Position numbers and translations under genes: made by a program | The notes under the pieces: generated by a model | The model's input: the letters and a program-made list of their open reading frames with translations, nothing else | Databases searched by the model: none | What the model was told of the DNA's origin: nothing | Source: Candidatus Endomicrobium procryptotermitis | Lineage (GTDB): Bacteria; Elusimicrobiota; Endomicrobiia; Endomicrobiales; Endomicrobiaceae | Assembly: GCA_031279415.1 (NCBI GenBank) | Contig: JAITIP010000018.1 | Coordinates: 124,001-188,000, forward strand | Reading direction: 5' to 3' | Length of the DNA stretch: 64,000 nt | In this document: piece by piece, positions 1-64,000 of the stretch | Position numbering within the stretch: position 1 is the first letter of the stretch | How the letters are laid out: each line of letters opens with the position of its first letter

Positions 1-792
1 AGATGGTTTAGCTTAGGTTTTGCTACGATTCAACCTTCTGAAATAGCTAAAATTGCAATGGTAATAATTATCGCGGAATTTATAGAAAGAAAGAAGGATT
101 TAATAGGAGAATGGAAAGGATTAATAGCGCCTATAGTCTTTTTGCTTTTTATTATAATCCCGATAGCCTTAGAACCTGATTTGGGCGCTCCTGTATTAAT
201 TGCCGGAGTTTGTTTTGCAATGTTATTTTGTGCCGGAATAAAATTGCAGACCGTATTTGTAATGGCCGGTGCGGGCATCCTTTTAATGACGGCAGAAATT
301 TTAAGAAAACCGTACAGACTTATAAGAATGCGCGATTATTTTGATTCCATAATTAATATTGACGCTTCGTCTTATCAGGTAAAACAATCGCTGTACGCTT
401 TGGGTTCTGGCGGTTTTTTCGGTAAAGGACTTGGCAAAAGTGAAATGAAACTCATGTATCTTCCCGAAGCACATACGGATTTTATTTTTCCGATAGTAGG
501 AGAAGAACTCGGATTTATCGGCGCTGCGGGTGTTATATCTTTTTATATATATATTTTTTTTAAAGGTATTGAAATAAGCAAAAACGCTCCGGATAAATTT
601 ACAGAATATCTTGCTCTGGGAATAACGTTTTTGATAGTGTTTCAGGCTTTGATAAATTTATCAGTTGCTACGGGCATATTTCCCGCGAAAGGGCTGTCTT
701 TGCCTTTTATATCTTTCGGTGGAACTTCGCTGATAATAAATATGGCTGCCGCAGGAATACTTATAAATTTATCACAATATAAAAGGTATTGA
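1..792 (+). CDS. ftsW: FtsW/RodA-family lipid II glycosyltransferase (SEDS), 5' truncated by window
   Basis: SEDS-family peptidoglycan polymerase of the inner membrane, expected to work with a class B PBP at the division septum. The reading frame is open from base 1, so the gene starts outside the window. The visible part begins with W-F-S-L-G and the family motif QPSE, followed by several hydrophobic segments. It contains EPDLGAP, and near the end PFISFGGTSL, which matches the conserved P-F-I-S-x-G-G loop. RodA and FtsW are hard to separate on sequence alone. The murG gene one base downstream is the classic dcw-cluster context and favours FtsW. Only the C-terminal two thirds or so of the protein is visible. 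Confidence 0.88.
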   Translation, partial: RWFSLGFATIQPSEIAKIAMVIIIAEFIERKKDLIGEWKGLIAPIVFLLFIIIPIALEPDLGAPVLIAGVCFAMLFCAGIKLQTVFVMAGAGILLMTAEILRKPYRLIRMRDYFDSIINIDASSYQVKQSLYALGSGGFFGKGLGKSEMKLMYLPEAHTDFIFPIVGEELGFIGAAGVISFYIYIFFKGIEISKNAPDKFTEYLALGITFLIVFQALINLSVATGIFPAKGLSLPFISFGGTSLIINMAAAGILINLSQYKRY

Positions 793-793
793 A

Positions 794-1867
794 ATGAAAA
801 ATAAAAATATTATTATAGCCGCAAGTGGCACGGGAGGACACATATATCCAGGTATAGCTTTGGCGCAGGAACTGAAAGAAAAAAAATATAATCCAGTTTT
901 TTTTGTGAGCAATAACGAAACTTCTGGAGAGATAATAAAAAACAGCGGTTTTGACTATGTATCATTTAATCTTTTTGGCATGCCAAGAAAAATTTCTTTT
1001 TCTTTTGCTGTCTTTTTTATCAAATTGATTTTTGCTTTTTTAAAAGCTTTAAAGAATATGTTTAAACTGAATCCCATTGCGGTTATAGGTGTGGGAGGTT
1101 ATATTTCAGCGCCTGCCGTCATTGCCGCAAAAATATACGGAAAGAAAACTTTTATACATGAGCAAAATACGATTCCGGGAATAGCAAATAAGTTTTTAAA
1201 CAGATTTGCCGGCAAAACGTTTATAAGCTTCAGAGACAGTGAAAAATATTTTAAAAATAAAAAAAGTATTATTTTTACCGGTTACCCCGTGAGAAAAGAG
1301 ATATTGGCAGTTGAAAGAGAGTCCTGCTGTAACGCTCTTAATTTAGACAAAAATATGTTTACTCTTATGATTTTTGGCGGAAGTCTCGGCGCCTTAAAAC
1401 TTAACAAAATAGCTTTTAAAGCCATAAAAATAATTTCAGAAAAAATGGATATTCAGGTTATACATATAACCGGGAAAAAGGGCTTTGAAGAGATAAATCA
1501 GAAAATCAGAAAATCGGCAAATTACCGCGTTTTTGATTATATGCATAATATAGCCCAAGCTTATGCCGCTTCCGATGCGGTTATATGCAGAGCTGGAGCT
1601 GGAACAGTTTTTGAATTGACATTTCTTAAAAAGCCTGCAATTTTGGTTCCATATCCATACGCTGCGGACAATCATCAGTATTATAATGCAAAAGAAGCAG
1701 CAAGAAACGGCATGATGACGATTATTGAGGAAAAAGATTTAACCGCCGAAAATCTTGCCGGTACAGTTGAAAATATAAAAAGGAGGTTGAAGCCAAATAT
1801 AAAAAATTCCGTATCTAAATTTCCTCAAGAAATAATGGCGGAAGAGATAATAAATGGCATAAGTTAA
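794..1867 (+). CDS. murG: MurG, UDP-GlcNAc:lipid I N-acetylglucosaminyltransferase
   Basis: Adds GlcNAc to undecaprenyl-PP-MurNAc-pentapeptide to make lipid II at the cytoplasmic face of the membrane. The 357 residues match the usual MurG length. The N-terminal half carries GTGGHIYPGIALAQEL, the glycine-rich loop of GT28 enzymes, and later HEQNTIPGIAN. The C-terminal half carries CRAGAGTVFEL and ILVPYPYAADNHQ, the UDP-GlcNAc binding region. It starts one base after ftsW stops, so translation is probably coupled. The ATG has no strong Shine-Dalgarno (SD) sequence of its own, consistent with coupling. Confidence 0.96.
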   Translation: MKNKNIIIAASGTGGHIYPGIALAQELKEKKYNPVFFVSNNETSGEIIKNSGFDYVSFNLFGMPRKISFSFAVFFIKLIFAFLKALKNMFKLNPIAVIGVGGYISAPAVIAAKIYGKKTFIHEQNTIPGIANKFLNRFAGKTFISFRDSEKYFKNKKSIIFTGYPVRKEILAVERESCCNALNLDKNMFTLMIFGGSLGALKLNKIAFKAIKIISEKMDIQVIHITGKKGFEEINQKIRKSANYRVFDYMHNIAQAYAASDAVICRAGAGTVFELTFLKKPAILVPYPYAADNHQYYNAKEAARNGMMTIIEEKDLTAENLAGTVENIKRRLKPNIKNSVSKFPQEIMAEEIINGIS

Positions 1868-1873
1868 TAAAAA

Positions 1874-2602
1874 ATGGATACTATTTTAATTTCTAACGAT
1901 GACGGCGTTAAAGCTCCCGGACTTCAACCGCTGATGAAAGAATTGTCTAAGATAGGAAAAATTTATGTAGTTGTTCCCAAGAATCAGATGTCAGGTTCGG
2001 GGCATTCCATAACGCTTGCAAAATTTAAAAAAGCCGAAAAAATAAAAAAAAATTTTTACACTGTTAAAGGTGGAACTCCAGCGGATTGCATAAAATACGC
2101 ACTCTACTCTTTTTTAAAAAATAAAGTAGACCTCGTAGTTTCGGGAATAAATACATGTCCCAATCTTGGACAGGACGTTATATATTCTGGAACGGTCGGC
2201 GCGGCAAGAGAAGGCGCTTTAAAAGGGATACCTTCGATGGCTGTTTCTGCGGTGGAAATGTACGCTCAGGATTATGAAAGTTCAGCTGCCGCTGTAAGAG
2301 AAATAGCAGAGAAAATTTTAAAAAGAAAAGAATATTTTAAAAATATCTGCCTCAATATTAACATACCTAGAAATTATAAAGGTGTTAAAATCGTGCCGTT
2401 AGGTCTGAGAGCTTATGATGAAAACGTAGAAACTCACGTTGACAAGGAAGGAAACTTCACTTATAAACTTTCAGGCAGATACGTTTCTGGAGGAAAAAAC
2501 AGAGGAACGGATATAGATATGGTAGAACAAGGTTACATATCGGTAACTCCGCTTATGCTTGACCAGACGGATTATAATCTTGTCAAAAAAGTAAAACTTT
2601 GA
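1874..2602 (+). CDS. surE: SurE 5'/3'-nucleotidase
   Basis: Survival protein E, a metal-dependent phosphatase acting on nucleoside 5'- and 3'-monophosphates. The metal-binding motif NDDG is at residues 8-11, followed by the conserved NQMSGSGHSIT region, then SGIN and the GTVGAAREG segment that contributes to the active site. At 242 residues it is a standard-length SurE without fusions. It lies 6 bases after murG and 7 bases before uvrB in the same direction, so the four genes probably share a transcript. Confidence 0.95.
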   Translation: MDTILISNDDGVKAPGLQPLMKELSKIGKIYVVVPKNQMSGSGHSITLAKFKKAEKIKKNFYTVKGGTPADCIKYALYSFLKNKVDLVVSGINTCPNLGQDVIYSGTVGAAREGALKGIPSMAVSAVEMYAQDYESSAAAVREIAEKILKRKEYFKNICLNINIPRNYKGVKIVPLGLRAYDENVETHVDKEGNFTYKLSGRYVSGGKNRGTDIDMVEQGYISVTPLMLDQTDYNLVKKVKL

Positions 2603-2609
2603 AATTTCA

Positions 2610-4649
2610 ATGGAAAACAAATTTAAACTTGTTTCAAAATTCAAGCCGTCCGGCGATCAGCCGCAGGCAATTAATGAACTATGCCGCGGCTATAATGCCG
2701 GCGTTGACATGCAGGTTCTGCTTGGGGTTACAGGTTCTGGCAAGACTTTTGTCATGGCCAATGTCATAGAAAAACTGCAAATTCCTACTTTGATAATTTC
2801 ACCTAACAAGATACTTGCCGCGCAGACATACGCCGAGTTCAAGTCTTTTTTTCCGAATAATGTGGTCGAATATTTTATATCATATTACGATTATTATCAG
2901 CCGGAAGCTTATATTCCTTCAAGCGATACTTATATAGAAAAAGATTCTTCAATAAATGATCATATTGACAGACTTCGTCTTAAAGCTACTACCTCTCTTC
3001 TTGAAAGACAAGACGTTATCGTCGTAGCTTCAGTTTCATGTATATACAATCTCGGTTCGCCTTCGGATTACCGCAATATGTGCGTTGAGATTGCCGCTGG
3101 AGTCGAAATATCAATACATCGGATATTAAACGAACTTGTATCCATTCATTACGAAAGAAACGAAGTCGAATTTATACGCGGCAGGTTCAGAGTTAAAGGT
3201 GACACAGTTGAAATTTTTCCAGCCTATCTTGAAACTGCGGTAAGAATAGAATTTTATGGCGATTTTGTTGAAAACATAAAAGAGTTTAATCCTTTGACCG
3301 GCGAAATTTTACATAAAAAAGACAGAGCTTATATTTATCCTGCAAAACATTTTGTGACCACAGGACCAAAACTTGTAACCGCTTTGAAGACAATAAAATC
3401 AGAACTTGATGAAAGGCTTGCAGTGCTTAACTCTCAAAAAAAACTACTTGAAGCGCAAAGGCTTGAACAAAGAACAAAATACGATATGGAAATGCTTGCC
3501 GAAACAGGATTTTGTCATGGCGTTGAAAATTATTCAAGACATCTTGCCGGAAATCCTTCGGGTACAAGACCAACTACTCTAATCGATTATTTTTATGAAG
3601 CGAATGATGATTTTTTAATAATAGCCGATGAATCACATATATCGCTTCCACAGATTCGCGGCATGTATGAAGGCGACAGGAGCAGAAAACAGACTCTTGT
3701 GGATTTCGGGTTCAGGCTCCCTTCTGCTTTAGATAACAGACCTTTAAAATTTTATGAATTTGAGAAACTTATAAAAAAATCCATGATGGTTTCAGCGACA
3801 CCAGGAACTTATGAGCTGGAAAAAAGCAAAAAGCATATAGTAGATCTTATAATACGTCCAACAGGACTTATTGACCCGGAAGTTATAGTCCGCCCTATCG
3901 AAGGACAGATTCGCGATATGATGAATGAAATTCAAAAACGCGTTGAAAAAAAGCAAAGAACGCTTATTACGACGCTTACCAAGAAAATGTCTGAAGATTT
4001 GGCTGCTTATTTAAAAGAAAAAGGATTTAAAGTGGAGTATCTTCATTCTGAAATAGAAACTTTGGACAGAATCGAAATATTGAAAAATTTAAGGCTTGGA
4101 AAATTTGACGTGCTTGTCGGAATCAATCTCCTAAGGGAAGGACTTGACCTGCCTGAAGTTTCTCTTGTGGTAGTACTTGATGCGGATAAAGAAGGTTTTC
4201 TTCGTTCTGAGCCGACGCTCATACAAATATGTGGAAGGTCAGCAAGAAATGTTGACGGTACAGTAATATTTTACGCCGATAATATGACTGGCTCAATGCA
4301 AAGAGCACTGAAAGAAATGAGCAGGCGCAGAAAAAAGCAGATAGAATATAACAAAAATAATAAAATAACGCCAAAATCGATTATTAAAGCTGTCCATGAA
4401 CTTGACGAGTTCAAAAATATTTCAAGGGCGGAAGGTGTAACAAGCCTAATAGCTGAAACTCAGGCTGAATACATATCTTCTGGAAATATTGACGGGGTAA
4501 TAAAAGATATTGAAGAAAGGATGAAAGAAGTCGCCGACAGTCTTGATTTTGAAACTGCCGCATTACTGCGTGACAAAATGCTTGAACTCAAATCCATGCG
4601 TGCAGATAAAGGCAGAGGCAGGGTAAGAAGGCAGAAATGTGGAAGATGA
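2610..4649 (+). CDS. uvrB: UvrB, excinuclease ABC subunit B
   Basis: DNA damage-verification helicase-like subunit of nucleotide excision repair, working with UvrA and UvrC (neither is in the window). Walker A GVTGSGKTF is at residues 39-47. The beta-hairpin region YYDYYQPEAYIPSSDTYIEK follows, then DEAD-like ADESH, the helicase C domain with NLLREGLDLPEVSLV, and QICGRSARN. The C-terminal UVR domain that contacts UvrC is present (IKDIEERMKEVADSLDFE). The 679 residues are full length. It ends convergently with the Xer recombinase on the other strand, with about 70 bases between the stops and no clear terminator. Confidence 0.97.
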   Translation: MENKFKLVSKFKPSGDQPQAINELCRGYNAGVDMQVLLGVTGSGKTFVMANVIEKLQIPTLIISPNKILAAQTYAEFKSFFPNNVVEYFISYYDYYQPEAYIPSSDTYIEKDSSINDHIDRLRLKATTSLLERQDVIVVASVSCIYNLGSPSDYRNMCVEIAAGVEISIHRILNELVSIHYERNEVEFIRGRFRVKGDTVEIFPAYLETAVRIEFYGDFVENIKEFNPLTGEILHKKDRAYIYPAKHFVTTGPKLVTALKTIKSELDERLAVLNSQKKLLEAQRLEQRTKYDMEMLAETGFCHGVENYSRHLAGNPSGTRPTTLIDYFYEANDDFLIIADESHISLPQIRGMYEGDRSRKQTLVDFGFRLPSALDNRPLKFYEFEKLIKKSMMVSATPGTYELEKSKKHIVDLIIRPTGLIDPEVIVRPIEGQIRDMMNEIQKRVEKKQRTLITTLTKKMSEDLAAYLKEKGFKVEYLHSEIETLDRIEILKNLRLGKFDVLVGINLLREGLDLPEVSLVVVLDADKEGFLRSEPTLIQICGRSARNVDGTVIFYADNMTGSMQRALKEMSRRRKKQIEYNKNNKITPKSIIKAVHELDEFKNISRAEGVTSLIAETQAEYISSGNIDGVIKDIEERMKEVADSLDFETAALLRDKMLELKSMRADKGRGRVRRQKCGR

Positions 4650-4722
4650 ACAGCGACGAATAATAGAAGCAAACGGCACAAATGTAATTTCCTCTTTTAT
4701 CTTTGTCCTAACATGAATTTTT

Positions 4723-5607
4723 TTATCCTCTGGGGTGGTATTTTTTGTGTTGCTGTTTGAGTTTATTGTTATCGATATGGGTATATATCTGTGTTGTCGA
4801 AATCGAACTGTGCCCCAGCATCTCCTGAACGAAACGTATATCGGCACCACCTGTGAGAAGATGGCTGGCAAAAGAATGTCTTAAAGTGTGTGGAGTTATA
4901 TTTTTGGCAATCCCTGCATTTTTAGCTATATTTTTCAGCTGGCGCCAAAATTCTACCCGCGAGAGTTTTTTGCCGAGCCGCGATATGAAAATATGCTCGT
5001 CTTTGTCCACAACAGGTTTTCTTTTCCGCAGATAAATATCTAAAAAATACCGCGCTTTAGCCCCAAATGGAATAAGCCTTTCTTTCGATCCTTTCCCAAA
5101 AACTTTAAGAAAAGCCTCATCAATGTTAATGTTTGAAAATTTTAAGTTTATAAGTTCTGATACTCTTAATCCGGTGGCATACAGAACTTCAATCATGGCT
5201 CTGTTTCTTATGTTCATTTCATCAGAACCGTTAACCGAACTTAAAAGAAGTTCAACTTCTTCAAAAGAAAGCATTCCTGGAAGGTCTTCGGAAATTTTCG
5301 GGGCCGTAAGATATGATGTAGGATTATTTTTTAGTAAATTTTCAATATTTAAAAATTTATAAAACTGTCTTAAAGATTCAATCATTCTGTAAATCGAACG
5401 CGGCTTTAAGCCTTCATTTTTTATTTCCCATAAAAAATCTGTTATGTCATTATGCTGCAAATTTTCGGGTTCGAGAGCTTTTTTTTTACAGAACTCAAAA
5501 AATTTATTTAAGTCCGATCTATATGCCGAAATGGTATTTTTTGATAACCCTTTTTCAACGGTTATATAGCTTATAAAATCGTTTAAAGTCTTATTAATAT
5601 TTATCAT
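4723..5607 (-). CDS. xerD: XerC/XerD-type tyrosine recombinase
   Basis: Site-specific tyrosine recombinase, probably resolving chromosome dimers at dif together with FtsK, which is encoded in the same gene run. The N-terminal SAM-like core-binding domain (FISYITVEKGLSKNTISAYR) precedes the catalytic domain. Catalytic residues are visible: Arg in ATGLRVSEL, His and Arg in HTLRHSFASH, His in MLGHSS, and Tyr in TTQIYTH. The protein ends KKYHPRG, like XerD. I chose the ATG at 5607; an ATG at 5616 and a TTG at 5649 are in-frame alternatives that extend further into the upstream hydrolase gene. XerC and XerD are not separable here. No second Xer gene is in the window. Confidence 0.88.
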   Translation of the reverse strand: MININKTLNDFISYITVEKGLSKNTISAYRSDLNKFFEFCKKKALEPENLQHNDITDFLWEIKNEGLKPRSIYRMIESLRQFYKFLNIENLLKNNPTSYLTAPKISEDLPGMLSFEEVELLLSSVNGSDEMNIRNRAMIEVLYATGLRVSELINLKFSNINIDEAFLKVFGKGSKERLIPFGAKARYFLDIYLRKRKPVVDKDEHIFISRLGKKLSRVEFWRQLKNIAKNAGIAKNITPHTLRHSFASHLLTGGADIRFVQEMLGHSSISTTQIYTHIDNNKLKQQHKKYHPRG

Positions 5608-6232
5608 AAGTTCCATTAAGATAAGGATTGTGTTGGAGTTCGTTCGCAAGTGTCGTACGGCTTCCGTGTCCCGGATAAATTACAATGGAAGGATTTAATT
5701 TTTTGATTTTCTCAAGAGAGCAGATGATTTCTCCAAAATCTCCACCTGGAAAGTCTGTCCTGCCGATTGTTCCAGCAAACAAAATATCTCCGGTTATTAT
5801 AAAATCGTCAAATAAAAGGCAAATGCCTCCTTTAGTGTGTCCGGGAGTGTGAATGACCGTAAATTTCGTAAAAGAAAGGCTGACTTCCTGATTGTCTTCA
5901 AGCTGCATTTCCGGAGTTTTCACGGACTGCGGATTGCCAAACAGTGCCGAAACGTTGAGCTGCGGGTCGGCAAGAATGCTCGCTTCTTCTTTATGAGCGG
6001 CCAAAGGTATTTTGTATTTCAAGCGTATCAATTCGTCCGCAAGAATATGGTCGTAATGCCCGTGAGTGTTGATGAGCAACTGCGGTTTTAAAGCATTTTT
6101 TTCTATTTCAGCGACAACTTTATCTCCGTCTTCGCCGGGATCAACTATTAAGGCATGCAAAGAATCCACGTCATAAACTATGTAGCAGTTGGCTTCAATG
6201 CGTCCTGATATTATCTTTTTTACTTTTATCAT
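5594..6232 (-). CDS. Metallo-beta-lactamase-fold hydrolase (glyoxalase II-like)
   Basis: MBL-fold enzyme of 212 residues. The zinc-binding motif THGHYDH is present, with further metal ligands in HTPGHTKGG (His), TGDILF (Asp) and YPGHG (His). Such small stand-alone proteins (YcbL type) hydrolyse thioesters such as S-lactoylglutathione or related compounds. The true substrate cannot be read from the sequence. The gene overlaps pgpA upstream by four bases (ATGA) and the xer start downstream, so it is translated from a polycistronic message. Confidence 0.85.
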   Translation of the reverse strand: MIKVKKIISGRIEANCYIVYDVDSLHALIVDPGEDGDKVVAEIEKNALKPQLLINTHGHYDHILADELIRLKYKIPLAAHKEEASILADPQLNVSALFGNPQSVKTPEMQLEDNQEVSLSFTKFTVIHTPGHTKGGICLLFDDFIITGDILFAGTIGRTDFPGGDFGEIICSLEKIKKLNPSIVIYPGHGSRTTLANELQHNPYLNGTYDKY

Positions 6233-6678
6233 TTTAAAATTATATTAAAAATCTGCAAAATTATATTCGTGACAACTCCTGCGGCCATATCGTCAGCAGT
6301 TATTCCAAACCCGCCTTTTATTTTCTGAAGATTTTTTATAAACAGCGGTTTTGAAACGTCAAATATCCTAAACAGCACAAAAGCCAAAAATAAAAACAAA
6401 ATCGTCTTAGGTAAAAACACTACCGCAAGCCATATGCCTGCAACTTCGTCTATTACTATTCTCTGGTCATCTTTTTTGCCGTAAATTTTTTCCGCAAGAG
6501 ATGAAAATAATACCGAAGCAAAAAACATAAATATTACTGCGGCAGCCTGAAAGATAAAGTTTTCCGGAATAAAAAATGCCCAAATCAAAATTCCGACAAG
6601 ACTTCCGGCTGTTCCCGGAGCATATTTCACATATCCTGCCCCGCAAACCGATGAAAAAAATAATATCATTTTATGCAT
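6229..6678 (-). CDS. pgpA: PgpA, phosphatidylglycerophosphatase A
   Basis: Removes phosphate from phosphatidylglycerophosphate to give phosphatidylglycerol in the inner membrane. The 149-residue protein has the family hallmark YAPGTAGSL near the N terminus, the acidic motif RIVIDEVAGIW, and several membrane segments. It overlaps pgsA, which makes its substrate, by 8 bases. That puts two consecutive steps of phospholipid synthesis side by side. A second in-frame ATG three codons in is an alternative start. Confidence 0.92.
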   Translation of the reverse strand: MHKMILFFSSVCGAGYVKYAPGTAGSLVGILIWAFFIPENFIFQAAAVIFMFFASVLFSSLAEKIYGKKDDQRIVIDEVAGIWLAVVFLPKTILFLFLAFVLFRIFDVSKPLFIKNLQKIKGGFGITADDMAAGVVTNIILQIFNIILK

Positions 6679-7294
6679 TGTCTTTTAAAAGCCATCTGTG
6701 TTTAAGTATGTAGTGCGCTCCGGAATAAATCGTCATTACAGTTGTGGCAAGCGTCACCCAGTAAGGCATTTTTCCGATAATAATGGCAAGAGTACGGTAC
6801 GAACCATTGTCAAAAGTGGCTATAAGCTGCGGAGTGATTCCGTAATATTTCAGGAAATATTCATGAACTATAAGTATCAGTAAAACAAGTATTATTGCCA
6901 CTATTTGCGAAGTCGTTTTAAACTTTCCGGCTTTATCGGCCGGTATTATTACGTTTTTTGAAGCGGCGATGGAACGCAGTCCCGTTATCAAAAATTCTCT
7001 TGAAATAATCGCTATTACCATCCATCCAGGGATACACAAAACATCAATATCCACAAAACATATAAAAGCGGCCGAAATCAAAAGTTTATCAGCAAGAGGG
7101 TCTAAAAAAATGCCAAGCGATGTAATTGTGTTATTTCTTCTTGCTATCTGTCCGTCAAGTATATCTGTAAGAGAAGCTATGGTGAAAACCAACAGTGAGA
7201 GGATGCTGAACCAAAAAGAGTGAAGTTCCATAAAGACGATAAATAACGGCACCAGACAAATTCTAGTTATTGTAAGTTTATTAGCTAAATTCAT
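6671..7294 (-). CDS. pgsA: PgsA, CDP-diacylglycerol-glycerol-3-phosphate 3-phosphatidyltransferase
   Basis: Integral membrane enzyme that makes phosphatidylglycerophosphate from CDP-diacylglycerol and glycerol-3-phosphate. The CDP-alcohol phosphatidyltransferase motif D-G-x2-A-R-x8-G-x3-D-x3-D is present around DGQIARRNN and GIFLDPLADK. Multiple hydrophobic segments and a length of 207 residues fit the family. It starts two bases after rimO ends and overlaps pgpA, so it sits inside a tightly packed operon. Confidence 0.93.
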   Translation of the reverse strand: MNLANKLTITRICLVPLFIVFMELHSFWFSILSLLVFTIASLTDILDGQIARRNNTITSLGIFLDPLADKLLISAAFICFVDIDVLCIPGWMVIAIISREFLITGLRSIAASKNVIIPADKAGKFKTTSQIVAIILVLLILIVHEYFLKYYGITPQLIATFDNGSYRTLAIIIGKMPYWVTLATTVMTIYSGAHYILKHRWLLKDNA

Positions 7295-7296
7295 TT

Positions 7297-8628
7297 TTAT
7301 CTTTTTTGCAGCATAACAGGGCTGCGAATCTCCGCTTTTATATTGTAACCATCATTATCTTTAATGACAATTTTATAAAATTTACCTACATCAAAAACTT
7401 TATCAGACATTATTAAAGTAGTTCCGTCAACTTCTGGAGACTGAAATATACATCTTCCGCCGATCAGATATTTTTTGCCTTTTATAACACAGTTTTCGGC
7501 AAAAAATTCCGTTTCAGAATTTTTTAAAAACTCCATTTTCGATTTAAAAACTTCGTACTGCACTTTTTCTATTTCAATCCTTCTCTTTTTAGTTGTTGCA
7601 GAACTTATATGATTTTTAAACTTTGAAGAAGGCGCATCTTTTTCATCAGAATATTCAAATACTCCCACATATTGAAAATATCCTTGTCTTATAAAATCAA
7701 TAAGTTCGCGTATGTCGGCTTCTGTTTCACCGGGAAATCCTGCTATAATGGAAGTTCTTAACACCATATCCGGAAGTTTATTTTTAATTTTTTCAATTAT
7801 TTTTCCGGTATTCAAAGGCCTTCTCATTGAATAAAGAATGTTTTTACTTATATGCTGTATCGGTATATCCATATAACTGCAAATATTTTTATACTCTTTG
7901 AAAACATCAAGCAAAGAATCCGTTATGGCAGAAGGATAAGCGTACATCAACCTTATCCATCTGAGACCTTTGATATTTGCAATTTTTGAAAGAAGCTTAT
8001 CCAGTGCAAAAGCATTATATATGTCTGAACCGTAAGAAGTAGTGTCTTGGGCGGTCAAAATAAGTTCTCTGATGCCAGTACTGACCAAAGAACGCGTTTC
8101 GCTATAAAGCGATTCTATCGTGCGGCTTGTATATTTTCCTCTCAGATTTGGAATTATGCAGAAGCTGCAGCCGTGATTACAGCCTTCGGCTATTTTTAAA
8201 TAAGCCGAAGGTAAAGAGGAAGAAAGAGATCTGTAATTCGAATCGTTAAAACCCCCTGCGGCAGCCTGATTGACGGGTTTTCCATTTAAAATTAAAATGG
8301 GAAGCCTATCCAAAGTTCCTGTTCCGACATATCCGTCTATTGAGGGAAATCTTTCCATTATTTCTTCCTTAAGAAGCTGAGGCAAACAGCCTGAAACATA
8401 AACTTTTACGTCTTTTTTATCCTTTAAACGAAGAACGTCGTTTATGTATTTTTCCGATTCTTCCCTTGCATCTTGAATAAAAGAACATGTATGTATTATG
8501 ACTATATCGGCTTCCTGAACATTTCCGCTTATAAAAAAACCTTTATTTTGCAAATTTCCTAGAAGATATTCGGCTTCAACGGTATTTTTAGAGCAGCCAA
8601 GAGCTACTACGGCAATGGCTTTTCTCAT
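7297..8628 (-). CDS. rimO: RimO, ribosomal protein S12 methylthiotransferase
   Basis: Radical SAM methylthiotransferase that modifies a conserved aspartate of ribosomal protein S12. The N-terminal UPF0004 domain carries three Cys for the second Fe-S cluster (ALGCSKN, HTCSF, SGCLPQ). The radical SAM domain has EGCNHGCSFCIIP, the CxxxCxxC cluster motif, followed by RGKYTSR. A TRAM-like C-terminal domain follows. The 443 residues and the signature favour RimO over MiaB, which is a closely related alternative. It lies 3 bases after the rodZ-like gene. Confidence 0.92.
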   Translation of the reverse strand: MRKAIAVVALGCSKNTVEAEYLLGNLQNKGFFISGNVQEADIVIIHTCSFIQDAREESEKYINDVLRLKDKKDVKVYVSGCLPQLLKEEIMERFPSIDGYVGTGTLDRLPILILNGKPVNQAAAGGFNDSNYRSLSSSLPSAYLKIAEGCNHGCSFCIIPNLRGKYTSRTIESLYSETRSLVSTGIRELILTAQDTTSYGSDIYNAFALDKLLSKIANIKGLRWIRLMYAYPSAITDSLLDVFKEYKNICSYMDIPIQHISKNILYSMRRPLNTGKIIEKIKNKLPDMVLRTSIIAGFPGETEADIRELIDFIRQGYFQYVGVFEYSDEKDAPSSKFKNHISSATTKKRRIEIEKVQYEVFKSKMEFLKNSETEFFAENCVIKGKKYLIGGRCIFQSPEVDGTTLIMSDKVFDVGKFYKIVIKDNDGYNIKAEIRSPVMLQKR

Positions 8629-8631
8629 TTC

Positions 8632-9498
8632 TTAAAGCCGCCTCTTTAAAACCAACATATTGACGTCGTTAACCGCGCCTTTTCCTGCGTTGATCTCATC
8701 TCCGTTAAAATAAATGGTGGCGCCTGGAGTATATCCTATATTTACGACAAAATCATTGTTTGCCTTCCATTCTTTTTTCGTACCTTTCACTATGGTTCCC
8801 TGAAATATTTCTCTTCCGTCTCCTTCGACTTTTATCCACACATTTTCTACTGCATTAATTACAAGTTCCTGTTTTTCCTGTATCTTTCTTTCTGAAAGTG
8901 CTGTTTTAGTATCGTTTTTCGCCTGAGCGCTTTGTTGTTCTTTAGGAAAAGGGTTCAATTCTTTGTTCTTATTTTCTTCTTCGGTTGATATGACCTTCTG
9001 AGGTATATATTCCAAATGTTCCTGTTTCATTTGTAGTTCCTGAATTTTCTGAAACTGTATTTTTTTCTGTTTAAAATCTAAAATTTTATCTGTATCCTCA
9101 GTCAAAACTGAAATATTTTTACTGAGATATAAAAAAGTAGCAAACAAAATGCCTGCTACCAATACCGTGGCAAAAAGCTTTTTTAAATCGCTGCCTCTTT
9201 CTTTAATTGATTTTTGAGATTTTCTGCCGTTTTTATTTTGCTGACAGTTTTCTTCTTCATTTTTATCGCATTTTCTTTTTTCATACTCTATAAGCAGCTC
9301 TATTCCGTTAAAACCTAAAAATTTTGAATACGACTTTACAAAACTTTTATAATAAATTTCAGCTGTAAATACCGTCTTATCGCCTTCTTCAATAGCTGAA
9401 ATGTACTTTTCCTGAATCTTTGTCGCCGCGTGTACTTTTTCTAAGTCTAGACTAAGCTCTTTACGTTTTTCTTTTAAAATCTTTCCGAGTTCTTTCAT
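8632..9498 (-). CDS. RodZ-like HTH/transmembrane cell-shape protein
   Basis: Predicted cytoskeleton-linked membrane protein. Residues about 1-70 form an Xre-type helix-turn-helix (KVHAATKIQEKYISAIEEGD). A basic linker follows, then one transmembrane segment at about 107-126, a Gln/Lys/Glu-rich stretch, and a C-terminal DUF4115-like beta domain (VWIKVEGDGREIFQGTI). This is the RodZ architecture, in which the HTH binds MreB and the C terminus is periplasmic. I chose the ATG at 9498; the TTG one codon earlier is less likely. No mreB is in the window. Confidence 0.8.
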   Translation of the reverse strand: MKELGKILKEKRKELSLDLEKVHAATKIQEKYISAIEEGDKTVFTAEIYYKSFVKSYSKFLGFNGIELLIEYEKRKCDKNEEENCQQNKNGRKSQKSIKERGSDLKKLFATVLVAGILFATFLYLSKNISVLTEDTDKILDFKQKKIQFQKIQELQMKQEHLEYIPQKVISTEEENKNKELNPFPKEQQSAQAKNDTKTALSERKIQEKQELVINAVENVWIKVEGDGREIFQGTIVKGTKKEWKANNDFVVNIGYTPGATIYFNGDEINAGKGAVNDVNMLVLKRRL

Positions 9499-9514
9499 CA
9501 ATAATACCTAAATC

Positions 9515-10174
9515 CTAATTAAGTTCTATAACTTCCACTCCTTCAGAATGCTTAAATTTAAAAATATCTTTTTTAAATTTCTGATTTATTTTATATTCCG
9601 AAATATTTACTGTCACCGCAAGTCCTGCTGCTGTAACAACAGCTTTTGATGCAAGAAAGCTGGTTTTGTCTATGTGAAGCTGCATATTCCAATCACTCTT
9701 TTTTGCTGGAGTAATTTCAATAATATAATTTTTATCGTCTTCGCCCACATAACTTACGGAATTGTCTTTTTTAATCGTTTTCCAACTGCTTCCAAAATTT
9801 ACCATTGAAGCGACGGTAAAATCTCCATTGATGACGTCTTTCCAATTGTCTATGACCGCCTGCGCATTTTCTGGGGTATAAATCGTAATCTTTTTTCCTT
9901 CAATGTATATTCTCTGTTCCTGAGGGGTTTTCTGGACTATAAAAATAGTGTCGGGTTTTTTATACTTTAAATTTCCAGTAATATTTTGTTTTTCTTTTGT
10001 AGAAGAATAAAAAATTTCCTGCGAATATGATATTTCGGCTGTATTGACTTTTTTATCTGCGGCCTCAATTTTGGAAAGAATATCGTTTAATTTGGCTTCG
10101 TTGTCCTGTGCAAAAATATTCATCGAAAAAACAAATAATGCCGCAAACGCAAAAATGTTTATTCTTTTAATCAT
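9515..10174 (-). CDS. lolA: LolA-like periplasmic outer-membrane lipoprotein carrier
   Basis: Periplasmic chaperone that carries lipoproteins from LolCDE to the outer membrane. The start at 10174 is supported by an SD sequence GGAGG about 7 bases upstream and by the signal peptide it creates (MIKRINIFAFAALFVFSMN, likely cleavage after FA at about residue 22). An upstream in-frame start would add 23 residues without a signal. The mature part has the LolA/LppC pattern: alpha helix with KKVNTAEISYSQ, then beta strands GNLKYKKPDTIFIV and PQEQRIYIEGKKITIYTP. At 219 residues the length fits the family, though similarity within it is low. Confidence 0.8.
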   Translation of the reverse strand: MIKRINIFAFAALFVFSMNIFAQDNEAKLNDILSKIEAADKKVNTAEISYSQEIFYSSTKEKQNITGNLKYKKPDTIFIVQKTPQEQRIYIEGKKITIYTPENAQAVIDNWKDVINGDFTVASMVNFGSSWKTIKKDNSVSYVGEDDKNYIIEITPAKKSDWNMQLHIDKTSFLASKAVVTAAGLAVTVNISEYKINQKFKKDIFKFKHSEGVEVIELN

Positions 10175-10245
10175 TTTATACCTCCATGTCAATTTATTTT
10201 TACCTTTACCGGCTGTGCACATTAAAACTTTCCGCTTTGGCACAG

Positions 10246-12432
10246 CTAAGAGATCCTTTCTAGATATTCATTTATTCTATCATAATTTATATGCCATTTG
10301 TTAGTTCCTTCTGGCTTTGTAATAAATCCTTTCATTTCGAGAATGCTGAGTATATTGGTTGCCCGCGCAGAACTGCCGAAATTAGCTTTAAGCAAATCCT
10401 GTGAAATTCTTCTGCGTTCATTTATAAGAATAAGAGCTGGAATCAAATCTTTTAAGTTTCTTTCCCGTTCAGGATTTTCAGTTTCGGCAGAAACTTCTAC
10501 TGCTATCGGCTCATAAATACGCGGAAAGTTTTGTTCTTTTATAAAGTTTATTATTTTTTCGGCTTCTTTTAAAGATACGAAAGCGCCCTGTAAACGTACA
10601 GGTCTAGCTTCTCCGGGAGGCAGAAATAACATATCTCCTTTGCCTATTAAATCTTCCGCACCTAAAGCATCTAAAATTACGCGCGAATCTATTTTTGAAG
10701 TTGTCTGAAATGACAACCGTGCGGGGAAATTTGCTTTAATAACGCCTGTAATAACGTTAACTGAAGGTCTTTGTGTGGCAAGAATCAAATGTATTCCTAC
10801 GGCTCTTGCCATCTGTGCAAGCCTTTGTATAGAATCTTCGATTTCTTTCTGTGCCACGAGCATTAAATCTGCAAGTTCATCTATGATGACGACAATATAA
10901 AACTCTTTTTCTCTTCCTGTTTCGAACATTTTATTATTATAATCTTCTATATTTCTTACCATTTCTTTGGCAAATCTGTTATATCTTTCGTCCATGACAT
11001 TGACAAGCTTTTTAAGCGACGAGGCTGCTTCCCGCGGATTTGTGATAATGTCCGCATCGGCAGATGATGTACATGGATTGTAAAGATGAGGTATATCATT
11101 ATAGATTGGCATTTCGACGCGTTTTGGATCTATAATCATAAATTTTACTTCATCGGGACGGGCTTTATATAAAATCGAAAGAATTATTGTATGTATTCCT
11201 ACGCTTTTACCCGAACCCGTAGCGCCTGCTATAAGCAAATGAGGCATTGAAGTCAGATTTGCGACATAGCCTTCTCCATCCGTAGTTTTTCCCAAAGCCA
11301 GCGACAACAGAGATTTTGAATTTTCAAAAGTGCGGCTTTCAAGGATTCCGCGCAATCCGACGATTACGCTTTCTGGATTTGGGACTTCTATGCCTACAGC
11401 TGCTTTTTCTGGAACAGGGACGACTCTTATAGAAGAAGTTCTCATTGCAAGAGATATGTTGTCAATAATATTCGTAACGGCCTGTATTTTAACTCCGGGA
11501 GCCAAAACCAAATCGTAACGCGTAACTACGGGACCTGGAATAATATCTTTAACTTCGGCTGTTATGTCAAAATCGGCAAGTGTAGTTCTTAAAAGTTCAG
11601 CTCTTTCAAGCAGTTGTTCTTTCTTTGTTTCGAAACTCGTTGTCTGATCATTTTTAAGTATATTGGTCGGAGGCAGTCGGTAATCAAAATCTTTGCCTAT
11701 TGCTTTTTCAGTTTTTTGTTTTTCTTTTTCGGTCTTTTCTTTATTTAATTTTTCTTCTCTTTCTTTTTTGTTGACAATATTGGGTTTTAGAGGTTCAAAT
11801 TTTGCAATCTCAGTTTCCGATTGAAAAATAGGCGGTTCCTGCTTTTTTTCCAAAACATTCGGTTTAGATTTTTCTTCCTTATCGGGTTTTTCCACAAAAT
11901 CTCTGATAAAATGGTATACGGCCGAACTAAATGAAATTCTGAATAGTCTTGCGATGGAATATATGAAAATGATAGAAACAATGCAAAAGCCAAGCGTAAT
12001 ACCTAAAAGTTGCTCTAAAAAAGGATATAGTTTGTTTCCAAGCCAGCCGCCAGCAGTATTTACCTCAAATAAAATGCCGGAAAAAGAAAACAACACAGTT
12101 CCTGATACCATGCACGCGACAGACCATATAAAGTCCATTCTCTCTCGTAACTCCATAGATTTACTTATATGAACTACAAAAAACCAAAGAAAAATAAAAG
12201 GAAGAATATATGTTCCAGTACCGAACATCTGTGACATCACTTCCGAAAACGCTTTGCCTATTATACCGGAATTCTCAGGCACTATTATGGCATAGGCACA
12301 TATAAATGCAGCCAAAACAAAAAACAGGGCTGCAACTTCCCTGTTTCTATCTGCATTATTTATTTTTTGTTTTTTATTTTTTTCTTTTTTCTTTCCGGCC
12401 ACTTTTGCTATCCTCAGGGCTTTATAAACCAA
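10246..12432 (-). CDS. ftsK: FtsK/SpoIIIE DNA translocase
   Basis: Septal DNA pump that moves chromosome ends and activates Xer recombination. The N-terminal membrane domain has about four hydrophobic segments. A charged Lys/Glu-rich linker follows, then the RecA-like motor with GATGSGKSVGIHT near residue 405, VVIIDELADLM, and ATQRPSVNVITG. The C terminus has the gamma winged-helix domain (ARATNILSILEMKGFITKP). The 728 residues are a compact FtsK. The start is a TTG at 12432; no ATG occurs before the first membrane segment. A 7-bp inverted repeat lies just upstream of this start. Confidence 0.94.
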   Translation of the reverse strand: MVYKALRIAKVAGKKKEKNKKQKINNADRNREVAALFFVLAAFICAYAIIVPENSGIIGKAFSEVMSQMFGTGTYILPFIFLWFFVVHISKSMELRERMDFIWSVACMVSGTVLFSFSGILFEVNTAGGWLGNKLYPFLEQLLGITLGFCIVSIIFIYSIARLFRISFSSAVYHFIRDFVEKPDKEEKSKPNVLEKKQEPPIFQSETEIAKFEPLKPNIVNKKEREEKLNKEKTEKEKQKTEKAIGKDFDYRLPPTNILKNDQTTSFETKKEQLLERAELLRTTLADFDITAEVKDIIPGPVVTRYDLVLAPGVKIQAVTNIIDNISLAMRTSSIRVVPVPEKAAVGIEVPNPESVIVGLRGILESRTFENSKSLLSLALGKTTDGEGYVANLTSMPHLLIAGATGSGKSVGIHTIILSILYKARPDEVKFMIIDPKRVEMPIYNDIPHLYNPCTSSADADIITNPREAASSLKKLVNVMDERYNRFAKEMVRNIEDYNNKMFETGREKEFYIVVIIDELADLMLVAQKEIEDSIQRLAQMARAVGIHLILATQRPSVNVITGVIKANFPARLSFQTTSKIDSRVILDALGAEDLIGKGDMLFLPPGEARPVRLQGAFVSLKEAEKIINFIKEQNFPRIYEPIAVEVSAETENPERERNLKDLIPALILINERRRISQDLLKANFGSSARATNILSILEMKGFITKPEGTNKWHINYDRINEYLERIS

Positions 12433-12434
12433 AA

Positions 12435-12470
12435 CCGAGCAGAGAACAGTATTTAACGGAAAATGCTCGG
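12435..12470 (-). promoter_or_regulatory. Inverted repeat just upstream of the ftsK start
   Basis: CCGAGCA (12435-12441) and TGCTCGG (12464-12470) are perfect 7-bp inverted repeats with a 22-base loop, ending two bases before the TTG start of ftsK. In mRNA this could fold as a small hairpin over the translation start region. There is no T-run, so it is not an intrinsic terminator. The role is inferred only from position. Confidence 0.35.
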
Positions 12471-12492
12471 CGAGGCTTCATTACCGCATCCG

Positions 12493-12699
12493 TTATTTAA
12501 GAGAAATTCTGTAGCTGTAATCGCTCTGTATTATAGTTACCTTGTTTTCCCTTGAAAGCCAACCTAAAGCAAGATAAAGCATGGTATTCGACAAGCCTAA
12601 ATTTGCCTTAATTTTTATCGGAGAAGATTCTCCGTTCTCATTTAAATATTTCCAAATTTCTCCCGCCGCGGACCCTATTCTGTCAATCATTTCTGTCAT
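12493..12699 (-). CDS. Small winged-helix protein (DUF2582-like)
   Basis: A 68-residue protein that reads as one winged helix-turn-helix domain: GEIWKYLNENGE, then KIKANLGLSNTMLYLALGWL as the helix-turn-helix, then the wing RENKVTIIQSD. This matches the DUF2582/PF10771 type of stand-alone winged helix, whose function is not established. The ATG has an SD-like GAGG 7 bases upstream. It lies between accB and ftsK in the same direction. A DNA-binding regulatory role is possible but not shown. Confidence 0.75.
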   Translation of the reverse strand: MTEMIDRIGSAAGEIWKYLNENGESSPIKIKANLGLSNTMLYLALGWLSRENKVTIIQSDYSYRISLK

Positions 12700-12714
12700 A
12701 TTTAAACCTCTAGT

Positions 12715-13179
12715 TTAAACTTTTTCTACTTCAAACAAATCCTGCCCAGAATTTACGGGCTTGCCGTTTTCGACAAGAATTTTTATGATTTTCACTTTAA
12801 ACGTGGCTTTTATTTCATTCATAACTTTCATGGCTTCGACAATACACAAAGTTTTTCCTGTTTCGACCGTATCTCCTTCTTTGACAAATACAGGGGAAGA
12901 CGGCGATGGTGACTTATAAAAAACTCCCGTTATGGGAGATTTTATTGTTTCTCCCAAACCTGATGGTGGTTCATGTTTAGGCTGTCGGTTCTGCAAGGTG
13001 ATTTCCACAGTTTCCGGAACTTTTGCCGAAGGAGAAAAAACATGTGGTTTTGTTTTGTCGGGATTCTTTCTTTTAATGCGAAGTTTGTAATCTTTGGAAT
13101 TTACTTCCAATTCCTCAATTTTTTCATCTTTCATTATTTCATAAAGAGATTTTACTTTATCTTTAATGTCATTGGCCAT
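12715..13179 (-). CDS. accB: AccB, biotin carboxyl carrier protein of acetyl-CoA carboxylase
   Basis: Carries biotin between the biotin carboxylase and carboxyltransferase parts of acetyl-CoA carboxylase for fatty acid synthesis. The C-terminal biotinyl domain has EAMKVMNE, with Lys as the biotinylation site; most AccB have EAMKLMNE. Upstream lie the family's variable Pro-rich linker and an N-terminal segment VKSLYEIMKDEKIEELEV. The 154 residues are typical. The accC gene is not adjacent or in the window; accD is at 40515. An SD-like AAGGG precedes the ATG. Confidence 0.94.
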   Translation of the reverse strand: MANDIKDKVKSLYEIMKDEKIEELEVNSKDYKLRIKRKNPDKTKPHVFSPSAKVPETVEITLQNRQPKHEPPSGLGETIKSPITGVFYKSPSPSSPVFVKEGDTVETGKTLCIVEAMKVMNEIKATFKVKIIKILVENGKPVNSGQDLFEVEKV

Positions 13180-13288
13180 GATTTACCCTTTTGTTGTTGT
13201 ATTCAAAGGCTTTTTTGTCATATCCGTAACTACTACCTACCATACATATTCAATGAATTTTTTGCATAGCCCAACATAATATAATTAA

Positions 13289-15358
13289 CTATTGCTTTGC
13301 GGCCTTCATGCTGAGATTTACTCTTCCCTGCTTGTCAATTTCTATAACTTTAACCGTTACTTCATCACCTTCTTTAACTACATCTTCAACTTTTTTTGTA
13401 TGTTTTTCCGCAAGCTGTGAAATATGTATCAGCCCTTCTTTTCCTGGAAGGACTTCTGCAAAAGCGCCGAAAGCCATAATCTTAACTATTCTTCCTTTAT
13501 ATATTTTCCCGACCTCAACTTCAGCCGTCAATAATTCTACATAATCTTTCGCATGCTGAACGCCTTCGGCGTCGGTTCCTGAAATATATACTTTTCCGGT
13601 TTCTTCTATATCAATTTTAGCATTTGTCTCTTCCTGAATTTTTCTTATATTTTTTCCGCCGGGACCGATAAGTTCGCCGATTTTATTTTGCGGAATCATA
13701 ATGCTTACCATCTGTGGAGCAAAATCCGATATTGATGGTTTAGGAACGGAAATTACCGCGTCCATTTTATCTAAAATAAACATTCTTCCGCGTTTTGCCT
13801 GTTCCAGCGACTGAGCAAGAATTTCTGTAGTAAGACCTGAAATTTTTATATCCATCTGCAAAGCCGTAATGCCTTTTCTTGTGCCTGCGACTTTAAAATC
13901 CATATCGCCCAGATGATCTTCCATTCCCATAATATCCGTAAGGATGACATAATTATCGCCTTCTTTCATAAGTCCCATAGCCACACCTGCACAGCTTGAT
14001 TTAACAGGAACGCCGGCGTTAAACAAAGCAAGCGAACCTCCACAAACCGAAGCCATTGAAGAAGAACCGTTGGATTCCAGAATATCCGACACTATTCTTA
14101 TGGTGTATCCAAAATCCTCTTCTTTCGGAAGAATAGGTCTTAAAGCTCTTTTTGCCAAAGCGCCGTGGCCTATTTCTCTTCTGCTTGTAGATCTTTCGCC
14201 TTTAGGCTCTCCTGTGGCAAATCCCGGAAAATTGTAATGCAGCATAAAACGCTCTTTATATTCTCCAGAAAGTTCATCCATTATTTGCATGTCTCCAGGT
14301 GTGCCAAGCGTAACTGTAGCTAATGCCTGAGTCTGCCCTCTTGTAAATAGTCCTGACCCGTGAACTCTGGGAAGAATATCGACTTCACATGTTATAGGTC
14401 TTACATCTTCAAGTCCGCGCCCATCGCTGCGAACTCTTTTATTTAAAACAAGCTCTCTTGCTTTCTTATAAAAGATATCTTCAAGAATCATGCTTATTGC
14501 AGCCGCTTCTTCGGGATATTTTTCAAGCATTCTTGCGGTAATATCTTTTTTAAACGCTGCCCAAAAAGCATCTCTTTCGTCTTTTTCTTTGATAATTACA
14601 CACTCTTCGGCTTTTGATACAGCTTCGGACTCAATATCGGCTTTTAGAGGTTCATTAACTACAGGCTCGGACACAGTTGTTTTAACTTTTGTAGGCAAAC
14701 TTTTCTGAAATTTACAAATTTCTTTTATGGTTTCTTTGGCAAGATTTAAAGCATCAAGCATTTCCGATTCGGAAAGCTCCAAAGCGCCTGCTTCAACCAT
14801 TGTCAAGGCTTCTTCCGTACCGCTTACAACTAAATCCAATTCGCTTTCTTTTTGTTCGGATCTCAAAGGATTTACAATAAATTGTCCATTTACCCTGCCT
14901 ATTCTGACAGATGCAATAGGCACCGCAAAAGGCAACTCCGAAGCCGTTAAAGCCACCGATGCGCCCAAAATAGCCGCAATATCGGCGTCATTTTCTCCGT
15001 CATGCGAAAGAACAATTGCAGAAATCTGTGTATCATTTCTCCAGTATTCAGGAAAAAGAGGCCTTATGCTTCTGTCTATAAGCCTGCTTACAAGTATCTC
15101 GCTGTCTCTGGGTCTTGCTTCTCTTTTAAAAAAGCCGCCGGGAATTTTCCCTGCGGCAAATGTTCTTTCTCTATAATCTACGGTCAAAGGCATAAAATCC
15201 GTTCCAGATTTAGGCTCTTTTGACCCGACTGCACTGACTAAAACAGTCGTATCTCCAGATTTGACAAGGCACGAACCGCTCGCCTGTTTTGCCATTTTAC
15301 CGCATTCTATAATAATTTTTTTCCCGGCAACTTCAATTTCTTTTTTTAAATACTCCAC
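13289..15358 (-). CDS. pnp: Pnp, polynucleotide phosphorylase
   Basis: Phosphorolytic 3'-5' exoribonuclease of mRNA decay. Two RNase PH domains are separated by an alpha-helical domain, followed by a KH domain (IGELIGPGGKNIRKIQEE) and an S1 domain (GRIVKIMAFGAFAEVLPG). The 689 residues are full length. The start is GTG at 15358, with GGAG 7 bases upstream; an overlapping ATG further upstream is out of frame. It follows rpsO with a 120-base leader that can form a closing stem, the same gene order as in many bacteria where PNPase controls its own message. Confidence 0.97.
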   Translation of the reverse strand: MEYLKKEIEVAGKKIIIECGKMAKQASGSCLVKSGDTTVLVSAVGSKEPKSGTDFMPLTVDYRERTFAAGKIPGGFFKREARPRDSEILVSRLIDRSIRPLFPEYWRNDTQISAIVLSHDGENDADIAAILGASVALTASELPFAVPIASVRIGRVNGQFIVNPLRSEQKESELDLVVSGTEEALTMVEAGALELSESEMLDALNLAKETIKEICKFQKSLPTKVKTTVSEPVVNEPLKADIESEAVSKAEECVIIKEKDERDAFWAAFKKDITARMLEKYPEEAAAISMILEDIFYKKARELVLNKRVRSDGRGLEDVRPITCEVDILPRVHGSGLFTRGQTQALATVTLGTPGDMQIMDELSGEYKERFMLHYNFPGFATGEPKGERSTSRREIGHGALAKRALRPILPKEEDFGYTIRIVSDILESNGSSSMASVCGGSLALFNAGVPVKSSCAGVAMGLMKEGDNYVILTDIMGMEDHLGDMDFKVAGTRKGITALQMDIKISGLTTEILAQSLEQAKRGRMFILDKMDAVISVPKPSISDFAPQMVSIMIPQNKIGELIGPGGKNIRKIQEETNAKIDIEETGKVYISGTDAEGVQHAKDYVELLTAEVEVGKIYKGRIVKIMAFGAFAEVLPGKEGLIHISQLAEKHTKKVEDVVKEGDEVTVKVIEIDKQGRVNLSMKAAKQ

Positions 15359-15373
15359 TTTTACGCTCCATTG

Positions 15374-15450
15374 CCCGGCATATTTTGCACAAAAGATCCA
15401 AGAAAATGCCTTTTTTAAGCGTTTTATTGCATCCTTTGTAGCCTGCCGGG
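15374..15450 (-). promoter_or_regulatory. Predicted closing stem in the rpsO-pnp intergenic leader
   Basis: On the transcribed strand CCCGGCA (15444-15450) and TGCCGGG (15374-15380) are perfect 7-bp complements, enclosing about 63 bases between the rpsO stop and the pnp start. These are the most GC-rich bases in the spacer. In E. coli the rpsO-pnp leader forms a long RNase III-cut stem used for PNPase autocontrol. A comparable role here is inference from synteny and this pairing. Confidence 0.45.
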
Positions 15451-15478
15451 ACTATTTTTATTTTGTTTTGTAAATAAC

Positions 15479-15739
15479 TTACTTTCTAAGATCGAGTTGT
15501 TTTATTAAGGTAGTATAACTGCCTTTGTCATGCTTTTTGATATAGTCTAAAAGTCTCCTCCTCTGCCCAATCATTTTTAGGAATCCAACTCTTGAAGCAA
15601 AATCCTTTGGATATTTTTTAAAATGGTCAGAAAGATATTTGATTCTTGACGTAAGAAGTGCAACCTGAACTTCTGGAGAACCCGTATCTGTTGCATGAGT
15701 TTTAAACTGTTCAACAACCGCTTTTTTTTCAAATGCCAT
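15479..15739 (-). CDS. rpsO: Ribosomal protein S15
   Basis: Small-subunit protein that binds the 16S rRNA central domain. The 86 residues contain the family pattern: DTGSPEVQVALLTSRIKYLS, HFKKYPKDFASRVGFLKM and GQRRRLLDYIKK. The start has AGGAG 9 bases upstream. It is the first gene of the leftward run, with its own promoter just upstream, and pnp follows it. Confidence 0.97.
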   Translation of the reverse strand: MAFEKKAVVEQFKTHATDTGSPEVQVALLTSRIKYLSDHFKKYPKDFASRVGFLKMIGQRRRLLDYIKKHDKGSYTTLIKQLDLRK

Positions 15740-15791
15740 CTTTGCCGCTCCTTGCCTTTTATCACAAAAATTTATACCACAATATTTGTTG

Positions 15792-15820
15792 ATTTTATCA
15801 TATTTTATTTCAAATGTAAA
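15792..15820 (-). promoter_or_regulatory. Sigma-70-type promoter for rpsO-pnp
   Basis: On the minus strand TTTACA (15815-15820) is followed by a 17-base spacer and TAAAAT (15792-15797), preceded by an extended -10 TG. It lies about 50 bases upstream of the rpsO ATG, pointing toward it. Seen by eye only. Confidence 0.7.
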
Positions 15821-15832
15821 CCAACTAAAACA

Positions 15833-15964
15833 TCACAACATATTGGAGATTTTAGTTTTTGAAAAGATGTTGGAATAATGAAGCGGCGTTTGATAATTTA
15901 AGCCTTTATGATGTTTTTTTGAATTATACCAACAAAAATCAATTGTTTTTTTATCCGGATTAAT
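15833..15964 (-). pseudogene. C-terminal relic of an integrase-core (DDE) transposase
   Basis: On the minus strand a frame of about 43 codons reads INPDKKTIDF, then WYNSKKHHKGLNYQTP, and ends ISNML before a TGA. The pattern W-Y-N-x2-R/K-x-H-x-G-L-x-x-x-T-P is the hallmark of the C-terminal tail of rve-type transposases (IS3, IS481 and relatives). An in-frame stop closes the frame on the N-terminal side, so everything with the DDE triad is gone. No terminal repeats are visible. The relic fills the gap between the divergent rpsO and phoH genes. The exact IS family cannot be told from the tail. Confidence 0.75.
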
Positions 15965-15971
15965 TTATAAT
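15943..15971 (+). promoter_or_regulatory. Promoter for the PIN-PhoH gene, partly inside the transposase relic
   Basis: TTGTTT (15943-15948), a 17-base spacer and a perfect TATAAT (15966-15971) lie 30 bases before the phoH ATG. The -35 box lies inside the antisense of the transposase relic. Confidence 0.6.
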
Positions 15972-16001
15972 ATCATAAAAAAATAGAGGAAAGGAGAAAG
16001 T

Positions 16002-17306
16002 ATGAAAACGTTTGTTCTTGATACCAACGTCCTTCTTCACGATCCGGATTCCATTTTTTCTTTTGCGGACAATAAAGTGGTCGTTCCAATGACAGTTATC
16101 GAAGAGCTTGACACTTTCAAAAAATTGAACGACGAAAGAGGCAGAAGCGCTAGGCTTATTACCAGAAGCCTTGATGAGCTGAGAATGATAGGAAAGCTTT
16201 CCGATGGAGTGAAACTTAAATCCGGTGGAATAATTAAAATTGAAATGAGCGGCAATAATGTCGCCGATTTGCCTAAAGATTTTTCGGGACAGAAGTCAGA
16301 CAATCAGATTCTTTCAATAGCTTTGGTCCTTAAGCAAAAAGGCGAAAGAGTAATTTTTATAACAAAAGATATAAATCTCAGAATCAAGGCTGAAATATTG
16401 GATGTTCCCACTCAGGACTATGAAAAATCAAGAGTAAAAATAGAAGAGTTGTATTCCGGCTGGCGCGAAATAAAAGTTCCGGCTTCAAAAATCGACCAAT
16501 TTTATAAAGAAGGGAAAGTTTTGATAAAACAGAACTTTTATCCCAATGAATGCGTGGCTTTAAAAGACGAAGCTGGTTCTTCAAAAAGCGCTTTGACAAA
16601 ATTTTCCAAAAAAGATAATGCTCTTGCACCGATTTTTCATCAAAATGCTGCTCCGTGGGGATTGAAACCTTTAAATATAGAACAAAAGTTTGCCGTAGAA
16701 CTTCTACTCTGCAATGATGTTAATCTTGTAACTCTCATAGGTTTGCCCGGTGCCGGAAAGACTATTCTTGCTTTAGCCTGCGGCCTTCAAAAAACCGTAG
16801 AAGAAAGATATTTCAGAAAACTTTATATAGCAAGACCGATTATACCTATGGGAAGGGACATAGGATTTTTGCCTGGAACAAAAGAAGAAAAACTCGATGC
16901 ATGGATGGGTGCGATTAACGACAACCTTGAATTTTTGGTTGACAAAGGGCATCCTGATGGAAAAACCGAAGAAAAAATAGACTATTTGTTTGGTTCGGGA
17001 CAGATTGAAGTCGATTCTCTTACTTATATAAGGGGCCGTTCTTTGCCGCAGCAGTACATTATTATAGATGATGCGCAAAATCTTACTCCGCATGAAATAA
17101 AAACTATAATTTCCAGAGCAGGAAACGGGACAAAAATAGTTTTAACTGGTGACCCCTATCAGATAGACAATCCTTATTTGGATGCTTCTTCAAACGGTTT
17201 GACATATCTTGTCGAAAGGTTTAAAGGGCAGGAAATTTTCGGGCATATAACATTTTCAAAAAGCGAAAGAAGTTCTCTTGCGGCTTTATCCTCAGACCTC
17301 CTATGA
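16002..17306 (+). CDS. PIN-PhoH fusion ATPase (PhoH2/YlaK type)
   Basis: An N-terminal PIN nuclease domain (FVLDTNVLLHD; VIEELDTF; SDNQILSIAL; ITKDINLRIKA) is joined to a PhoH-type RecA-like ATPase/helicase domain. Walker A is GLPGAGKT at residues 247-254. PhoH2 proteins are described as RNA-unwinding ribonucleases linked to a toxin-antitoxin lineage; that role is family knowledge, not read here. The Walker B line is YIIIDDAQN, with Asp357 where most family members have Glu (IIIDEAQN). The strong SD AAGGAG precedes the ATG. The 434 residues match the family. Confidence 0.93.
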   Translation: MKTFVLDTNVLLHDPDSIFSFADNKVVVPMTVIEELDTFKKLNDERGRSARLITRSLDELRMIGKLSDGVKLKSGGIIKIEMSGNNVADLPKDFSGQKSDNQILSIALVLKQKGERVIFITKDINLRIKAEILDVPTQDYEKSRVKIEELYSGWREIKVPASKIDQFYKEGKVLIKQNFYPNECVALKDEAGSSKSALTKFSKKDNALAPIFHQNAAPWGLKPLNIEQKFAVELLLCNDVNLVTLIGLPGAGKTILALACGLQKTVEERYFRKLYIARPIIPMGRDIGFLPGTKEEKLDAWMGAINDNLEFLVDKGHPDGKTEEKIDYLFGSGQIEVDSLTYIRGRSLPQQYIIIDDAQNLTPHEIKTIISRAGNGTKIVLTGDPYQIDNPYLDASSNGLTYLVERFKGQEIFGHITFSKSERSSLAALSSDLL

Positions 17307-17475
17307 GCAAGGATGTTGAGTGAGTGCAATGAAAAAATTTCTAAACATAGAGCAGGAATATGAACTCATTGTCCGGGTTCATATAAAGGTGAATCTTCTA
17401 TAATGGGAACCTTACTGTGTTGTTGAAAAACTTGACAAGGCTAAAGTGTCATTGGAGAAAATGTAAAAATTTATA

Positions 17476-18939
17476 ATGATAGGATACATAAATAAAGGCG
17501 TTTTTCTCAATTATATAGATTGTCCGACTTTGGGCTGGATGTCGAAAAGAGGGTTGGTTCCGCGTCAGAACGGACTTAACGATAAACTTTTGATGCTTGA
17601 AGGAAGAAATATACACAAATTGTCGTGGAAACTTTTTCCAGATGCAGTAAATGCCAAAAAAAGTGACATACTTGATTCCAACCAACGCACAAAACAGCTT
17701 ATAGAAGAAGGCGCGTGTACAATTCTAGAAGCTTCTTTTGTTGCCGGCGGTTTTTCCGTCAGGACAGATATAATAGTGAAAACTAAGAACAACAGATGGC
17801 ATTTATATGAAGTAAAATCCGGTAGCAAGTATAAAGTCAAATATGTTGAAGATATGGCATTTAGCGCCATGGTTTTGTCGAAGTATGGACTTCAAATTGA
17901 AAAAGCCTCTCTTATGCATTTGTCGCATAATTACCGTTTGGGAATGAGCGAAGAAAAACTTTTCAGCTCTTTGGACTGTTCCGAAAAAGTTTGCACAAAA
18001 GCCTCCGAATATTCTGGCATTTCACAAAAAGCTTTGGATGACATAAAATCTGATAAAATGCCCGACCCTTTTCTTAAAAGGCAATGCAAAAATTGTCCAG
18101 TTTTTGATGTCTGCATGGGAAAAGGCATGAAAAATCATATTTTTGATTTGCCGCGGCTTTCTGGAATCGCCATTGAAGGGCTTATAGCGCTCGGCGCGGA
18201 CACTATAGATAAAGTTCCGGTCGATTTTGAGCTTACTGAACATCAAAAAATAGTGAAAAACTGCGTTCTTACCTCAACATATTATGTCAGTAAAAATCTT
18301 AAAGCAGAACTGGAAAAAATAAAATATCCGGTTTTTTATCTGGACTTTGAATCCGTAACCACGATAATGCCTCTTTATCCGGACATTGCTCCGCATACAC
18401 AGCTTTTAACGCAGTTTTCGATACACAAAAGCGAAAATGTTGAGGAAGCGTTAAAGCATTTTGAATATATAGCCGATCATACAAAAGACTGCCGTCGCGA
18501 AATAGCCGAAAAACTTGTCAAATGCTTTGGCAGGGAAGGAAGCATAATAACTTATTCGAATTTTGAAAAAGTCGCAATAAGAAGGCTTGCCCCGATGTTT
18601 CCTGATTTGACCGAAGCTTTAAAAAATATAATTGACAGGCTTGTCGATATTGAAGCCATAGTGCGCAATAATTATTATGACGTAAACTTTCATGGACGCT
18701 CTTCGATTAAAATAGTTCTCCCTGTAATGGTACCCGAAATGAATTATAAAGATCTTGAAATAGGCGAAGGCGCAGCTGCTGCTGCGGCATTTTCATTTAT
18801 GGCTATGGGGCTATACGATGAAACAAAAATTAACGAAACGAAAAAAAATCTTCTGCAATACTGCGCTCAAGACACGCTTGCCATGGTCAAAATTCATAAA
18901 TTCTTAATTGACGCTGCCGCTGAAAAATATAGAAATTAG
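17476..18939 (+). CDS. DUF2779-type double nuclease with Fe-S cluster motif
   Basis: Residues 1-215 read as a PD-(D/E)XK (RecB/Cas4-like) nuclease: His47 in LEGRNIH, Asp98 in RTDI, Glu112 and Lys114 in YEVKSG. Four cysteines (Cys16 in DCP; Cys204, 207 and 213 in QCKNCPVFDVC) have the AddB/Cas4 4Fe-4S arrangement of one N-terminal plus three C-terminal cysteines. Residues from about 285 form a DEDD-exonuclease-like DUF2779 domain: Asp290 and Glu292 in YLDFES, YSNFEKVAI, and YCAQD with Asp466. No Cas genes are nearby. The 169-base gap before it holds no recognisable gene, and the ATG lacks a good SD. The biological substrate is unknown. Confidence 0.82.
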   Translation: MIGYINKGVFLNYIDCPTLGWMSKRGLVPRQNGLNDKLLMLEGRNIHKLSWKLFPDAVNAKKSDILDSNQRTKQLIEEGACTILEASFVAGGFSVRTDIIVKTKNNRWHLYEVKSGSKYKVKYVEDMAFSAMVLSKYGLQIEKASLMHLSHNYRLGMSEEKLFSSLDCSEKVCTKASEYSGISQKALDDIKSDKMPDPFLKRQCKNCPVFDVCMGKGMKNHIFDLPRLSGIAIEGLIALGADTIDKVPVDFELTEHQKIVKNCVLTSTYYVSKNLKAELEKIKYPVFYLDFESVTTIMPLYPDIAPHTQLLTQFSIHKSENVEEALKHFEYIADHTKDCRREIAEKLVKCFGREGSIITYSNFEKVAIRRLAPMFPDLTEALKNIIDRLVDIEAIVRNNYYDVNFHGRSSIKIVLPVMVPEMNYKDLEIGEGAAAAAAFSFMAMGLYDETKINETKKNLLQYCAQDTLAMVKIHKFLIDAAAEKYRN

Positions 18940-19277
18940 CTCACCGTTTAGACTGCATATCATTAATATGAATATGATATGAGTAAAATAGCAGGCTAAT
19001 CAAAAGAAAAATCCATATATTTTTTAAGAACTTACATTTTTTGGCATAATTAAGCATCTTAACCGCATGGGGGGCAATAATCTCCTTCAAAGACACAGGA
19101 ATGGTCTCAATAATGAAACAGGAGAACTTTATATTTTAGTCATTGCATGTAAATATATCTGCTGCAAAAAGCGGGAAAAGTGAAAACAATAGCAAAAAAA
19201 GAAAAAGCTTTAAATTATGAATATGACAAAATATGCTTTATTTTATATAATCTTCTATAAAAATGGGGGAGATTTAA
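18940..19277 (+). other. Intergenic region: hairpin, possible decayed frame and a promoter
   Basis: A perfect 8-bp inverted repeat (CATATCAT at 18956-18963, ATGATATG at 18974-18981) follows the DUF2779 gene; it lacks a T-run. From about 19045 one plus-strand frame reads ILTAWGAIISFKDTGM and continues past a single internal TAG to a second stop near 19219. It could be a decayed gene end, but I recognise no family. A good promoter at 19223-19251 ends the region. Confidence 0.4.
19223..19251 (+). promoter_or_regulatory. Sigma-70 promoter of the polysaccharide gene run
   Basis: ATGACA (19223-19228), a spacer of exactly 17 bases and a perfect TATAAT (19246-19251). The next gene's ATG is 26 bases further on, with GGGGGAG as SD. 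Confidence 0.75.
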
Positions 19278-20243
19278 ATGTCAATTTTGATTACCGGAGC
19301 GGCAGGGTTTATCGCGGGCAAAGTATGCGAAATGCTTCTAAAGTCGGGGAAAGACATCGTTGCAATAGACAATATGAACAATTATTATGATGTGAAAATA
19401 AAAAATTACAGGCTTAGAAATCTGAAAAAACTGAAAGGTTTTATATTTTATAAATCAGATATTGAAAATAGAAAAAGTATTGAAAATATAGTAAAAAGAC
19501 ATAAAATTACCGCTATTATAAATCTTGCCGCAAGAGCAGGAGTGCGTTATAGCATGGAAAATCCGTTTATATATGTTTCCACAAATACTATGGGTACGCT
19601 TAATCTTCTTGACATTGCAAAAGATTACAAAATCAATAAATTTGTTTTGGCATCAACTTCTTCTTTGTACGCGGGGCAAAAAATGCCTTTCAGCGAAAAT
19701 CTTGCCGTAAACACTCCTATTTCTCCGTACGCCTCTTCGAAAAAAGGCGCGGAAGCAATTTGTTATTCTTATCATTATTTATACGGTTTGGATATAACGG
19801 TTGTCAGATATTTTACCGTTTATGGACCAGCTGGAAGACCCGATATGAGCATAATACGTTTTATCAAATGGATTGATGAAGGAAAACCGATTGAACTTTT
19901 CGGGGACGGTTCACAAAGCAGAGATTTCACTTATGTCGATGATATAGCAAGAGGAACAATTAAAGCTTTAAAAAAAACCGGCTATAAAATTATAAATCTT
20001 GGAAGCAATAGACCGTATAAACTCAGCCATATGATTAACCTTATAGAAAAATATCTCGGAAAAAAAGCAGCATACGATTATAAACCATTCCATAAAGCTG
20101 ATATAACCGCGACATGGGCTAACATAAACGAAGCAAAGAAAACATTTGGCTGGACGCCAAAAATTTCTTTAGAGCAGGGCATAAAAAAGACAGTAGATTG
20201 GTATATTGAAAATAAATCATGGTTTAAAAATGTTAAATTGTAA
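19278..20243 (+). CDS. NAD-dependent sugar epimerase (UDP-glucuronate/galactose 4-epimerase-like)
   Basis: Extended short-chain dehydrogenase/reductase of 321 residues that likely epimerises a UDP-sugar for surface polysaccharide. The Rossmann start is TGAAGFIAGKV: the third glycine of GxxGxxG is Ala. DNMNNYYDVKIKNYRL resembles UDP-glucuronate 4-epimerases. The catalytic Tyr and Lys are in YASSK and the Ser/Thr in ASTSSLY. PDMSIIRFI and the C-terminal GWTPKISLEQGI fit the family. The gene is followed at once by a UDP-sugar dehydrogenase. The exact substrate is not determined. Confidence 0.88.
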   Translation: MSILITGAAGFIAGKVCEMLLKSGKDIVAIDNMNNYYDVKIKNYRLRNLKKLKGFIFYKSDIENRKSIENIVKRHKITAIINLAARAGVRYSMENPFIYVSTNTMGTLNLLDIAKDYKINKFVLASTSSLYAGQKMPFSENLAVNTPISPYASSKKGAEAICYSYHYLYGLDITVVRYFTVYGPAGRPDMSIIRFIKWIDEGKPIELFGDGSQSRDFTYVDDIARGTIKALKKTGYKIINLGSNRPYKLSHMINLIEKYLGKKAAYDYKPFHKADITATWANINEAKKTFGWTPKISLEQGIKKTVDWYIENKSWFKNVKL

Positions 20244-20265
20244 AAAATTCATTAAAGGAAAAATA

Positions 20266-21567
20266 ATGTATAAAGAGTTACTGCGGAAAATTAATGACAA
20301 AAAAGCGAAAATAGGAATTATCGGTCAGGGATACGTCGGGCTCCCTTTGTCTGTTGAGCTTTGCAAACGCGGATTTAAAGTGACGGGATTTGAAGTTGAT
20401 AAATCTAAAGTTTCCGATATAAATAGAGGAAAATCTTATATAGGCGATGTTTCATCGGATGATATGAAAGAGCTTGTCAAATCCGGCAGCTTTGACGCTA
20501 CGTTAGATTTTAAAAGCCTTTCAAAAGAGGACGTAATAATAATATGCGTTCCGACACCTTTAAGAAAGTCAAAAGATCCGGACGTGTCTTATATTTTGTC
20601 TGCGGCGCAAAATGTTAAAAATAGTTTAAAAAAAGGTCAGCTTGTAATTCTTGAATCCACGACTTACCCGGGAACTACCAAAGATCTCATGTTGCCGATT
20701 TTGAAAGAAACGGGGCTTGAAGCGGGAAAAGATTTCTTTTTGGCTTTCAGTCCAGAAAGGATCGATCCTTCGAATAAAAAATTCGGAATACAAAATACTC
20801 CTAAAGTCGCAGGGGGAGTTAGTGTTCATTGTACGGAGCTGGCGGCGGCCGTTTACGGTTCGTTTACAAAAGTGCAGAAAGTTTCTTCGACTGAAGCCGC
20901 CGAAATGGTAAAACTTTTGGAAAACACTTTCAGAGCGGTAAATATTGCGCTTGTCAATGAAGTGGCTTTGATGTGTAATAAACTTGAGCTAAACGTTTGG
21001 GAAATAATAGATGCGGCTGCGACAAAACCTTTTGGCTTTATGCCTTTTTATCCCGGACCAGGAATAGGCGGGCATTGCATTCCTTTAGATCCTCACTACT
21101 TATCGTGGAAACTTAAAACTTTAAATTTTTATTCAAGATTTATAGAACTTGCCGGCGAAATGAATTCAAAAATGCCGGAATACGTCGTTTCAAAAGTCAC
21201 AGACGCTTTAAACTACAAATCGAAAGCTTTAAAAGGTTCGAAAATTATCATTTTAGGCGCAGCGTACAAGAAAAATGTGGCTGATGTAAGAGAATCGCCC
21301 GCTCTTGACGTGATAAATCTTTTAATTTTGAAAGGTGCTAAAGTCTCTTATTACGATCCCTATATACCTTCAATAAAAAATTGCAACTGCGGGCAGAGCT
21401 TATTTTCGGAAAAAAATCTTGACGGACTGAAAAAATATGATGCTGTAGTTATCATAGCAGACCATACCTGTGTCGATTATAAAAAAGTCTTAAAAGATTC
21501 TAAAATAATAATAGACACGAGAAACGTGTTCAAAGATAACAAATCGGGCAAAATCGTAGGAATATAA
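20266..21567 (+). CDS. Nucleotide sugar dehydrogenase (UDP-GlcNAc 6-dehydrogenase-like, WbpA/WecC)
   Basis: Oxidises the C6 of a UDP-sugar to a uronic acid with two NAD. It has the Rossmann motif GIIGQGYVGLPLSVEL, ESTTYPGTT, FSPERIDP, and the catalytic Cys in GIGGHCIPLDPHYL; the C-terminal UDP-binding domain has GAAYKKNVADVRESPAL. FSPERIDPSN and GGHCIPLDPHYL are closer to the UDP-GlcNAc/ManNAc dehydrogenase group than to UDP-glucose dehydrogenase. The ATG at 20266 has AAAGGAA upstream; an earlier in-frame start would lie inside the epimerase gene. 433 residues. Confidence 0.9.
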   Translation: MYKELLRKINDKKAKIGIIGQGYVGLPLSVELCKRGFKVTGFEVDKSKVSDINRGKSYIGDVSSDDMKELVKSGSFDATLDFKSLSKEDVIIICVPTPLRKSKDPDVSYILSAAQNVKNSLKKGQLVILESTTYPGTTKDLMLPILKETGLEAGKDFFLAFSPERIDPSNKKFGIQNTPKVAGGVSVHCTELAAAVYGSFTKVQKVSSTEAAEMVKLLENTFRAVNIALVNEVALMCNKLELNVWEIIDAAATKPFGFMPFYPGPGIGGHCIPLDPHYLSWKLKTLNFYSRFIELAGEMNSKMPEYVVSKVTDALNYKSKALKGSKIIILGAAYKKNVADVRESPALDVINLLILKGAKVSYYDPYIPSIKNCNCGQSLFSEKNLDGLKKYDAVVIIADHTCVDYKKVLKDSKIIIDTRNVFKDNKSGKIVGI

Positions 21568-21568
21568 A

Positions 21569-22465
21569 ATGAAAAAAAAAGAAAATTTTTTGAAAATTTT
21601 TATAAATAATCTGCGTTATTTGTTCAGATATAATATTAAACAGATGGAAAAAAATTCTGTCAAAAAATATGAACTTCCATTTTTGTTTGATAATCTAAAA
21701 TACGAGTTGGAGTATGATAATGTAAAGCCTGTCAGACCTGAGATATTCGATTATAATGAGACGATAGATATTCTTATAAAATCGGATAAAAGTTTGATTC
21801 GTTACGGCGATGGAGAGTTTATGGTAATGATGGGGAAATCCATACCTTTTCAGGAATATAACGAAGATTTGGCAGATAAGTTGAAAAATATTCTCAAAAC
21901 CAAATCCGAAAAAATTCTTATAGGAATTCCATACGTTACATTTTATTCGTTTGATTTAATGACGGAATATGCAAGAGAATATATGTGGCAATGGAGTATT
22001 GAAAACAGAAAAAAGATTATTGAACTCATTGATATTGAAACGAAATACTGTGATACTCTGTGCAGCCAGGTATACGCCAATTATAATATCGATTTTAAGG
22101 AATACTTCAAAAAAGTGCAAATGATTTGGGAAGGAAAAGATATAGTGATAATATGCGGCGATAGAGTTTTTAAAAATATAAAAAATAATATTTTCGATAA
22201 TGCTGCGTCTATAAAGTATTTATATACTTTGTCCAAAAATGCTTTTTATAAATATGATGAGATATTGAAAGAAGCGCTGAAAGAAGATAAAGAAAGACTT
22301 ATTATAGTTATTTCTGGTCCTACTGCTAACATTTTGGTAAATGATCTGGCGAAAAACGGATACAGAGCCTTGGATTTTGGACATATAGCCAAAGATTATG
22401 ATTATTACATTGCAAATGTAATTCATACCAAAGAATCAAATCGTCAATTTTTCAGCCCGGATTAG
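21569..22465 (+). CDS. GT-D fold glycosyltransferase (DUF1792-type)
   Basis: The 298 residues show the GT-D signature: RYGDGE at residues 78-83 and, near the C terminus, a segment running from ISGPTANILVNDL to YRALDFGHI. This matches the DUF1792/GT-D family found at the end of streptococcal serine-rich-protein glycosylation clusters and in capsule loci. A very basic first 30 residues precede the domain. It starts one base after the dehydrogenase stop and is likely cotranscribed. The acceptor is unknown. Confidence 0.8.
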   Translation: MKKKENFLKIFINNLRYLFRYNIKQMEKNSVKKYELPFLFDNLKYELEYDNVKPVRPEIFDYNETIDILIKSDKSLIRYGDGEFMVMMGKSIPFQEYNEDLADKLKNILKTKSEKILIGIPYVTFYSFDLMTEYAREYMWQWSIENRKKIIELIDIETKYCDTLCSQVYANYNIDFKEYFKKVQMIWEGKDIVIICGDRVFKNIKNNIFDNAASIKYLYTLSKNAFYKYDEILKEALKEDKERLIIVISGPTANILVNDLAKNGYRALDFGHIAKDYDYYIANVIHTKESNRQFFSPD

Positions 22466-22515
22466 TTTTGTTTTGAAATTTTCATATAAAAATTAAGTAT
22501 TGAAAGGAGGAAGTT

Positions 22516-23604
22516 ATGGCAAAAGATGAAAAACTTAAAGCTTTGGATTTGGCTCTTTCACAGATAGAAAAAGATTTTGGAAAAGAAGCTATTATGAGGC
22601 TCGGTGAGAAACACGCCAAAACGAAAGTTGACGTGATACCTACGGGTGCGCTGCCTTTGGACATAGCGATAGGTGTCGGCGGAATTCCCAGAGGAAGAAT
22701 AATCGAAATTTATGGACCTGAATCTTCGGGTAAAACTACTTTGGCATTATGTATGGTTGCACAAACACAAAAATCTGGCGGAATAGCCGCATATATAGAC
22801 GCTGAACCTGCGATGGATCCGGAATATGCTGCGAAACTTGGCGTTGACATAGAAAATCTTTTGATTTCACAGCCTGATTCCGGCGAACAGGCATTGGAAA
22901 TTGCCGACAAACTCGTCCGCTCTGGGGCTGTTGACATTATTGTTGTTGATTCAGTGGCGGCATTGGTTCCGAGAGCCGAAATCGAAGGGGAAATGGGAGA
23001 TTCTTTCGTAGGTTTGCAGGCAAGGCTTATGAGCCAGGCTCTTAGAAAGCTTACGGCAAATATATCGAAATCAAAAACGTCAATAATTTTTATAAATCAG
23101 CTAAGGCAGAAAATAGGCGTTATGTGGGGAAGTCCTGAAACCACCCCAGGAGGGCTTGCTCTTAAATTTTATTCTTCAGTAAGGCTTGATATCAGAAGGA
23201 TTGAATCCGTTAAGAAAGGTGATGAAATTTTGGGCAATAGAGTAAGAGTAAAAGTAGTAAAAAATAAAGTTGCGGCTCCGTTTAAACAGGCCGAATTTGA
23301 AATAATGTTTGGCGTCGGGATAGACAGAATGGGTTACCTTGTGGATATGGGCGTCGCCGATGGGATAATAGATAAAGCAGGAGCTTTTTTCAGTTATAAC
23401 GGCGATAGGCTAGGACAGGGAAGAGATAATGTAAAGATATATTTGAGAGAACATCAGGAAATAGCTGTGGAGATAGAATCTAAAATCCGCGCTAAAGCTT
23501 TTGGCGTCGGAGAATCTTCTGAAAAGGATAATAAACAAGAAGAAACAAAAACCGAAGTTTCGGCTGCCAAAGAAAAAAATATGAAAATGCAAAAGAAGAG
23601 TTAA
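22516..23604 (+). CDS. recA: RecA recombinase
   Basis: Strand-exchange protein for homologous recombination. Walker [10 protein letters not shown] is at residues 67-75. [20 protein letters not shown], the loop region [15 protein letters not shown] and [13 protein letters not shown] are all present. The 362 residues end in a Lys/Glu-rich tail. The strong SD GAAAGGAGG precedes the ATG. It is embedded between polysaccharide genes. I saw no recognisable LexA box in the 50 bases upstream, and a clear promoter of its own is not visible. Confidence 0.98.
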
Positions 23605-23625
23605 AGAGTGGACTGCGGAGCTATT

Positions 23626-23677
23626 GTATTTCGTCTTTGCCGAAACAGGATAATAAGTTTTCGCAAAGCTAAAATAC
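23626..23677 (+). terminator. Long imperfect hairpin downstream of recA
   Basis: The 20-base arms at 23626-23645 and 23658-23677 pair with a few mismatches (GTATTT with AAATAC, CTTTGC with GCAAAG, GAAA with TTTT) around a 12-base loop. It lies 22 bases after the recA stop. There is no proper T-run, so it may be a processing or stability element rather than a true intrinsic terminator. Confidence 0.45.
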
Positions 23678-23723
23678 ATTAAACTCATTCTTTGTTCTAT
23701 CTTTAAAAAATAGGGGTTGAAAA

Positions 23724-24172
23724 ATGAAAAAGTATCTTTTTTGTTTATTAAGCATGTTTATTTTTACGGCTTTTCTGAATGCCGAAGTGCCAAATGAAAT
23801 AAGGTATAACGGAAGGCTTAAAAGTTACAAAACTCCTGTAAATGATACAGCGAAATGAATTTTAAGATGTATGAAAGTGAAGCAGGAGGGACGGCTCTGT
23901 GGGAAAGCGGTAATAAAAATATTAGTGTGACAAGCGGGATATTTACTTATACAATGAGTCCGAATATAGACTGGCGTAAAAAAGATATATGGCTTCAACT
24001 GGTTGTAAACGGCATAGAGCTTGCTCCCAGAGAAAAAATAATGGCACAAGCGTATGCTTTACATTCAAAATCAGCTGAAAATTTGACAGCATCTTCGGAA
24101 ATAAAAGTTAATATTTCTACCATTACTTCTTCAATAGGTCTTAATAACAGCGGTGATCGGATTATCTTATAA
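23724..24172 (+). pseudogene. Frameshifted secreted protein with YQGRL-type N-terminal domain
   Basis: An ATG at 23724 opens a signal peptide (MKKYLFCLLSMFIFTAFLNA) followed by EVPNEIRYNGRL and stops at a TGA at 23856. The other frame begins at an ATG overlapping that stop (ATGA) and reads MNFKMYESEAGGTALWES, then TSGIFTYTM and LAPREKIMAQAYALHS. Joined, these match a known secreted-protein pattern (YxGRL ... F.LYD...GGTALW ... V..G.F ... PR..... PYA), so a one-base loss in the AAAT run is the simplest reading. The joined product of about 149 residues is short for such proteins and probably also lost its C terminus. ATGA reinitiation is the alternative. Confidence 0.72.
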
Positions 24173-24193
24173 AGAATACAGGAGAGAAATAGA

Positions 24194-25111
24194 ATGAAAA
24201 TTTTAATTACAGGCGGTGCGGGCTTTATAGGTTCAAATATTGCGGATGCCGCTGTTGAGAACTCTCATAAGATTGTAATTTTGGATAATCTGTCTTCAGG
24301 CAAAAAAGAAAATATAAATAAAAAAGCGAAATTTTATAAAGCGGATATAGTTAATGCCAAAAAGGTGTCTGAAATCTTTAAAAGGGAAAAACCTGATATA
24401 ATTATACACTGTGCGGCTCAGATTGATGTAAGAAAATCTGTGTCTGACCCTAAGCATGATGCAAAGATTAATATTCTCGGTTCTTTGAACATACTAAAAG
24501 CCTGCGTCGAAAATAGAGTAAAAAAAGTCATATTCGCATCTTCGGGTGGAACGATTTACGGAGAATGCGGTTTGAAAGCTCCCGATGAAAATGCTTTTCC
24601 TAATCCTTTGTCTCCTTATGGGATTGCAAAATATTCCGTAGAAAATTACATAAAATTTTACTCGGAAATTCATGGGATTAAATATACGATTTTAAGATAC
24701 GGAAATGTTTACGGTCCGAGGCAGGATCCAAAAGGTGAAGCTGGAGTCATAGCGATTTTTGCGCTTAAAATGCTTAATAATGAGGCAGTCACGGTATTTG
24801 GCGATGGCAGACAGCTGAGGGATTATGTGTTTGTTTCAGATGTCGTAAACGCTAATTTAAAAGCTATTACAAAAGCCGACAATCAGATAATAAATATAGG
24901 CACGGGAAAAGCGGCTGCATTAAATGATATAGTTATGTTAATGTCTAAATTATCGAAGACAGATAAAAGACCGGTGTATAAACCCAAAAGAGAAGGAGAA
25001 TTGTTTAAGAGTTTTCTGAATATAAAAAAAGCGGCGAAAGTTTTGATGTGGAAACCGAAAATAAATATTAATCAAGGAATAAAAGATACTATTGATTATT
25101 TTTCAAAATAA
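24194..25111 (+). CDS. NAD-dependent epimerase (UDP-glucose 4-epimerase-like)
   Basis: Extended SDR of 305 residues. The NAD-binding motif is TGGAGFIGSNI, DNLSSGKKENI follows, the catalytic Ser/Thr lies in ASSGGTIYGE, and the Tyr/Lys pair is in YGIAK. RYGNVYGPRQDP and FVSDVVNANLKAI are typical of bacterial and archaeal GalE-like enzymes. It likely supplies an epimerised UDP-sugar to the glycosyltransferases nearby. The SD GGAGA precedes the ATG. Substrate assignment is by family only. Confidence 0.88.
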   Translation: MKILITGGAGFIGSNIADAAVENSHKIVILDNLSSGKKENINKKAKFYKADIVNAKKVSEIFKREKPDIIIHCAAQIDVRKSVSDPKHDAKINILGSLNILKACVENRVKKVIFASSGGTIYGECGLKAPDENAFPNPLSPYGIAKYSVENYIKFYSEIHGIKYTILRYGNVYGPRQDPKGEAGVIAIFALKMLNNEAVTVFGDGRQLRDYVFVSDVVNANLKAITKADNQIINIGTGKAAALNDIVMLMSKLSKTDKRPVYKPKREGELFKSFLNIKKAAKVLMWKPKININQGIKDTIDYFSK

Positions 25112-25158
25112 AATTTACATGAGTTTTTAAATAAAATTAAGAGTTTCAATGGGGGCTT

Positions 25159-26175
25159 ATGAAAGCTTTTGTTTTGGCGGCGGGTGCGGGAACGAGATTA
25201 AGACCTTTAACACATGATATTCCAAAACCTATGATTCCGATACTCGGCAAACCTGCTTTATATCATACTTTAAACAATCTCGGAAAATATGGTTTTGACA
25301 ATGTTTGCATAAACCTTTTTCACTGTCCGGACTGTATAACCGATTATTTCAAAAATAATTATATGGATATAAAGCTCAGTTATTCTTTAGAAAAAAAACT
25401 ACTCGGCACAGCTGGAGCCATAAAGAAGCAGGAAAAATTTTTAGACGAAACTTTTACCGTTATGTCGGGTGACGGACTGACAGACATCAACCTTGAAAAA
25501 GTTTTGGCTTTTCATAAAAAGAAAAAAGCTTTGGCCACGATAGTTTTAAAAAAGACTGATATAAGACTTGAATATGGCATTGTCGTTACAGATAAAACCT
25601 CTAGAGTAAAAAAGTTTGTGGAAAAGCCGAAATGGAGCGATATTTTTGCTGACATGGTAAACACCGGGATATATATTTTTGAGCCGGAAATATTAAAATA
25701 TGTCCCTGAAAATAAATTTTTTGATTTCAGCGTGGATTTGTTCCCCCTATTATTAAAAAATAAGAAAAAAGTTTTTGCTTATCCGATGGAAGAATATTGG
25801 ACGGATATCGGTAACATTCTAGAATACAAGAAAGGCGTTTTTGACGCTTTGGACGGGAAAGTGAAAATTAATGTCTCCGGATGTAAGAAACAAGGAAGCT
25901 ATATAAGCAAATATGCAAGGATTGATGAAAGTGCAAAAATAAAATGGCCTTGTTTTATAGATGACAATGCATATATAGGCAGAAATGTTATTATTAATCC
26001 TTATTCGGTTATATCCCAGAATGTGAGAATCGAAGATAATGCTGCCATAAAAAGTTCAGTTATATGGGAAGGTTCTCGTATAGGTAATGGTGCAAAGTTA
26101 AGCAATACTATAGTAGGATATAAAGGCAGAATTCCAGATGGCATTATGCTGTTTGATTCAATAATAATGAGTTAA
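25159..26175 (+). CDS. Sugar-1-phosphate nucleotidyltransferase with C-terminal left-handed beta-helix
   Basis: The N-terminal GT-A-like nucleotidyltransferase domain has [13 protein letters not shown] and [10 protein letters not shown], the nucleotide-binding signature, and MSGDGLTDI with the metal Asp. The C-terminal part has hexapeptide-repeat character ([33 protein letters not shown]). This is the GDP-mannose/glucose-1-phosphate pyrophosphorylase-like group. Of 338 residues. Which NTP and sugar it uses cannot be read with confidence. It likely feeds the surrounding polysaccharide pathway. Confidence 0.88.
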
Positions 26176-26194
26176 AAAATACAGGAGAAAGAAA

Positions 26195-28722
<2,528 letters not shown>

Positions 28723-28732
28723 GGAAAAATAA

Positions 28733-29656
28733 ATGATAAATATCGCTTTTGGTCTTGACGACAATTTCGCCCCTCACTGCGGAGCCGCGGTAGTTTCAAT
28801 ATTGAGTAATCATAAACTTTTATCCGATGAGGATAAAATACATTTTTTCTTTTTTGGAAATCTCAGCAATGAAAACAAAGAAAAACTTTCCTCACTTAAA
28901 GAAATTCAGGATTTTCGAGAAACGTTTATTGAGGTAGATAATTCCGAATTTGACAAACTTCCCCTGCGTAATGGGCAAAGAATCGCTATTTATAATGTAT
29001 TGATGATACCCGATTTGATTCCCAGTGAGATAAAAAAAGTAATTTTTCTTGACTGCGACATTATAGTAAATAAGGACATATCAGAACTGTGGAATATCGA
29101 CATTAAAGACCATCTGGTCGCGGCAGTGAAAGACAATTATATGGGAAAACAAAATTATTTTAATTCGGGAGTGATGGTTTTTAATTTGCCAAAGCTTCGT
29201 GAGTTTTGTTTCTACGATAAATGGAAAGAATACATAAAATATAATGTCTATAAAATGACTTTACACGATCAAGACATATTAAATCCCGTTTTAATGTCAA
29301 ATACTTTTTATCTTCCGGTAAATTGGAACGTTCATCACGGTATTTATTTGACTTTATACAAACAATACGATAAAAAAGATATTGACTCTTTTCTTTCTTT
29401 CTGTAATATAGTTCACTATTCCACGAAAGTAAAACCTTGGCATTCTCTTTCGGTGCATCCGCTGAAATATTTATATTTCAAATATGCGGAAATTACTCCG
29501 TGGAAAAATCAAATAAAAAAATATTCATGGTATGCTAAAACAAAAAGTTTTTTAAAGATATTTTTTAAATATTGGTTTGTTCACCCTGTCTTTTTTGTCA
29601 AACCTAAATTCTGGAAGAGTATAAAACAAAAAGGCTGGCTGATGACATTGTATTAA
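28733..29656 (+). CDS. Glycosyltransferase family 8
   Basis: Retaining GT-A glycosyltransferase resembling LPS core glucosyl/galactosyltransferases (WaaI/J/O type). FGLDDNFAPHCGAAVVSIL is the N-terminal donor region, VIFLDCDIIV carries the DxD metal motif, and YFNSGVMVFNL and DQDILNPVL follow. The C-terminal 60 residues are basic and aromatic (KIFFKYWFVHPVFFVKP), as in membrane-associated GT8 enzymes. 307 residues. A relic with the same C-terminal pattern follows 110 bases downstream. Confidence 0.9.
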   Translation: MINIAFGLDDNFAPHCGAAVVSILSNHKLLSDEDKIHFFFFGNLSNENKEKLSSLKEIQDFRETFIEVDNSEFDKLPLRNGQRIAIYNVLMIPDLIPSEIKKVIFLDCDIIVNKDISELWNIDIKDHLVAAVKDNYMGKQNYFNSGVMVFNLPKLREFCFYDKWKEYIKYNVYKMTLHDQDILNPVLMSNTFYLPVNWNVHHGIYLTLYKQYDKKDIDSFLSFCNIVHYSTKVKPWHSLSVHPLKYLYFKYAEITPWKNQIKKYSWYAKTKSFLKIFFKYWFVHPVFFVKPKFWKSIKQKGWLMTLY

Positions 29657-29768
29657 ATTAAAATAGGATGTCGATATAAATAAAGACAATAAAAATAAAT
29701 TTTTGATTTTAAAAATATGATTTTGATGTTGAATTTTTAAAATTAACCAAGCTTGCATTTTTATAAAT

Positions 29769-29868
29769 GTATTTCTTAAATATTGGTTAGTGCACCGACA
29801 GGCCTTTTATTAAACCTAAATTTGGAGAACGGCCAGAAAGGCTTGACGAGGAGTATATTGTAATATGA
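29769..29868 (+). pseudogene. Relic of a second GT8 C-terminus
   Basis: One frame reads VFLKYWLVHRQAF, closely matching the KIFFKYWFVHPVFF stretch of the intact GT8 gene just upstream. After a frameshift near 29807 the text goes on IKPKFGERPERL, matching VKPKFWKS. The frame ends in a TGA that overlaps the next gene's ATG (29865). Only the last 30 or so codons survive, so this is the tail of a tandem GT8 copy or paralogue lost by deletion. Confidence 0.72.
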
Positions 29869-30944
29869 TAAAGAAAATAAGAATATGGTTTAAGGAATTT
29901 AGAAAATATTTTGCTAAATTAATCTTTGATAAGAAAATAAATCCATCTGCATTTTTGAATATCTCCGAGTCAAAAAATATTTTATTTTTAAAATATGACA
30001 ATAAAATTGGAGATATGGCAGTACTGTCTCTGGTTTTCAGGGAATTCAAAAGATATTATCCACAAGTCAGAATTTTAGTACTGTGCGGCAAAGATAATAA
30101 AGAAATAATCAAATATAATCCGTATGTTGATGAGATAATTGAAATAAGCGGGAAATTTATAAAAGATTTCGGAATATATAAAGCGCTGAAACAGATGACA
30201 ATAGATATAGCTGTTGATTTTTTTATATTTAATCCAAGACCCAAACATCTGTTTGCAATAAGAACTATTGCTCCGAAGTTTTTGATAGGGTTTCACAAAC
30301 AAAATTATAAGATGTACGATTTTTCTATCAATTGCGATGTAAACGAACTCCATATTTCAAAAAGATATGAAAGTCTTTTGAAAGAGCTGGGGATAAAGCC
30401 TTCTTCTTTGGATTATGATATTTTTTTAAATCCAGAAGATGAAAGAAAAGCGAAAACTTTATTTAAAGATGGCAAAAATAATCTTATAATAAATCCTTTT
30501 GCCGCAAGTAAGCATCGCAGTTTTTCTTTTGAAAAATTGCAGGAACTCATAGTCAAATTGAAAGAAAAGAAAGATTTAAATATATACGTAATATGCCCAA
30601 AAAGATATTCGAATTTGCTGAATGGTTTATACGGAGCTGTATTGTTGGATATCGATTCAATATTGGAAAGCGCAGCTTTTGTCAAATACTGCGATTATAT
30701 AATCTCTCCGGACACTTCAATTGTTCACATTGCCGCCGCTTTTAAGAAAAAAATGCTGGCTTTATTTTTGGATTATTCCGATTTCGAAGAAAAGATATGC
30801 AAAGTTTGGGCCCCTCCAGATTATGAAGGAGCATTTAAAGTATGCGTTGATACAAAAAATGGTGCTTTAGAAAACGATATTAAGAACATAGACAATAGTT
30901 TGATAATTGAAAAATTTATAAATTTGACATTAAGGGTAAATTAA
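29865..30944 (+). CDS. Glycosyltransferase family 9 (heptosyltransferase-like)
   Basis: GT-B glycosyltransferase of the ADP-heptose:LPS heptosyltransferase family. The N-terminal motif is ILFLKYDNKIGDMAVLSLV. The C-terminal donor site reads YIISPDTSIVHIAAAF, the family's D-T-S-x2-H-x-A pattern. NLIINPFAASKHRSFSFEKL matches the central N-P-x-A/G-S region. 359 residues. GAGGAG lies about 12 bases before the ATG. Context with GT8, GT2 and LPS genes supports a role in LPS core or O-chain assembly; the actual sugar is not known. Confidence 0.86.
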   Translation: MIKKIRIWFKEFRKYFAKLIFDKKINPSAFLNISESKNILFLKYDNKIGDMAVLSLVFREFKRYYPQVRILVLCGKDNKEIIKYNPYVDEIIEISGKFIKDFGIYKALKQMTIDIAVDFFIFNPRPKHLFAIRTIAPKFLIGFHKQNYKMYDFSINCDVNELHISKRYESLLKELGIKPSSLDYDIFLNPEDERKAKTLFKDGKNNLIINPFAASKHRSFSFEKLQELIVKLKEKKDLNIYVICPKRYSNLLNGLYGAVLLDIDSILESAAFVKYCDYIISPDTSIVHIAAAFKKKMLALFLDYSDFEEKICKVWAPPDYEGAFKVCVDTKNGALENDIKNIDNSLIIEKFINLTLRVN

Positions 30945-31813
30945 TGAAATTAATGATTTCTGTTCCTATTTTTAACAGAAAAAAGTATCTTGAAATTACT
31001 GCAAAATCTCTATACGAATGTTTGAATATTGACAAAACTTCGATTAAAGTTTTTGATGATCAAAGTACCGAATTTGACATAAATTACCTTAAGACGCTTT
31101 TCAATAAAAAGAATACGGAAGTTATTGAACGCGATAATAAACACGAACATGCAGATGCGCATCAGTATCATATAATTCAGGATTTTTTAGCTACAGATAA
31201 TGACGTTCTTTTGTTTTGTGATTCCGATTTGTTGTTAAGACCGGATGCAATAGATTATATATTTAAAACATTTGACAGAACTGACGGCATGCTTGGGCTT
31301 TATAATTCCGAACTTCACAGAGATATTTACTTTGACGGCGAATTTGTTTATAAGGAAGATGTCGGCTTTGCCGGAATATGCGTATCCAGAAAACTGTTGG
31401 AGAAATTTATTTCAGTGCAAAAAAAAGGACGATCAATGGATTTTAAGCTTTCAAAGTTTTTAATATCACAAGGCGTCAGGCTTCTTGTTCCAAAAAGCTG
31501 CTATGTTCAGCATATTGGGTTTGACGGTCAAAACTGCGGAAGTTTTTCAGTTGAGTTTACTCAGAATTTTATGCCTTTATCCGAATTTAATAAAGAAATA
31601 ATACATAAAATGATTCCGATAGCAATAAAAATGCAGTCGGATATGATAAAGTATCTTTTATTTAGCGACAAGTACAGGCGGCACGGTTTTATGCTGCACC
31701 AGCCTCATAAATATCTGACAAAAAATAGAAAAATAAAAAAACTCAAAGCGTATTATGCCGAAAATTATCCGGTTAAGAGAAACAGTGATGAAGAACAAGA
31801 CGCTAAAGCTTAG
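30944..31813 (+). CDS. Glycosyltransferase family 2-like
   Basis: GT-A type transferase: MISVPIFNRKKYLEITAKSL at the N terminus, VFDDQSTEF for nucleotide binding, and DVLLFCDSDLLLRPDA carrying the DxD-type metal motif. 289 residues, no membrane segment. Its ATG overlaps the stop of the GT9 gene by one base (TAATG), so the two are coupled. The acceptor is unknown. Confidence 0.82.
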   Translation: MKLMISVPIFNRKKYLEITAKSLYECLNIDKTSIKVFDDQSTEFDINYLKTLFNKKNTEVIERDNKHEHADAHQYHIIQDFLATDNDVLLFCDSDLLLRPDAIDYIFKTFDRTDGMLGLYNSELHRDIYFDGEFVYKEDVGFAGICVSRKLLEKFISVQKKGRSMDFKLSKFLISQGVRLLVPKSCYVQHIGFDGQNCGSFSVEFTQNFMPLSEFNKEIIHKMIPIAIKMQSDMIKYLLFSDKYRRHGFMLHQPHKYLTKNRKIKKLKAYYAENYPVKRNSDEEQDAKA

Positions 31814-33728
31814 AAATAATTTTTTTAGATTGGAACTTTCTATTGCATATCTTTTAATATTTCTTGCAATCTTTTTCATTTCAAGGACGGCTCTATATAT
31901 TGCCGCACAAACTTTTTTTAAGGGTGTTCCCATAACAGTTTTTATATGTGTGCTTGTGCAGGGAATGCGTTTTGACATATTTGCGATCTGTACCTTTTGC
32001 GGCGCTTTTATATTTTTGCTGAATCTTCCGGTTAATTCAAAGAAATTTATTAAAATAATATGTGCATTTCTGAACGTTTTCATTCTTGTTTTTTTATTTG
32101 TTCTTGCCGCCGACGTAATATATTTCACACTTTTTGAAAAACATCTTACCACTGAATTTTTACTTGCAGAAAGCCACTTCGGCTATTTTTTAAGCCTTGC
32201 CTTCGGTGAATACATTTTTATGACAATTTTGATAATAGCTATGACAGTTTTGTTATTTTACTTTTCGTTAAAAATCATTGATAAGTTTTATACTCCTCCG
32301 AACAGAAAGATTGTGTTTAACGCTGTTGTTCTTGCAGTAATGACATGCCTGATTATTATCGCTGTGCGAGGCGGCTTGCAGGAAAGGATTCTTTCCATAT
32401 CAGACGCCTATAAAAAAGGACGCATAATGGGAGAGTTGAAGCTCAATGGAATTTTTACTTCTCTGATAAGCATAAGATCGAAAACCGAAGCGAATAAAAT
32501 AAATATAGAGTTTGAAGATGCACTAAATATCGTAAAGAAAGCTCTTGCGGATCCAGGAGAGTTTCTGCCCAATGAAAAATATCCTCTTATGAGACAGAGA
32601 ATTAAATTTAATGTTGTCGGTAAAGGCTATAATGTTATTATAATTCTTCTGGAAAGCTGGCAGAAAGATTATATAGATTCCATGGCAGGCACATCATACG
32701 GAGTTACTCCTAATTTTGACGCGTTGGTCAAAAAATCAATAGTGTATGATAGATTTTACGCTAACGGACAGCGCAGCATAATGGGGCTTATGTCGGTTTT
32801 TTTTGGCTTTCCTTATGTACGCGGGCTTCCGTATATGGGATATGGACTTGAAAATTTTGGACAGACAAGACTGCCACTTATACTTGCTGAAAACGGATAT
32901 GACAATGTATTTGTTCAAGGGGACAAGAGAGAGTCTGATAATGCCATAGCGCTTGCAAATTACCTCGGTTTTAAAGAAGCGTACGGCAAACAAGATATAC
33001 CTCTTCTTAACAGGTATGACGCTAATATCAGTAAAGGATATGATCTAGATGGACTGCAGTTCTTTTTTAATAAAGTTAATTTACTGAAAAGGCCTTTTTT
33101 CGCTTTTTATTTTACCACCACAACCCACATACCTTATGCGAAAACCATTTTGAAATCGCTGGAAAAATATCAGGAAGATGGCACGGAAAAAACGGGATAT
33201 CTTAACAGACTTTATTATGCGGATCATGCCTTGGGCGAATTCATGAGACAGTCGGAAAACGAACCTTGGTTTGAAAATACCGTTTTTATAATGTGCTCGG
33301 ATCATCAGGCGTACGGCATTGGCGGAAAACACGGCGAGTTTGAAAAAACTAAAATGGATAAAACTTTTAAGATACCTATGATTATATACTCTCCTGCGCT
33401 GTTCAAGCCTGAAGTAAACAATGAACTCGGCAGCCAGTTCGATATTGTACCGACGATAATTGATATTCTTAATATTGAAACGCCTTATTCATCGCTGGGG
33501 AAAAGTTTATTCTCAAAAGCGGATAAAAGATTTGCATTCCTTTCATATGAAGGGGATCAAGTTTATCTGATAAATAACGAAGGCGCTGCATGGCAGGATT
33601 GGAAAGCCCAGTCAAACAGCAGCTATGATATGAATAAAGAAAATGGTAAACTTTTGTTTTCCGTAGAAAAAACGATATATAATCTTATAATACAAGATAA
33701 ATGGTTTGACAAGAAAAAGCTTAACTAA
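31788..33728 (+). CDS. LtaS/MdoB-like membrane sulfatase-fold phosphotransferase
   Basis: About five N-terminal membrane segments (to residue 190) precede a sulfatase-fold domain: NVIIILLESWQKDYIDSMAG, the nucleophile region NGQRSIMGLMSVFFGFPY, and VFIMCSDHQAYG with metal Asp and His. The family transfers phosphoglycerol or phosphoethanolamine from phospholipids to glycans. The nucleophile position appears to be Ser rather than the usual Thr. The start at 31788 gives 646 residues and overlaps the GT2 gene; an ATG at 31755 is an alternative. In a diderm, decoration of LPS or periplasmic glucans is more likely than teichoic acid. Confidence 0.85.
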   Translation: MKNKTLKLRNNFFRLELSIAYLLIFLAIFFISRTALYIAAQTFFKGVPITVFICVLVQGMRFDIFAICTFCGAFIFLLNLPVNSKKFIKIICAFLNVFILVFLFVLAADVIYFTLFEKHLTTEFLLAESHFGYFLSLAFGEYIFMTILIIAMTVLLFYFSLKIIDKFYTPPNRKIVFNAVVLAVMTCLIIIAVRGGLQERILSISDAYKKGRIMGELKLNGIFTSLISIRSKTEANKINIEFEDALNIVKKALADPGEFLPNEKYPLMRQRIKFNVVGKGYNVIIILLESWQKDYIDSMAGTSYGVTPNFDALVKKSIVYDRFYANGQRSIMGLMSVFFGFPYVRGLPYMGYGLENFGQTRLPLILAENGYDNVFVQGDKRESDNAIALANYLGFKEAYGKQDIPLLNRYDANISKGYDLDGLQFFFNKVNLLKRPFFAFYFTTTTHIPYAKTILKSLEKYQEDGTEKTGYLNRLYYADHALGEFMRQSENEPWFENTVFIMCSDHQAYGIGGKHGEFEKTKMDKTFKIPMIIYSPALFKPEVNNELGSQFDIVPTIIDILNIETPYSSLGKSLFSKADKRFAFLSYEGDQVYLINNEGAAWQDWKAQSNSSYDMNKENGKLLFSVEKTIYNLIIQDKWFDKKKLN

Positions 33729-33740
33729 AAGCGGCTTTTT
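33714..33740 (+). terminator. Possible intrinsic terminator after the sulfatase-fold gene
   Basis: AAAAAGC (33714-33720) pairs with GCTTTTT (33734-33740) with a 13-base loop; five Ts form the end of the second arm. The first arm lies in the last codons of the gene. Confidence 0.4.
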
Positions 33741-34084
33741 ATAAATTTAATTTTTAATCCGATAATTTTGATTATTTTATATTTTCTTTTGTTCTATGAC
33801 TTCGGCTCAGGTTGTGAATATTTAAAAACGGCATCTTTAATGCCTTCTTTTGTCGAACCAGTAAATTTAAATATTTTGCGATATACATATAGTTTGTTAA
33901 CACAATTTCAATTTTCACTGATTTACTTTTAATATTAAAATTACATGTATGAGATTATATTTATTCGCATTTTAAAGGCAGTAAATAGGCTGAGTTTTTG
34001 TGAGGAACTGAATATCACATTTTGGCTTTTAAATAGTCGTTGATAATATTGTTAAAATGCTGTCATTTTTGTATAATTTTGCGA
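33741..34084. other. Intergenic region with a weak dodecin-like relic and the hisD promoter
   Basis: On the minus strand 33794-33907 is open and reads KIFKFTGSTKEGIKDAVFKY before a TAG. This recalls the N-terminal strand and helix of dodecins (K-x-x-x-x-G-T-S-x-x-x-x-x-D-A-V), but the rest of that fold is missing and no start codon is visible. It may be a decayed gene or chance. The last 36 bases hold the hisD promoter. Nothing else is recognised. Confidence 0.35.
34049..34077 (+). promoter_or_regulatory. Promoter giving an apparently leaderless hisD transcript
   Basis: TTGTTA (34049-34054), a 17-base spacer and a perfect TATAAT (34072-34077). The hisD ATG begins 8 bases after the last base of the -10 box, which is where transcription would be expected to start. 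Confidence 0.65.
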
Positions 34085-35260
34085 ATGGATAAAAAGCGGA
34101 TAAGCAATTATGTTTCCGATATAATCGAAGATATAAAGAAAAACGGCGATAAAGCTATTTTTAAATATCTCAAGAAGTTTGACGGCATTGATTTGTCTAA
34201 AAAGGGTTACAAAGTCTCTCAAAAGACAATTGATGAAGCCGTAAAATGTGTTCCTGCCTCATTAAAAAAAGTCTTAAAAGCCTCATATTCAAATGTATCA
34301 GCTTTTCACAAATATGAATACTCACAGATAAAAAAGAGCTGGAAATTTACAAAAAACGGCGTGACGGTCGGACAATTTTATAATTCCATAGAATCGGTGG
34401 GGCTTTATATTCCAGGCGGACATTTTTCTTATCCTTCTACCGTGATAATGGCTGCCATTGCGGCAAAAGCTGCTGGTGTTAAAAGAATAGTTATGGCAAC
34501 GCCGCCTAACAAGATGAGTGATGCAGTTCTTTATACAGCTCGATTATGCGGTATAGAAGAGATATACTGTATCGGTGGAATAATGGCCGTTGCCGCTCTG
34601 GCTTATGGGAGCGAAACCATAAAAAAAGTTGATATGATTGTCGGTCCAGGAAATGCTTACGTAAATGAAGCCAAAAGGCAGGTATTCGGGCAAGTGGCGA
34701 TAGATTCGCTGGCAGGCCCGAGTGAAGTCGCTATAATAGCCGATAGAAACGTTCCAGAAAAATATGTTATTTATGATATAATGGCGCAGGTTGAACATGA
34801 TCCTATGGCAAAAGCATATCTATTATGCGAGTGTAAAAGAAAAATAGCGAGAATTAAAGCTGGACTTCCCAAAGAAGCGTTTAAACAATTGAAAATCGTG
34901 CATTGTTCACAGGAAAAAGCCGTTGAGAAAGTTAATATTATAGCTCCAGAACATCTTGAACTTTTGGTAAAAGATTTTTCAAAACTCATAAAAAGCATAA
35001 AAAATGCAGGAGCAATTTTTGCCGGTTATCAGACACCTACTGTAGTCGGAGACTATTGGGCGGGTCCATCTCACGTTTTGCCGACTGGTGGATCGGCAAG
35101 ATTTTCAAGTGGATTGTCGGTAATGTCATTTTTAAAGAAAACCTCTTATATCGAAATGAATAAAAGTAATAAAAAAGCTTATAAAGAAATTATGGCTTTC
35201 GCGGAGTGTGAGGGAATGTCATACCATAAAAAATCCACACAGGAGAGATATGAAAGTTAA
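34085..35260 (+). CDS. hisD: HisD, histidinol dehydrogenase
   Basis: Catalyses the last two oxidations of histidine synthesis (histidinol to histidine). SVGLYIPGGHFSYPSTVIM, MIVGPGNAYVNEAKRQVFG, GPSEVAIIAD and AQVEHDPMAKAYLL (zinc and catalytic His/Glu region) are present, as is GPSHVLPTGG with the late conserved His. The 391 residues are about 40 shorter than E. coli HisD. I chose the ATG at 34085; a longer reading from 34040 would put coding sequence across the promoter and lacks an SD. There is no SD before 34085 either, consistent with a leaderless message. Confidence 0.95.
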   Translation: MDKKRISNYVSDIIEDIKKNGDKAIFKYLKKFDGIDLSKKGYKVSQKTIDEAVKCVPASLKKVLKASYSNVSAFHKYEYSQIKKSWKFTKNGVTVGQFYNSIESVGLYIPGGHFSYPSTVIMAAIAAKAAGVKRIVMATPPNKMSDAVLYTARLCGIEEIYCIGGIMAVAALAYGSETIKKVDMIVGPGNAYVNEAKRQVFGQVAIDSLAGPSEVAIIADRNVPEKYVIYDIMAQVEHDPMAKAYLLCECKRKIARIKAGLPKEAFKQLKIVHCSQEKAVEKVNIIAPEHLELLVKDFSKLIKSIKNAGAIFAGYQTPTVVGDYWAGPSHVLPTGGSARFSSGLSVMSFLKKTSYIEMNKSNKKAYKEIMAFAECEGMSYHKKSTQERYES

Positions 35261-35461
35261 TTTGACTCAGAGAGAAATAGAATATATTTTATTTTTGATT
35301 AACCGTTTTGTAGAAAGTTCTGCGGAAAAAACATTTCTTTTGCAAACGAATATATCGAAGAAGATTTAGAGCTTATAGATAAACTTGAAAATCTTTTAAA
35401 ACTTTTTGAAATCGAAAGGTTAGGGCTTGGAGAAGCTGCAAAAAATAAATACCTAAATTAG
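35250..35461 (+). pseudogene. Frameshifted small gene between hisD and hisB
   Basis: An ATG at 35250, overlapping the hisD end and preceded by AGGAGA, opens MKVNLTQREIEYILFLINRF and closes at a TAG after 39 codons. The -1 frame continues with NISFANEYIEEDLELIDKLENLLKLFEIE and a stop at 35459. The switch point is the six-A run in GCGGAAAAAACATT. Joined, it is a 70-residue, charged, helical protein of no family known to me. One lost or gained A would explain it; slippage at the A-run could instead restore the product. Confidence 0.6.
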
Positions 35462-35467
35462 GAAAAT

Positions 35468-36055
35468 ATGAAACAGAGAAAAGCAAAAATAAGAAGAAAA
35501 ACAAACGAAACTAACGTTTTTGTGGACTTAAATCTTGACAAAACCGTAAAGCCCTATATTTCATCTGGGATAGGTTTTATGGATCATATGTTTAATTTAT
35601 TTGCTGTCCATTCAGCTATAGCGTTGAAAATCAAAGCTTCCGGGGATACTTACATAGACGATCATCATCTGGTCGAAGATATAGGAATAACGTTAGGACT
35701 TGCGCTGAAAGAAGCGATAGGTGATAAAAAAGGGATTGCCCGTTACGGACATTTTCTTCTTCCTATGGATGAGGCTTTAAGTTATGTCGCTTTAGATTTT
35801 TCGGGAAGATTTTATTTAAGCTATGAAGCCGATATTAAATTTCAGACGACAGGATTCAACTATGATTTAATACAGGAATTTTTTTATGCCCTTGCCAGCA
35901 ATGCGGGTATGACGCTGCACATAAAAATGATAAAAGGAAGAAACAATCATCATATTGCCGAATCTATTTTTAAAGCTTTCGGCCGCTCGTTAAAACAGTC
36001 CGTGTCGTATTCAAAAGGCAAAAGGACAATTCCGTCGACAAAGGGCATTCTTTGA
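35468..36055 (+). CDS. hisB: HisB, imidazoleglycerol-phosphate dehydratase
   Basis: Dehydrates imidazole glycerol phosphate in histidine synthesis; a monofunctional form (195 residues) with no fused histidinol phosphatase. Metal-binding segments: GFMDHMFNLFAVHS, DDHHLVEDIGITLG and GRNNHHIAESIFKAFGRSLK. The SD-like AGGAAAA precedes the ATG. Next gene hisH follows after three bases. Confidence 0.96.
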   Translation: MKQRKAKIRRKTNETNVFVDLNLDKTVKPYISSGIGFMDHMFNLFAVHSAIALKIKASGDTYIDDHHLVEDIGITLGLALKEAIGDKKGIARYGHFLLPMDEALSYVALDFSGRFYLSYEADIKFQTTGFNYDLIQEFFYALASNAGMTLHIKMIKGRNNHHIAESIFKAFGRSLKQSVSYSKGKRTIPSTKGIL

Positions 36056-36058
36056 AAA

Positions 36059-36697
36059 ATGAAACAGGCAAAAATAGCGGTTATCGATTATGGTTTTGGA
36101 AATATTAAAAGCGTTTTAAATGCTTTGGCATATTGTCGAGCGGAAGGTGAAGTAATAAACTCTCCGGAAAAAATATTGGAATATGACGGCGCAATACTTC
36201 CTGGAGTAGGCTCGTTTGGGCCTGCTGCAGATTTTCTGAAATCTGCAGGGTTTGACAAAGCCATACATGAATATGCTGGGTCGGGAAAAATGCTTTTAGG
36301 CATATGTCTCGGTTTTCAGCTTTTTTTTACAAAAGGATATGAGAACGGTCGGCATCAAGGACTTAATCTCATAGAAGGTGAAGTTAAAAAATTTTCGTTT
36401 AATGACAATAATATGAAAATTCCACATATGGGCTGGAATAAAATCGCTATTGCGGATAATGTTTATGCAAAAAAGATGTTTGACGGTATAGATGATAAAG
36501 AAGATTTTTATTTCGTGCATTCATATTATGCCATGCCAGAAAATAAAGAAAAAGTTTCAAGTTTTTGCGATTACGGTATAGAGTTCTGTTCTTCAATAGC
36601 GTACAAAAATATATGGGGAAGCCAGTTTCACCCTGAAAAAAGCGGAGAAAAAGGATTGAAAATATTAAGCAATTTCATAAATGAGGTAGAGAAATGA
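36059..36697 (+). CDS. hisH: HisH, glutaminase subunit of imidazole glycerol phosphate synthase
   Basis: Releases ammonia from glutamine and passes it to HisF. Catalytic triad visible: Cys in [12 protein letters not shown], His and Glu in [11 protein letters not shown]. The oxyanion region PGVGSFGPA is present. 212 residues. It overlaps the hisA start by four bases (ATGA). Confidence 0.95.
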
Positions 36698-37437
36698 TTA
36701 TAATTCCGGCGATTGATATAAGACAAGGCAACTCGGTCAGGCTTAAACAAGGGAAAATCGATGAAGAAACTATACATTCGATGGATCCTGTTTTTATCGC
36801 AAAACTGTGGAAAGCAAAAGGTGCTGAAAGAATACATGTTGTCGATTTGGATGGCGCTTTCAGTGGAACCGGACAGAACTCAAAAATAATAAAAGAGATA
36901 TGTAACTGTGTGGAGATTCCCATTGAAGTCGGCGGCGGGATAAGAAATATGGAAAGGGTTAATGAAATTTTTAAATTGGGTGCATCTTATGTCATTTTGG
37001 GTACTGTGGCGGTGTACAATCCTGAAATAGTAAGAAAAGCGATAGACAAGTATGGCGCGGAAAAAATAATTGTTGCGGTAGATGCTAAAGATGGAAAAGT
37101 CGCTATAGGTGGCTGGAAAGACATAACGCCGCTTGGCGTTTCGGAGCTTATCGAAAAACTTAAAGAAATCGGTGTTAAAGAAATCCTTTATACCGATATT
37201 TCAAGAGACGGAATGCTTGCTGGTCCTGATTTTGAAGGCTTAAAAAAACTCTTTAAAAGCGGCATGCGCATAATAGCATCTGGAGGAGTTAAAACCGTTG
37301 ATGATTTGATTAAACTTAAAGAATACGAGGATGATGGTGTTTTTGCAGCGATAGTCGGAAGTGCGTTGTATACAGATGATTTTAAGCTTGAAGATGCTAT
37401 AAAAATTTTGGAAGCCTTAGATAATAAGGAAAAATAA
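36694..37437 (+). CDS. hisA: HisA, ProFAR isomerase
   Basis: TIM-barrel isomerase of histidine synthesis. The N-terminal catalytic Asp is in [18 protein letters not shown], the second Asp in [17 protein letters not shown]. Phosphate-binding loops: EVGGGIRN and [12 protein letters not shown]. 247 residues. A separate trpF occurs in the same cluster, so there is no need to assume a dual PriA function. Confidence 0.95.
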
Positions 37438-37438
37438 T

Positions 37439-38191
37439 ATGCTGGGAAAAAGGCTGATACCCTGTTTAGACGTAAATAAAGGTCGTGTTGTCAAAGGCAC
37501 AAATTTCATTGATTTAAGAGACGCTGGAGATCCTGTTGAAGTGGCGGAAAGATATAATGACGAAGGCGCAGATGAACTGGTTTTTCTTGACATTACGGCC
37601 ACTCACGAGGGGAGAGACACTACGGTAGATTTGGTAAGAAGAACAGCTGAAAAAGTTTTTATACCTCTTACAGTTGGTGGCGGCATCAGAACTCTTGATG
37701 ATATAAGGAATCTTTTAAACGCCGGATCGGATAAAGTTTCCTTAAATTCTTCTGCAGTTAAAAATCCGGATATAATAAAAATCGCAAGCGATAAATTTGG
37801 AATGCAGTGCATAGTCGTAGCGGTAGATGCTAAAAAAGTGTCGGATAATAAATGGAACGTTTACATTCACGGCGGTAGAATCGATACGAGGCTTGACGCA
37901 GTTGAGTGGACTAAGAAAGTCGTCTCTTTGGGAGCGGGTGAGATCCTTCTTACAAGCATGGATAAAGACGGTACAAAAGATGGCTATGATTTGGAACTCC
38001 TAAAAGCTGTGTCGAATGCGGTAAATATTCCAGTGATAGCTTCCGGAGGAGCGGGTAAAATCGAACATTTTGCTGATGCATGTGAAAATGGAGCATCGGC
38101 GGTTTTGGCGGCGTCCTTGTTTCATTATAAAGAACTTACAATTAAAGAAGTTAAAAATTATTTAAAATCTAAAAATATTTCCGTAAGGTAA
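37439..38191 (+). CDS. hisF: HisF, cyclase subunit of imidazole glycerol phosphate synthase
   Basis: TIM-barrel synthase partner of HisH. Catalytic Asp near the N terminus in [14 protein letters not shown] and the second in [14 protein letters not shown]. Phosphate loops [12 protein letters not shown] and [13 protein letters not shown]. 250 residues. It begins one base after hisA ends. Confidence 0.96.
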
Positions 38192-38371
38192 GAAGGCGTA
38201 AATACTGGAGTCAAATCAGCGATGAATTCGTTCTCTTCAAAAGACGGCGCGGCAGGCTGAATGCATGCTTGAAGTTTTAAAAAATAATGCTACAGGCCAA
38301 ACTGTTTTGGAAAAGATTTCTGGAAAATTTCAAAATAATAACAACGAGAAAAAGTAACAGGGAGCATATAA
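38192..38371 (+). other. hisF-hisI spacer with a possible decayed reading frame
   Basis: One frame reads GVNTGVKSAMNSFSSKDGAAG to a TGA, and another goes on QAECMLEVLKNNATGQTVLE to a TAA just before hisI. The two can be joined by one frameshift into a coding-looking stretch of about 55 residues. I do not recognise a family and see no SD. It may be a gene relic, or chance. The last bases carry AGGGAGC, the SD for hisI. Confidence 0.3.
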
Positions 38372-38767
38372 GTGAAAAAAGTAATTAAAGTTTTAAAATT
38401 TGACGAAAAAGGATTGATTCCCGTGGTTGTGCAGGATTGGAAAGACAATACCGTTTTAATGGTTGCTTATATGAATAAGGAAGCGGTAAAAAGAACGCTT
38501 AAAACGAAGAAAGCTACGTTCTGGAGCCGTTCAAGACAATCTTTCTGGGTTAAAGGCGAAAGTTCGGGAAACATACAGAAAGTTAAAGAATTTTATTATG
38601 ACTGCGATGGCGACTGTATAGTCATAAAGGTGCAACAGATAGGTGGAGCAGCATGCCATACAGGTTACAGAAGCTGTTTCTTTACAAAAGTAACATCTTC
38701 CGGAAATACTAAAGTCGTAGGGAAAAAAATATTTGATCCAGCGAAAGTATATAAAAAAGGAAAATAA
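38372..38767 (+). CDS. hisI: HisI, phosphoribosyl-AMP cyclohydrolase
   Basis: Opens the adenine ring of PR-AMP in histidine synthesis. Zinc-binding pattern: [20 protein letters not shown] and a later [30 protein letters not shown] is the conserved front part. 131 residues, without the fused HisE domain seen in many bacteria. The start is GTG with AGGGAGC upstream. Confidence 0.95.
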
Positions 38768-38769
38768 TA

Positions 38770-39399
38770 ATGGCAAAAGTGAAAATATGCGGTCTTGCAA
38801 ACTATAATGACGCACTTAACGCCACGAATTTAGGTGCTGATTTTTTAGGATTTCATTTTATAAAAGAATCTCCAAAAAAAGTGTCTGAAAAACTTATCGC
38901 GGGTATAGTTTCCAAGCTGCCACCTTTTGTAACGCCGGTGGGTGTTTTTCTTGGGCAGGAAGAAAATGTTATATATAAAACCGTAAAAAAATGTGGTCTA
39001 AAAAACATACAGTTTAACGGAAGCGAAACTGCGGATTTTTGTAAATCAGTACGTGAGAAACTCGGAGTAAAGGTTTTTAAATATTTTAAACTTGAAGGAG
39101 ATGAAAATGCACTTTTAAAACTTCAGCTGTATTCGGAAAAAGTCGATTATTTTGTAATCGACGTTTCTTATGTTGACGTCGACACCGTAAAATATAATTA
39201 TGAACTTGTGTCAAAAGCAGCGGACTTGAAAGTTCCACTTTTTATTTCCGGAAACATAAAACCCGAAGAAGTTAAAGAGGTGTTAAGCTCTGCCTCTCCT
39301 TTCGGTTTGGATGCAGACACGGGAATCGAAAGGCTTCCGAAAAGAAAAGATTATGACAAAATGAATACATTTATAAGGTATGCTCACGGATTAAAGTAA
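38770..39399 (+). CDS. trpF: TrpF, phosphoribosylanthranilate isomerase
   Basis: TIM-barrel isomerase of tryptophan synthesis. KVKICGLANYNDAL carries the catalytic Cys in KICG; LGADFLGFHF and ISGNIKPEEVKEVL follow. Two motifs differ from the usual ones: QFNGSE where QLHG is common, and LDADTGIERLPKRKDYDKM where SSGVE is common. 209 residues. No other tryptophan genes are in the window; it starts two bases after hisI, so the his cluster carries it. Confidence 0.88.
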   Translation: MAKVKICGLANYNDALNATNLGADFLGFHFIKESPKKVSEKLIAGIVSKLPPFVTPVGVFLGQEENVIYKTVKKCGLKNIQFNGSETADFCKSVREKLGVKVFKYFKLEGDENALLKLQLYSEKVDYFVIDVSYVDVDTVKYNYELVSKAADLKVPLFISGNIKPEEVKEVLSSASPFGLDADTGIERLPKRKDYDKMNTFIRYAHGLK

Positions 39400-39483
39400 T
39401 GGAGAAAGAGATATTTGTCCAGTATTTTTGTTAAAAAAACGATAGACGACAAAAACGCATACAAATTTTTTAAAGGTAATAGG

Positions 39484-40443
39484 ATGAATAATAAAATTGC
39501 AAAAGAGACTCTTGAAATAGAGTCCAAAGCAGTACAAGAACAGCTTAAGCATCTTGACTTTAACTTTGACAGAGCGGTAAGTTTGATAAAAAACTGTAAA
39601 GGAAGAGTCGTGGTTATGGGTTTGGGAAAATCTGGACTTATAGGAAGAAAAATTTCAGCTACAATGTCTTCGGTCGGTATTCCTTCGGCTTTTCTTCATC
39701 CTTCGGAAGGGCTTCACGGCGATATAGGTATGATTATGAGAACCGATGTGGTTATAATGCTTTCCTATTCAGGAGAAACTGATGAGATTAAAAAAGTCTT
39801 GCCTGTTTTGCTGAGAATGAAAATAAAAGTTATAGTTATGAGCGGAAAAGTAAAAGCGTTGGTCTGGAAAGACTGCGGCTGTGTAATAGATTGTAGCGTT
39901 GAAAAAGAAGCATGTCCTTATAATCTTGCGCCTACTTCTTCTACGACAGCTATGCTTGCAATGGGAGATGCCTTGGCACTTACGGTTTCGAATCTGAAAG
40001 GTTTTAAAAGGGAAAATCTCGCGTTGTTGCACCCTCTTGGCGCCATAGGCAAAAAACTTACGATGAAAGTTGGAGACATAATGAGAAAAGGTAAACAAAA
40101 TCCGGTAATAAAACAAAATGCTACCGTAGAAGAAGCTCTTTTGATTATGACAGGAACAAGAATGGGAGCGACGAGCATAGTTGATTCGTCGGGAAAGATT
40201 ACAGGATTTTTTACCGATGGTGATTTAAGAAGGCATTTGCAGCGCGATGAGAAAATATTAAAGAAGAAAATAATCGAAGTTATGACAAGAGATCCTCGTA
40301 CTGTAATGCCTGAAATGATGGCCGTTGAAGCGGCAGAAATTTTAAACAGGTATAATATAGATAATATTCCGGTCGTGAATTCCAAAGGAACCCTTTTGGG
40401 AATTTTGGATCAGGGTGATTTGCTGGCTGAGGGAATATTTTAA
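39484..40443 (+). CDS. kdsD: KdsD/KpsF, arabinose-5-phosphate isomerase
   Basis: Converts ribulose-5-phosphate to arabinose-5-phosphate, the first step toward KDO of LPS. The SIS domain has VVVMGLGKSGLIGRKISATMSS, HPSEGLHGDIGMI and SYSGETDEI. Two CBS domains follow (from about residue 200). I chose the ATG at 39484, which aligns with other KdsD N termini and has AAAGG upstream; a TTG at 39415 would add 23 residues. 319 residues. It supports an LPS-bearing outer membrane. Confidence 0.92.
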   Translation: MNNKIAKETLEIESKAVQEQLKHLDFNFDRAVSLIKNCKGRVVVMGLGKSGLIGRKISATMSSVGIPSAFLHPSEGLHGDIGMIMRTDVVIMLSYSGETDEIKKVLPVLLRMKIKVIVMSGKVKALVWKDCGCVIDCSVEKEACPYNLAPTSSTTAMLAMGDALALTVSNLKGFKRENLALLHPLGAIGKKLTMKVGDIMRKGKQNPVIKQNATVEEALLIMTGTRMGATSIVDSSGKITGFFTDGDLRRHLQRDEKILKKKIIEVMTRDPRTVMPEMMAVEAAEILNRYNIDNIPVVNSKGTLLGILDQGDLLAEGIF

Positions 40444-40514
40444 AAATGCAGTGTGGATAGATAAATTTAAAAAAATTAAAATACACAAAGGCTTAAAAGG
40501 CGTTTGGGGGTAAA

Positions 40515-41321
40515 ATGGTAACAACAACCGAAAAATCATCGACAAAAAAAGGATTCCCGGCGGGAATTTGGACTAAATGTAAAAAATGCGAACAGATATT
40601 TCTTCAAAAAGATTATGAAGAAAATCTCATGGTATGTCCGAAATGCGGATATTATGCGCGTCTTAATGCCCGTAAAAGAATAGAATTTACGGTTGACAAA
40701 GGCACGTTTGTTGAAAGCGATAAAGACATGAAGCCTGTTGATTTTTTAAATTTCCCGGGCTATGCAGAGAAAATAAAAAAATCTTTCTCCAATGAGGCCG
40801 TATTAACAGGAAAAGCCAAAATCGGCGGTTATATCGTTATGATTGCAGTTATGGATTTTGAGTTTATGGGCGGTAGCATGGGCTCGGTTGTAGGTGAAAA
40901 GATAGTAAGAGCGGTCGAAAGCGCAATAGAAAAAAAATGTCCCGTTATAGTGTTTTCGGCTTCAGGAGGAGCGAGAATGCAGGAAGGGATTTTATCTCTT
41001 ATGCAGATGGGCAAGACCAGCGCGGCTCTTGCCAGACTTTCCGACAATGGACTGCCTTTTATTTCAGTGCTTACAGATCCTACGACAGGCGGAGTTGCGG
41101 CAAGTTTTGCCATGCTTGGCGATATAAATATAGCTGAACCCAAAGCTTTAATCGGTTTTGCTGGTCCCAGAGTTATTGAGCAGACTATAAGACAGCAGCT
41201 TCCCGAAGGGTTTCAACTTTCTGAATTTCTTGAAAAACACGGAATGGTGGATATAGTCGTAGAAAGAAAATATTTGAGAGACACAATAATAAAATCATTG
41301 AAGTTTTTTGTTAAGAAATAA
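40515..41321 (+). CDS. accD: AccD, acetyl-CoA carboxylase carboxyltransferase beta subunit
   Basis: Transfers the carboxyl from carboxybiotin to acetyl-CoA together with AccA. The N-terminal zinc ribbon has four Cys ([11 protein letters not shown] and VCPKCGYY). The carboxyltransferase core has [33 protein letters not shown] and [15 protein letters not shown]. 268 residues. folC follows with no gap, a common accD-folC pairing. Confidence 0.96.
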
Positions 41322-42566
41322 ATGTTTTTTGATTCTTTAAAAGAATATGAAGCAATGAAGCCAGGCCTTACGAGAATTAAAAGATTCCTAAATACTGCGG
41401 GCAATCCGCAGGAATCTTTTAAATGTGTTCATATAGCCGGCACTAACGGAAAAGGTTCTACAGCAGTATTGGCAGCAAACGCTTGCATTGAGAGCGGATA
41501 CAAAACAGCTTTGTATACTTCACCTCATTTGAAGGATATAACTGAAAGAATAAAAATTAACGGCAGGAATATACCGAAAAAAATTTTTGAAAACATTGCC
41601 GAAAACTATTTGTCTTTGGCGGAGAAATGCAAATTAACGTATTTTGAATATTTAACGGCAATCGCTTTTATATATTTTGCTCGTGAAAAAGTTGAAATTG
41701 CTTTTATTGAAGCCGGTCTCGGCGGAAGATTTGATGCCACAAACGTAATTAAAAATCCGCTTGCATGCATAATAACTTCGATAGCTTTCGATCATAGAGA
41801 AATTCTCGGCAGCAGCATATCAAAAATATCTTTTGAAAAGGCCGGAATTATCAAAAAAAATGCAGATGTAATATGCGGAAAGCTTTCAAAAACCGCTTTA
41901 AATGTAATAAAAACTAAAGCTGAACCGTTTATTTTCAATGGTGATTTTGAAGCGGTAAACGTACACTTTGATGATAAAAATTTCAAATGGCAGTTTGATT
42001 ACCGCGGTTTAAACAGATATATAAAAAATATAAAACTTTCTCTACGCGGAAGACATCAAGTCATAAACGCGGCCGTTGCGGCCTGTTGTGCTGAAATTAT
42101 TCAAGAGAAAGGTTTTGCCATAAATTCATCCGCGTTAAAACGCAGCTTTCTTAAAACGAAGTGGCCCGCAAGATTTGATGTCAGAAAAGTTAAGTTTAAA
42201 AATAAATGCTTTAAACTTATTATAGATGGCGCACATAATCAACAGGCAATAGAAGCATTTCTTGACACTTTAGAAGTTTACGAAAAGAAGAAGATCGATT
42301 TTCTGTTTGCCGCGATGAAAGAGAAAGAATACAAAAAAATTATAGAAAAAATCTTTCCTTATTCGGATAAAATTATTTTGGTAAAGCTTAAAAATGGCAG
42401 AGCTGCAGGTGTCTCGGAACTAGAGAAAGAATTTTTAAAATATAAACCGAAGAAAAAAGTTTTTACCGTAGAAAGTGCCGCCGATGCATTTGAAATTCTT
42501 AAAGACGGGGAGTCTGCCGCGGTTGTAGGCTCTTTTTATCTGGCAGGCGAACTTTTAAAAATATAA
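41322..42566 (+). CDS. folC: FolC, folylpolyglutamate/dihydrofolate synthase
   Basis: Mur-ligase-family enzyme adding glutamate to folates. The P-loop is HIAGTNGKGSTAVL. YTSPHLKDITERIKING and EAGLGGRFDATNVI are the folate/ATP signatures, and IIDGAHNQQAIEAFL is the C-terminal domain motif. 414 residues. The ATG directly follows the accD stop codon. Confidence 0.94.
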   Translation: MFFDSLKEYEAMKPGLTRIKRFLNTAGNPQESFKCVHIAGTNGKGSTAVLAANACIESGYKTALYTSPHLKDITERIKINGRNIPKKIFENIAENYLSLAEKCKLTYFEYLTAIAFIYFAREKVEIAFIEAGLGGRFDATNVIKNPLACIITSIAFDHREILGSSISKISFEKAGIIKKNADVICGKLSKTALNVIKTKAEPFIFNGDFEAVNVHFDDKNFKWQFDYRGLNRYIKNIKLSLRGRHQVINAAVAACCAEIIQEKGFAINSSALKRSFLKTKWPARFDVRKVKFKNKCFKLIIDGAHNQQAIEAFLDTLEVYEKKKIDFLFAAMKEKEYKKIIEKIFPYSDKIILVKLKNGRAAGVSELEKEFLKYKPKKKVFTVESAADAFEILKDGESAAVVGSFYLAGELLKI

Positions 42567-42583
42567 ATAATAAGGACTAGAAA

Positions 42584-43528
42584 ATGGCAAAAAAACTCTA
42601 TCTCGGCATAGATATGGGCGGAACGAATATTAAAATTGCGATAGTTAACTCTAAAGGTCTAATTATTGAAGAAACTATGATAAGAACCGATTTGGCTCAA
42701 ATCCCGTTAAAGCTAGTCCAAGACATAATAAATCAAGCTTCCTCATTAAAAAATTATTCTAATACAAAAAATATTGGCATAGGTATTGCCGGTGATGTTG
42801 ATTGCGATAGAGGCATCGTAAGGTTTTCACCAAATATACCGAAATGGAAAAACATCAAACTTAAAAAAATAATTGAAAAACTCACAAAAAAAAGCGTTTT
42901 TGTGGATAATGATGCCAATACCGCGGCTATAGGTGCTTTTTGGCTTGATGCTAAAGGAAAATCCAATAACTTGGTATGCATAACTTTGGGAACTGGTGTC
43001 GGTGGCGGTTTAATTTTTGGCAAAAAACTCTATAGAGGAACTACTTGTACGGCCGGCGAAATAGGGCATATTACTGTAGAACCCGGAGGACGCAAATGCA
43101 AATGCGGAAATTGCGGTTGCGTGGAAACATATGTGGGCGCAAATTATATAACTCAATACTGCACAGATTATTTAAATATGAATAAATCAAAAATAATAGA
43201 TGAGATGACAGGTAAAGATTATTCTAAAATAACGCCGAAAGTGCTTCATGAGGCCGCATTAAAAGGCGATAAGTCCGCTGTTGAAATTTGGAAATATATC
43301 GGAGGAAAGTTAGGTATTTTGCTTGCCGACGTATTAAATTTTGTTAATCCTGATACGATAATATTGTGCGGCGGAGTAAGTCATGCAGGAAGATTTTTAA
43401 CTGATCCTGCGAAAAAAGAAATGAAAACAAGAGCTTTTAAATCAGCGCAGAAAGCTTGTAAATTAAAAGTGTCTAATTACACGAGCAAACTCGGCGTAGT
43501 AGGTGCCGCCATGCTTGCCGATCAATAA
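42584..43528 (+). CDS. ROK-family sugar kinase (glucokinase-like)
   Basis: Phosphorylates a hexose, probably glucose. The N-terminal ATP loop is LGIDMGGTNIKIAIV. VDNDANTAAIGAFW contains the catalytic Asp, ITLGTGVGGGLI the second ATP loop, and CKCGNCGCVETYVG the ROK zinc-binding motif. 314 residues. No HTH domain, so a kinase rather than a ROK repressor. Confidence 0.9.
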   Translation: MAKKLYLGIDMGGTNIKIAIVNSKGLIIEETMIRTDLAQIPLKLVQDIINQASSLKNYSNTKNIGIGIAGDVDCDRGIVRFSPNIPKWKNIKLKKIIEKLTKKSVFVDNDANTAAIGAFWLDAKGKSNNLVCITLGTGVGGGLIFGKKLYRGTTCTAGEIGHITVEPGGRKCKCGNCGCVETYVGANYITQYCTDYLNMNKSKIIDEMTGKDYSKITPKVLHEAALKGDKSAVEIWKYIGGKLGILLADVLNFVNPDTIILCGGVSHAGRFLTDPAKKEMKTRAFKSAQKACKLKVSNYTSKLGVVGAAMLADQ

Positions 43529-43534
43529 GTTTCG

Positions 43535-45601
43535 ATGAAAACTGCTGCTTCAAGAAAAATTATTCCTTTTGTATTAATTTTGGCTTCGGTTGTTTGTGCC
43601 TATGCTTATCAAGTGGACATTTCTGCTGATAATCTTCAATACGATCAAAATTGCGGCATAATTACTGCGGAAGGCAATGTCGTTTTGGTATGGCAGGACA
43701 AAGAGGTAAAATCGGATTATGTGGAATTTCTTATAGAAGAAAAGATTATGAACGCCATGGGACATGTGCGCATAGAGGAAGATGGCAATTCTTTTTTTGC
43801 TGAAAGCATAACATATAAATATGATGACGAAACAGGTGAGATAAGGGAATCTATGGCTTATTCATCGATAATTTTTATGCGTTCGAAAAGCATGGACAGG
43901 AAAGGTAAAAACACTTTTGCTGTAAACAATATAACCATATCAAACTGTGATTTAGACGAACCTCACGCGTATTTTAAATCGAAAAAGGGAAAGATAACGC
44001 TCAATGAAAGGGTAACTATATATAATGCCGTATTTTATATAGGCAAAATCCCTATTTTCTATCTTCCTATCGTTACAAAATCTTTAAAAGGCGGAAAGGG
44101 CATTTCTTCAAAATTTATTTACGGAGCTGAACCCGGTTTTACAAATAACGGAGGAATATCTGTAAAATCGTTTGTGCAATATCAATTTACGGATTCCTTT
44201 AAGGGAAAAGCCGTGCTTGATTATTATGGCACTAGAGGCTGGGGGTATGGTACTGAATTTGATTATTATTCTTCCAATGCAAAAGGAACGATTTATGCGT
44301 ATTATATAAAGGATTTAACCGCCGGATATAACAGATGGACATTGCGTCCTAATTATTGGCATAAAATTAATAAAAATTGGACTATTCAGTCTCAGGCTGA
44401 ACTTATAAGCGACGAAAGTTTTAATAATTATTACAACGATGATTGGAACAGAGTAATGAGCACTTTGCATTCTTATTTTTCAATCACCAGACAGGGAAAA
44501 AGCACAAATCTTTTAATAGCAGCAGACAGAGTCGATACCTATGACAGTATCAAAGGCGATTATGAAACTACTTCAATAACTCTCCCCAAAGTTACTTTCA
44601 ACATTTATCCCAAAAAAATACTGTGGGATTTAGTCAATAATTTTACATTTAATTATGCAAATATGTATAAAAGATATACAGCCGTTGATCCATTTTACAA
44701 AAACACAGTCGATGCAACTTATACTGTTGCCAGGGATTTTAAATTTGGCAGAAAGTTTACGTTAAAACCTTCTTTGGGCATAACGGAAAACTGGTATGAC
44801 AAAGATGATTATGGCAATGAAGACAACAGTTTTAATACCAGATATTTTGCGACTTTAAATTCACGTTTGAGAGTTACGCGCTGGATGGACTGGAATCTTG
44901 CTTATAACGTGCGCATAAGAAGCGCCAGAAACTCTTTTAAAATAGATGATGATTCTAATGAACACAATGATTATGGCATTGAAACAAACTCCCTTTCGTT
45001 TACGAATTACATGTATATAGGCAACAGGACTACGGTACGCAATTTTACATCTTATAATTTTGTCGATTACAAAACCGTCCAACCAGTAAGATGGTCGCCT
45101 CTTACTACGGAAATAATTTATACGCCTAAACATTATATGACAGTATATTTAAAGCAAACCCAATCCATATCCCCGTTTTTGTTTAAATCGGCTCAACTGG
45201 ACATTACTTTAGGAGAAATCGAAAAAGTTTATTTTAATTTAGGCGTTTTTTACCAGTATTACGATGAAAAACTCAATCCCTCAATGGCTTACAGAAATCA
45301 AGAAATAGATAATATCATAGGCTTCGGACTTTGGCTTAATCCAAAATGGCGGCTGGACTATAATATAAGAATAACTTCGAGAATTGATAAGATATATTCG
45401 AGAATGAACGAGCACGAATTCAAAATATATAGAGATATGCATTGTTATAATTTTGGGCTTACGTGGAAAATAAGAGGAATATATCATGAAGTTTTTTTCA
45501 AATTTGATTTAAAAACGAATATGCCTTTTTCAAGAACATCAGATGTACGGAGACAGGTCGACGCAAATGAAAGCGCTGAAATCTTTTATCCTTGGCGTTA
45601 A
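43535..45601 (+). CDS. lptD: LptD-like LPS-assembly outer-membrane protein
   Basis: Outer-membrane translocon that inserts LPS. Signal peptide at residues 1 to about 24. An OstA/LptA-like beta-jellyroll domain follows (ISADNLQYDQNCGIITAEGN, EVKSDYVEFLI), then NITISNCDLDEPHAYFKSKK, the LptD-type region joining jellyroll to barrel, and a long aromatic beta-barrel-like region. 688 residues, somewhat short for LptD. No LptE partner is recognised nearby. I favour LptD over a plain LptA-domain porin. Confidence 0.82.
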   Translation: MKTAASRKIIPFVLILASVVCAYAYQVDISADNLQYDQNCGIITAEGNVVLVWQDKEVKSDYVEFLIEEKIMNAMGHVRIEEDGNSFFAESITYKYDDETGEIRESMAYSSIIFMRSKSMDRKGKNTFAVNNITISNCDLDEPHAYFKSKKGKITLNERVTIYNAVFYIGKIPIFYLPIVTKSLKGGKGISSKFIYGAEPGFTNNGGISVKSFVQYQFTDSFKGKAVLDYYGTRGWGYGTEFDYYSSNAKGTIYAYYIKDLTAGYNRWTLRPNYWHKINKNWTIQSQAELISDESFNNYYNDDWNRVMSTLHSYFSITRQGKSTNLLIAADRVDTYDSIKGDYETTSITLPKVTFNIYPKKILWDLVNNFTFNYANMYKRYTAVDPFYKNTVDATYTVARDFKFGRKFTLKPSLGITENWYDKDDYGNEDNSFNTRYFATLNSRLRVTRWMDWNLAYNVRIRSARNSFKIDDDSNEHNDYGIETNSLSFTNYMYIGNRTTVRNFTSYNFVDYKTVQPVRWSPLTTEIIYTPKHYMTVYLKQTQSISPFLFKSAQLDITLGEIEKVYFNLGVFYQYYDEKLNPSMAYRNQEIDNIIGFGLWLNPKWRLDYNIRITSRIDKIYSRMNEHEFKIYRDMHCYNFGLTWKIRGIYHEVFFKFDLKTNMPFSRTSDVRRQVDANESAEIFYPWR

Positions 45602-45643
45602 TTAAAAAGTTTATGCCATAATATAAAATAATCGGAGAAATAA

Positions 45644-46663
45644 ATGGAACTATTAGTAACTGGAGGAGCGGGATTTATAGGGTCTAATTTTATAAGGTAT
45701 ATTTTAAATAAGTATCCAAAATATAAAATCATTAATTATGATAAGCTTACCTATGCCGGCAATTTGGATAATTTGAGAGATGTTGAAAAAGACCGTCGTT
45801 ATAAATTTGTTAAAGGCGATATATGCGATTTCAATCTTGTAAACAAATATATTAAAAATGCCTCTGCTGTTATTAATTTTGCAGCGGAAACGCATGTTGA
45901 CCGCTCGATTTTAAGCGCCGATGAGTTCATAAAAACTGCGGTTAATGGAACGTTCTCTCTTTTGGAATCCTCAAGAGCAAATAAAATAAAGAAGTTTATT
46001 CATATTTCTACCGATGAGGTGTATGGAAGCATTTTGAAAGGCTCTTTTACGGAAGAATCTCCACTGTGTCCCAACAGTCCGTACTCTGCTGCAAAAGCGT
46101 CTTCAGATATGTTGGTGCGTTCTTATTTTGTCACTTATGGACTGCCGGCAATTATTACAAGGTGTTCAAATAATTACGGGCCTTATCAGTACCCTGAAAA
46201 AGTTATTCCTCTATTTGTCACAAACGCCATCGATAATAAAGAGCTTCCTTTATACGGAGACGGTAAAAATGTAAGAGACTGGCTTTACGTTTTAGATCAT
46301 TGCAGGGCAATAGACATAATTCTTCACAAAGGCAAAGATGGTGAGGTTTACAATATAGGCGGTGGCGCTGAGATGAGAAATATAGATCTTACAAAAAAAG
46401 TTCTTAAAATCATGCGCAAACCTTTATCCCTGATAAAAAAAGTTTCCGACAGAGCTGGGCATGACAGAAGGTATTCCATAGACTGTTCCAAGCTTGAAAA
46501 GCTAGGATACAAACCTGCATATACATTTGAAAAAGCTCTGGCAGAAACAATAAACTGGTACATGGAAAACACATGGCTTTGGCGTAAACTCAAAGATAAA
46601 GATTATAAAAAATATTATTTGAAACAATATAAATTAAGATATATCAGACCGGAACAAATCTGA
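45644..46663 (+). CDS. rfbB: RfbB, dTDP-glucose 4,6-dehydratase
   Basis: First committed step from dTDP-glucose to dTDP-rhamnose and other 6-deoxysugars. TGGAGFIGSNFIRYILNKYP binds NAD. The catalytic Thr-Asp-Glu are in ISTDEVYG and the Tyr/Lys in YSAAKASSD. NYGPYQYPEKVIPLF and NVRDWLYVLDHCRAI are specific to this enzyme. 339 residues. No rfbA, rfbC or rfbD is next to it. Confidence 0.95.
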   Translation: MELLVTGGAGFIGSNFIRYILNKYPKYKIINYDKLTYAGNLDNLRDVEKDRRYKFVKGDICDFNLVNKYIKNASAVINFAAETHVDRSILSADEFIKTAVNGTFSLLESSRANKIKKFIHISTDEVYGSILKGSFTEESPLCPNSPYSAAKASSDMLVRSYFVTYGLPAIITRCSNNYGPYQYPEKVIPLFVTNAIDNKELPLYGDGKNVRDWLYVLDHCRAIDIILHKGKDGEVYNIGGGAEMRNIDLTKKVLKIMRKPLSLIKKVSDRAGHDRRYSIDCSKLEKLGYKPAYTFEKALAETINWYMENTWLWRKLKDKDYKKYYLKQYKLRYIRPEQI

Positions 46664-46815
46664 AAGTTTGATTTGGAAATGATTAAAAAATTCTCAAAAA
46701 CGATTATTGTTGACGGGAAAATATTTATGGCATACGCAATATGCGTGAAAAAGGATTTGAATGTCACACCGCAGGAAAACACCCTTTCTTAAAAAGATTT
46801 GAATATTTTAAATAA
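46664..46815 (+). pseudogene. C-terminal relic of UDP-glucose 6-dehydrogenase
   Basis: Directly after rfbB one frame reads FDLEMIKKFSKTIIVDGK, and after a frameshift in the run GGGAAAATATT continues NIYGIRNMREKGFE and ends KHPFLKRFEYFK at a TAA. This matches the end of UDP-glucose dehydrogenases (D-G-R-N-I-Y-D-P-x-x-M-R-E-x-G-F-x-Y). The missing A explains the frame change. The rest of the gene, including the NAD and active-site domains, is gone. Confidence 0.75.
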
Positions 46816-46860
46816 ATAATATAAAATCTTGTAAACTAATCATTTTAAATAGTATATAAC

Positions 46861-47400
46861 ATGATTGATTATAAATTTTTTAAAAAGAATAAAGGGCAAG
46901 CTCTGGTAGAAGCTGCTTTAACAGCTCCGTTGATAGTTTTTTTTCTTTTCACGATTGTATGGTTTGGGCAGATAATGTTGACATGGCAACAACTTGTCAG
47001 CGCGGCTAGGTACGGCACAGACTTAATTGCCTATACTCCTTATAGTAAAGAAGAAATCAAAAAGGATATAGTCAATTATCTTTGTCACGGAAATAATATA
47101 GGCAGAATACTGTCGAGAGATCCAGATGATTTGGATGTAAAAGTCGAAATAAATGATTTAGAACGCCCGATAGATTTCACATTATCTATCGATAATATAG
47201 GTGCATTTAATCCTATAAATATTTTAGAGATGGTAATGGATTCTAATCCTATAGTTCCCGCAATGTCTTATGTAGAAATTAAATACAGGCATAAAATTCC
47301 ATTTATTCTGAGATTTTATAGAGAAGAAATATATATAAAAACGCGTCTTGAAGTTTTGGCCGATTCAGGCGCCCCGAAAAGCAACAGGAGAAGAAGATAA
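46861..47400 (+). CDS. TadE-like pilus assembly pseudopilin
   Basis: Minor pseudopilin of Tad/Flp pilus systems. A short basic N terminus ends in KGQALVEAALTAPLIVFFLF, the TadE-type pattern with Glu5-like residue and hydrophobic helix. The periplasmic remainder has no known domain. 179 residues; first gene of the tad locus. The ATG has no clear SD. TATATA two bases before the ATG is too close to be its promoter. Confidence 0.8.
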   Translation: MIDYKFFKKNKGQALVEAALTAPLIVFFLFTIVWFGQIMLTWQQLVSAARYGTDLIAYTPYSKEEIKKDIVNYLCHGNNIGRILSRDPDDLDVKVEINDLERPIDFTLSIDNIGAFNPINILEMVMDSNPIVPAMSYVEIKYRHKIPFILRFYREEIYIKTRLEVLADSGAPKSNRRRR

Positions 47401-47490
47401 AAAATCCGTTTGATTTACAATTAGGCGGTTAGACTCGAATAATATTAAAAGACTTGCACAATGCAATATGATCTAAACAGGGAGGTTAAA

Positions 47491-47661
47491 ATGTTCAGAT
47501 TTCTCAGAAGCAGAAGAGGGCAGGGTATGGTCGAATACATACTTATAGTGGCCGTGGTTGTCGGAATTGTTTTTGTAGCTTATAAAGCTATGGGTGGAAA
47601 TGTAAAAACACAGTTTACAAACGCTTCAAATAAAATTGCTACTGCACATGTTCCGGATTAA
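47491..47661 (+). CDS. Flp/Fap-type major pilin
   Basis: Small pilin of 56 residues: FRFLRSRRGQGMVEYILIV, where the basic leader ends in Gly and is followed by the conserved Glu-Tyr of Flp pilins, then a hydrophobic helix and a short C-terminal tail. The ATG at 47491 has GGGAGG upstream; an earlier in-frame ATG at 47461 lacks an SD. The prepilin peptidase TadV is not in the window. Confidence 0.85.
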   Translation: MFRFLRSRRGQGMVEYILIVAVVVGIVFVAYKAMGGNVKTQFTNASNKIATAHVPD

Positions 47662-47680
47662 TCCGTAGGAATATTTGCTT

Positions 47681-48529
47681 ATGAAAAAATCAATTTTAAT
47701 TGCAATTATTTTTGCGATTTTGGCTGTATTTTTTGCCTATACTTATCTTTCCAATCTTGAAAGCACGTACAGAACTATGGCTGAACCCATAACGGTTGTA
47801 ATCGCCAATCAAAAAATCAGTCAAGGCTCGGTAATAACAAAAGAGATGTTATTAGAAAAGAAAGTTCCAAAAGAGTACGTGCAGCCTAAAGCTTTTGCCA
47901 CAATAAATAATTTATTTACAAAAGAAGGAAAGTCCATTTATATTTCTTTAAACACCGTTGAAGCCGGCGAGCAAATAATGTCCACAAAAGTTTCAAGAGC
48001 AAACGCCGAGACCGGAATAGTCAATATTATTCCCGAAGGTTATAAAGCTTTGGCCGTAAATTTTGATGTGGAAAGTTCAAACGTTATCACTCCCGGCAGT
48101 AGAATAGATATTTTGAGCGTTATCGAATATGAGGACACAGATGGTAAAATGCAGGAATCGATATTTATGATAGCTCAAAATATTTTGGTTTTAGCAGTCG
48201 GAAACAATTATCTTGGTTCAGTCGCTCAAAAAAATGACGATGAGTCAAGACGTGGATCGATAATCACGCTTGCAGTAACTATTGAAGAAGCGCAGACTAT
48301 AATGCTTGCCGCAGATAACGGCAGTCTTAAATATATTATACGTCCAGCAGGCGACAGTGAAATTTATAGTATTAAACCTATGAAAATTTCCGATGTTATA
48401 AAAGATATTTCAACAATTGCTGTTCGGCAAAAATCCGCTTTCGGAAACGATAAAGAAGATATAAAAGCGATGAAACAACGTCAGAAAGAAGCTTTAGAAA
48501 TGATAAATAAATACGCAAATCAGAAATAG
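47681..48529 (+). CDS. cpaB: CpaB/RcpC-like pilus assembly protein
   Basis: Tad secretion component associated with the outer-membrane pore. One N-terminal membrane anchor is followed by a SAF domain (ITVVIANQKISQGSVITKEM) and the CpaB beta domain (IIPEGYKALAVNFDVESSNVI; GSRIDILSVIEY). 282 residues. ATG chosen at 47681, since the TTG at 47675 adds nothing. Between the pilin and the ATPase, as in other tad loci. Confidence 0.87.
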   Translation: MKKSILIAIIFAILAVFFAYTYLSNLESTYRTMAEPITVVIANQKISQGSVITKEMLLEKKVPKEYVQPKAFATINNLFTKEGKSIYISLNTVEAGEQIMSTKVSRANAETGIVNIIPEGYKALAVNFDVESSNVITPGSRIDILSVIEYEDTDGKMQESIFMIAQNILVLAVGNNYLGSVAQKNDDESRRGSIITLAVTIEEAQTIMLAADNGSLKYIIRPAGDSEIYSIKPMKISDVIKDISTIAVRQKSAFGNDKEDIKAMKQRQKEALEMINKYANQK

Positions 48530-48535
48530 GTAAAA

Positions 48536-50536
48536 ATGCTTCTAATTTCACCTACATGCAGTTCTCTTCACAGAGCGTTGATAGCAAATGGATTATCTTC
48601 GGTATGTAAAAATAACGGATACGAAAATATCATTTTAGATTTTTCCGTGCCTGGAACTGAAGCTTTTTGGTCTGTTTATAAAAACGGAATGAAATATGTC
48701 GAAGATATTTTGCCCGTTTTACCCGCAATAAATCCTAAAATGATAAGAAGTTTATTATCTTCTGGCAATATTAATTTTGTGCTGGGACTTAAAAACAAAA
48801 AAATTGGCGATATTAATTATGAAAGCATTGTTTATTTGATTGATGTGGTTGAAAATGCCTATAAATACATTTTTTTAATTCTTCCAGAAGAGTTTAACTA
48901 CAATGTTTCGGAAATTATAAGAAAATCGCAGTCAATACTTTTACCTTTTACTTCGGATCCGATTTCGGCCAAAAATGTTTTGCTAAACGCCGAGTTTTTG
49001 TCGGAAAAATGTGCCGCAGCGTTAAAAATATTTCCCTTGAAACTTGACATCGGCTATGAATTCCACAGCGAAAAAATACTGCATTTATCTCAAATATTTA
49101 AAAATTGTTTATCCGCTGATTTTAATTTTGAAACGCAGAGTCGGATACTTTCTCCAAAATATTCTTTTAAGGACAGTTCGGATGGTTTTGTTTTGGCTTT
49201 AAACGAAATTATCAGACGTTGCAGTTCATATTTAAACAAAAATGCAGATATGGACGAAAGCGGTAAAAACTATTTTCAAAATGAAGAAGTTTATAAAGAG
49301 CTGAGAAATAAAATACATACCGAGCTTGTAGAACGAATGAAAGAATATGCTGACGAAATCGATACCGAGCAGCTTAAAAAAACGTCGAGAATAAAAATAG
49401 ACGAAATATTAAAAAAGCTCGATATCAAACTTCCTGACAATATTTCCCAAAGGCTTTTTAAAGAACTTTGCGATGACGTCGCGGGACTTGGCGTTTTGGA
49501 AGATTTTTTAAAAGATAGTGCAATTACCGAAATTATGGTCAACGGACCTGACAGCATTTACATAGAAAAAGCCGGAAAACTTACAGAAACGGGCATTTCT
49601 TTCCCAGATGAAAAAAGACTTAGGACTGTTATAGACAGAATTGTTTCTCAGATAGGCAGGCATATTGACGAAGCCTCTCCGATTGTCGATGCAAGACTCA
49701 AAGACGGTTCGCGTGTAAATGCTGTTATCCGCCCAATTTCTCTAAACGGACCGATTCTTACAATAAGAAAATTTTTGAAAAATAAACTTTCTGCACAAGC
49801 TTTGATTGACTCAGGAAGCATAAGCAAAGAGATGATAGAGTTTTTAAAAACGGCGGTGTTGCTTAAAAGGAATATAATCATATCCGGAGGTACAGGAACA
49901 GGAAAAACAACGCTTTTAAATGCTGTATCATCTTTCATTCCGCCAAAAGAAAGACTTGTAACCATAGAAGATTCGGCGGAACTGCAGCTTCAGCAAAAAC
50001 ATGTGGTAAGGCTTGAAAGCCGTCCAAAATCCACCGAAGGCACAGGAGAAATAAGCATAAGAAGACTCGTAGTCAACGCCTTAAGAATGCGTCCTGACAG
50101 AATTATAGTTGGAGAGTGCCGTTCCGGAGAATCTCTTGACATGCTACAAGCTATGAATACAGGGCATGAAGGCAGCATGTCAACCGTGCACGCCAATTCA
50201 GCGCAGGATGCAGTTTCACGGCTTGTAACTATGGTGTTGATGTCTGGAGCAGATCTTCCGGAACGTTCTATAATTTCACAGATAGCTTCTGCTGTAAATG
50301 TCATAGTGCAGCTTACTCGTTATTCCGATGGTTCAAGAAAAATATCTTCAATAGCGGTCATAAATAAAACCGACGATGAAAGAATTTTTGAAATTAAAAA
50401 TGTATTTCAGTTTGAATTAAAAGGAATCAAGCAGGAAAAGCAACAGGGCGAGTTTAAGCCTTCCGGTTATATTCCCGATTTTATAGTAAACGCTTCAAAA
50501 AGCGGAATTAATATTGATATGGAAATTTTTAAATGA
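48536..50536 (+). CDS. cpaF: CpaF/TadA pilus ATPase with fused degenerate CpaE/MinD-like N-terminal domain
   Basis: Residues from about 260 on are a complete CpaF: EIMVNGPDSIYIEKAGKL, SRVNAVIRPISLNGP, Walker A GGTGTGKTT at 451-459, VGECRSGESLDMLQAMNTGH, and STVHANSAQDAVSRL. Residues 1 to about 215 resemble the MinD-like core of CpaE/TadZ (NIILDFSVPG; YKYIFLILPEEFN; SQSILLPFTSDPISAKNVL), but the P-loop position reads SPTCSSLHRAL with no Gly-Lys-Ser/Thr. A charged coil links the two. CpaF alone is about 450 residues. No separate cpaE is present in the locus. Confidence 0.85.
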   Translation: MLLISPTCSSLHRALIANGLSSVCKNNGYENIILDFSVPGTEAFWSVYKNGMKYVEDILPVLPAINPKMIRSLLSSGNINFVLGLKNKKIGDINYESIVYLIDVVENAYKYIFLILPEEFNYNVSEIIRKSQSILLPFTSDPISAKNVLLNAEFLSEKCAAALKIFPLKLDIGYEFHSEKILHLSQIFKNCLSADFNFETQSRILSPKYSFKDSSDGFVLALNEIIRRCSSYLNKNADMDESGKNYFQNEEVYKELRNKIHTELVERMKEYADEIDTEQLKKTSRIKIDEILKKLDIKLPDNISQRLFKELCDDVAGLGVLEDFLKDSAITEIMVNGPDSIYIEKAGKLTETGISFPDEKRLRTVIDRIVSQIGRHIDEASPIVDARLKDGSRVNAVIRPISLNGPILTIRKFLKNKLSAQALIDSGSISKEMIEFLKTAVLLKRNIIISGGTGTGKTTLLNAVSSFIPPKERLVTIEDSAELQLQQKHVVRLESRPKSTEGTGEISIRRLVVNALRMRPDRIIVGECRSGESLDMLQAMNTGHEGSMSTVHANSAQDAVSRLVTMVLMSGADLPERSIISQIASAVNVIVQLTRYSDGSRKISSIAVINKTDDERIFEIKNVFQFELKGIKQEKQQGEFKPSGYIPDFIVNASKSGINIDMEIFK

Positions 50537-51351
50537 TTAAAATACTGTTGTTGATTACTTGCGGCATTACGGTTTTTCTGATATTTTTTTCAATTATATC
50601 GGTAATTAAAGGTAGTAAAAATAATAAAAAAAACAGAAATCTTAATTTAAAATTTAAAGAGATGACCTTTTTAAAAAAGAGAATATTTATGGCTGTCATC
50701 ATTTTTTTCATAACGGTGATAATTCTGCAAAATACTATCTTTGCTTTAATCGCCTTCATATTATACATTTATTTTGATTGGCATATTCAAAATAACAAAT
50801 CCAAACAAATGGCCGTTCTGATAGATAAACAAGTCATAGAAGCTCTAACTATCATTAAAAATTCCGTACAATCCGGACAATCTTTAGCACAGGCTATGGG
50901 TACGACTGGAGAAGAATTAAAAGAACCTATTAAAAGTGAGTTTATTAAAATGTCTGAAAGTCTTTCTTTGGGAGCAAGTTTTGACAAGGTTTTAATCAAC
51001 GCATCGGAGAACGCACCAAGTAGAGAATTCAAACTTATGATAGACACCATACGCATATCAAAAGATTCAGGTGCAAGTCTTACTGGCATATTTGATAGAA
51101 TAATTTTGGCGACTTCGCAAAGGTCCGCCATGCGAGCGAAAGTTGATGCTTTAACAGCGCAGGGAAGAATGTCCGGAAATATAGTGAGCGTTATACCTTT
51201 TTTTGTCATTTTAATGATGTATACTATTGAGCCTGATATGATGAGATCATTATTTACCACTCTTGCTGGAAATATGCTTCTGTTTATAGTGGTTATAATG
51301 GTGTTAACCGGTTCTTTTGTAATAAGAAAATTAACGGAGATAGATTTCTGA
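50533..51351 (+). CDS. tadB: TadB-like inner-membrane pilus assembly protein
   Basis: T2SS F-type platform protein. N-terminal hydrophobic segments, then the cytoplasmic GspF domain (VIEALTIIKNSVQSGQSLAQAM; ISKDSGASLTGIFDRI) and two C-terminal membrane helices. 272 residues. Its ATG overlaps the cpaF stop by four bases (ATGA), so translation is coupled. Confidence 0.87.
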   Translation: MIKILLLITCGITVFLIFFSIISVIKGSKNNKKNRNLNLKFKEMTFLKKRIFMAVIIFFITVIILQNTIFALIAFILYIYFDWHIQNNKSKQMAVLIDKQVIEALTIIKNSVQSGQSLAQAMGTTGEELKEPIKSEFIKMSESLSLGASFDKVLINASENAPSREFKLMIDTIRISKDSGASLTGIFDRIILATSQRSAMRAKVDALTAQGRMSGNIVSVIPFFVILMMYTIEPDMMRSLFTTLAGNMLLFIVVIMVLTGSFVIRKLTEIDF

Positions 51352-52235
51352 TGTTTTTATTATTGTTTTGCGTTTCATTGTTTATAGCCATTTTTTTTGC
51401 CGCAGATATTTTTCTTGCAGGAATCACTACTATGGAAACTGAGGGAAAAGTACACAATGCCGTTGAAAAGAAAAAGAGTAAAAGTTTTATAATACCTGTA
51501 ATTTTGCGCTGGGCTGACGGAATCGGTTTTTTATTTTCAAAAATCAAATATAAAAAATTTCAAAACTATATGCAAAAACTTCAGTCGGATTTAACCGCTC
51601 TCGGCGGTGATTATGAGAAATTTGACTCACATCAACATTTTGCCTTGTGTTTATTTTCGATGTTTACTGGAATACTTTTCTGCGTGTGTTTTATAAGTAC
51701 GGATATTATACTCATAGTTATAATTGCAGTTTTATTTTTTTCTTTGCCGATTATAAAAGTAAAAGAGGCCGTAAAAAGGAGAAGAGAAGCTGTTCTTAAA
51801 CAACTTCCGGATATGGCAGATTTGTTATCTGTCATGATGGAGTCAGGTTTGGATTTTTTCAGCGCCGCCGATAAAGTCATTACAATTTTAAAGGGACCTC
51901 TTGCCGATGATTTCAAAGATTCTTTGGCAAAAATCTCACTCGGATACGACAAAAAAGCAGCTTTAAACGAAATGGTCGTCAAAAGTGGAGTAGAACAGCT
52001 CGGATTTTTTATCAGAACTATTAATATGGCTTTAGATGCCGGAGTTGGCATGTCCGACACTTTAAAAAGGCTCGCCGAACAAATGAGGATGGAAAGAACC
52101 GCCGCGGCAGAAAAAAAGGCGCAGGAAGCGCCGATAAAAATGCTTATTCCTCTGGTACTTTTTATATTTCCGACGATATTTATAGCTATTTTTGGTCCCA
52201 TCGTAATAAATTTTGTACAAACCGGCGGATTTTAA
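51351..52235 (+). CDS. tadC: TadC-like inner-membrane pilus assembly protein
   Basis: Second F-type platform protein, pairing with TadB. GspF domain: LPDMADLLSVMMESGLDFFS, GVEQLGFFIRTINMALDAG and LAEQMRMERTAAAEKKAQEA, the latter typical of TadC, followed by the terminal membrane helix. 294 residues. Its ATG overlaps the tadB stop by one base (TGATG). A perfect 8-bp inverted repeat (CTTAAATA 52264-52271, TATTTAAG 52282-52289) lies 30 bases after the gene. Confidence 0.87.
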   Translation: MFLLLFCVSLFIAIFFAADIFLAGITTMETEGKVHNAVEKKKSKSFIIPVILRWADGIGFLFSKIKYKKFQNYMQKLQSDLTALGGDYEKFDSHQHFALCLFSMFTGILFCVCFISTDIILIVIIAVLFFSLPIIKVKEAVKRRREAVLKQLPDMADLLSVMMESGLDFFSAADKVITILKGPLADDFKDSLAKISLGYDKKAALNEMVVKSGVEQLGFFIRTINMALDAGVGMSDTLKRLAEQMRMERTAAAEKKAQEAPIKMLIPLVLFIFPTIFIAIFGPIVINFVQTGGF

Positions 52236-52370
52236 ACTCTATGACAACAGTATATCTAAAATCCTTAAATAGTAAAAATTGTATTTAAGATGTTAAATAT
52301 TGAGGAAGAGATATATCTTTTTTAATCTTGATAGGCTGCATGTTTCTTTCTGTAGAACAAAATATTCTTA

Positions 52371-52399
52371 TACACAAGACCGCTTTTGTTTGATATAAT
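52371..52399 (+). promoter_or_regulatory. Extended -10 promoter of the lipoprotein-OMP pair
   Basis: A perfect TATAAT (52394-52399) is preceded by TGA (extended -10). A weak TACACA (52371-52376) lies 17 bases upstream. The lipoprotein ATG is 93 bases further on. Confidence 0.55.
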
Positions 52400-52492
52400 A
52401 GAAAAAAGTCTTATGATTTTAAAAAAATTATAATATATTGAGACATTCTATGCAGGATTTCATTCCCATTTATAAGATAAAGAGGAAATAAA

Positions 52493-53275
52493 ATGAAAAA
52501 AAAGAAATTGATTTTTATTTTTTGCTGGTTTGTTTTTGCTTCTGTATTTCTTTACGGATGTGGCAATGGTAATATTTTTTCTTGGGCGCACAATTCCGGC
52601 AGCGGCGATTATGCTTCATTGATGTCGGATGGCGATGCCGCCATGAAAGATAAAAATTATAAAGATGCCGAAAAATATTATTATGGCGCCATGAATAAAA
52701 AACCAGATGATAAGGAAGCAATTTACGGTTATTGTTCGGCTGTTTTTGCGGATGCGGTAAATCCAATATTTACCGATATCGTTAATACTATAATTAACGA
52801 AGAGTCAGGGGGAAAGCTTTTTGAGAATTTAGATCGTAACAAATTAACAAATTTGGAAGATGCTCTAGAAAAAGTTGTCGGTAAAAATAACGATCTGCTT
52901 TCAAAAGTGGTTGATGACGGCGATATTTCATATAAAGAAGGTATGGTTGATAAGAATTTAAATGCCGCCGTTTCCTATCTGCTTTACGGTGTATTACAAA
53001 TAATAAATAGCCCTGACCCTGATATCAAAAATGCAATTATATTTGATAATAATTTTGAAATTGATTCTATTCCAGATTATAATGATCAAAGTGCCAGCCC
53101 AGCAGTGAGAAATGCAATTTCCGAACTGATTGCCTATGTAGAAAAAGCGTACAAATGTGTAGAAAGAATTTCTTCGGATTACGGAATAGATACTTCCCTT
53201 ATAGAAGATGTCCGAAAAAATAATATGAATATTAGAGAAGGTTTAATAAATAAAGGATATACAGTTAATTTTTAA
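52493..53275 (+). CDS. Predicted lipoprotein with a TPR-like motif
   Basis: The signal peptide ends in the lipobox LYGC (Cys near residue 23). A low-complexity Gly/Ser stretch is followed by one TPR-like helix pair (ASLMSDGDAAMKDKNYKDAEKYYYGAMNKKPDDKEA) and a helical remainder without known domains. 260 residues, own promoter, and 21 bases before the outer-membrane protein gene. TadD of tad loci is also a TPR lipoprotein, but the resemblance here is only general. Function unknown. Confidence 0.7.
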   Translation: MKKKKLIFIFCWFVFASVFLYGCGNGNIFSWAHNSGSGDYASLMSDGDAAMKDKNYKDAEKYYYGAMNKKPDDKEAIYGYCSAVFADAVNPIFTDIVNTIINEESGGKLFENLDRNKLTNLEDALEKVVGKNNDLLSKVVDDGDISYKEGMVDKNLNAAVSYLLYGVLQIINSPDPDIKNAIIFDNNFEIDSIPDYNDQSASPAVRNAISELIAYVEKAYKCVERISSDYGIDTSLIEDVRKNNMNIREGLINKGYTVNF

Positions 53276-53296
53276 CTACTATTAAGGAATAAAAAT

Positions 53297-54721
53297 ATGA
53301 AAAAATGTCTACTTTGTCTCTTGTCAGTGCTTTTTCTTTTTGCTTCCGGCAGCGTTTTCGCTTTTGAAGACAGCCAGGCTTTGATAAAAGGAATTCGTCC
53401 GATGAGTATGGGCGGAGCGTTTACGGCTGTAGCAGATGATGAAAATGCTTTTTTTTATAACCCGGCAGGCATAATGTATAGGAAAGGAAGTCTGTTGCAG
53501 ATATTTGGCATAGATTTTTCGGTTAATACGGCAATTTTTGATTTTGCGAATTTTTTAAATGACAATAAAAGCGATCTAGAGGATTTTGATTCTCTCAATT
53601 CAGAAGATCAATCGGAATTGTTAAAAAAAATTAACGATCAGATGATAGATCTTTCTCCGAATGTACTTTTTTCTCTTCCCAATTTTGCTTATATTTCAAA
53701 ACCTATAATGATTTCTGATAATTATTTGTCGTGGGGTGCTGGATTGTTTACCTTGTTCAATGCAAATTTTAAATTTAATCAAAGCATGATAGTTCCGAAT
53801 TTTTCATATCTTGCTGAAGTTACGGCTGTGGCGGCCATACCGATTTCTTATAGAATTGATTCTTTAAAGGCTTTAAAGATGCCTGGAAAATTATCCATCG
53901 GTACAAGTTTTAAATATATATACAGAGGCAGAGCTTCCGAGTCAAATATGTCGGTTGTTGAGTTTGAAGATATGAGCATTCCGTATCAGATAGGCAGCGG
54001 TTATGGAGTTGATTTCGGATTAATTTATCACTTAAATCCGAGATGGAATTTCGGTATGCAGCTTACCGACGCTTTTTATACGAATATAGAATACGATAAA
54101 TATGAAGATGACGACAATCCCGTTAAGTCGAAATCTGCATATACCGCTGGGATACGTCCCGAATGGAACATAGGCGTTGCGTATTTCCCGGACAGAATTT
54201 ATTATTGGTCGGGAAAATATTTTGAAACAGATAAAAGATTTACTTTTGCCGCCGATTTGACGGATATAGCAAACGGCGATGAAACTCTGACAGACTCCTT
54301 TTGGAAAAAACTTCACTTTGGTGTGGAATATAAACTCGCTCCCTTTGCTCTAAGAGCCGGTTTTAACTCCGGATACCCTACCGTCGGAGCAGCTGTTGCT
54401 ACAAATGTCGTTCAGCTTGAATATGCATTTTATGGAGAAGAAGAAGGCAGGTACGCAGGACAGCAGCCTTCATGGTTCCACAGAATTCTTTTCTCAGTAA
54501 AAATAGGAGAAAATAAAGGAAGAGCTTATGGAAAATCTTATGAAAAAGAAAAATCAAAAACTGAAAGTTCAGATGAAAAAATAGAGGATGATTCCGACAT
54601 AAATGAAATTTCTAGCGCAGAATCAGAAAAAGAAAATTTAGAAGATATTAAGCCTGCTGAAATACCTAAAGATGCAAAAGAAATAATCAGCAAAGCCGCG
54701 GAAATAATGGAGATTAAATAA
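53297..54721 (+). CDS. PorV/UPF0164-like outer-membrane beta-barrel protein
   Basis: Signal peptide at 1 to about 22, then LIKGIRPMSMGGAFTAVADD and AFFYNPAGIMYRKGSL, the UPF0164/PorV (FadL-superfamily) N-terminal pattern. Alternating aromatic beta strands follow (YGVDFGLIYHLNPRWNFGMQ, HFGVEYKLAPFALRAGFNS). The last 70 residues are an acidic, Lys/Glu-rich tail outside the barrel. 474 residues. Transport or secretion cofactor roles are known for relatives; none can be read here. Confidence 0.78.
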   Translation: MKKCLLCLLSVLFLFASGSVFAFEDSQALIKGIRPMSMGGAFTAVADDENAFFYNPAGIMYRKGSLLQIFGIDFSVNTAIFDFANFLNDNKSDLEDFDSLNSEDQSELLKKINDQMIDLSPNVLFSLPNFAYISKPIMISDNYLSWGAGLFTLFNANFKFNQSMIVPNFSYLAEVTAVAAIPISYRIDSLKALKMPGKLSIGTSFKYIYRGRASESNMSVVEFEDMSIPYQIGSGYGVDFGLIYHLNPRWNFGMQLTDAFYTNIEYDKYEDDDNPVKSKSAYTAGIRPEWNIGVAYFPDRIYYWSGKYFETDKRFTFAADLTDIANGDETLTDSFWKKLHFGVEYKLAPFALRAGFNSGYPTVGAAVATNVVQLEYAFYGEEEGRYAGQQPSWFHRILFSVKIGENKGRAYGKSYEKEKSKTESSDEKIEDDSDINEISSAESEKENLEDIKPAEIPKDAKEIISKAAEIMEIK

Positions 54722-54776
54722 AAACATTACTTTCGTTCATCTCCGATTTTACCGATGCAGTTATTGTCGCATAAAA

Positions 54777-54805
54777 TTGAAAGTTTGGCTTAAAATTAGT
54801 AAAAT
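54777..54805 (+). promoter_or_regulatory. Promoter of tRNA-Gly
   Basis: TTGAAA (54777-54782), 17-base spacer, TAAAAT (54800-54805), ending 27 bases before the tRNA 5' end. Confidence 0.55.
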
Positions 54806-54832
54806 TACCGCTGTTGATACTTTGACCATTGT

Positions 54833-54903
54833 GCGGGCGTAGTTTAGTGGCAGAATGAAAGCTTCCCAAGCTTTAGATGTGGGTTCGATTCCCATCGCCC
54901 GCT
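54833..54903 (+). tRNA. tRNA-Gly, anticodon CCC
   Basis: Cloverleaf by eye: acceptor GCGGGCG with CGCCCGC (7 bp), D arm TAGTTTAGTGGCAGAATGA, anticodon stem AAAGC with GCTTT around loop TTCCCAA, T arm GTGGG TTCGATT CCCAT. Discriminator base is T, as usual for tRNA-Gly. CCA is not encoded. A T-run immediately after the 3' end would serve as terminator. Reads codon GGG. Confidence 0.95.
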
Positions 54904-55011
54904 TTTTTATTCTGAATTTTTCCGATAGGCTTATTTAAATTTCCACTAAAATTGTAAACCTCAAAGTCTAGTATCGATAAGCAGTTCCCATATATATGCT
55001 TAGAGGAAGAA

Positions 55012-55521
55012 ATGGCAAAACTTGAAATATACAAATACGGCGATAAAATTTTGAGAAAAAAGACGGAAAGCGTAGTCGAAATAAACGAAGAAATAAAAAA
55101 ACTTATTTCGGACATGTTTGAGACCATGTATGCCGCGCCAGGAGTGGGGCTTGCGGCTTCGCAGATAGGAATTTTGTTGAGAATCTGCGTTATAGACGTG
55201 CATCCCGACGGTAAAAGCGCTCCTTTGGCTATGATAAACCCGGAAATTATTGAAGGTGAAAATAAAATTCTTGCAGAAGAAGGCTGTTTGTCTTTTCCCG
55301 GTTTGTATGAAAAAGTTAAAAGATTTGAAAGAGTTACCGTCGAATATATGGACTTAGACGGCAAGAGGCTCAGAATTAAATCTGAAGGCTTTTTAGCAAA
55401 GGCCGTTCAGCATGAAATAGATCATCTTTACGGAAAACTTTTCATAGATTACTTGCCGGATTTTAAGAGAAAAATAATGGAAAGAGAAATTAAACGCATT
55501 AAAAAAGCAGGTTTATGGTGA
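55012..55521 (+). CDS. def: Def, peptide deformylase
   Basis: Removes the formyl group from nascent proteins. All three metal/active-site motifs are present: GVGLAASQIG, EEGCLSFPG and QHEIDHLYGKLF. 169 residues. The SD GAGGAA precedes the ATG. It overlaps fmt by 7 bases, so formylation and deformylation are encoded together. Confidence 0.97.
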   Translation: MAKLEIYKYGDKILRKKTESVVEINEEIKKLISDMFETMYAAPGVGLAASQIGILLRICVIDVHPDGKSAPLAMINPEIIEGENKILAEEGCLSFPGLYEKVKRFERVTVEYMDLDGKRLRIKSEGFLAKAVQHEIDHLYGKLFIDYLPDFKRKIMEREIKRIKKAGLW

Positions 55522-56459
55522 AAATATTATTTTTTGGCACGGCTTCAATTTCGGCAGCATTTTTGGAAAGTCTGCATAACAATAAGCATGAAATACTTTG
55601 CGTTACGATGCCTGATAAACCGGCTGCAAGGGGACAAAAACTGACTGTTCCCACGGTAAAAATATTTGCCTCACAGCACGGCATACAATGCATTCAGCCG
55701 TTGAAATTTACTTCTGAAGTTGTTGAGATTGTGAAAAATTTTAATGCCGACGTGGGCGCCGCGGTCGCGTATGGAAAACTGATTCCCGAGTCCGTATTTT
55801 CCTGTCCGAAATACAAAACTTTTAATATTCATTTTTCGCTTTTGCCGAAATACAGGGGAGCAGCTCCTGTACAGTACGCGATTTTAAACGGAGAAACGGA
55901 AACGGGCGTATCTTCTTTTTATCTTGAAAAAACTCTCGATACTGGCGATATAATAATATGTAAAAAGTGTTCAATCAACATAGACGATACGTCGGAAACT
56001 CTTTTTAATAAGCTTATTCCACTAGGAATTGCAGCGATGAACGATACTTTAAAGATTTTGGAATCGGAAAATGTTAAAGCTCTTCCTCAGCAAGGAGAGT
56101 CTTCATATGCGCCAGCTATTAAAAAAGGAGATGGTTTGATAAATTGGAATTGCGATGTAAAAAGTATATATAATAAAATAAGGGCGTTTTATCCGTGGCC
56201 GTGCGGATTTTCAATAGTTTCAAAAGGAAAACTTGAGGGTAGTCGCATAAAAATAATCAAAGCGGAAATCCTTGAGAAAAACACGATAAATGAAGATTAT
56301 GGATATGTATATTCGATAGAAAAAAATAAAGGTTTTAGCGTATCATGCGCAAAAGGCAAGCTTTTGGTAACCAAAGTTCAACCGGAAAATAAACCCGTTA
56401 TGGACGCGTGGGCTTTTATTTACGGCAGGCAGCTTGCAAAAGGGGACGGGTTAAGCTAG
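55515..56459 (+). CDS. fmt: Fmt, methionyl-tRNA formyltransferase
   Basis: Formylates initiator Met-tRNA with 10-formyl-THF. The N-terminal Rossmann half has KILFFGTASISAAFLESL, and the catalytic region is FNIHFSLLPKYRGAAPVQYA with the SLLPxYRG signature; TGVSSFYLEKTLDTGDI follows. The C-terminal OB-like tRNA-binding part is present. 314 residues. The start is ATG at 55515 inside def; GTG at 55518 is an alternative. Confidence 0.96.
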   Translation: MVKILFFGTASISAAFLESLHNNKHEILCVTMPDKPAARGQKLTVPTVKIFASQHGIQCIQPLKFTSEVVEIVKNFNADVGAAVAYGKLIPESVFSCPKYKTFNIHFSLLPKYRGAAPVQYAILNGETETGVSSFYLEKTLDTGDIIICKKCSINIDDTSETLFNKLIPLGIAAMNDTLKILESENVKALPQQGESSYAPAIKKGDGLINWNCDVKSIYNKIRAFYPWPCGFSIVSKGKLEGSRIKIIKAEILEKNTINEDYGYVYSIEKNKGFSVSCAKGKLLVTKVQPENKPVMDAWAFIYGRQLAKGDGLS

Positions 56460-56494
56460 TGAGGGTTTTAATGTAAATTAAACGGAGGCATAAT

Positions 56495-56815
56495 ATGTCG
56501 GAAATAAATCTTACCGAAACAAATTTTTCAAAAGAAGTACTAGAGTCAGATGAGCTTGTAGTAGTTGATTTTTGGGCGCCGTGGTGCGGTCCGTGCAAAA
56601 TGCTTTCTCCCATTATAGAAGAGCTTGCAAAAGAATACGAAGGCAGAGCAAAGATATGTAAGCTTAATACGGATGAAAATATGAACATAGCTTCGAAATA
56701 CCAGATAGCTTCAATTCCGTGCATAATTTTGTTTAAAGGCGGTTCTGCTGTTCAAAAAATAATAGGTTTTAGGCCTAAAAATGATATAAAAAAGGTAATT
56801 GATAATGCAATATAA
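56495..56815 (+). CDS. trxA: Thioredoxin
   Basis: General disulfide reductant. VVDFWAPWCGPCKMLSPIIEE carries the WCGPC active site; IASIPCIILFKGG carries the cis-Pro, here with a Cys just after it. 106 residues. The SD GGAGG precedes the ATG. It overlaps the following TlpA-like gene and lies near trxB, which regenerates it. Confidence 0.96.
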   Translation: MSEINLTETNFSKEVLESDELVVVDFWAPWCGPCKMLSPIIEELAKEYEGRAKICKLNTDENMNIASKYQIASIPCIILFKGGSAVQKIIGFRPKNDIKKVIDNAI

Positions 56816-57284
56816 AAAAATATTTTTATTTTTTGCTTTTTTGATGTTTACTGTAGTTTACGCATATGCGCAGCAAGCTCCAGATTTTACTCTTCAGGAT
56901 ACAAATGGTAAAGCCGTTACTCTGTCAGACTATAAAGGTAAGGTCGTTTTTATTGATTTTTGGGCAAGCTGGTGTCCTCCCTGCATATCTTCAGTGCCGG
57001 CGGTAAAATATCTGCATAAAAAGATGTCGGCAAATCAAGATGTTGTAGTTCTGGGAATTAACAGCGGAGAGGATGCAAAAACCGTTGCGAGTTTTATGAA
57101 CAATATGGGAATCGATTATCCGAATTTGTATTCAAACAATTCGGTGATACAAAAGTATAAAATAACTGGAATACCCGCTTTTTTTATAATAAATAAAAAC
57201 GGAGAAATCGTAAAAAAATATAGCGGTTATAGAAAAAATTTAGAGAAAGAATGGTATGAAGAAATAGAAAAATTGTTGAAATAG
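56805..57284 (+). CDS. TlpA/ResA-like periplasmic thioredoxin
   Basis: Signal peptide or anchor at residues 1 to about 22 (MQYKKIFLFFAFLMFTVVYA), then an AhpC/TSA-type thioredoxin fold: APDFTLQDTNGKAVTLSDYK, the active site WASWCPPC and ITGIPAFFIINKNG with cis-Pro. 159 residues. Likely reduces or isomerises envelope disulfides. ATG chosen at 56805 (AAGG 9 bases upstream), overlapping trxA by 11 bases. Confidence 0.9.
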   Translation: MQYKKIFLFFAFLMFTVVYAYAQQAPDFTLQDTNGKAVTLSDYKGKVVFIDFWASWCPPCISSVPAVKYLHKKMSANQDVVVLGINSGEDAKTVASFMNNMGIDYPNLYSNNSVIQKYKITGIPAFFIINKNGEIVKKYSGYRKNLEKEWYEEIEKLLK

Positions 57285-57387
57285 AAAAGCAAGACTGCCT
57301 GTAAAAGAATCAGTTTTTTAAAACAGTTTACAGATATTGAAATTGAAAAATATAAAATTTCTCTTAATTTACAAACGGGATATATAA

Positions 57388-58302
57388 ATGTTATATGATG
57401 TTATCATTATAGGCGGTGGTCCGTCAGGTTTGACTGCCGCCGTTTATGCTTCAAGAGCAGGGCTTTCGACTTTGCTTATAGAAAAAGCCGGCTGTGGTGG
57501 TCAAATGGCAATTACGGATTTGCTTGAGAATTATCCTGGATTTAACGGAATAAATGGATTTGAACTGGCTATGAAATTTGAAGCGCAGGCAAAAGAGTTT
57601 GGAACAGAAATAATTTATGATGAAGTGCTGGAATTGGAACTTAACGGCGATATTAAGCATGTTATTACTGTCAACGACAAATACAGCGCAAGAACCGTAA
57701 TTATTGCCGCAGGGACAAACGTTAAAAGACTCGACATTAGTGGAGAAGAGAAATTTATCGGCAGCGGAATATCTTTTTGTGCTACGTGCGACGCGCCTTT
57801 TTTTAGAGATAAAGACATTCTGGTGGTAGGCGGTGGAGATTCGGCTTTGCAAGAAGCTATTTATCTTGCAAAATTTGCTAAAAACGTTACCATTGTTCAC
57901 AGGAGAGACGCGTTCAGGGCAGCAAAGATTCTGCGAGAGCGAATTCTGACTTATCCAAATATTTCGATAATGTATAATACTATTCCTCAGGAAATAATAG
58001 GAACGGATGCCGTAGAAGGAGTGAAGTTGAAAAACATGAAGACAGAAGAAATTCGAATATTAAAAGTTCAAGGTGTTTTTGTTTTTATAGGTTTAATTCC
58101 TAACACCGGCTTTATATCGTATATGACGCTGGACGAGTTCGGTTATATTATTACCGACGATAATATGAAAACTTCAATTAAAGGGGTTTTTGCCTGTGGT
58201 GATATAAGAAAAAAAGATCTTAGGCAGATTGTTACGGCAGCTTCCGATGGAGCTCAAGCCGCAATTTCGGCTCAGTATTATATTGAAAAGTTCTTAAAAT
58301 AA
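57388..58302 (+). CDS. trxB: Thioredoxin reductase
   Basis: FAD/NADPH enzyme that reduces thioredoxin. FAD motif IIGGGPSGLTAAVYASRAG, redox-active pair in SFCATCDAPFF, NADPH motif VVGGGDSALQEAIYLAKF with VHRRDAFRA, and the C-terminal FAD loop GVFACGDI. 304 residues. Two bases before polA. Confidence 0.95.
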   Translation: MLYDVIIIGGGPSGLTAAVYASRAGLSTLLIEKAGCGGQMAITDLLENYPGFNGINGFELAMKFEAQAKEFGTEIIYDEVLELELNGDIKHVITVNDKYSARTVIIAAGTNVKRLDISGEEKFIGSGISFCATCDAPFFRDKDILVVGGGDSALQEAIYLAKFAKNVTIVHRRDAFRAAKILRERILTYPNISIMYNTIPQEIIGTDAVEGVKLKNMKTEEIRILKVQGVFVFIGLIPNTGFISYMTLDEFGYIITDDNMKTSIKGVFACGDIRKKDLRQIVTAASDGAQAAISAQYYIEKFLK

Positions 58303-58304
58303 CA

Positions 58305-61010
58305 ATGAAAAAATTCTACATAATTGATGGCAACGCGTACATACATAGAGCTTATCACGCTCTGCCGCCTCTTTCCACGTCGTATAATCAACAGGTAAAT
58401 GCAGTTTACGGTTTTATAAAGCTTTTATTAAAAATAAAAAATACTTTTAAGCCCGATTATATCGCCGTCTGTTTCGATTATCCTGCGAAAAATTTCAGGC
58501 ATGATATATTTCCCGAATATAAAGCTCACAGAAAACCTTTAGATGAAGCTCTAATAAGTCAAATGCCGATTGCCAGAGAAGCGGTGAAAGCTTTAAATAT
58601 TGTAGAGATTGAAGAGAAAGGCTATGAGGCCGATGATTTAATAGCGGCAATAGCAAAAAACAATAAAAAAGAAAAAATAGAAACGGTAATAGTTACGGGA
58701 GACAAAGATATTTTGCAGCTGGTAGAAAACGATTATATTCTCGTGTGGAACGATTCAAAAGATATAAAGTTTGATGAAGAAAAAGTCGAAGAAAAATTTG
58801 GAGTAAGACCTAAACAGCTTGCCGACGTATTTGCTTTGATGGGAGATGCTTCCGATAATGTGGCAGGAGTTAAGGGAATAGGTGAAAAAACTGCTGTTAA
58901 ACTTATAAAAGAGTACGGCACTCTAGAAAACGTTTTAAAAAATGTGAAATCCATTAAAGGAAATATGGGAAAACTCTTGGATCAGGGAAAAGAAGACGCG
59001 ATAAAAAGCAAAAAATTGGTGGAACTTACTGGAGACATTGGAATTGTAAGTAACAAAAGCGAGGAGGCTTATGCAAATAAGGAACTGGATTTAAGCAAAG
59101 CCTTGTCTTTTTTTAAAAAATACGAATTTAACAGTCTTATAGATAAGTTTTGTGGTAAAACTGGAGAAAAAGAGCTGTCGGCAAAAAAAGAGGAAATTCG
59201 CGAAGACGAATACGGAGATATACAGACGGAAACAGTTACATCTTCCCGGAGAGCCGCAGAAGTAGCCAAAGAAATAGAAGAAAGCGGAATTTTTGCGTTA
59301 AAGACCGTAGGCTCGTCTGCCGATTCTTTAAAAGCGCAGATTGTCGGTGTATCGGTGTGTATTAAAAATAAAGTTTTTTACATTCCAGTATGTCATAATG
59401 ATTTTATATCCGAACAAATCGGCATTGACGAATTTAAGAAGATTTTTTCTCATGTTTTATCTTCTGAAAAAGTAAAGAAAACAGGTCATGATTTAAAACA
59501 TGAAAGAAATATATATGCATTAAACGGCATTGAAATGCATGGCATATATTTTGACATAATGCTGGCCTCATATTGTTTAAATCCCGCTAAACCCCATGAC
59601 ATGTTGTCGATGTCAAAAGAATATCTAAATTCGGAAGCAGGAGATGACAGCTATCTCAGAAAAGCTTCTAAAAAAATCCTGCCTGCAGATTCCTCGATAG
59701 AACAAACTGCCCATTACGCGAATTCGATTTCTTTTTGCGCGTATCGTATTTTTAAATTATTTGAAAGAGAGATAAAAGATAAAAAAATATCAGAGCTTTT
59801 TTATAATATTGAAATGCCGCTTCTTAAAATTCTCTCGGAGATGGAGATTGCCGGCATTAAAGTTGATACAGAATTTCTGGGCGGATTGGATAAAAAAACG
59901 TCCTGTGAGGTTAAAAATATAGAAAACAATATTTACAAAATTTCCGGAGAAGAATTCAATATTAATTCTCCAAAACAGTTGTCTGCCGTAATGTTTGAAA
60001 AACTTAATCTTCCGGTTATAAAAAAGACTAAAACCGGCTATTCTACCGATGAAGAAGTTTTAAATGAGCTTTCTTCTTATGAGTTTGCGTCGGAAATTTT
60101 AAAGTTCAGGGAATTGCAGAAACTTAAGAGCACTTATATAGATCCGATAAGAGAGTACTGCCTGTATTACGGCGGCAGAATTCATACGATATTTAATCAA
60201 GCGGTTACGACTACCGGAAGATTGTCTTCTACGGAGCCCAATTTGCAAAATATTCCGATTAAATCTGAATACGGCAGAGAGTTCAGAAAAGTTTTTGTCC
60301 CGGAGAGAAATAAAATATTCATTTCTGCTGATTATTCGCAGATAGATCTGCGCGTTTTGGCTCATATATCAGCAGATAAAAAACTGATAGAGGCTTTTAA
60401 GCGCGGATACGACATTCACGCCGCTACGGCCAGAGAAGTTTTTAACATAGCGGACGGACAGCCTCTGAGTGACAATTTAAGAAGCGCTGCAAAGTCTATA
60501 AATTTTGGAATAGTGTACGGAATGTCTCCTTTTGGGCTGTCAAAACAGCTTAATATCGCATTTGCAAAAGCAAAGGAGTATATCGATGGATACTTTGTCA
60601 GATATGGCGGCGTAAAGAAATGGATGGAGAAAATTGTTGAAGATGCCACGGAAAATGGCTATGTTTCCACAATTACCGGCAGAGTCAGATATATGCCAGA
60701 GCTTAAATCTTCAAATGTACAGATAAGAGCCGCAGGGGAAAGAATGGCGATGAATACTCCGATTCAGGGAACTTCGGCGGATATTATTAAAATAGCGATG
60801 ATAAACATATATAATGAAATAAAAGTGAACAAACTGCATTCTCTGATGCTTTTGCAGGTTCATGACGATTTGTTATTCGAAGTTCCGCAAGATGAAAAAG
60901 ACATTATGATAAAAATAATCAAAAATAAAATGGAAAATGCGGTAAATCTTTCCGTTCCACTGGTTGTAGATGTTAAAATTGGAAAAAACTGGGGAGAGAT
61001 GAAGAAATGA
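58305..61010 (+). CDS. polA: DNA polymerase I with inactive proofreading domain
   Basis: Residues 1 to about 290 are the 5'-nuclease domain (VTGDKDILQL; ALMGDASDNVAGVKGIGEKTA). The 3'-5' exonuclease fold is kept at about 315-490, but its acidic residues are replaced: FALKTVGSS stands where FDTET is expected (Lys333, Val335), and HDLKHE replaces NLKYD. The polymerase domain is intact: motif A DYSQIDLRVLAHIS, motif B RSAAKSINFGIVYGMSPFG, motif C QVHDDLLFE. 901 residues, full length. Loss of proofreading also occurs in Thermus and Bacillus Pol I. Confidence 0.95.
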   Translation: MKKFYIIDGNAYIHRAYHALPPLSTSYNQQVNAVYGFIKLLLKIKNTFKPDYIAVCFDYPAKNFRHDIFPEYKAHRKPLDEALISQMPIAREAVKALNIVEIEEKGYEADDLIAAIAKNNKKEKIETVIVTGDKDILQLVENDYILVWNDSKDIKFDEEKVEEKFGVRPKQLADVFALMGDASDNVAGVKGIGEKTAVKLIKEYGTLENVLKNVKSIKGNMGKLLDQGKEDAIKSKKLVELTGDIGIVSNKSEEAYANKELDLSKALSFFKKYEFNSLIDKFCGKTGEKELSAKKEEIREDEYGDIQTETVTSSRRAAEVAKEIEESGIFALKTVGSSADSLKAQIVGVSVCIKNKVFYIPVCHNDFISEQIGIDEFKKIFSHVLSSEKVKKTGHDLKHERNIYALNGIEMHGIYFDIMLASYCLNPAKPHDMLSMSKEYLNSEAGDDSYLRKASKKILPADSSIEQTAHYANSISFCAYRIFKLFEREIKDKKISELFYNIEMPLLKILSEMEIAGIKVDTEFLGGLDKKTSCEVKNIENNIYKISGEEFNINSPKQLSAVMFEKLNLPVIKKTKTGYSTDEEVLNELSSYEFASEILKFRELQKLKSTYIDPIREYCLYYGGRIHTIFNQAVTTTGRLSSTEPNLQNIPIKSEYGREFRKVFVPERNKIFISADYSQIDLRVLAHISADKKLIEAFKRGYDIHAATAREVFNIADGQPLSDNLRSAAKSINFGIVYGMSPFGLSKQLNIAFAKAKEYIDGYFVRYGGVKKWMEKIVEDATENGYVSTITGRVRYMPELKSSNVQIRAAGERMAMNTPIQGTSADIIKIAMINIYNEIKVNKLHSLMLLQVHDDLLFEVPQDEKDIMIKIIKNKMENAVNLSVPLVVDVKIGKNWGEMKK

Positions 61011-61600
61011 TAATAGGACTTACGGGTGGCATAGCCATGGGAAAAAGTGAGAGTGCGAAACATTTTAAAAAAATGGGCGCCTACATAATAGACGCCGATG
61101 AGATTTCTCATGAGCTTACGGCAAAAGGGATGCCCGCCCTTGATGAACTTGTAAAATATTTCAGCAAAAACATATTGCGCAAAGATGGCGCTTTAAACAG
61201 AAAAAAACTTGCCGAAATAATTTTTACCAATCCAGAGTCGAAACTTAGGGTCGAAAAAATTTTGCATGCGTACATAATTTCATGCATTAATAAAATAATC
61301 GCAAAAAAATATAAAAGGCGCAATATAGTAATAGACGCACCTCTTCTTTTTGAAGTCGGACTAGACAGAATATGCGACAAGATAATCGTAATTTGGGCTC
61401 CTTATGACGTGCAGTCAAAAAGGCTTGCCAGTCGTGACAGGTTAAACGAAGAACAGGTAAAGAAAAGAATAGACTCCCAAATGTCGATAGAGAAAAAAAC
61501 AGGATTAGCGGATTATGTCGTTGACAATACGGGTTCAAAAGCGGCATTGGGCAGAAAAATAAAGGAGCTGTATTTGTTATTGACAACCAGAATAAAATGA
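61007..61600 (+). CDS. coaE: CoaE, dephospho-CoA kinase
   Basis: Last step of coenzyme A synthesis. P-loop GLTGGIAMGKSES, YIIDADEISHEL and VIDAPLLFEVGLD (CoA-binding) are present, as is the lid region with SRDRLNEEQVKKRIDSQM. 197 residues. Its ATG overlaps the polA stop (ATGA). The -35 box of the rho promoter lies in its last codons. Confidence 0.95.
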   Translation: MIIGLTGGIAMGKSESAKHFKKMGAYIIDADEISHELTAKGMPALDELVKYFSKNILRKDGALNRKKLAEIIFTNPESKLRVEKILHAYIISCINKIIAKKYKRRNIVIDAPLLFEVGLDRICDKIIVIWAPYDVQSKRLASRDRLNEEQVKKRIDSQMSIEKKTGLADYVVDNTGSKAALGRKIKELYLLLTTRIK

Positions 61601-61608
61601 TATATAAT
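61580..61608 (+). promoter_or_regulatory. Perfect-consensus sigma-70 promoter of rho
   Basis: TTGACA (61580-61585), exactly 17 bases, TATAAT (61603-61608). The -35 box lies inside the coaE coding end. No other promoter in the window has both boxes perfect. Confidence 0.85.
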
Positions 61609-61768
61609 TTGTCATCTTATAACATTCACTGAAAATCATTAAAATAACCCATAGGAAAATTAAATAAATCAAGAATTGTCATTTCCGCTTCTTTATGCTT
61701 TCCCAAAAAATATTCACCATAACCAATATTATAATTATAGCTATCAACATGAAACTCTGGAGGAGTTA
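61609..61768 (+). promoter_or_regulatory. C-rich, G-poor rho leader with a six-codon ORF
   Basis: The leader of about 155 bases is low in G. By hand count over about 61623-61748 there are near three C for each G, with YC-rich stretches such as TTTCCGCTTC and CTTTCCC. That is the composition of a Rho-loading (rut) site and suggests that Rho limits its own transcription, as known for E. coli rho. An ORF of six codons (MKLWRS, 61749-61769) runs over the rho SD, and its TAA overlaps the rho ATG by one base. Confidence 0.5.
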
Positions 61769-63055
61769 ATGGAAAAAGAGAAATCCATGGACGTATCGGT
61801 TTTGTCTAAAAGAACAATGGCAGAACTTACAAAGCTTGCAAAAGAACTTAAGCTTGACTCGGTAGCCGGCTTAAGAAAACAAGAGCTTATTGCGAAAATA
61901 CTGGAAGCCCAGACAAAAGAAAATAGTCTGGTTTACGATGAAGGAGTTCTTGAAATTCTTCCCGATGGATTCGGTTTTTTACGTTCTCCTGATTATAATT
62001 ATCTTCCGGGCCCGGACGATATATACATATCTCCTTCACAGATAAAAAAGTTTGCTTTAAGAAAAGGTGATACGGTTGCCGGATATGTTCGTCCACCGAA
62101 AGAACAAGAGCGTTTTTTTGCATTGTTGCAGGTAAAATCTATCAACGGTCAGGAAAATCTTGAAAATATAAGAGAGCGTTCTCTCTTTGATAATTTAACT
62201 CCTCTATATCCTAATGAAAAAATAGTTATGGAAACGAAAAAAGAAGAAGTCTCAACGCGTGTAATAGATATGCTTGTTCCGATAGGTAAAGGTCAAAGAG
62301 TTTTAATAAACGCCGCGCCGAGAACTGGAAAAACCGTTTTGCTTCAGAAAATTGCGAATGCCATAACCGAAAATAATCCAGATATAATTCTTATGGTTCT
62401 TCTTATAGATGAAAGACCGGAAGAAGTTACGGACATGCAGCGTTCCGTCAATGGAGAAGTCATATCTTCGACATTTGACGAACCTTCGGACAGACATATT
62501 CAAGTTGCTGAAATGGTAATTGAAAAAGCTAAAAGAATGGTTGAAAACGGCAAAAACGTTGTAGTTCTTCTCGATTCCATAACGAGATTGGCAAGGGCGT
62601 ATAATACTGCAATTCCGTCAAGTGGAAGAGTTCTTTCCGGAGGACTTGATTCGAACGCTTTACAGAGACCCAAAAGATTTTTTGGAGCGGCGCGAAATAT
62701 CGAAGAAGGCGGAAGTCTGACAATAATAGGAACAGCTTTGGTTGAAACCGGCAGCAGAATGGACGATGTTATTTTTGAAGAATTTAAAGGAACCGGCAAC
62801 TGTGAAATTTATCTTGACAGAAAACTTGCCGACAGAAGAGTGTTTCCTGCCATAGATTTACTGCGTTCCGGCACAAGAAAAGAAGAACTGCTGTTGAATG
62901 AAGATGAAAAAAATAAAATGTGGATATTGAGAAAGTGGATGAGCTCAATGAATTCTATAGAAGTAATGGAAGAGCTTACGAAGAGAATGCTTACTTCAAA
63001 ATCAAATAAAGATTTCCTTAAGCAAATGGAGTTGTCAAGTCTTGAAGGATTATGA
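61769..63055 (+). CDS. rho: Rho, transcription termination factor
   Basis: Hexameric RNA helicase. Rho-N domain ([17 protein letters not shown]), cold-shock-like RNA-binding domain ([20 protein letters not shown]), Walker A in [10 protein letters not shown], Walker B and Q-loop regions ([16 protein letters not shown]) and the R-loop [15 protein letters not shown] are all present. 428 residues. The ATG at 61769 has GGAGG 6 bases upstream; a TTG at 61676 would run through the leader and lacks an SD. Confidence 0.96.
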
Positions 63056-63056
63056 A

Positions 63057-63172
63057 ATGTTCAAAAAAGGTATTAGCGAAGAGCAGCACAATTTAATAGT
63101 TTCAAAGACAAAAACGACAAAGAAGATATATGGAATAGAATGGAAAATATAAGAAAATTGATAGAGCGGTGA
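63057..63172 (+). pseudogene. Small frameshifted ORF after rho
   Basis: An ATG two bases after the rho stop opens MFKKGISEEQHNLIVSK and stops after 31 codons. The -1 frame from about 63105 reads KDKNDKEDIWNRMENIRKLIER to a TGA at 63170. Joined, the text is a coherent charged helical peptide of about 39 residues, so a one-base change is likely. I recognise no family. Confidence 0.4.
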
Positions 63173-63239
63173 TGACTAGATTAAATCTCAAAAATGCTAA
63201 AACAATATAATTTATATACTTATACCTCAGAGGTTTAGA

Positions 63240-64000
63240 ATGCCGCCGGCATTTTGGAATATATCGGAAAGAATTAAAAAAAATGATTTTCCTTTTTACT
63301 GTTTGCTGGCTGTTTTATCTTTATCCGTTTGTGGTGGATTTGTTTTTTCCGTTACATTCCAATCGGTTTTATTTATTATTCTTATTACCTGTTTTGCCTT
63401 TATATTTATAAAAAAAAAATTAAAAAATAATAATATATTTATTTTTATGTCTCTTCTTTTGACCGCCATATTTTTATCTTATCTTGGTGCGGATTTTCAG
63501 GTAAATGTCAGAAATGTGTCTTTGGGTTTTTTAAATGCGGTAATAGCTTTTTTTATAATGCTTTATGCGGATAACAGAAATAAGGAAAACGTTCTCCTCT
63601 CTCTTTTATTTTTAGGTTTGTGGGTTTCTTTTCTTTTATTTATTCAAATTTTTACAGGAAATAATATTGAACAGTCCGCATTTCTTAATATCAATATTAT
63701 CTCCGGGTTCCTGCTTGTTGTTTATACTTTGGCTTTAGGGTTTACGGAAAAAAATAAGTATCCTGTTTTTTTTCTATCCGTGTCTTTAATAATTTTTTTT
63801 GCAATAGCGGTTACTCATTCAAGAACGGCAGTAGTTCTTGCTTATGCTGTGACCGTATTTTATTTTTTAATAATCAGGAAAAACAACTACTTCCATATTT
63901 TTTTTATAGCAGTTTCATGTATTTTAATTGCAGGCATTGTTTATGCTTTTTATACAAAAACTGGATTACAGAGCTTATCCGAAAGATTTATATGGTGGAA
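63240..64000 (+). CDS. O-antigen ligase/polymerase-like membrane protein, 3' truncated by window
   Basis: Open from the ATG at 63240 (AGAGG upstream) to the end of the window, about 253 codons. Almost entirely hydrophobic segments with short loops. The segment AVTHSRTAVVLAYAV is the Wzy/WaaL family pattern (S-R-x-A before a helix), and LSERFIWWK at the window end matches the R-x-x-W-x that begins the large periplasmic loop. Such proteins join or polymerise O-chains on the periplasmic side. WaaL and Wzy cannot be told apart without the C terminus. Confidence 0.8.
   Translation, partial: MPPAFWNISERIKKNDFPFYCLLAVLSLSVCGGFVFSVTFQSVLFIILITCFAFIFIKKKLKNNNIFIFMSLLLTAIFLSYLGADFQVNVRNVSLGFLNAVIAFFIMLYADNRNKENVLLSLLFLGLWVSFLLFIQIFTGNNIEQSAFLNINIISGFLLVVYTLALGFTEKNKYPVFFLSVSLIIFFAIAVTHSRTAVVLAYAVTVFYFLIIRKNNYFHIFFIAVSCILIAGIVYAFYTKTGLQSLSERFIWW

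Follow-up and report, generated by a model that had tools for sequence, protein, structure and literature searches.

The tad locus of the window, by which we mean the whole stretch of 64,000 nucleotides of DNA that was analysed, encodes a 666-amino-acid protein in which a CpaE/MinD-like domain is fused to the CpaF/TadA motor. The N-terminal domain is, with very little doubt, homologous to MinD/CpaE and has lost its ATP site. Elsewhere, Tad systems have CpaE as a separate protein, an ATP-binding dimer that helps to place the machine, and CpaE/TadZ is described as a ubiquitous Tad component. Judged from the alignments of the fused domains, the fusion is old and mostly carries an intact P-loop, and the loss of the ATP site in the window's lineage was stepwise and later than the fusion.

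The fusion gene and its tad locus

The CpaE-like part is encoded in frame with cpaF, between cpaB and tadB, and not as a separate protein. The genes of the locus are all oriented in one direction, in the order TadE, Flp-like pilin, CpaB, fusion, TadB and TadC:

46861..47400, plus strand: TadE-like minor pilin (PF07811, 7.7e-11)
47461..47661, plus strand: Flp-like pilin, 66 amino acids (Flp_Fap 1.3e-6, under the family cut-off; class III signal 2.5e-5)
47675..48529, plus strand: CpaB/RcpC (TIGR03177, 1.1e-37)
48536..50536, plus strand: CpaE/MinD-like domain fused to the CpaF/TadA motor, 666 amino acids (ATG start, single frame; profile and fold evidence)
48536..49231, plus strand: N-terminal domain, residues 1-232, predicted MinD/ParA fold without P-loop (AlphaFold2, Foldseek, profile link)
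48548..48571, plus strand: former Walker A position, residues 5-12, now SPTCSSLH (alignment, entropy)
48659..48760, plus strand: most conserved part of the N-terminal domain, residues 42-75, a candidate contact surface (alignment conservation)
49232..49483, plus strand: low-confidence linker, then helices 250-271, 277-295 and 301-316 (AlphaFold2), which match the three-helix NTD1 of CpaF (PMC11300603)
49484..50371, plus strand: CpaF NTD2 and ATPase domain, residues 317-612 (Pfam, NCBIfam, motifs, PDB matches)
49883..49912, plus strand: intact Walker A of the motor, SGGTGTGKTT, residues 450-459 (sequence, homologue alignment)
50533..51351, plus strand: TadB platform protein (T2SSF 5.6e-12; TadB by position)
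51351..52235, plus strand: TadC platform protein (T2SSF 1.5e-13; TadC by position)

The fusion frame is real and not due to chance, since the N-terminal domain was matched in 55 of the 96 genomes of the class, mostly within one open frame that is long enough to encode CpaF as well. A separate CpaE, the absence of which from the locus had already been noted in the first-pass annotation, was found neither beside the locus nor elsewhere in the genome, which is 100% complete: AAA_31 matches in this genome are Soj/ParA adjoining ParB, a NifH-like protein and TrkA, and a search with the profile of the fused domain retrieved Soj only. TadZ_N was likewise not matched in this genome; however, it is a weak model, which stays below its cut-off in all control genomes. 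A NifH-family protein (Fer4_NifH 7.4e-98) is encoded at G000:C43:24228-25103 (L036:826-1701, minus strand), and a small frame beside it resembles NifX-type proteins by eye.

A secretin gene is absent from the tad locus of the window. Downstream of tadC lie genes for a lipoprotein-like TPR protein (52493-53275) and an outer-membrane-protein-like product (53297-54721). A second Tad-related locus is located about 52 kb beyond the end of the window (G000:C18:240340-243128; L131:8341-11129). It encodes a short secretin of 239 amino acids (Secretin 3.2e-43, with little else in the protein), followed by proteins that are TadE-like and TadG-like by eye and have no Pfam match. In this second locus, the secretin is retained and an unfused CpaF such as those of L167-L169 is absent.

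The CpaF motor

The C-terminal part of the fusion is, by its sequence, a complete CpaF/TadA-type motor, as had been proposed before. The motor spans approximately residues 300-612 of the 666, i.e. the C-terminal ~310 residues, and is recognized by Pfam (T2SSE, 9e-62) and by NCBIfam (TIGR03819, 2.3e-97 over residues 300-608, with a score of 326 bits that lies below the curated cut-off of 373). Solved CpaF chains of the Caulobacter type (8RKD, 8RJF and 9E24) match the motor at 3.7e-100, and the Walker A sequence, the Asp-box, the Walker B residue E527 and the residues of the His-box are invariant among 81 motor homologues. By analogy with solved CpaF, the motor would be a homohexamer.

The fusion shares the three-helix region NTD1, NTD2, the ATPase domain and all motifs with the solved CpaF/TadA proteins. 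In contrast, where Caulobacter CpaF has its disordered and dispensable NTD0, the fusion has the folded MinD-like domain. A Caulobacter CpaF variant lacking residues 1-78 still supports phage infection, which is abolished if NTD1 is removed as well (PMC11300603). In the AlphaFold2 model of the full-length fusion, the linker between the two halves has a pLDDT of 55 at residues 231-240, and the mutual placement of the MinD-like domain and the motor is not confident (pTM 0.56).

Fold and homology of the N-terminal domain

Residues 1-245 gave no significant match to Pfam, NCBIfam or PDB sequences, and nothing significant was obtained when the PDB was searched with the N-terminal domain alone (phmmer) or with the profile of its own family (hmmsearch). 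For structure prediction, AlphaFold2 was supplied with an alignment of 37 relatives from the same family, none of which has a P-loop. The resulting model of residues 1-232 has a pLDDT of 89.6 and a pTM of 0.88, and its best Foldseek matches belong to the MinD/ParA superfamily (3ea0, 1.2e-7; MinD 1hyq, TM 0.69/0.72); TadZ 3fkq (TM 0.64), FlhG, ParA and the nitrogenase Fe protein were also matched. The MinD/CpaE-like core that had been recognized by its strand and helix pattern was thus recovered by a fold search, which returned MinD and TadZ and not an unrelated fold. As the direct sequence searches gave nothing significant, homology is carried via fused domains of other Elusimicrobiota with a GVGQ loop. 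The profile of the window's family matches the fused SKGGVGQT set with 97.6% (E 3.6e-12, 228 columns), and the profile of this set (A4) in turn matches 3ea0 at 3.6e-32 and MinD 1hyq at 3.6e-19. Furthermore, the fused domains with an intact loop match TadZ 3fkq at 9.6e-6.

One could argue that the N-terminal domain is a Rossmann-like domain of unrelated origin and not derived from CpaE, given that the domain alone lacks Pfam and PDB sequence matches and that the direct profile comparison of the window's family with the intact P-loop set is weak (11.6%). However, the intermediates, to which the family is linked over 228 columns, themselves match MinD/ParA structures, the predicted fold is that of MinD/ParA, and the position of the domain in the gene is unchanged at every step of the loop series, which makes such an origin extremely improbable.

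The domain has the MinD/ParA fold, the tad locus and the position just ahead of the CpaF motor in common with CpaE/TadZ proteins of the FleN/MinD subfamily, such as TadZ of E. rectale (3FKQ) and CpaE of Caulobacter. It differs from them in that it is fused to CpaF, has lost both Walker A and the Walker B Asp, and has no receiver domain; the protein starts directly with strand 1 of the MinD fold, and an N-terminal atypical receiver domain is absent. The nearest solved fold, which is also the nearest sequence match of the intermediates, is the ParA-family ATPase 3EA0 of Chlorobium tepidum; unlike the fused domain described here, 3EA0 is a separate ParA-family protein in its entry.

Distribution of the fusion

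With the motor as a query, 273 of the 341 genomes of the phylum were found to contain CpaF. Open frames of roughly 600-900 amino acids are present at nearly all CpaF places among the matches listed, and nearly all of about 50 loci that were read in detail begin with the MinD-like domain. The short frames examined are contig ends in L112, L134, L135, L013 and L025, and the frame is split in L133, where a MinD-like frame of 275 amino acids and a CpaF frame of 426 amino acids overlap, and in L123. Going by these frames, the fusion extends across the Elusimicrobiota and is found in nearly every main tad-locus CpaF examined, which is not a claim of universality. Thus, the search for the fusion that the first-pass annotation had proposed revealed an arrangement that is phylum-wide, mostly with an intact P-loop, and not peculiar to the locus of the window.

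Unfused CpaF proteins (~350-410 amino acids) also occur, in some genomes as a second copy. The unfused copies of L167-L169 cluster on the motor tree (support 97), and in G002 (L161), an unfused copy of 413 amino acids is the only match at the threshold used. Among the relatives of the window's genome, unfused second copies of about 350-405 amino acids are encoded at L168:1486-2544, L169:1510-2559 and L167:1342-2559; those of L168 and L169 adjoin a short Flp-like pilin, and that of L169 also adjoins a short secretin resembling that of L131. A tblastn search of plasmids with the whole fusion gave no match covering 80% of the fusion among the best 5000 records, which is a limited test of other phyla.

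A CpaE-CpaF fusion or a stepwise loss of the ATP site was not found in a search of the open-access literature, although absence there is not proof. Denise et al. describe Tad systems in Elusimicrobia, and the passages of their article on Elusimicrobia, TadZ and fusion do not contain such a fusion (PMC6668835). The parts are known; within the open-access literature searched, the new element is a phylum-wide CpaE-CpaF fusion, the ATP site of which was lost in steps.

Loss of the ATP site

The loop following strand 1 reads SPTCSSLHRAL, and GK[ST] is absent from this position in the window's protein and 36 aligned members of its family, in agreement with the P-loop loss reported in the initial reading. 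The Walker B Asp of the MinD-like domain is also missing in the window's protein. Going by its motifs alone, the domain would neither bind nor hydrolyse ATP. Fusions of other Elusimicrobiota, for instance L114 and L105, are direct homologues with the same domain order and the same kind of locus; in contrast to the window's protein, they retain the Walker B Asp as well as GPKEGVGK[ST] or a similar sequence, and may still bind ATP.

An alignment of the fused domains revealed a graded series. The loop reads GPKEGVGK[ST] in most of the Elusimicrobiota, [SA]KGG[VC]GQT, with Lys replaced by Gln, in L094, L096, L098, L099 and L103, and ETKEALGQ or ETREGLGQ in L100, L101 and L091, and it can no longer be recognized in the window's order and family; the groups with the Lys-to-Gln loop fall between the intact groups and the window's family. 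Pfam recognition follows the series, with CbiA/AAA_31 matched in L114, L105, L094 and L096, weakly in L057 and not in L042 and L014. On a first motor tree, all 52 rows that lack GK group together as a clade (SH-aLRT 99), and the four loop states require 5 state changes compared to 26.8 when shuffled. A second motor tree, which also includes the unfused copies and family f17, does not recover the clade without GK, and long branches come together on it. A single origin of the Lys loss is therefore likely on the basis of the first tree.

In f17 (L159:577-2436, L162:535-2457 and the divergent L160:1492-3135), the fused N-terminal domain also lacks a P-loop. The C-terminal half of this domain matches the intermediates with 96.8%, based on an alignment (A6) of three rows only, one of which overruns the domain. 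Because of the position of f17 on the tree, its P-loop was probably lost independently of that of the window's lineage. Deviant Walker A motifs also occur in E. rectale TadZ and in Liberibacter CpaE, which is encoded by a separate gene and has the degenerate sequence KGGVGSS (PMC8513845); fusion is thus not required for such decay. Within the intact group, L113:4921-7155 (minus strand) is the single case of GVGST in place of GVGK[ST], which recalls the Liberibacter motif.

A possible role of the N-terminal domain

The receiver domain (TadZ_N region) is the part that has been proposed to target TadZ, and positioning of the MinD type normally runs on an ATP cycle. In Caulobacter, six CpaE dimers were fitted into a ring that encircles the CpaF hexamer, and the CpaE-CpaF contact was predicted using AlphaFold3 (PMC13170226). 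Since a folded CpaE-like domain occupies the place of the dispensable N-terminus of Caulobacter CpaF, we favour, as reasonably probable, the idea that the fusion represents a covalent and ATP-independent version of the CpaE collar around CpaF, which is built in and reaches the motor without ATP. The fusion would put one CpaE-like copy on every motor subunit, thereby rendering recruitment by ATP-dependent dimerization unnecessary, and the ATP site would have been free to decay in the window's lineage after the fusion. The N-terminal domain might then act as a fixed collar on a flexible linker and attach the motor to TadB/TadC, the platform in the inner membrane, or to CpaB; no docking to the platform can be seen in the full-length AlphaFold2 model. 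More tentatively, and with rather more doubt than confidence, it can be speculated that the hexamer serves as the template for an ATP-independent ring of six CpaE domains in a 1:1 ratio, and that the ATP site, dispensable after the fusion, disappeared at least twice, in the window's lineage and in f17, leading to a constitutive collar of the Tad motor.

The domain could instead still position the motor at the cell pole or another site without ATP. It is conserved, and published work links CpaE/TadZ to the placement of Tad machines and CpaE to the localization of the secretin CpaC (PMC13170226, PMC11300603, PMC6668835). However, the receiver domain is absent, albeit by a weak TadZ_N test that stays under the cut-off in controls as well, and both motifs needed for an ATP cycle are lost, which makes this reading rather unlikely. 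The label of a polar localiser given in the first-pass annotation is thus unsupported, as the domain has no receiver region, and docking to the motor, or a scaffold role, is the safer reading. The 1:1 ratio suggested in the same place does follow from covalency; however, six dimers per CpaF hexamer were modelled in Caulobacter (PMC13170226), so that a 1:1 ratio would be a change in the machine and not a fixing of the usual ratio.

A phylum with a covalent CpaE, in one lineage of which the domain persists although its ATP site has been dismantled, provides a natural experiment that sets the docking role of CpaE apart from its ATP cycle. The 1:1 ratio could be compared with the stoichiometry modelled in Caulobacter, and the fusions are constructs whose motor and putative collar cannot separate. 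The arrangement also explains why an annotation pipeline would score this tad locus as lacking CpaE.

Maintenance and decay of the N-terminal domain

The N-terminal domain is maintained under purifying selection, because its dN/dS within the window's genus is about 0.11-0.14, compared to 0.02-0.04 for the motor. Among 37 relatives, two residues, D35 and W45, are invariant; Y48, K53, Y54 and N66 (each at least 90%) as well as S144 are almost so, and conservation is highest at residues 42-75. At the former P-loop, the mean entropy is 2.17 bits in the window's family versus 0.45 at the intact loop of the relatives.

A harmless relic that is being lost would account for the disappearance of the motifs and for the faster evolution of the domain, which is 73-84% identical between congeners compared to 94-96% for the motor. 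It would also fit with damage to the gene, seen as broken or decaying copies in several of the family's small genomes (genomes G031, G034, G052 and G055; loci L136, L137, L138 and L059). The latter agrees with a report of pseudogenes in the Tad region of Endomicrobium trichonymphae Rs-D17 (PMC8809381). The low dN/dS and the invariant residues argue against a relic, however, and an undamaged CpaF without the domain was not seen in the family, where shorter frames lie at contig ends or belong to damaged copies; we thus regard a relic as improbable. L136 also contains a Ser-rich frame of 988 amino acids, which may be foreign or antisense low-complexity sequence.
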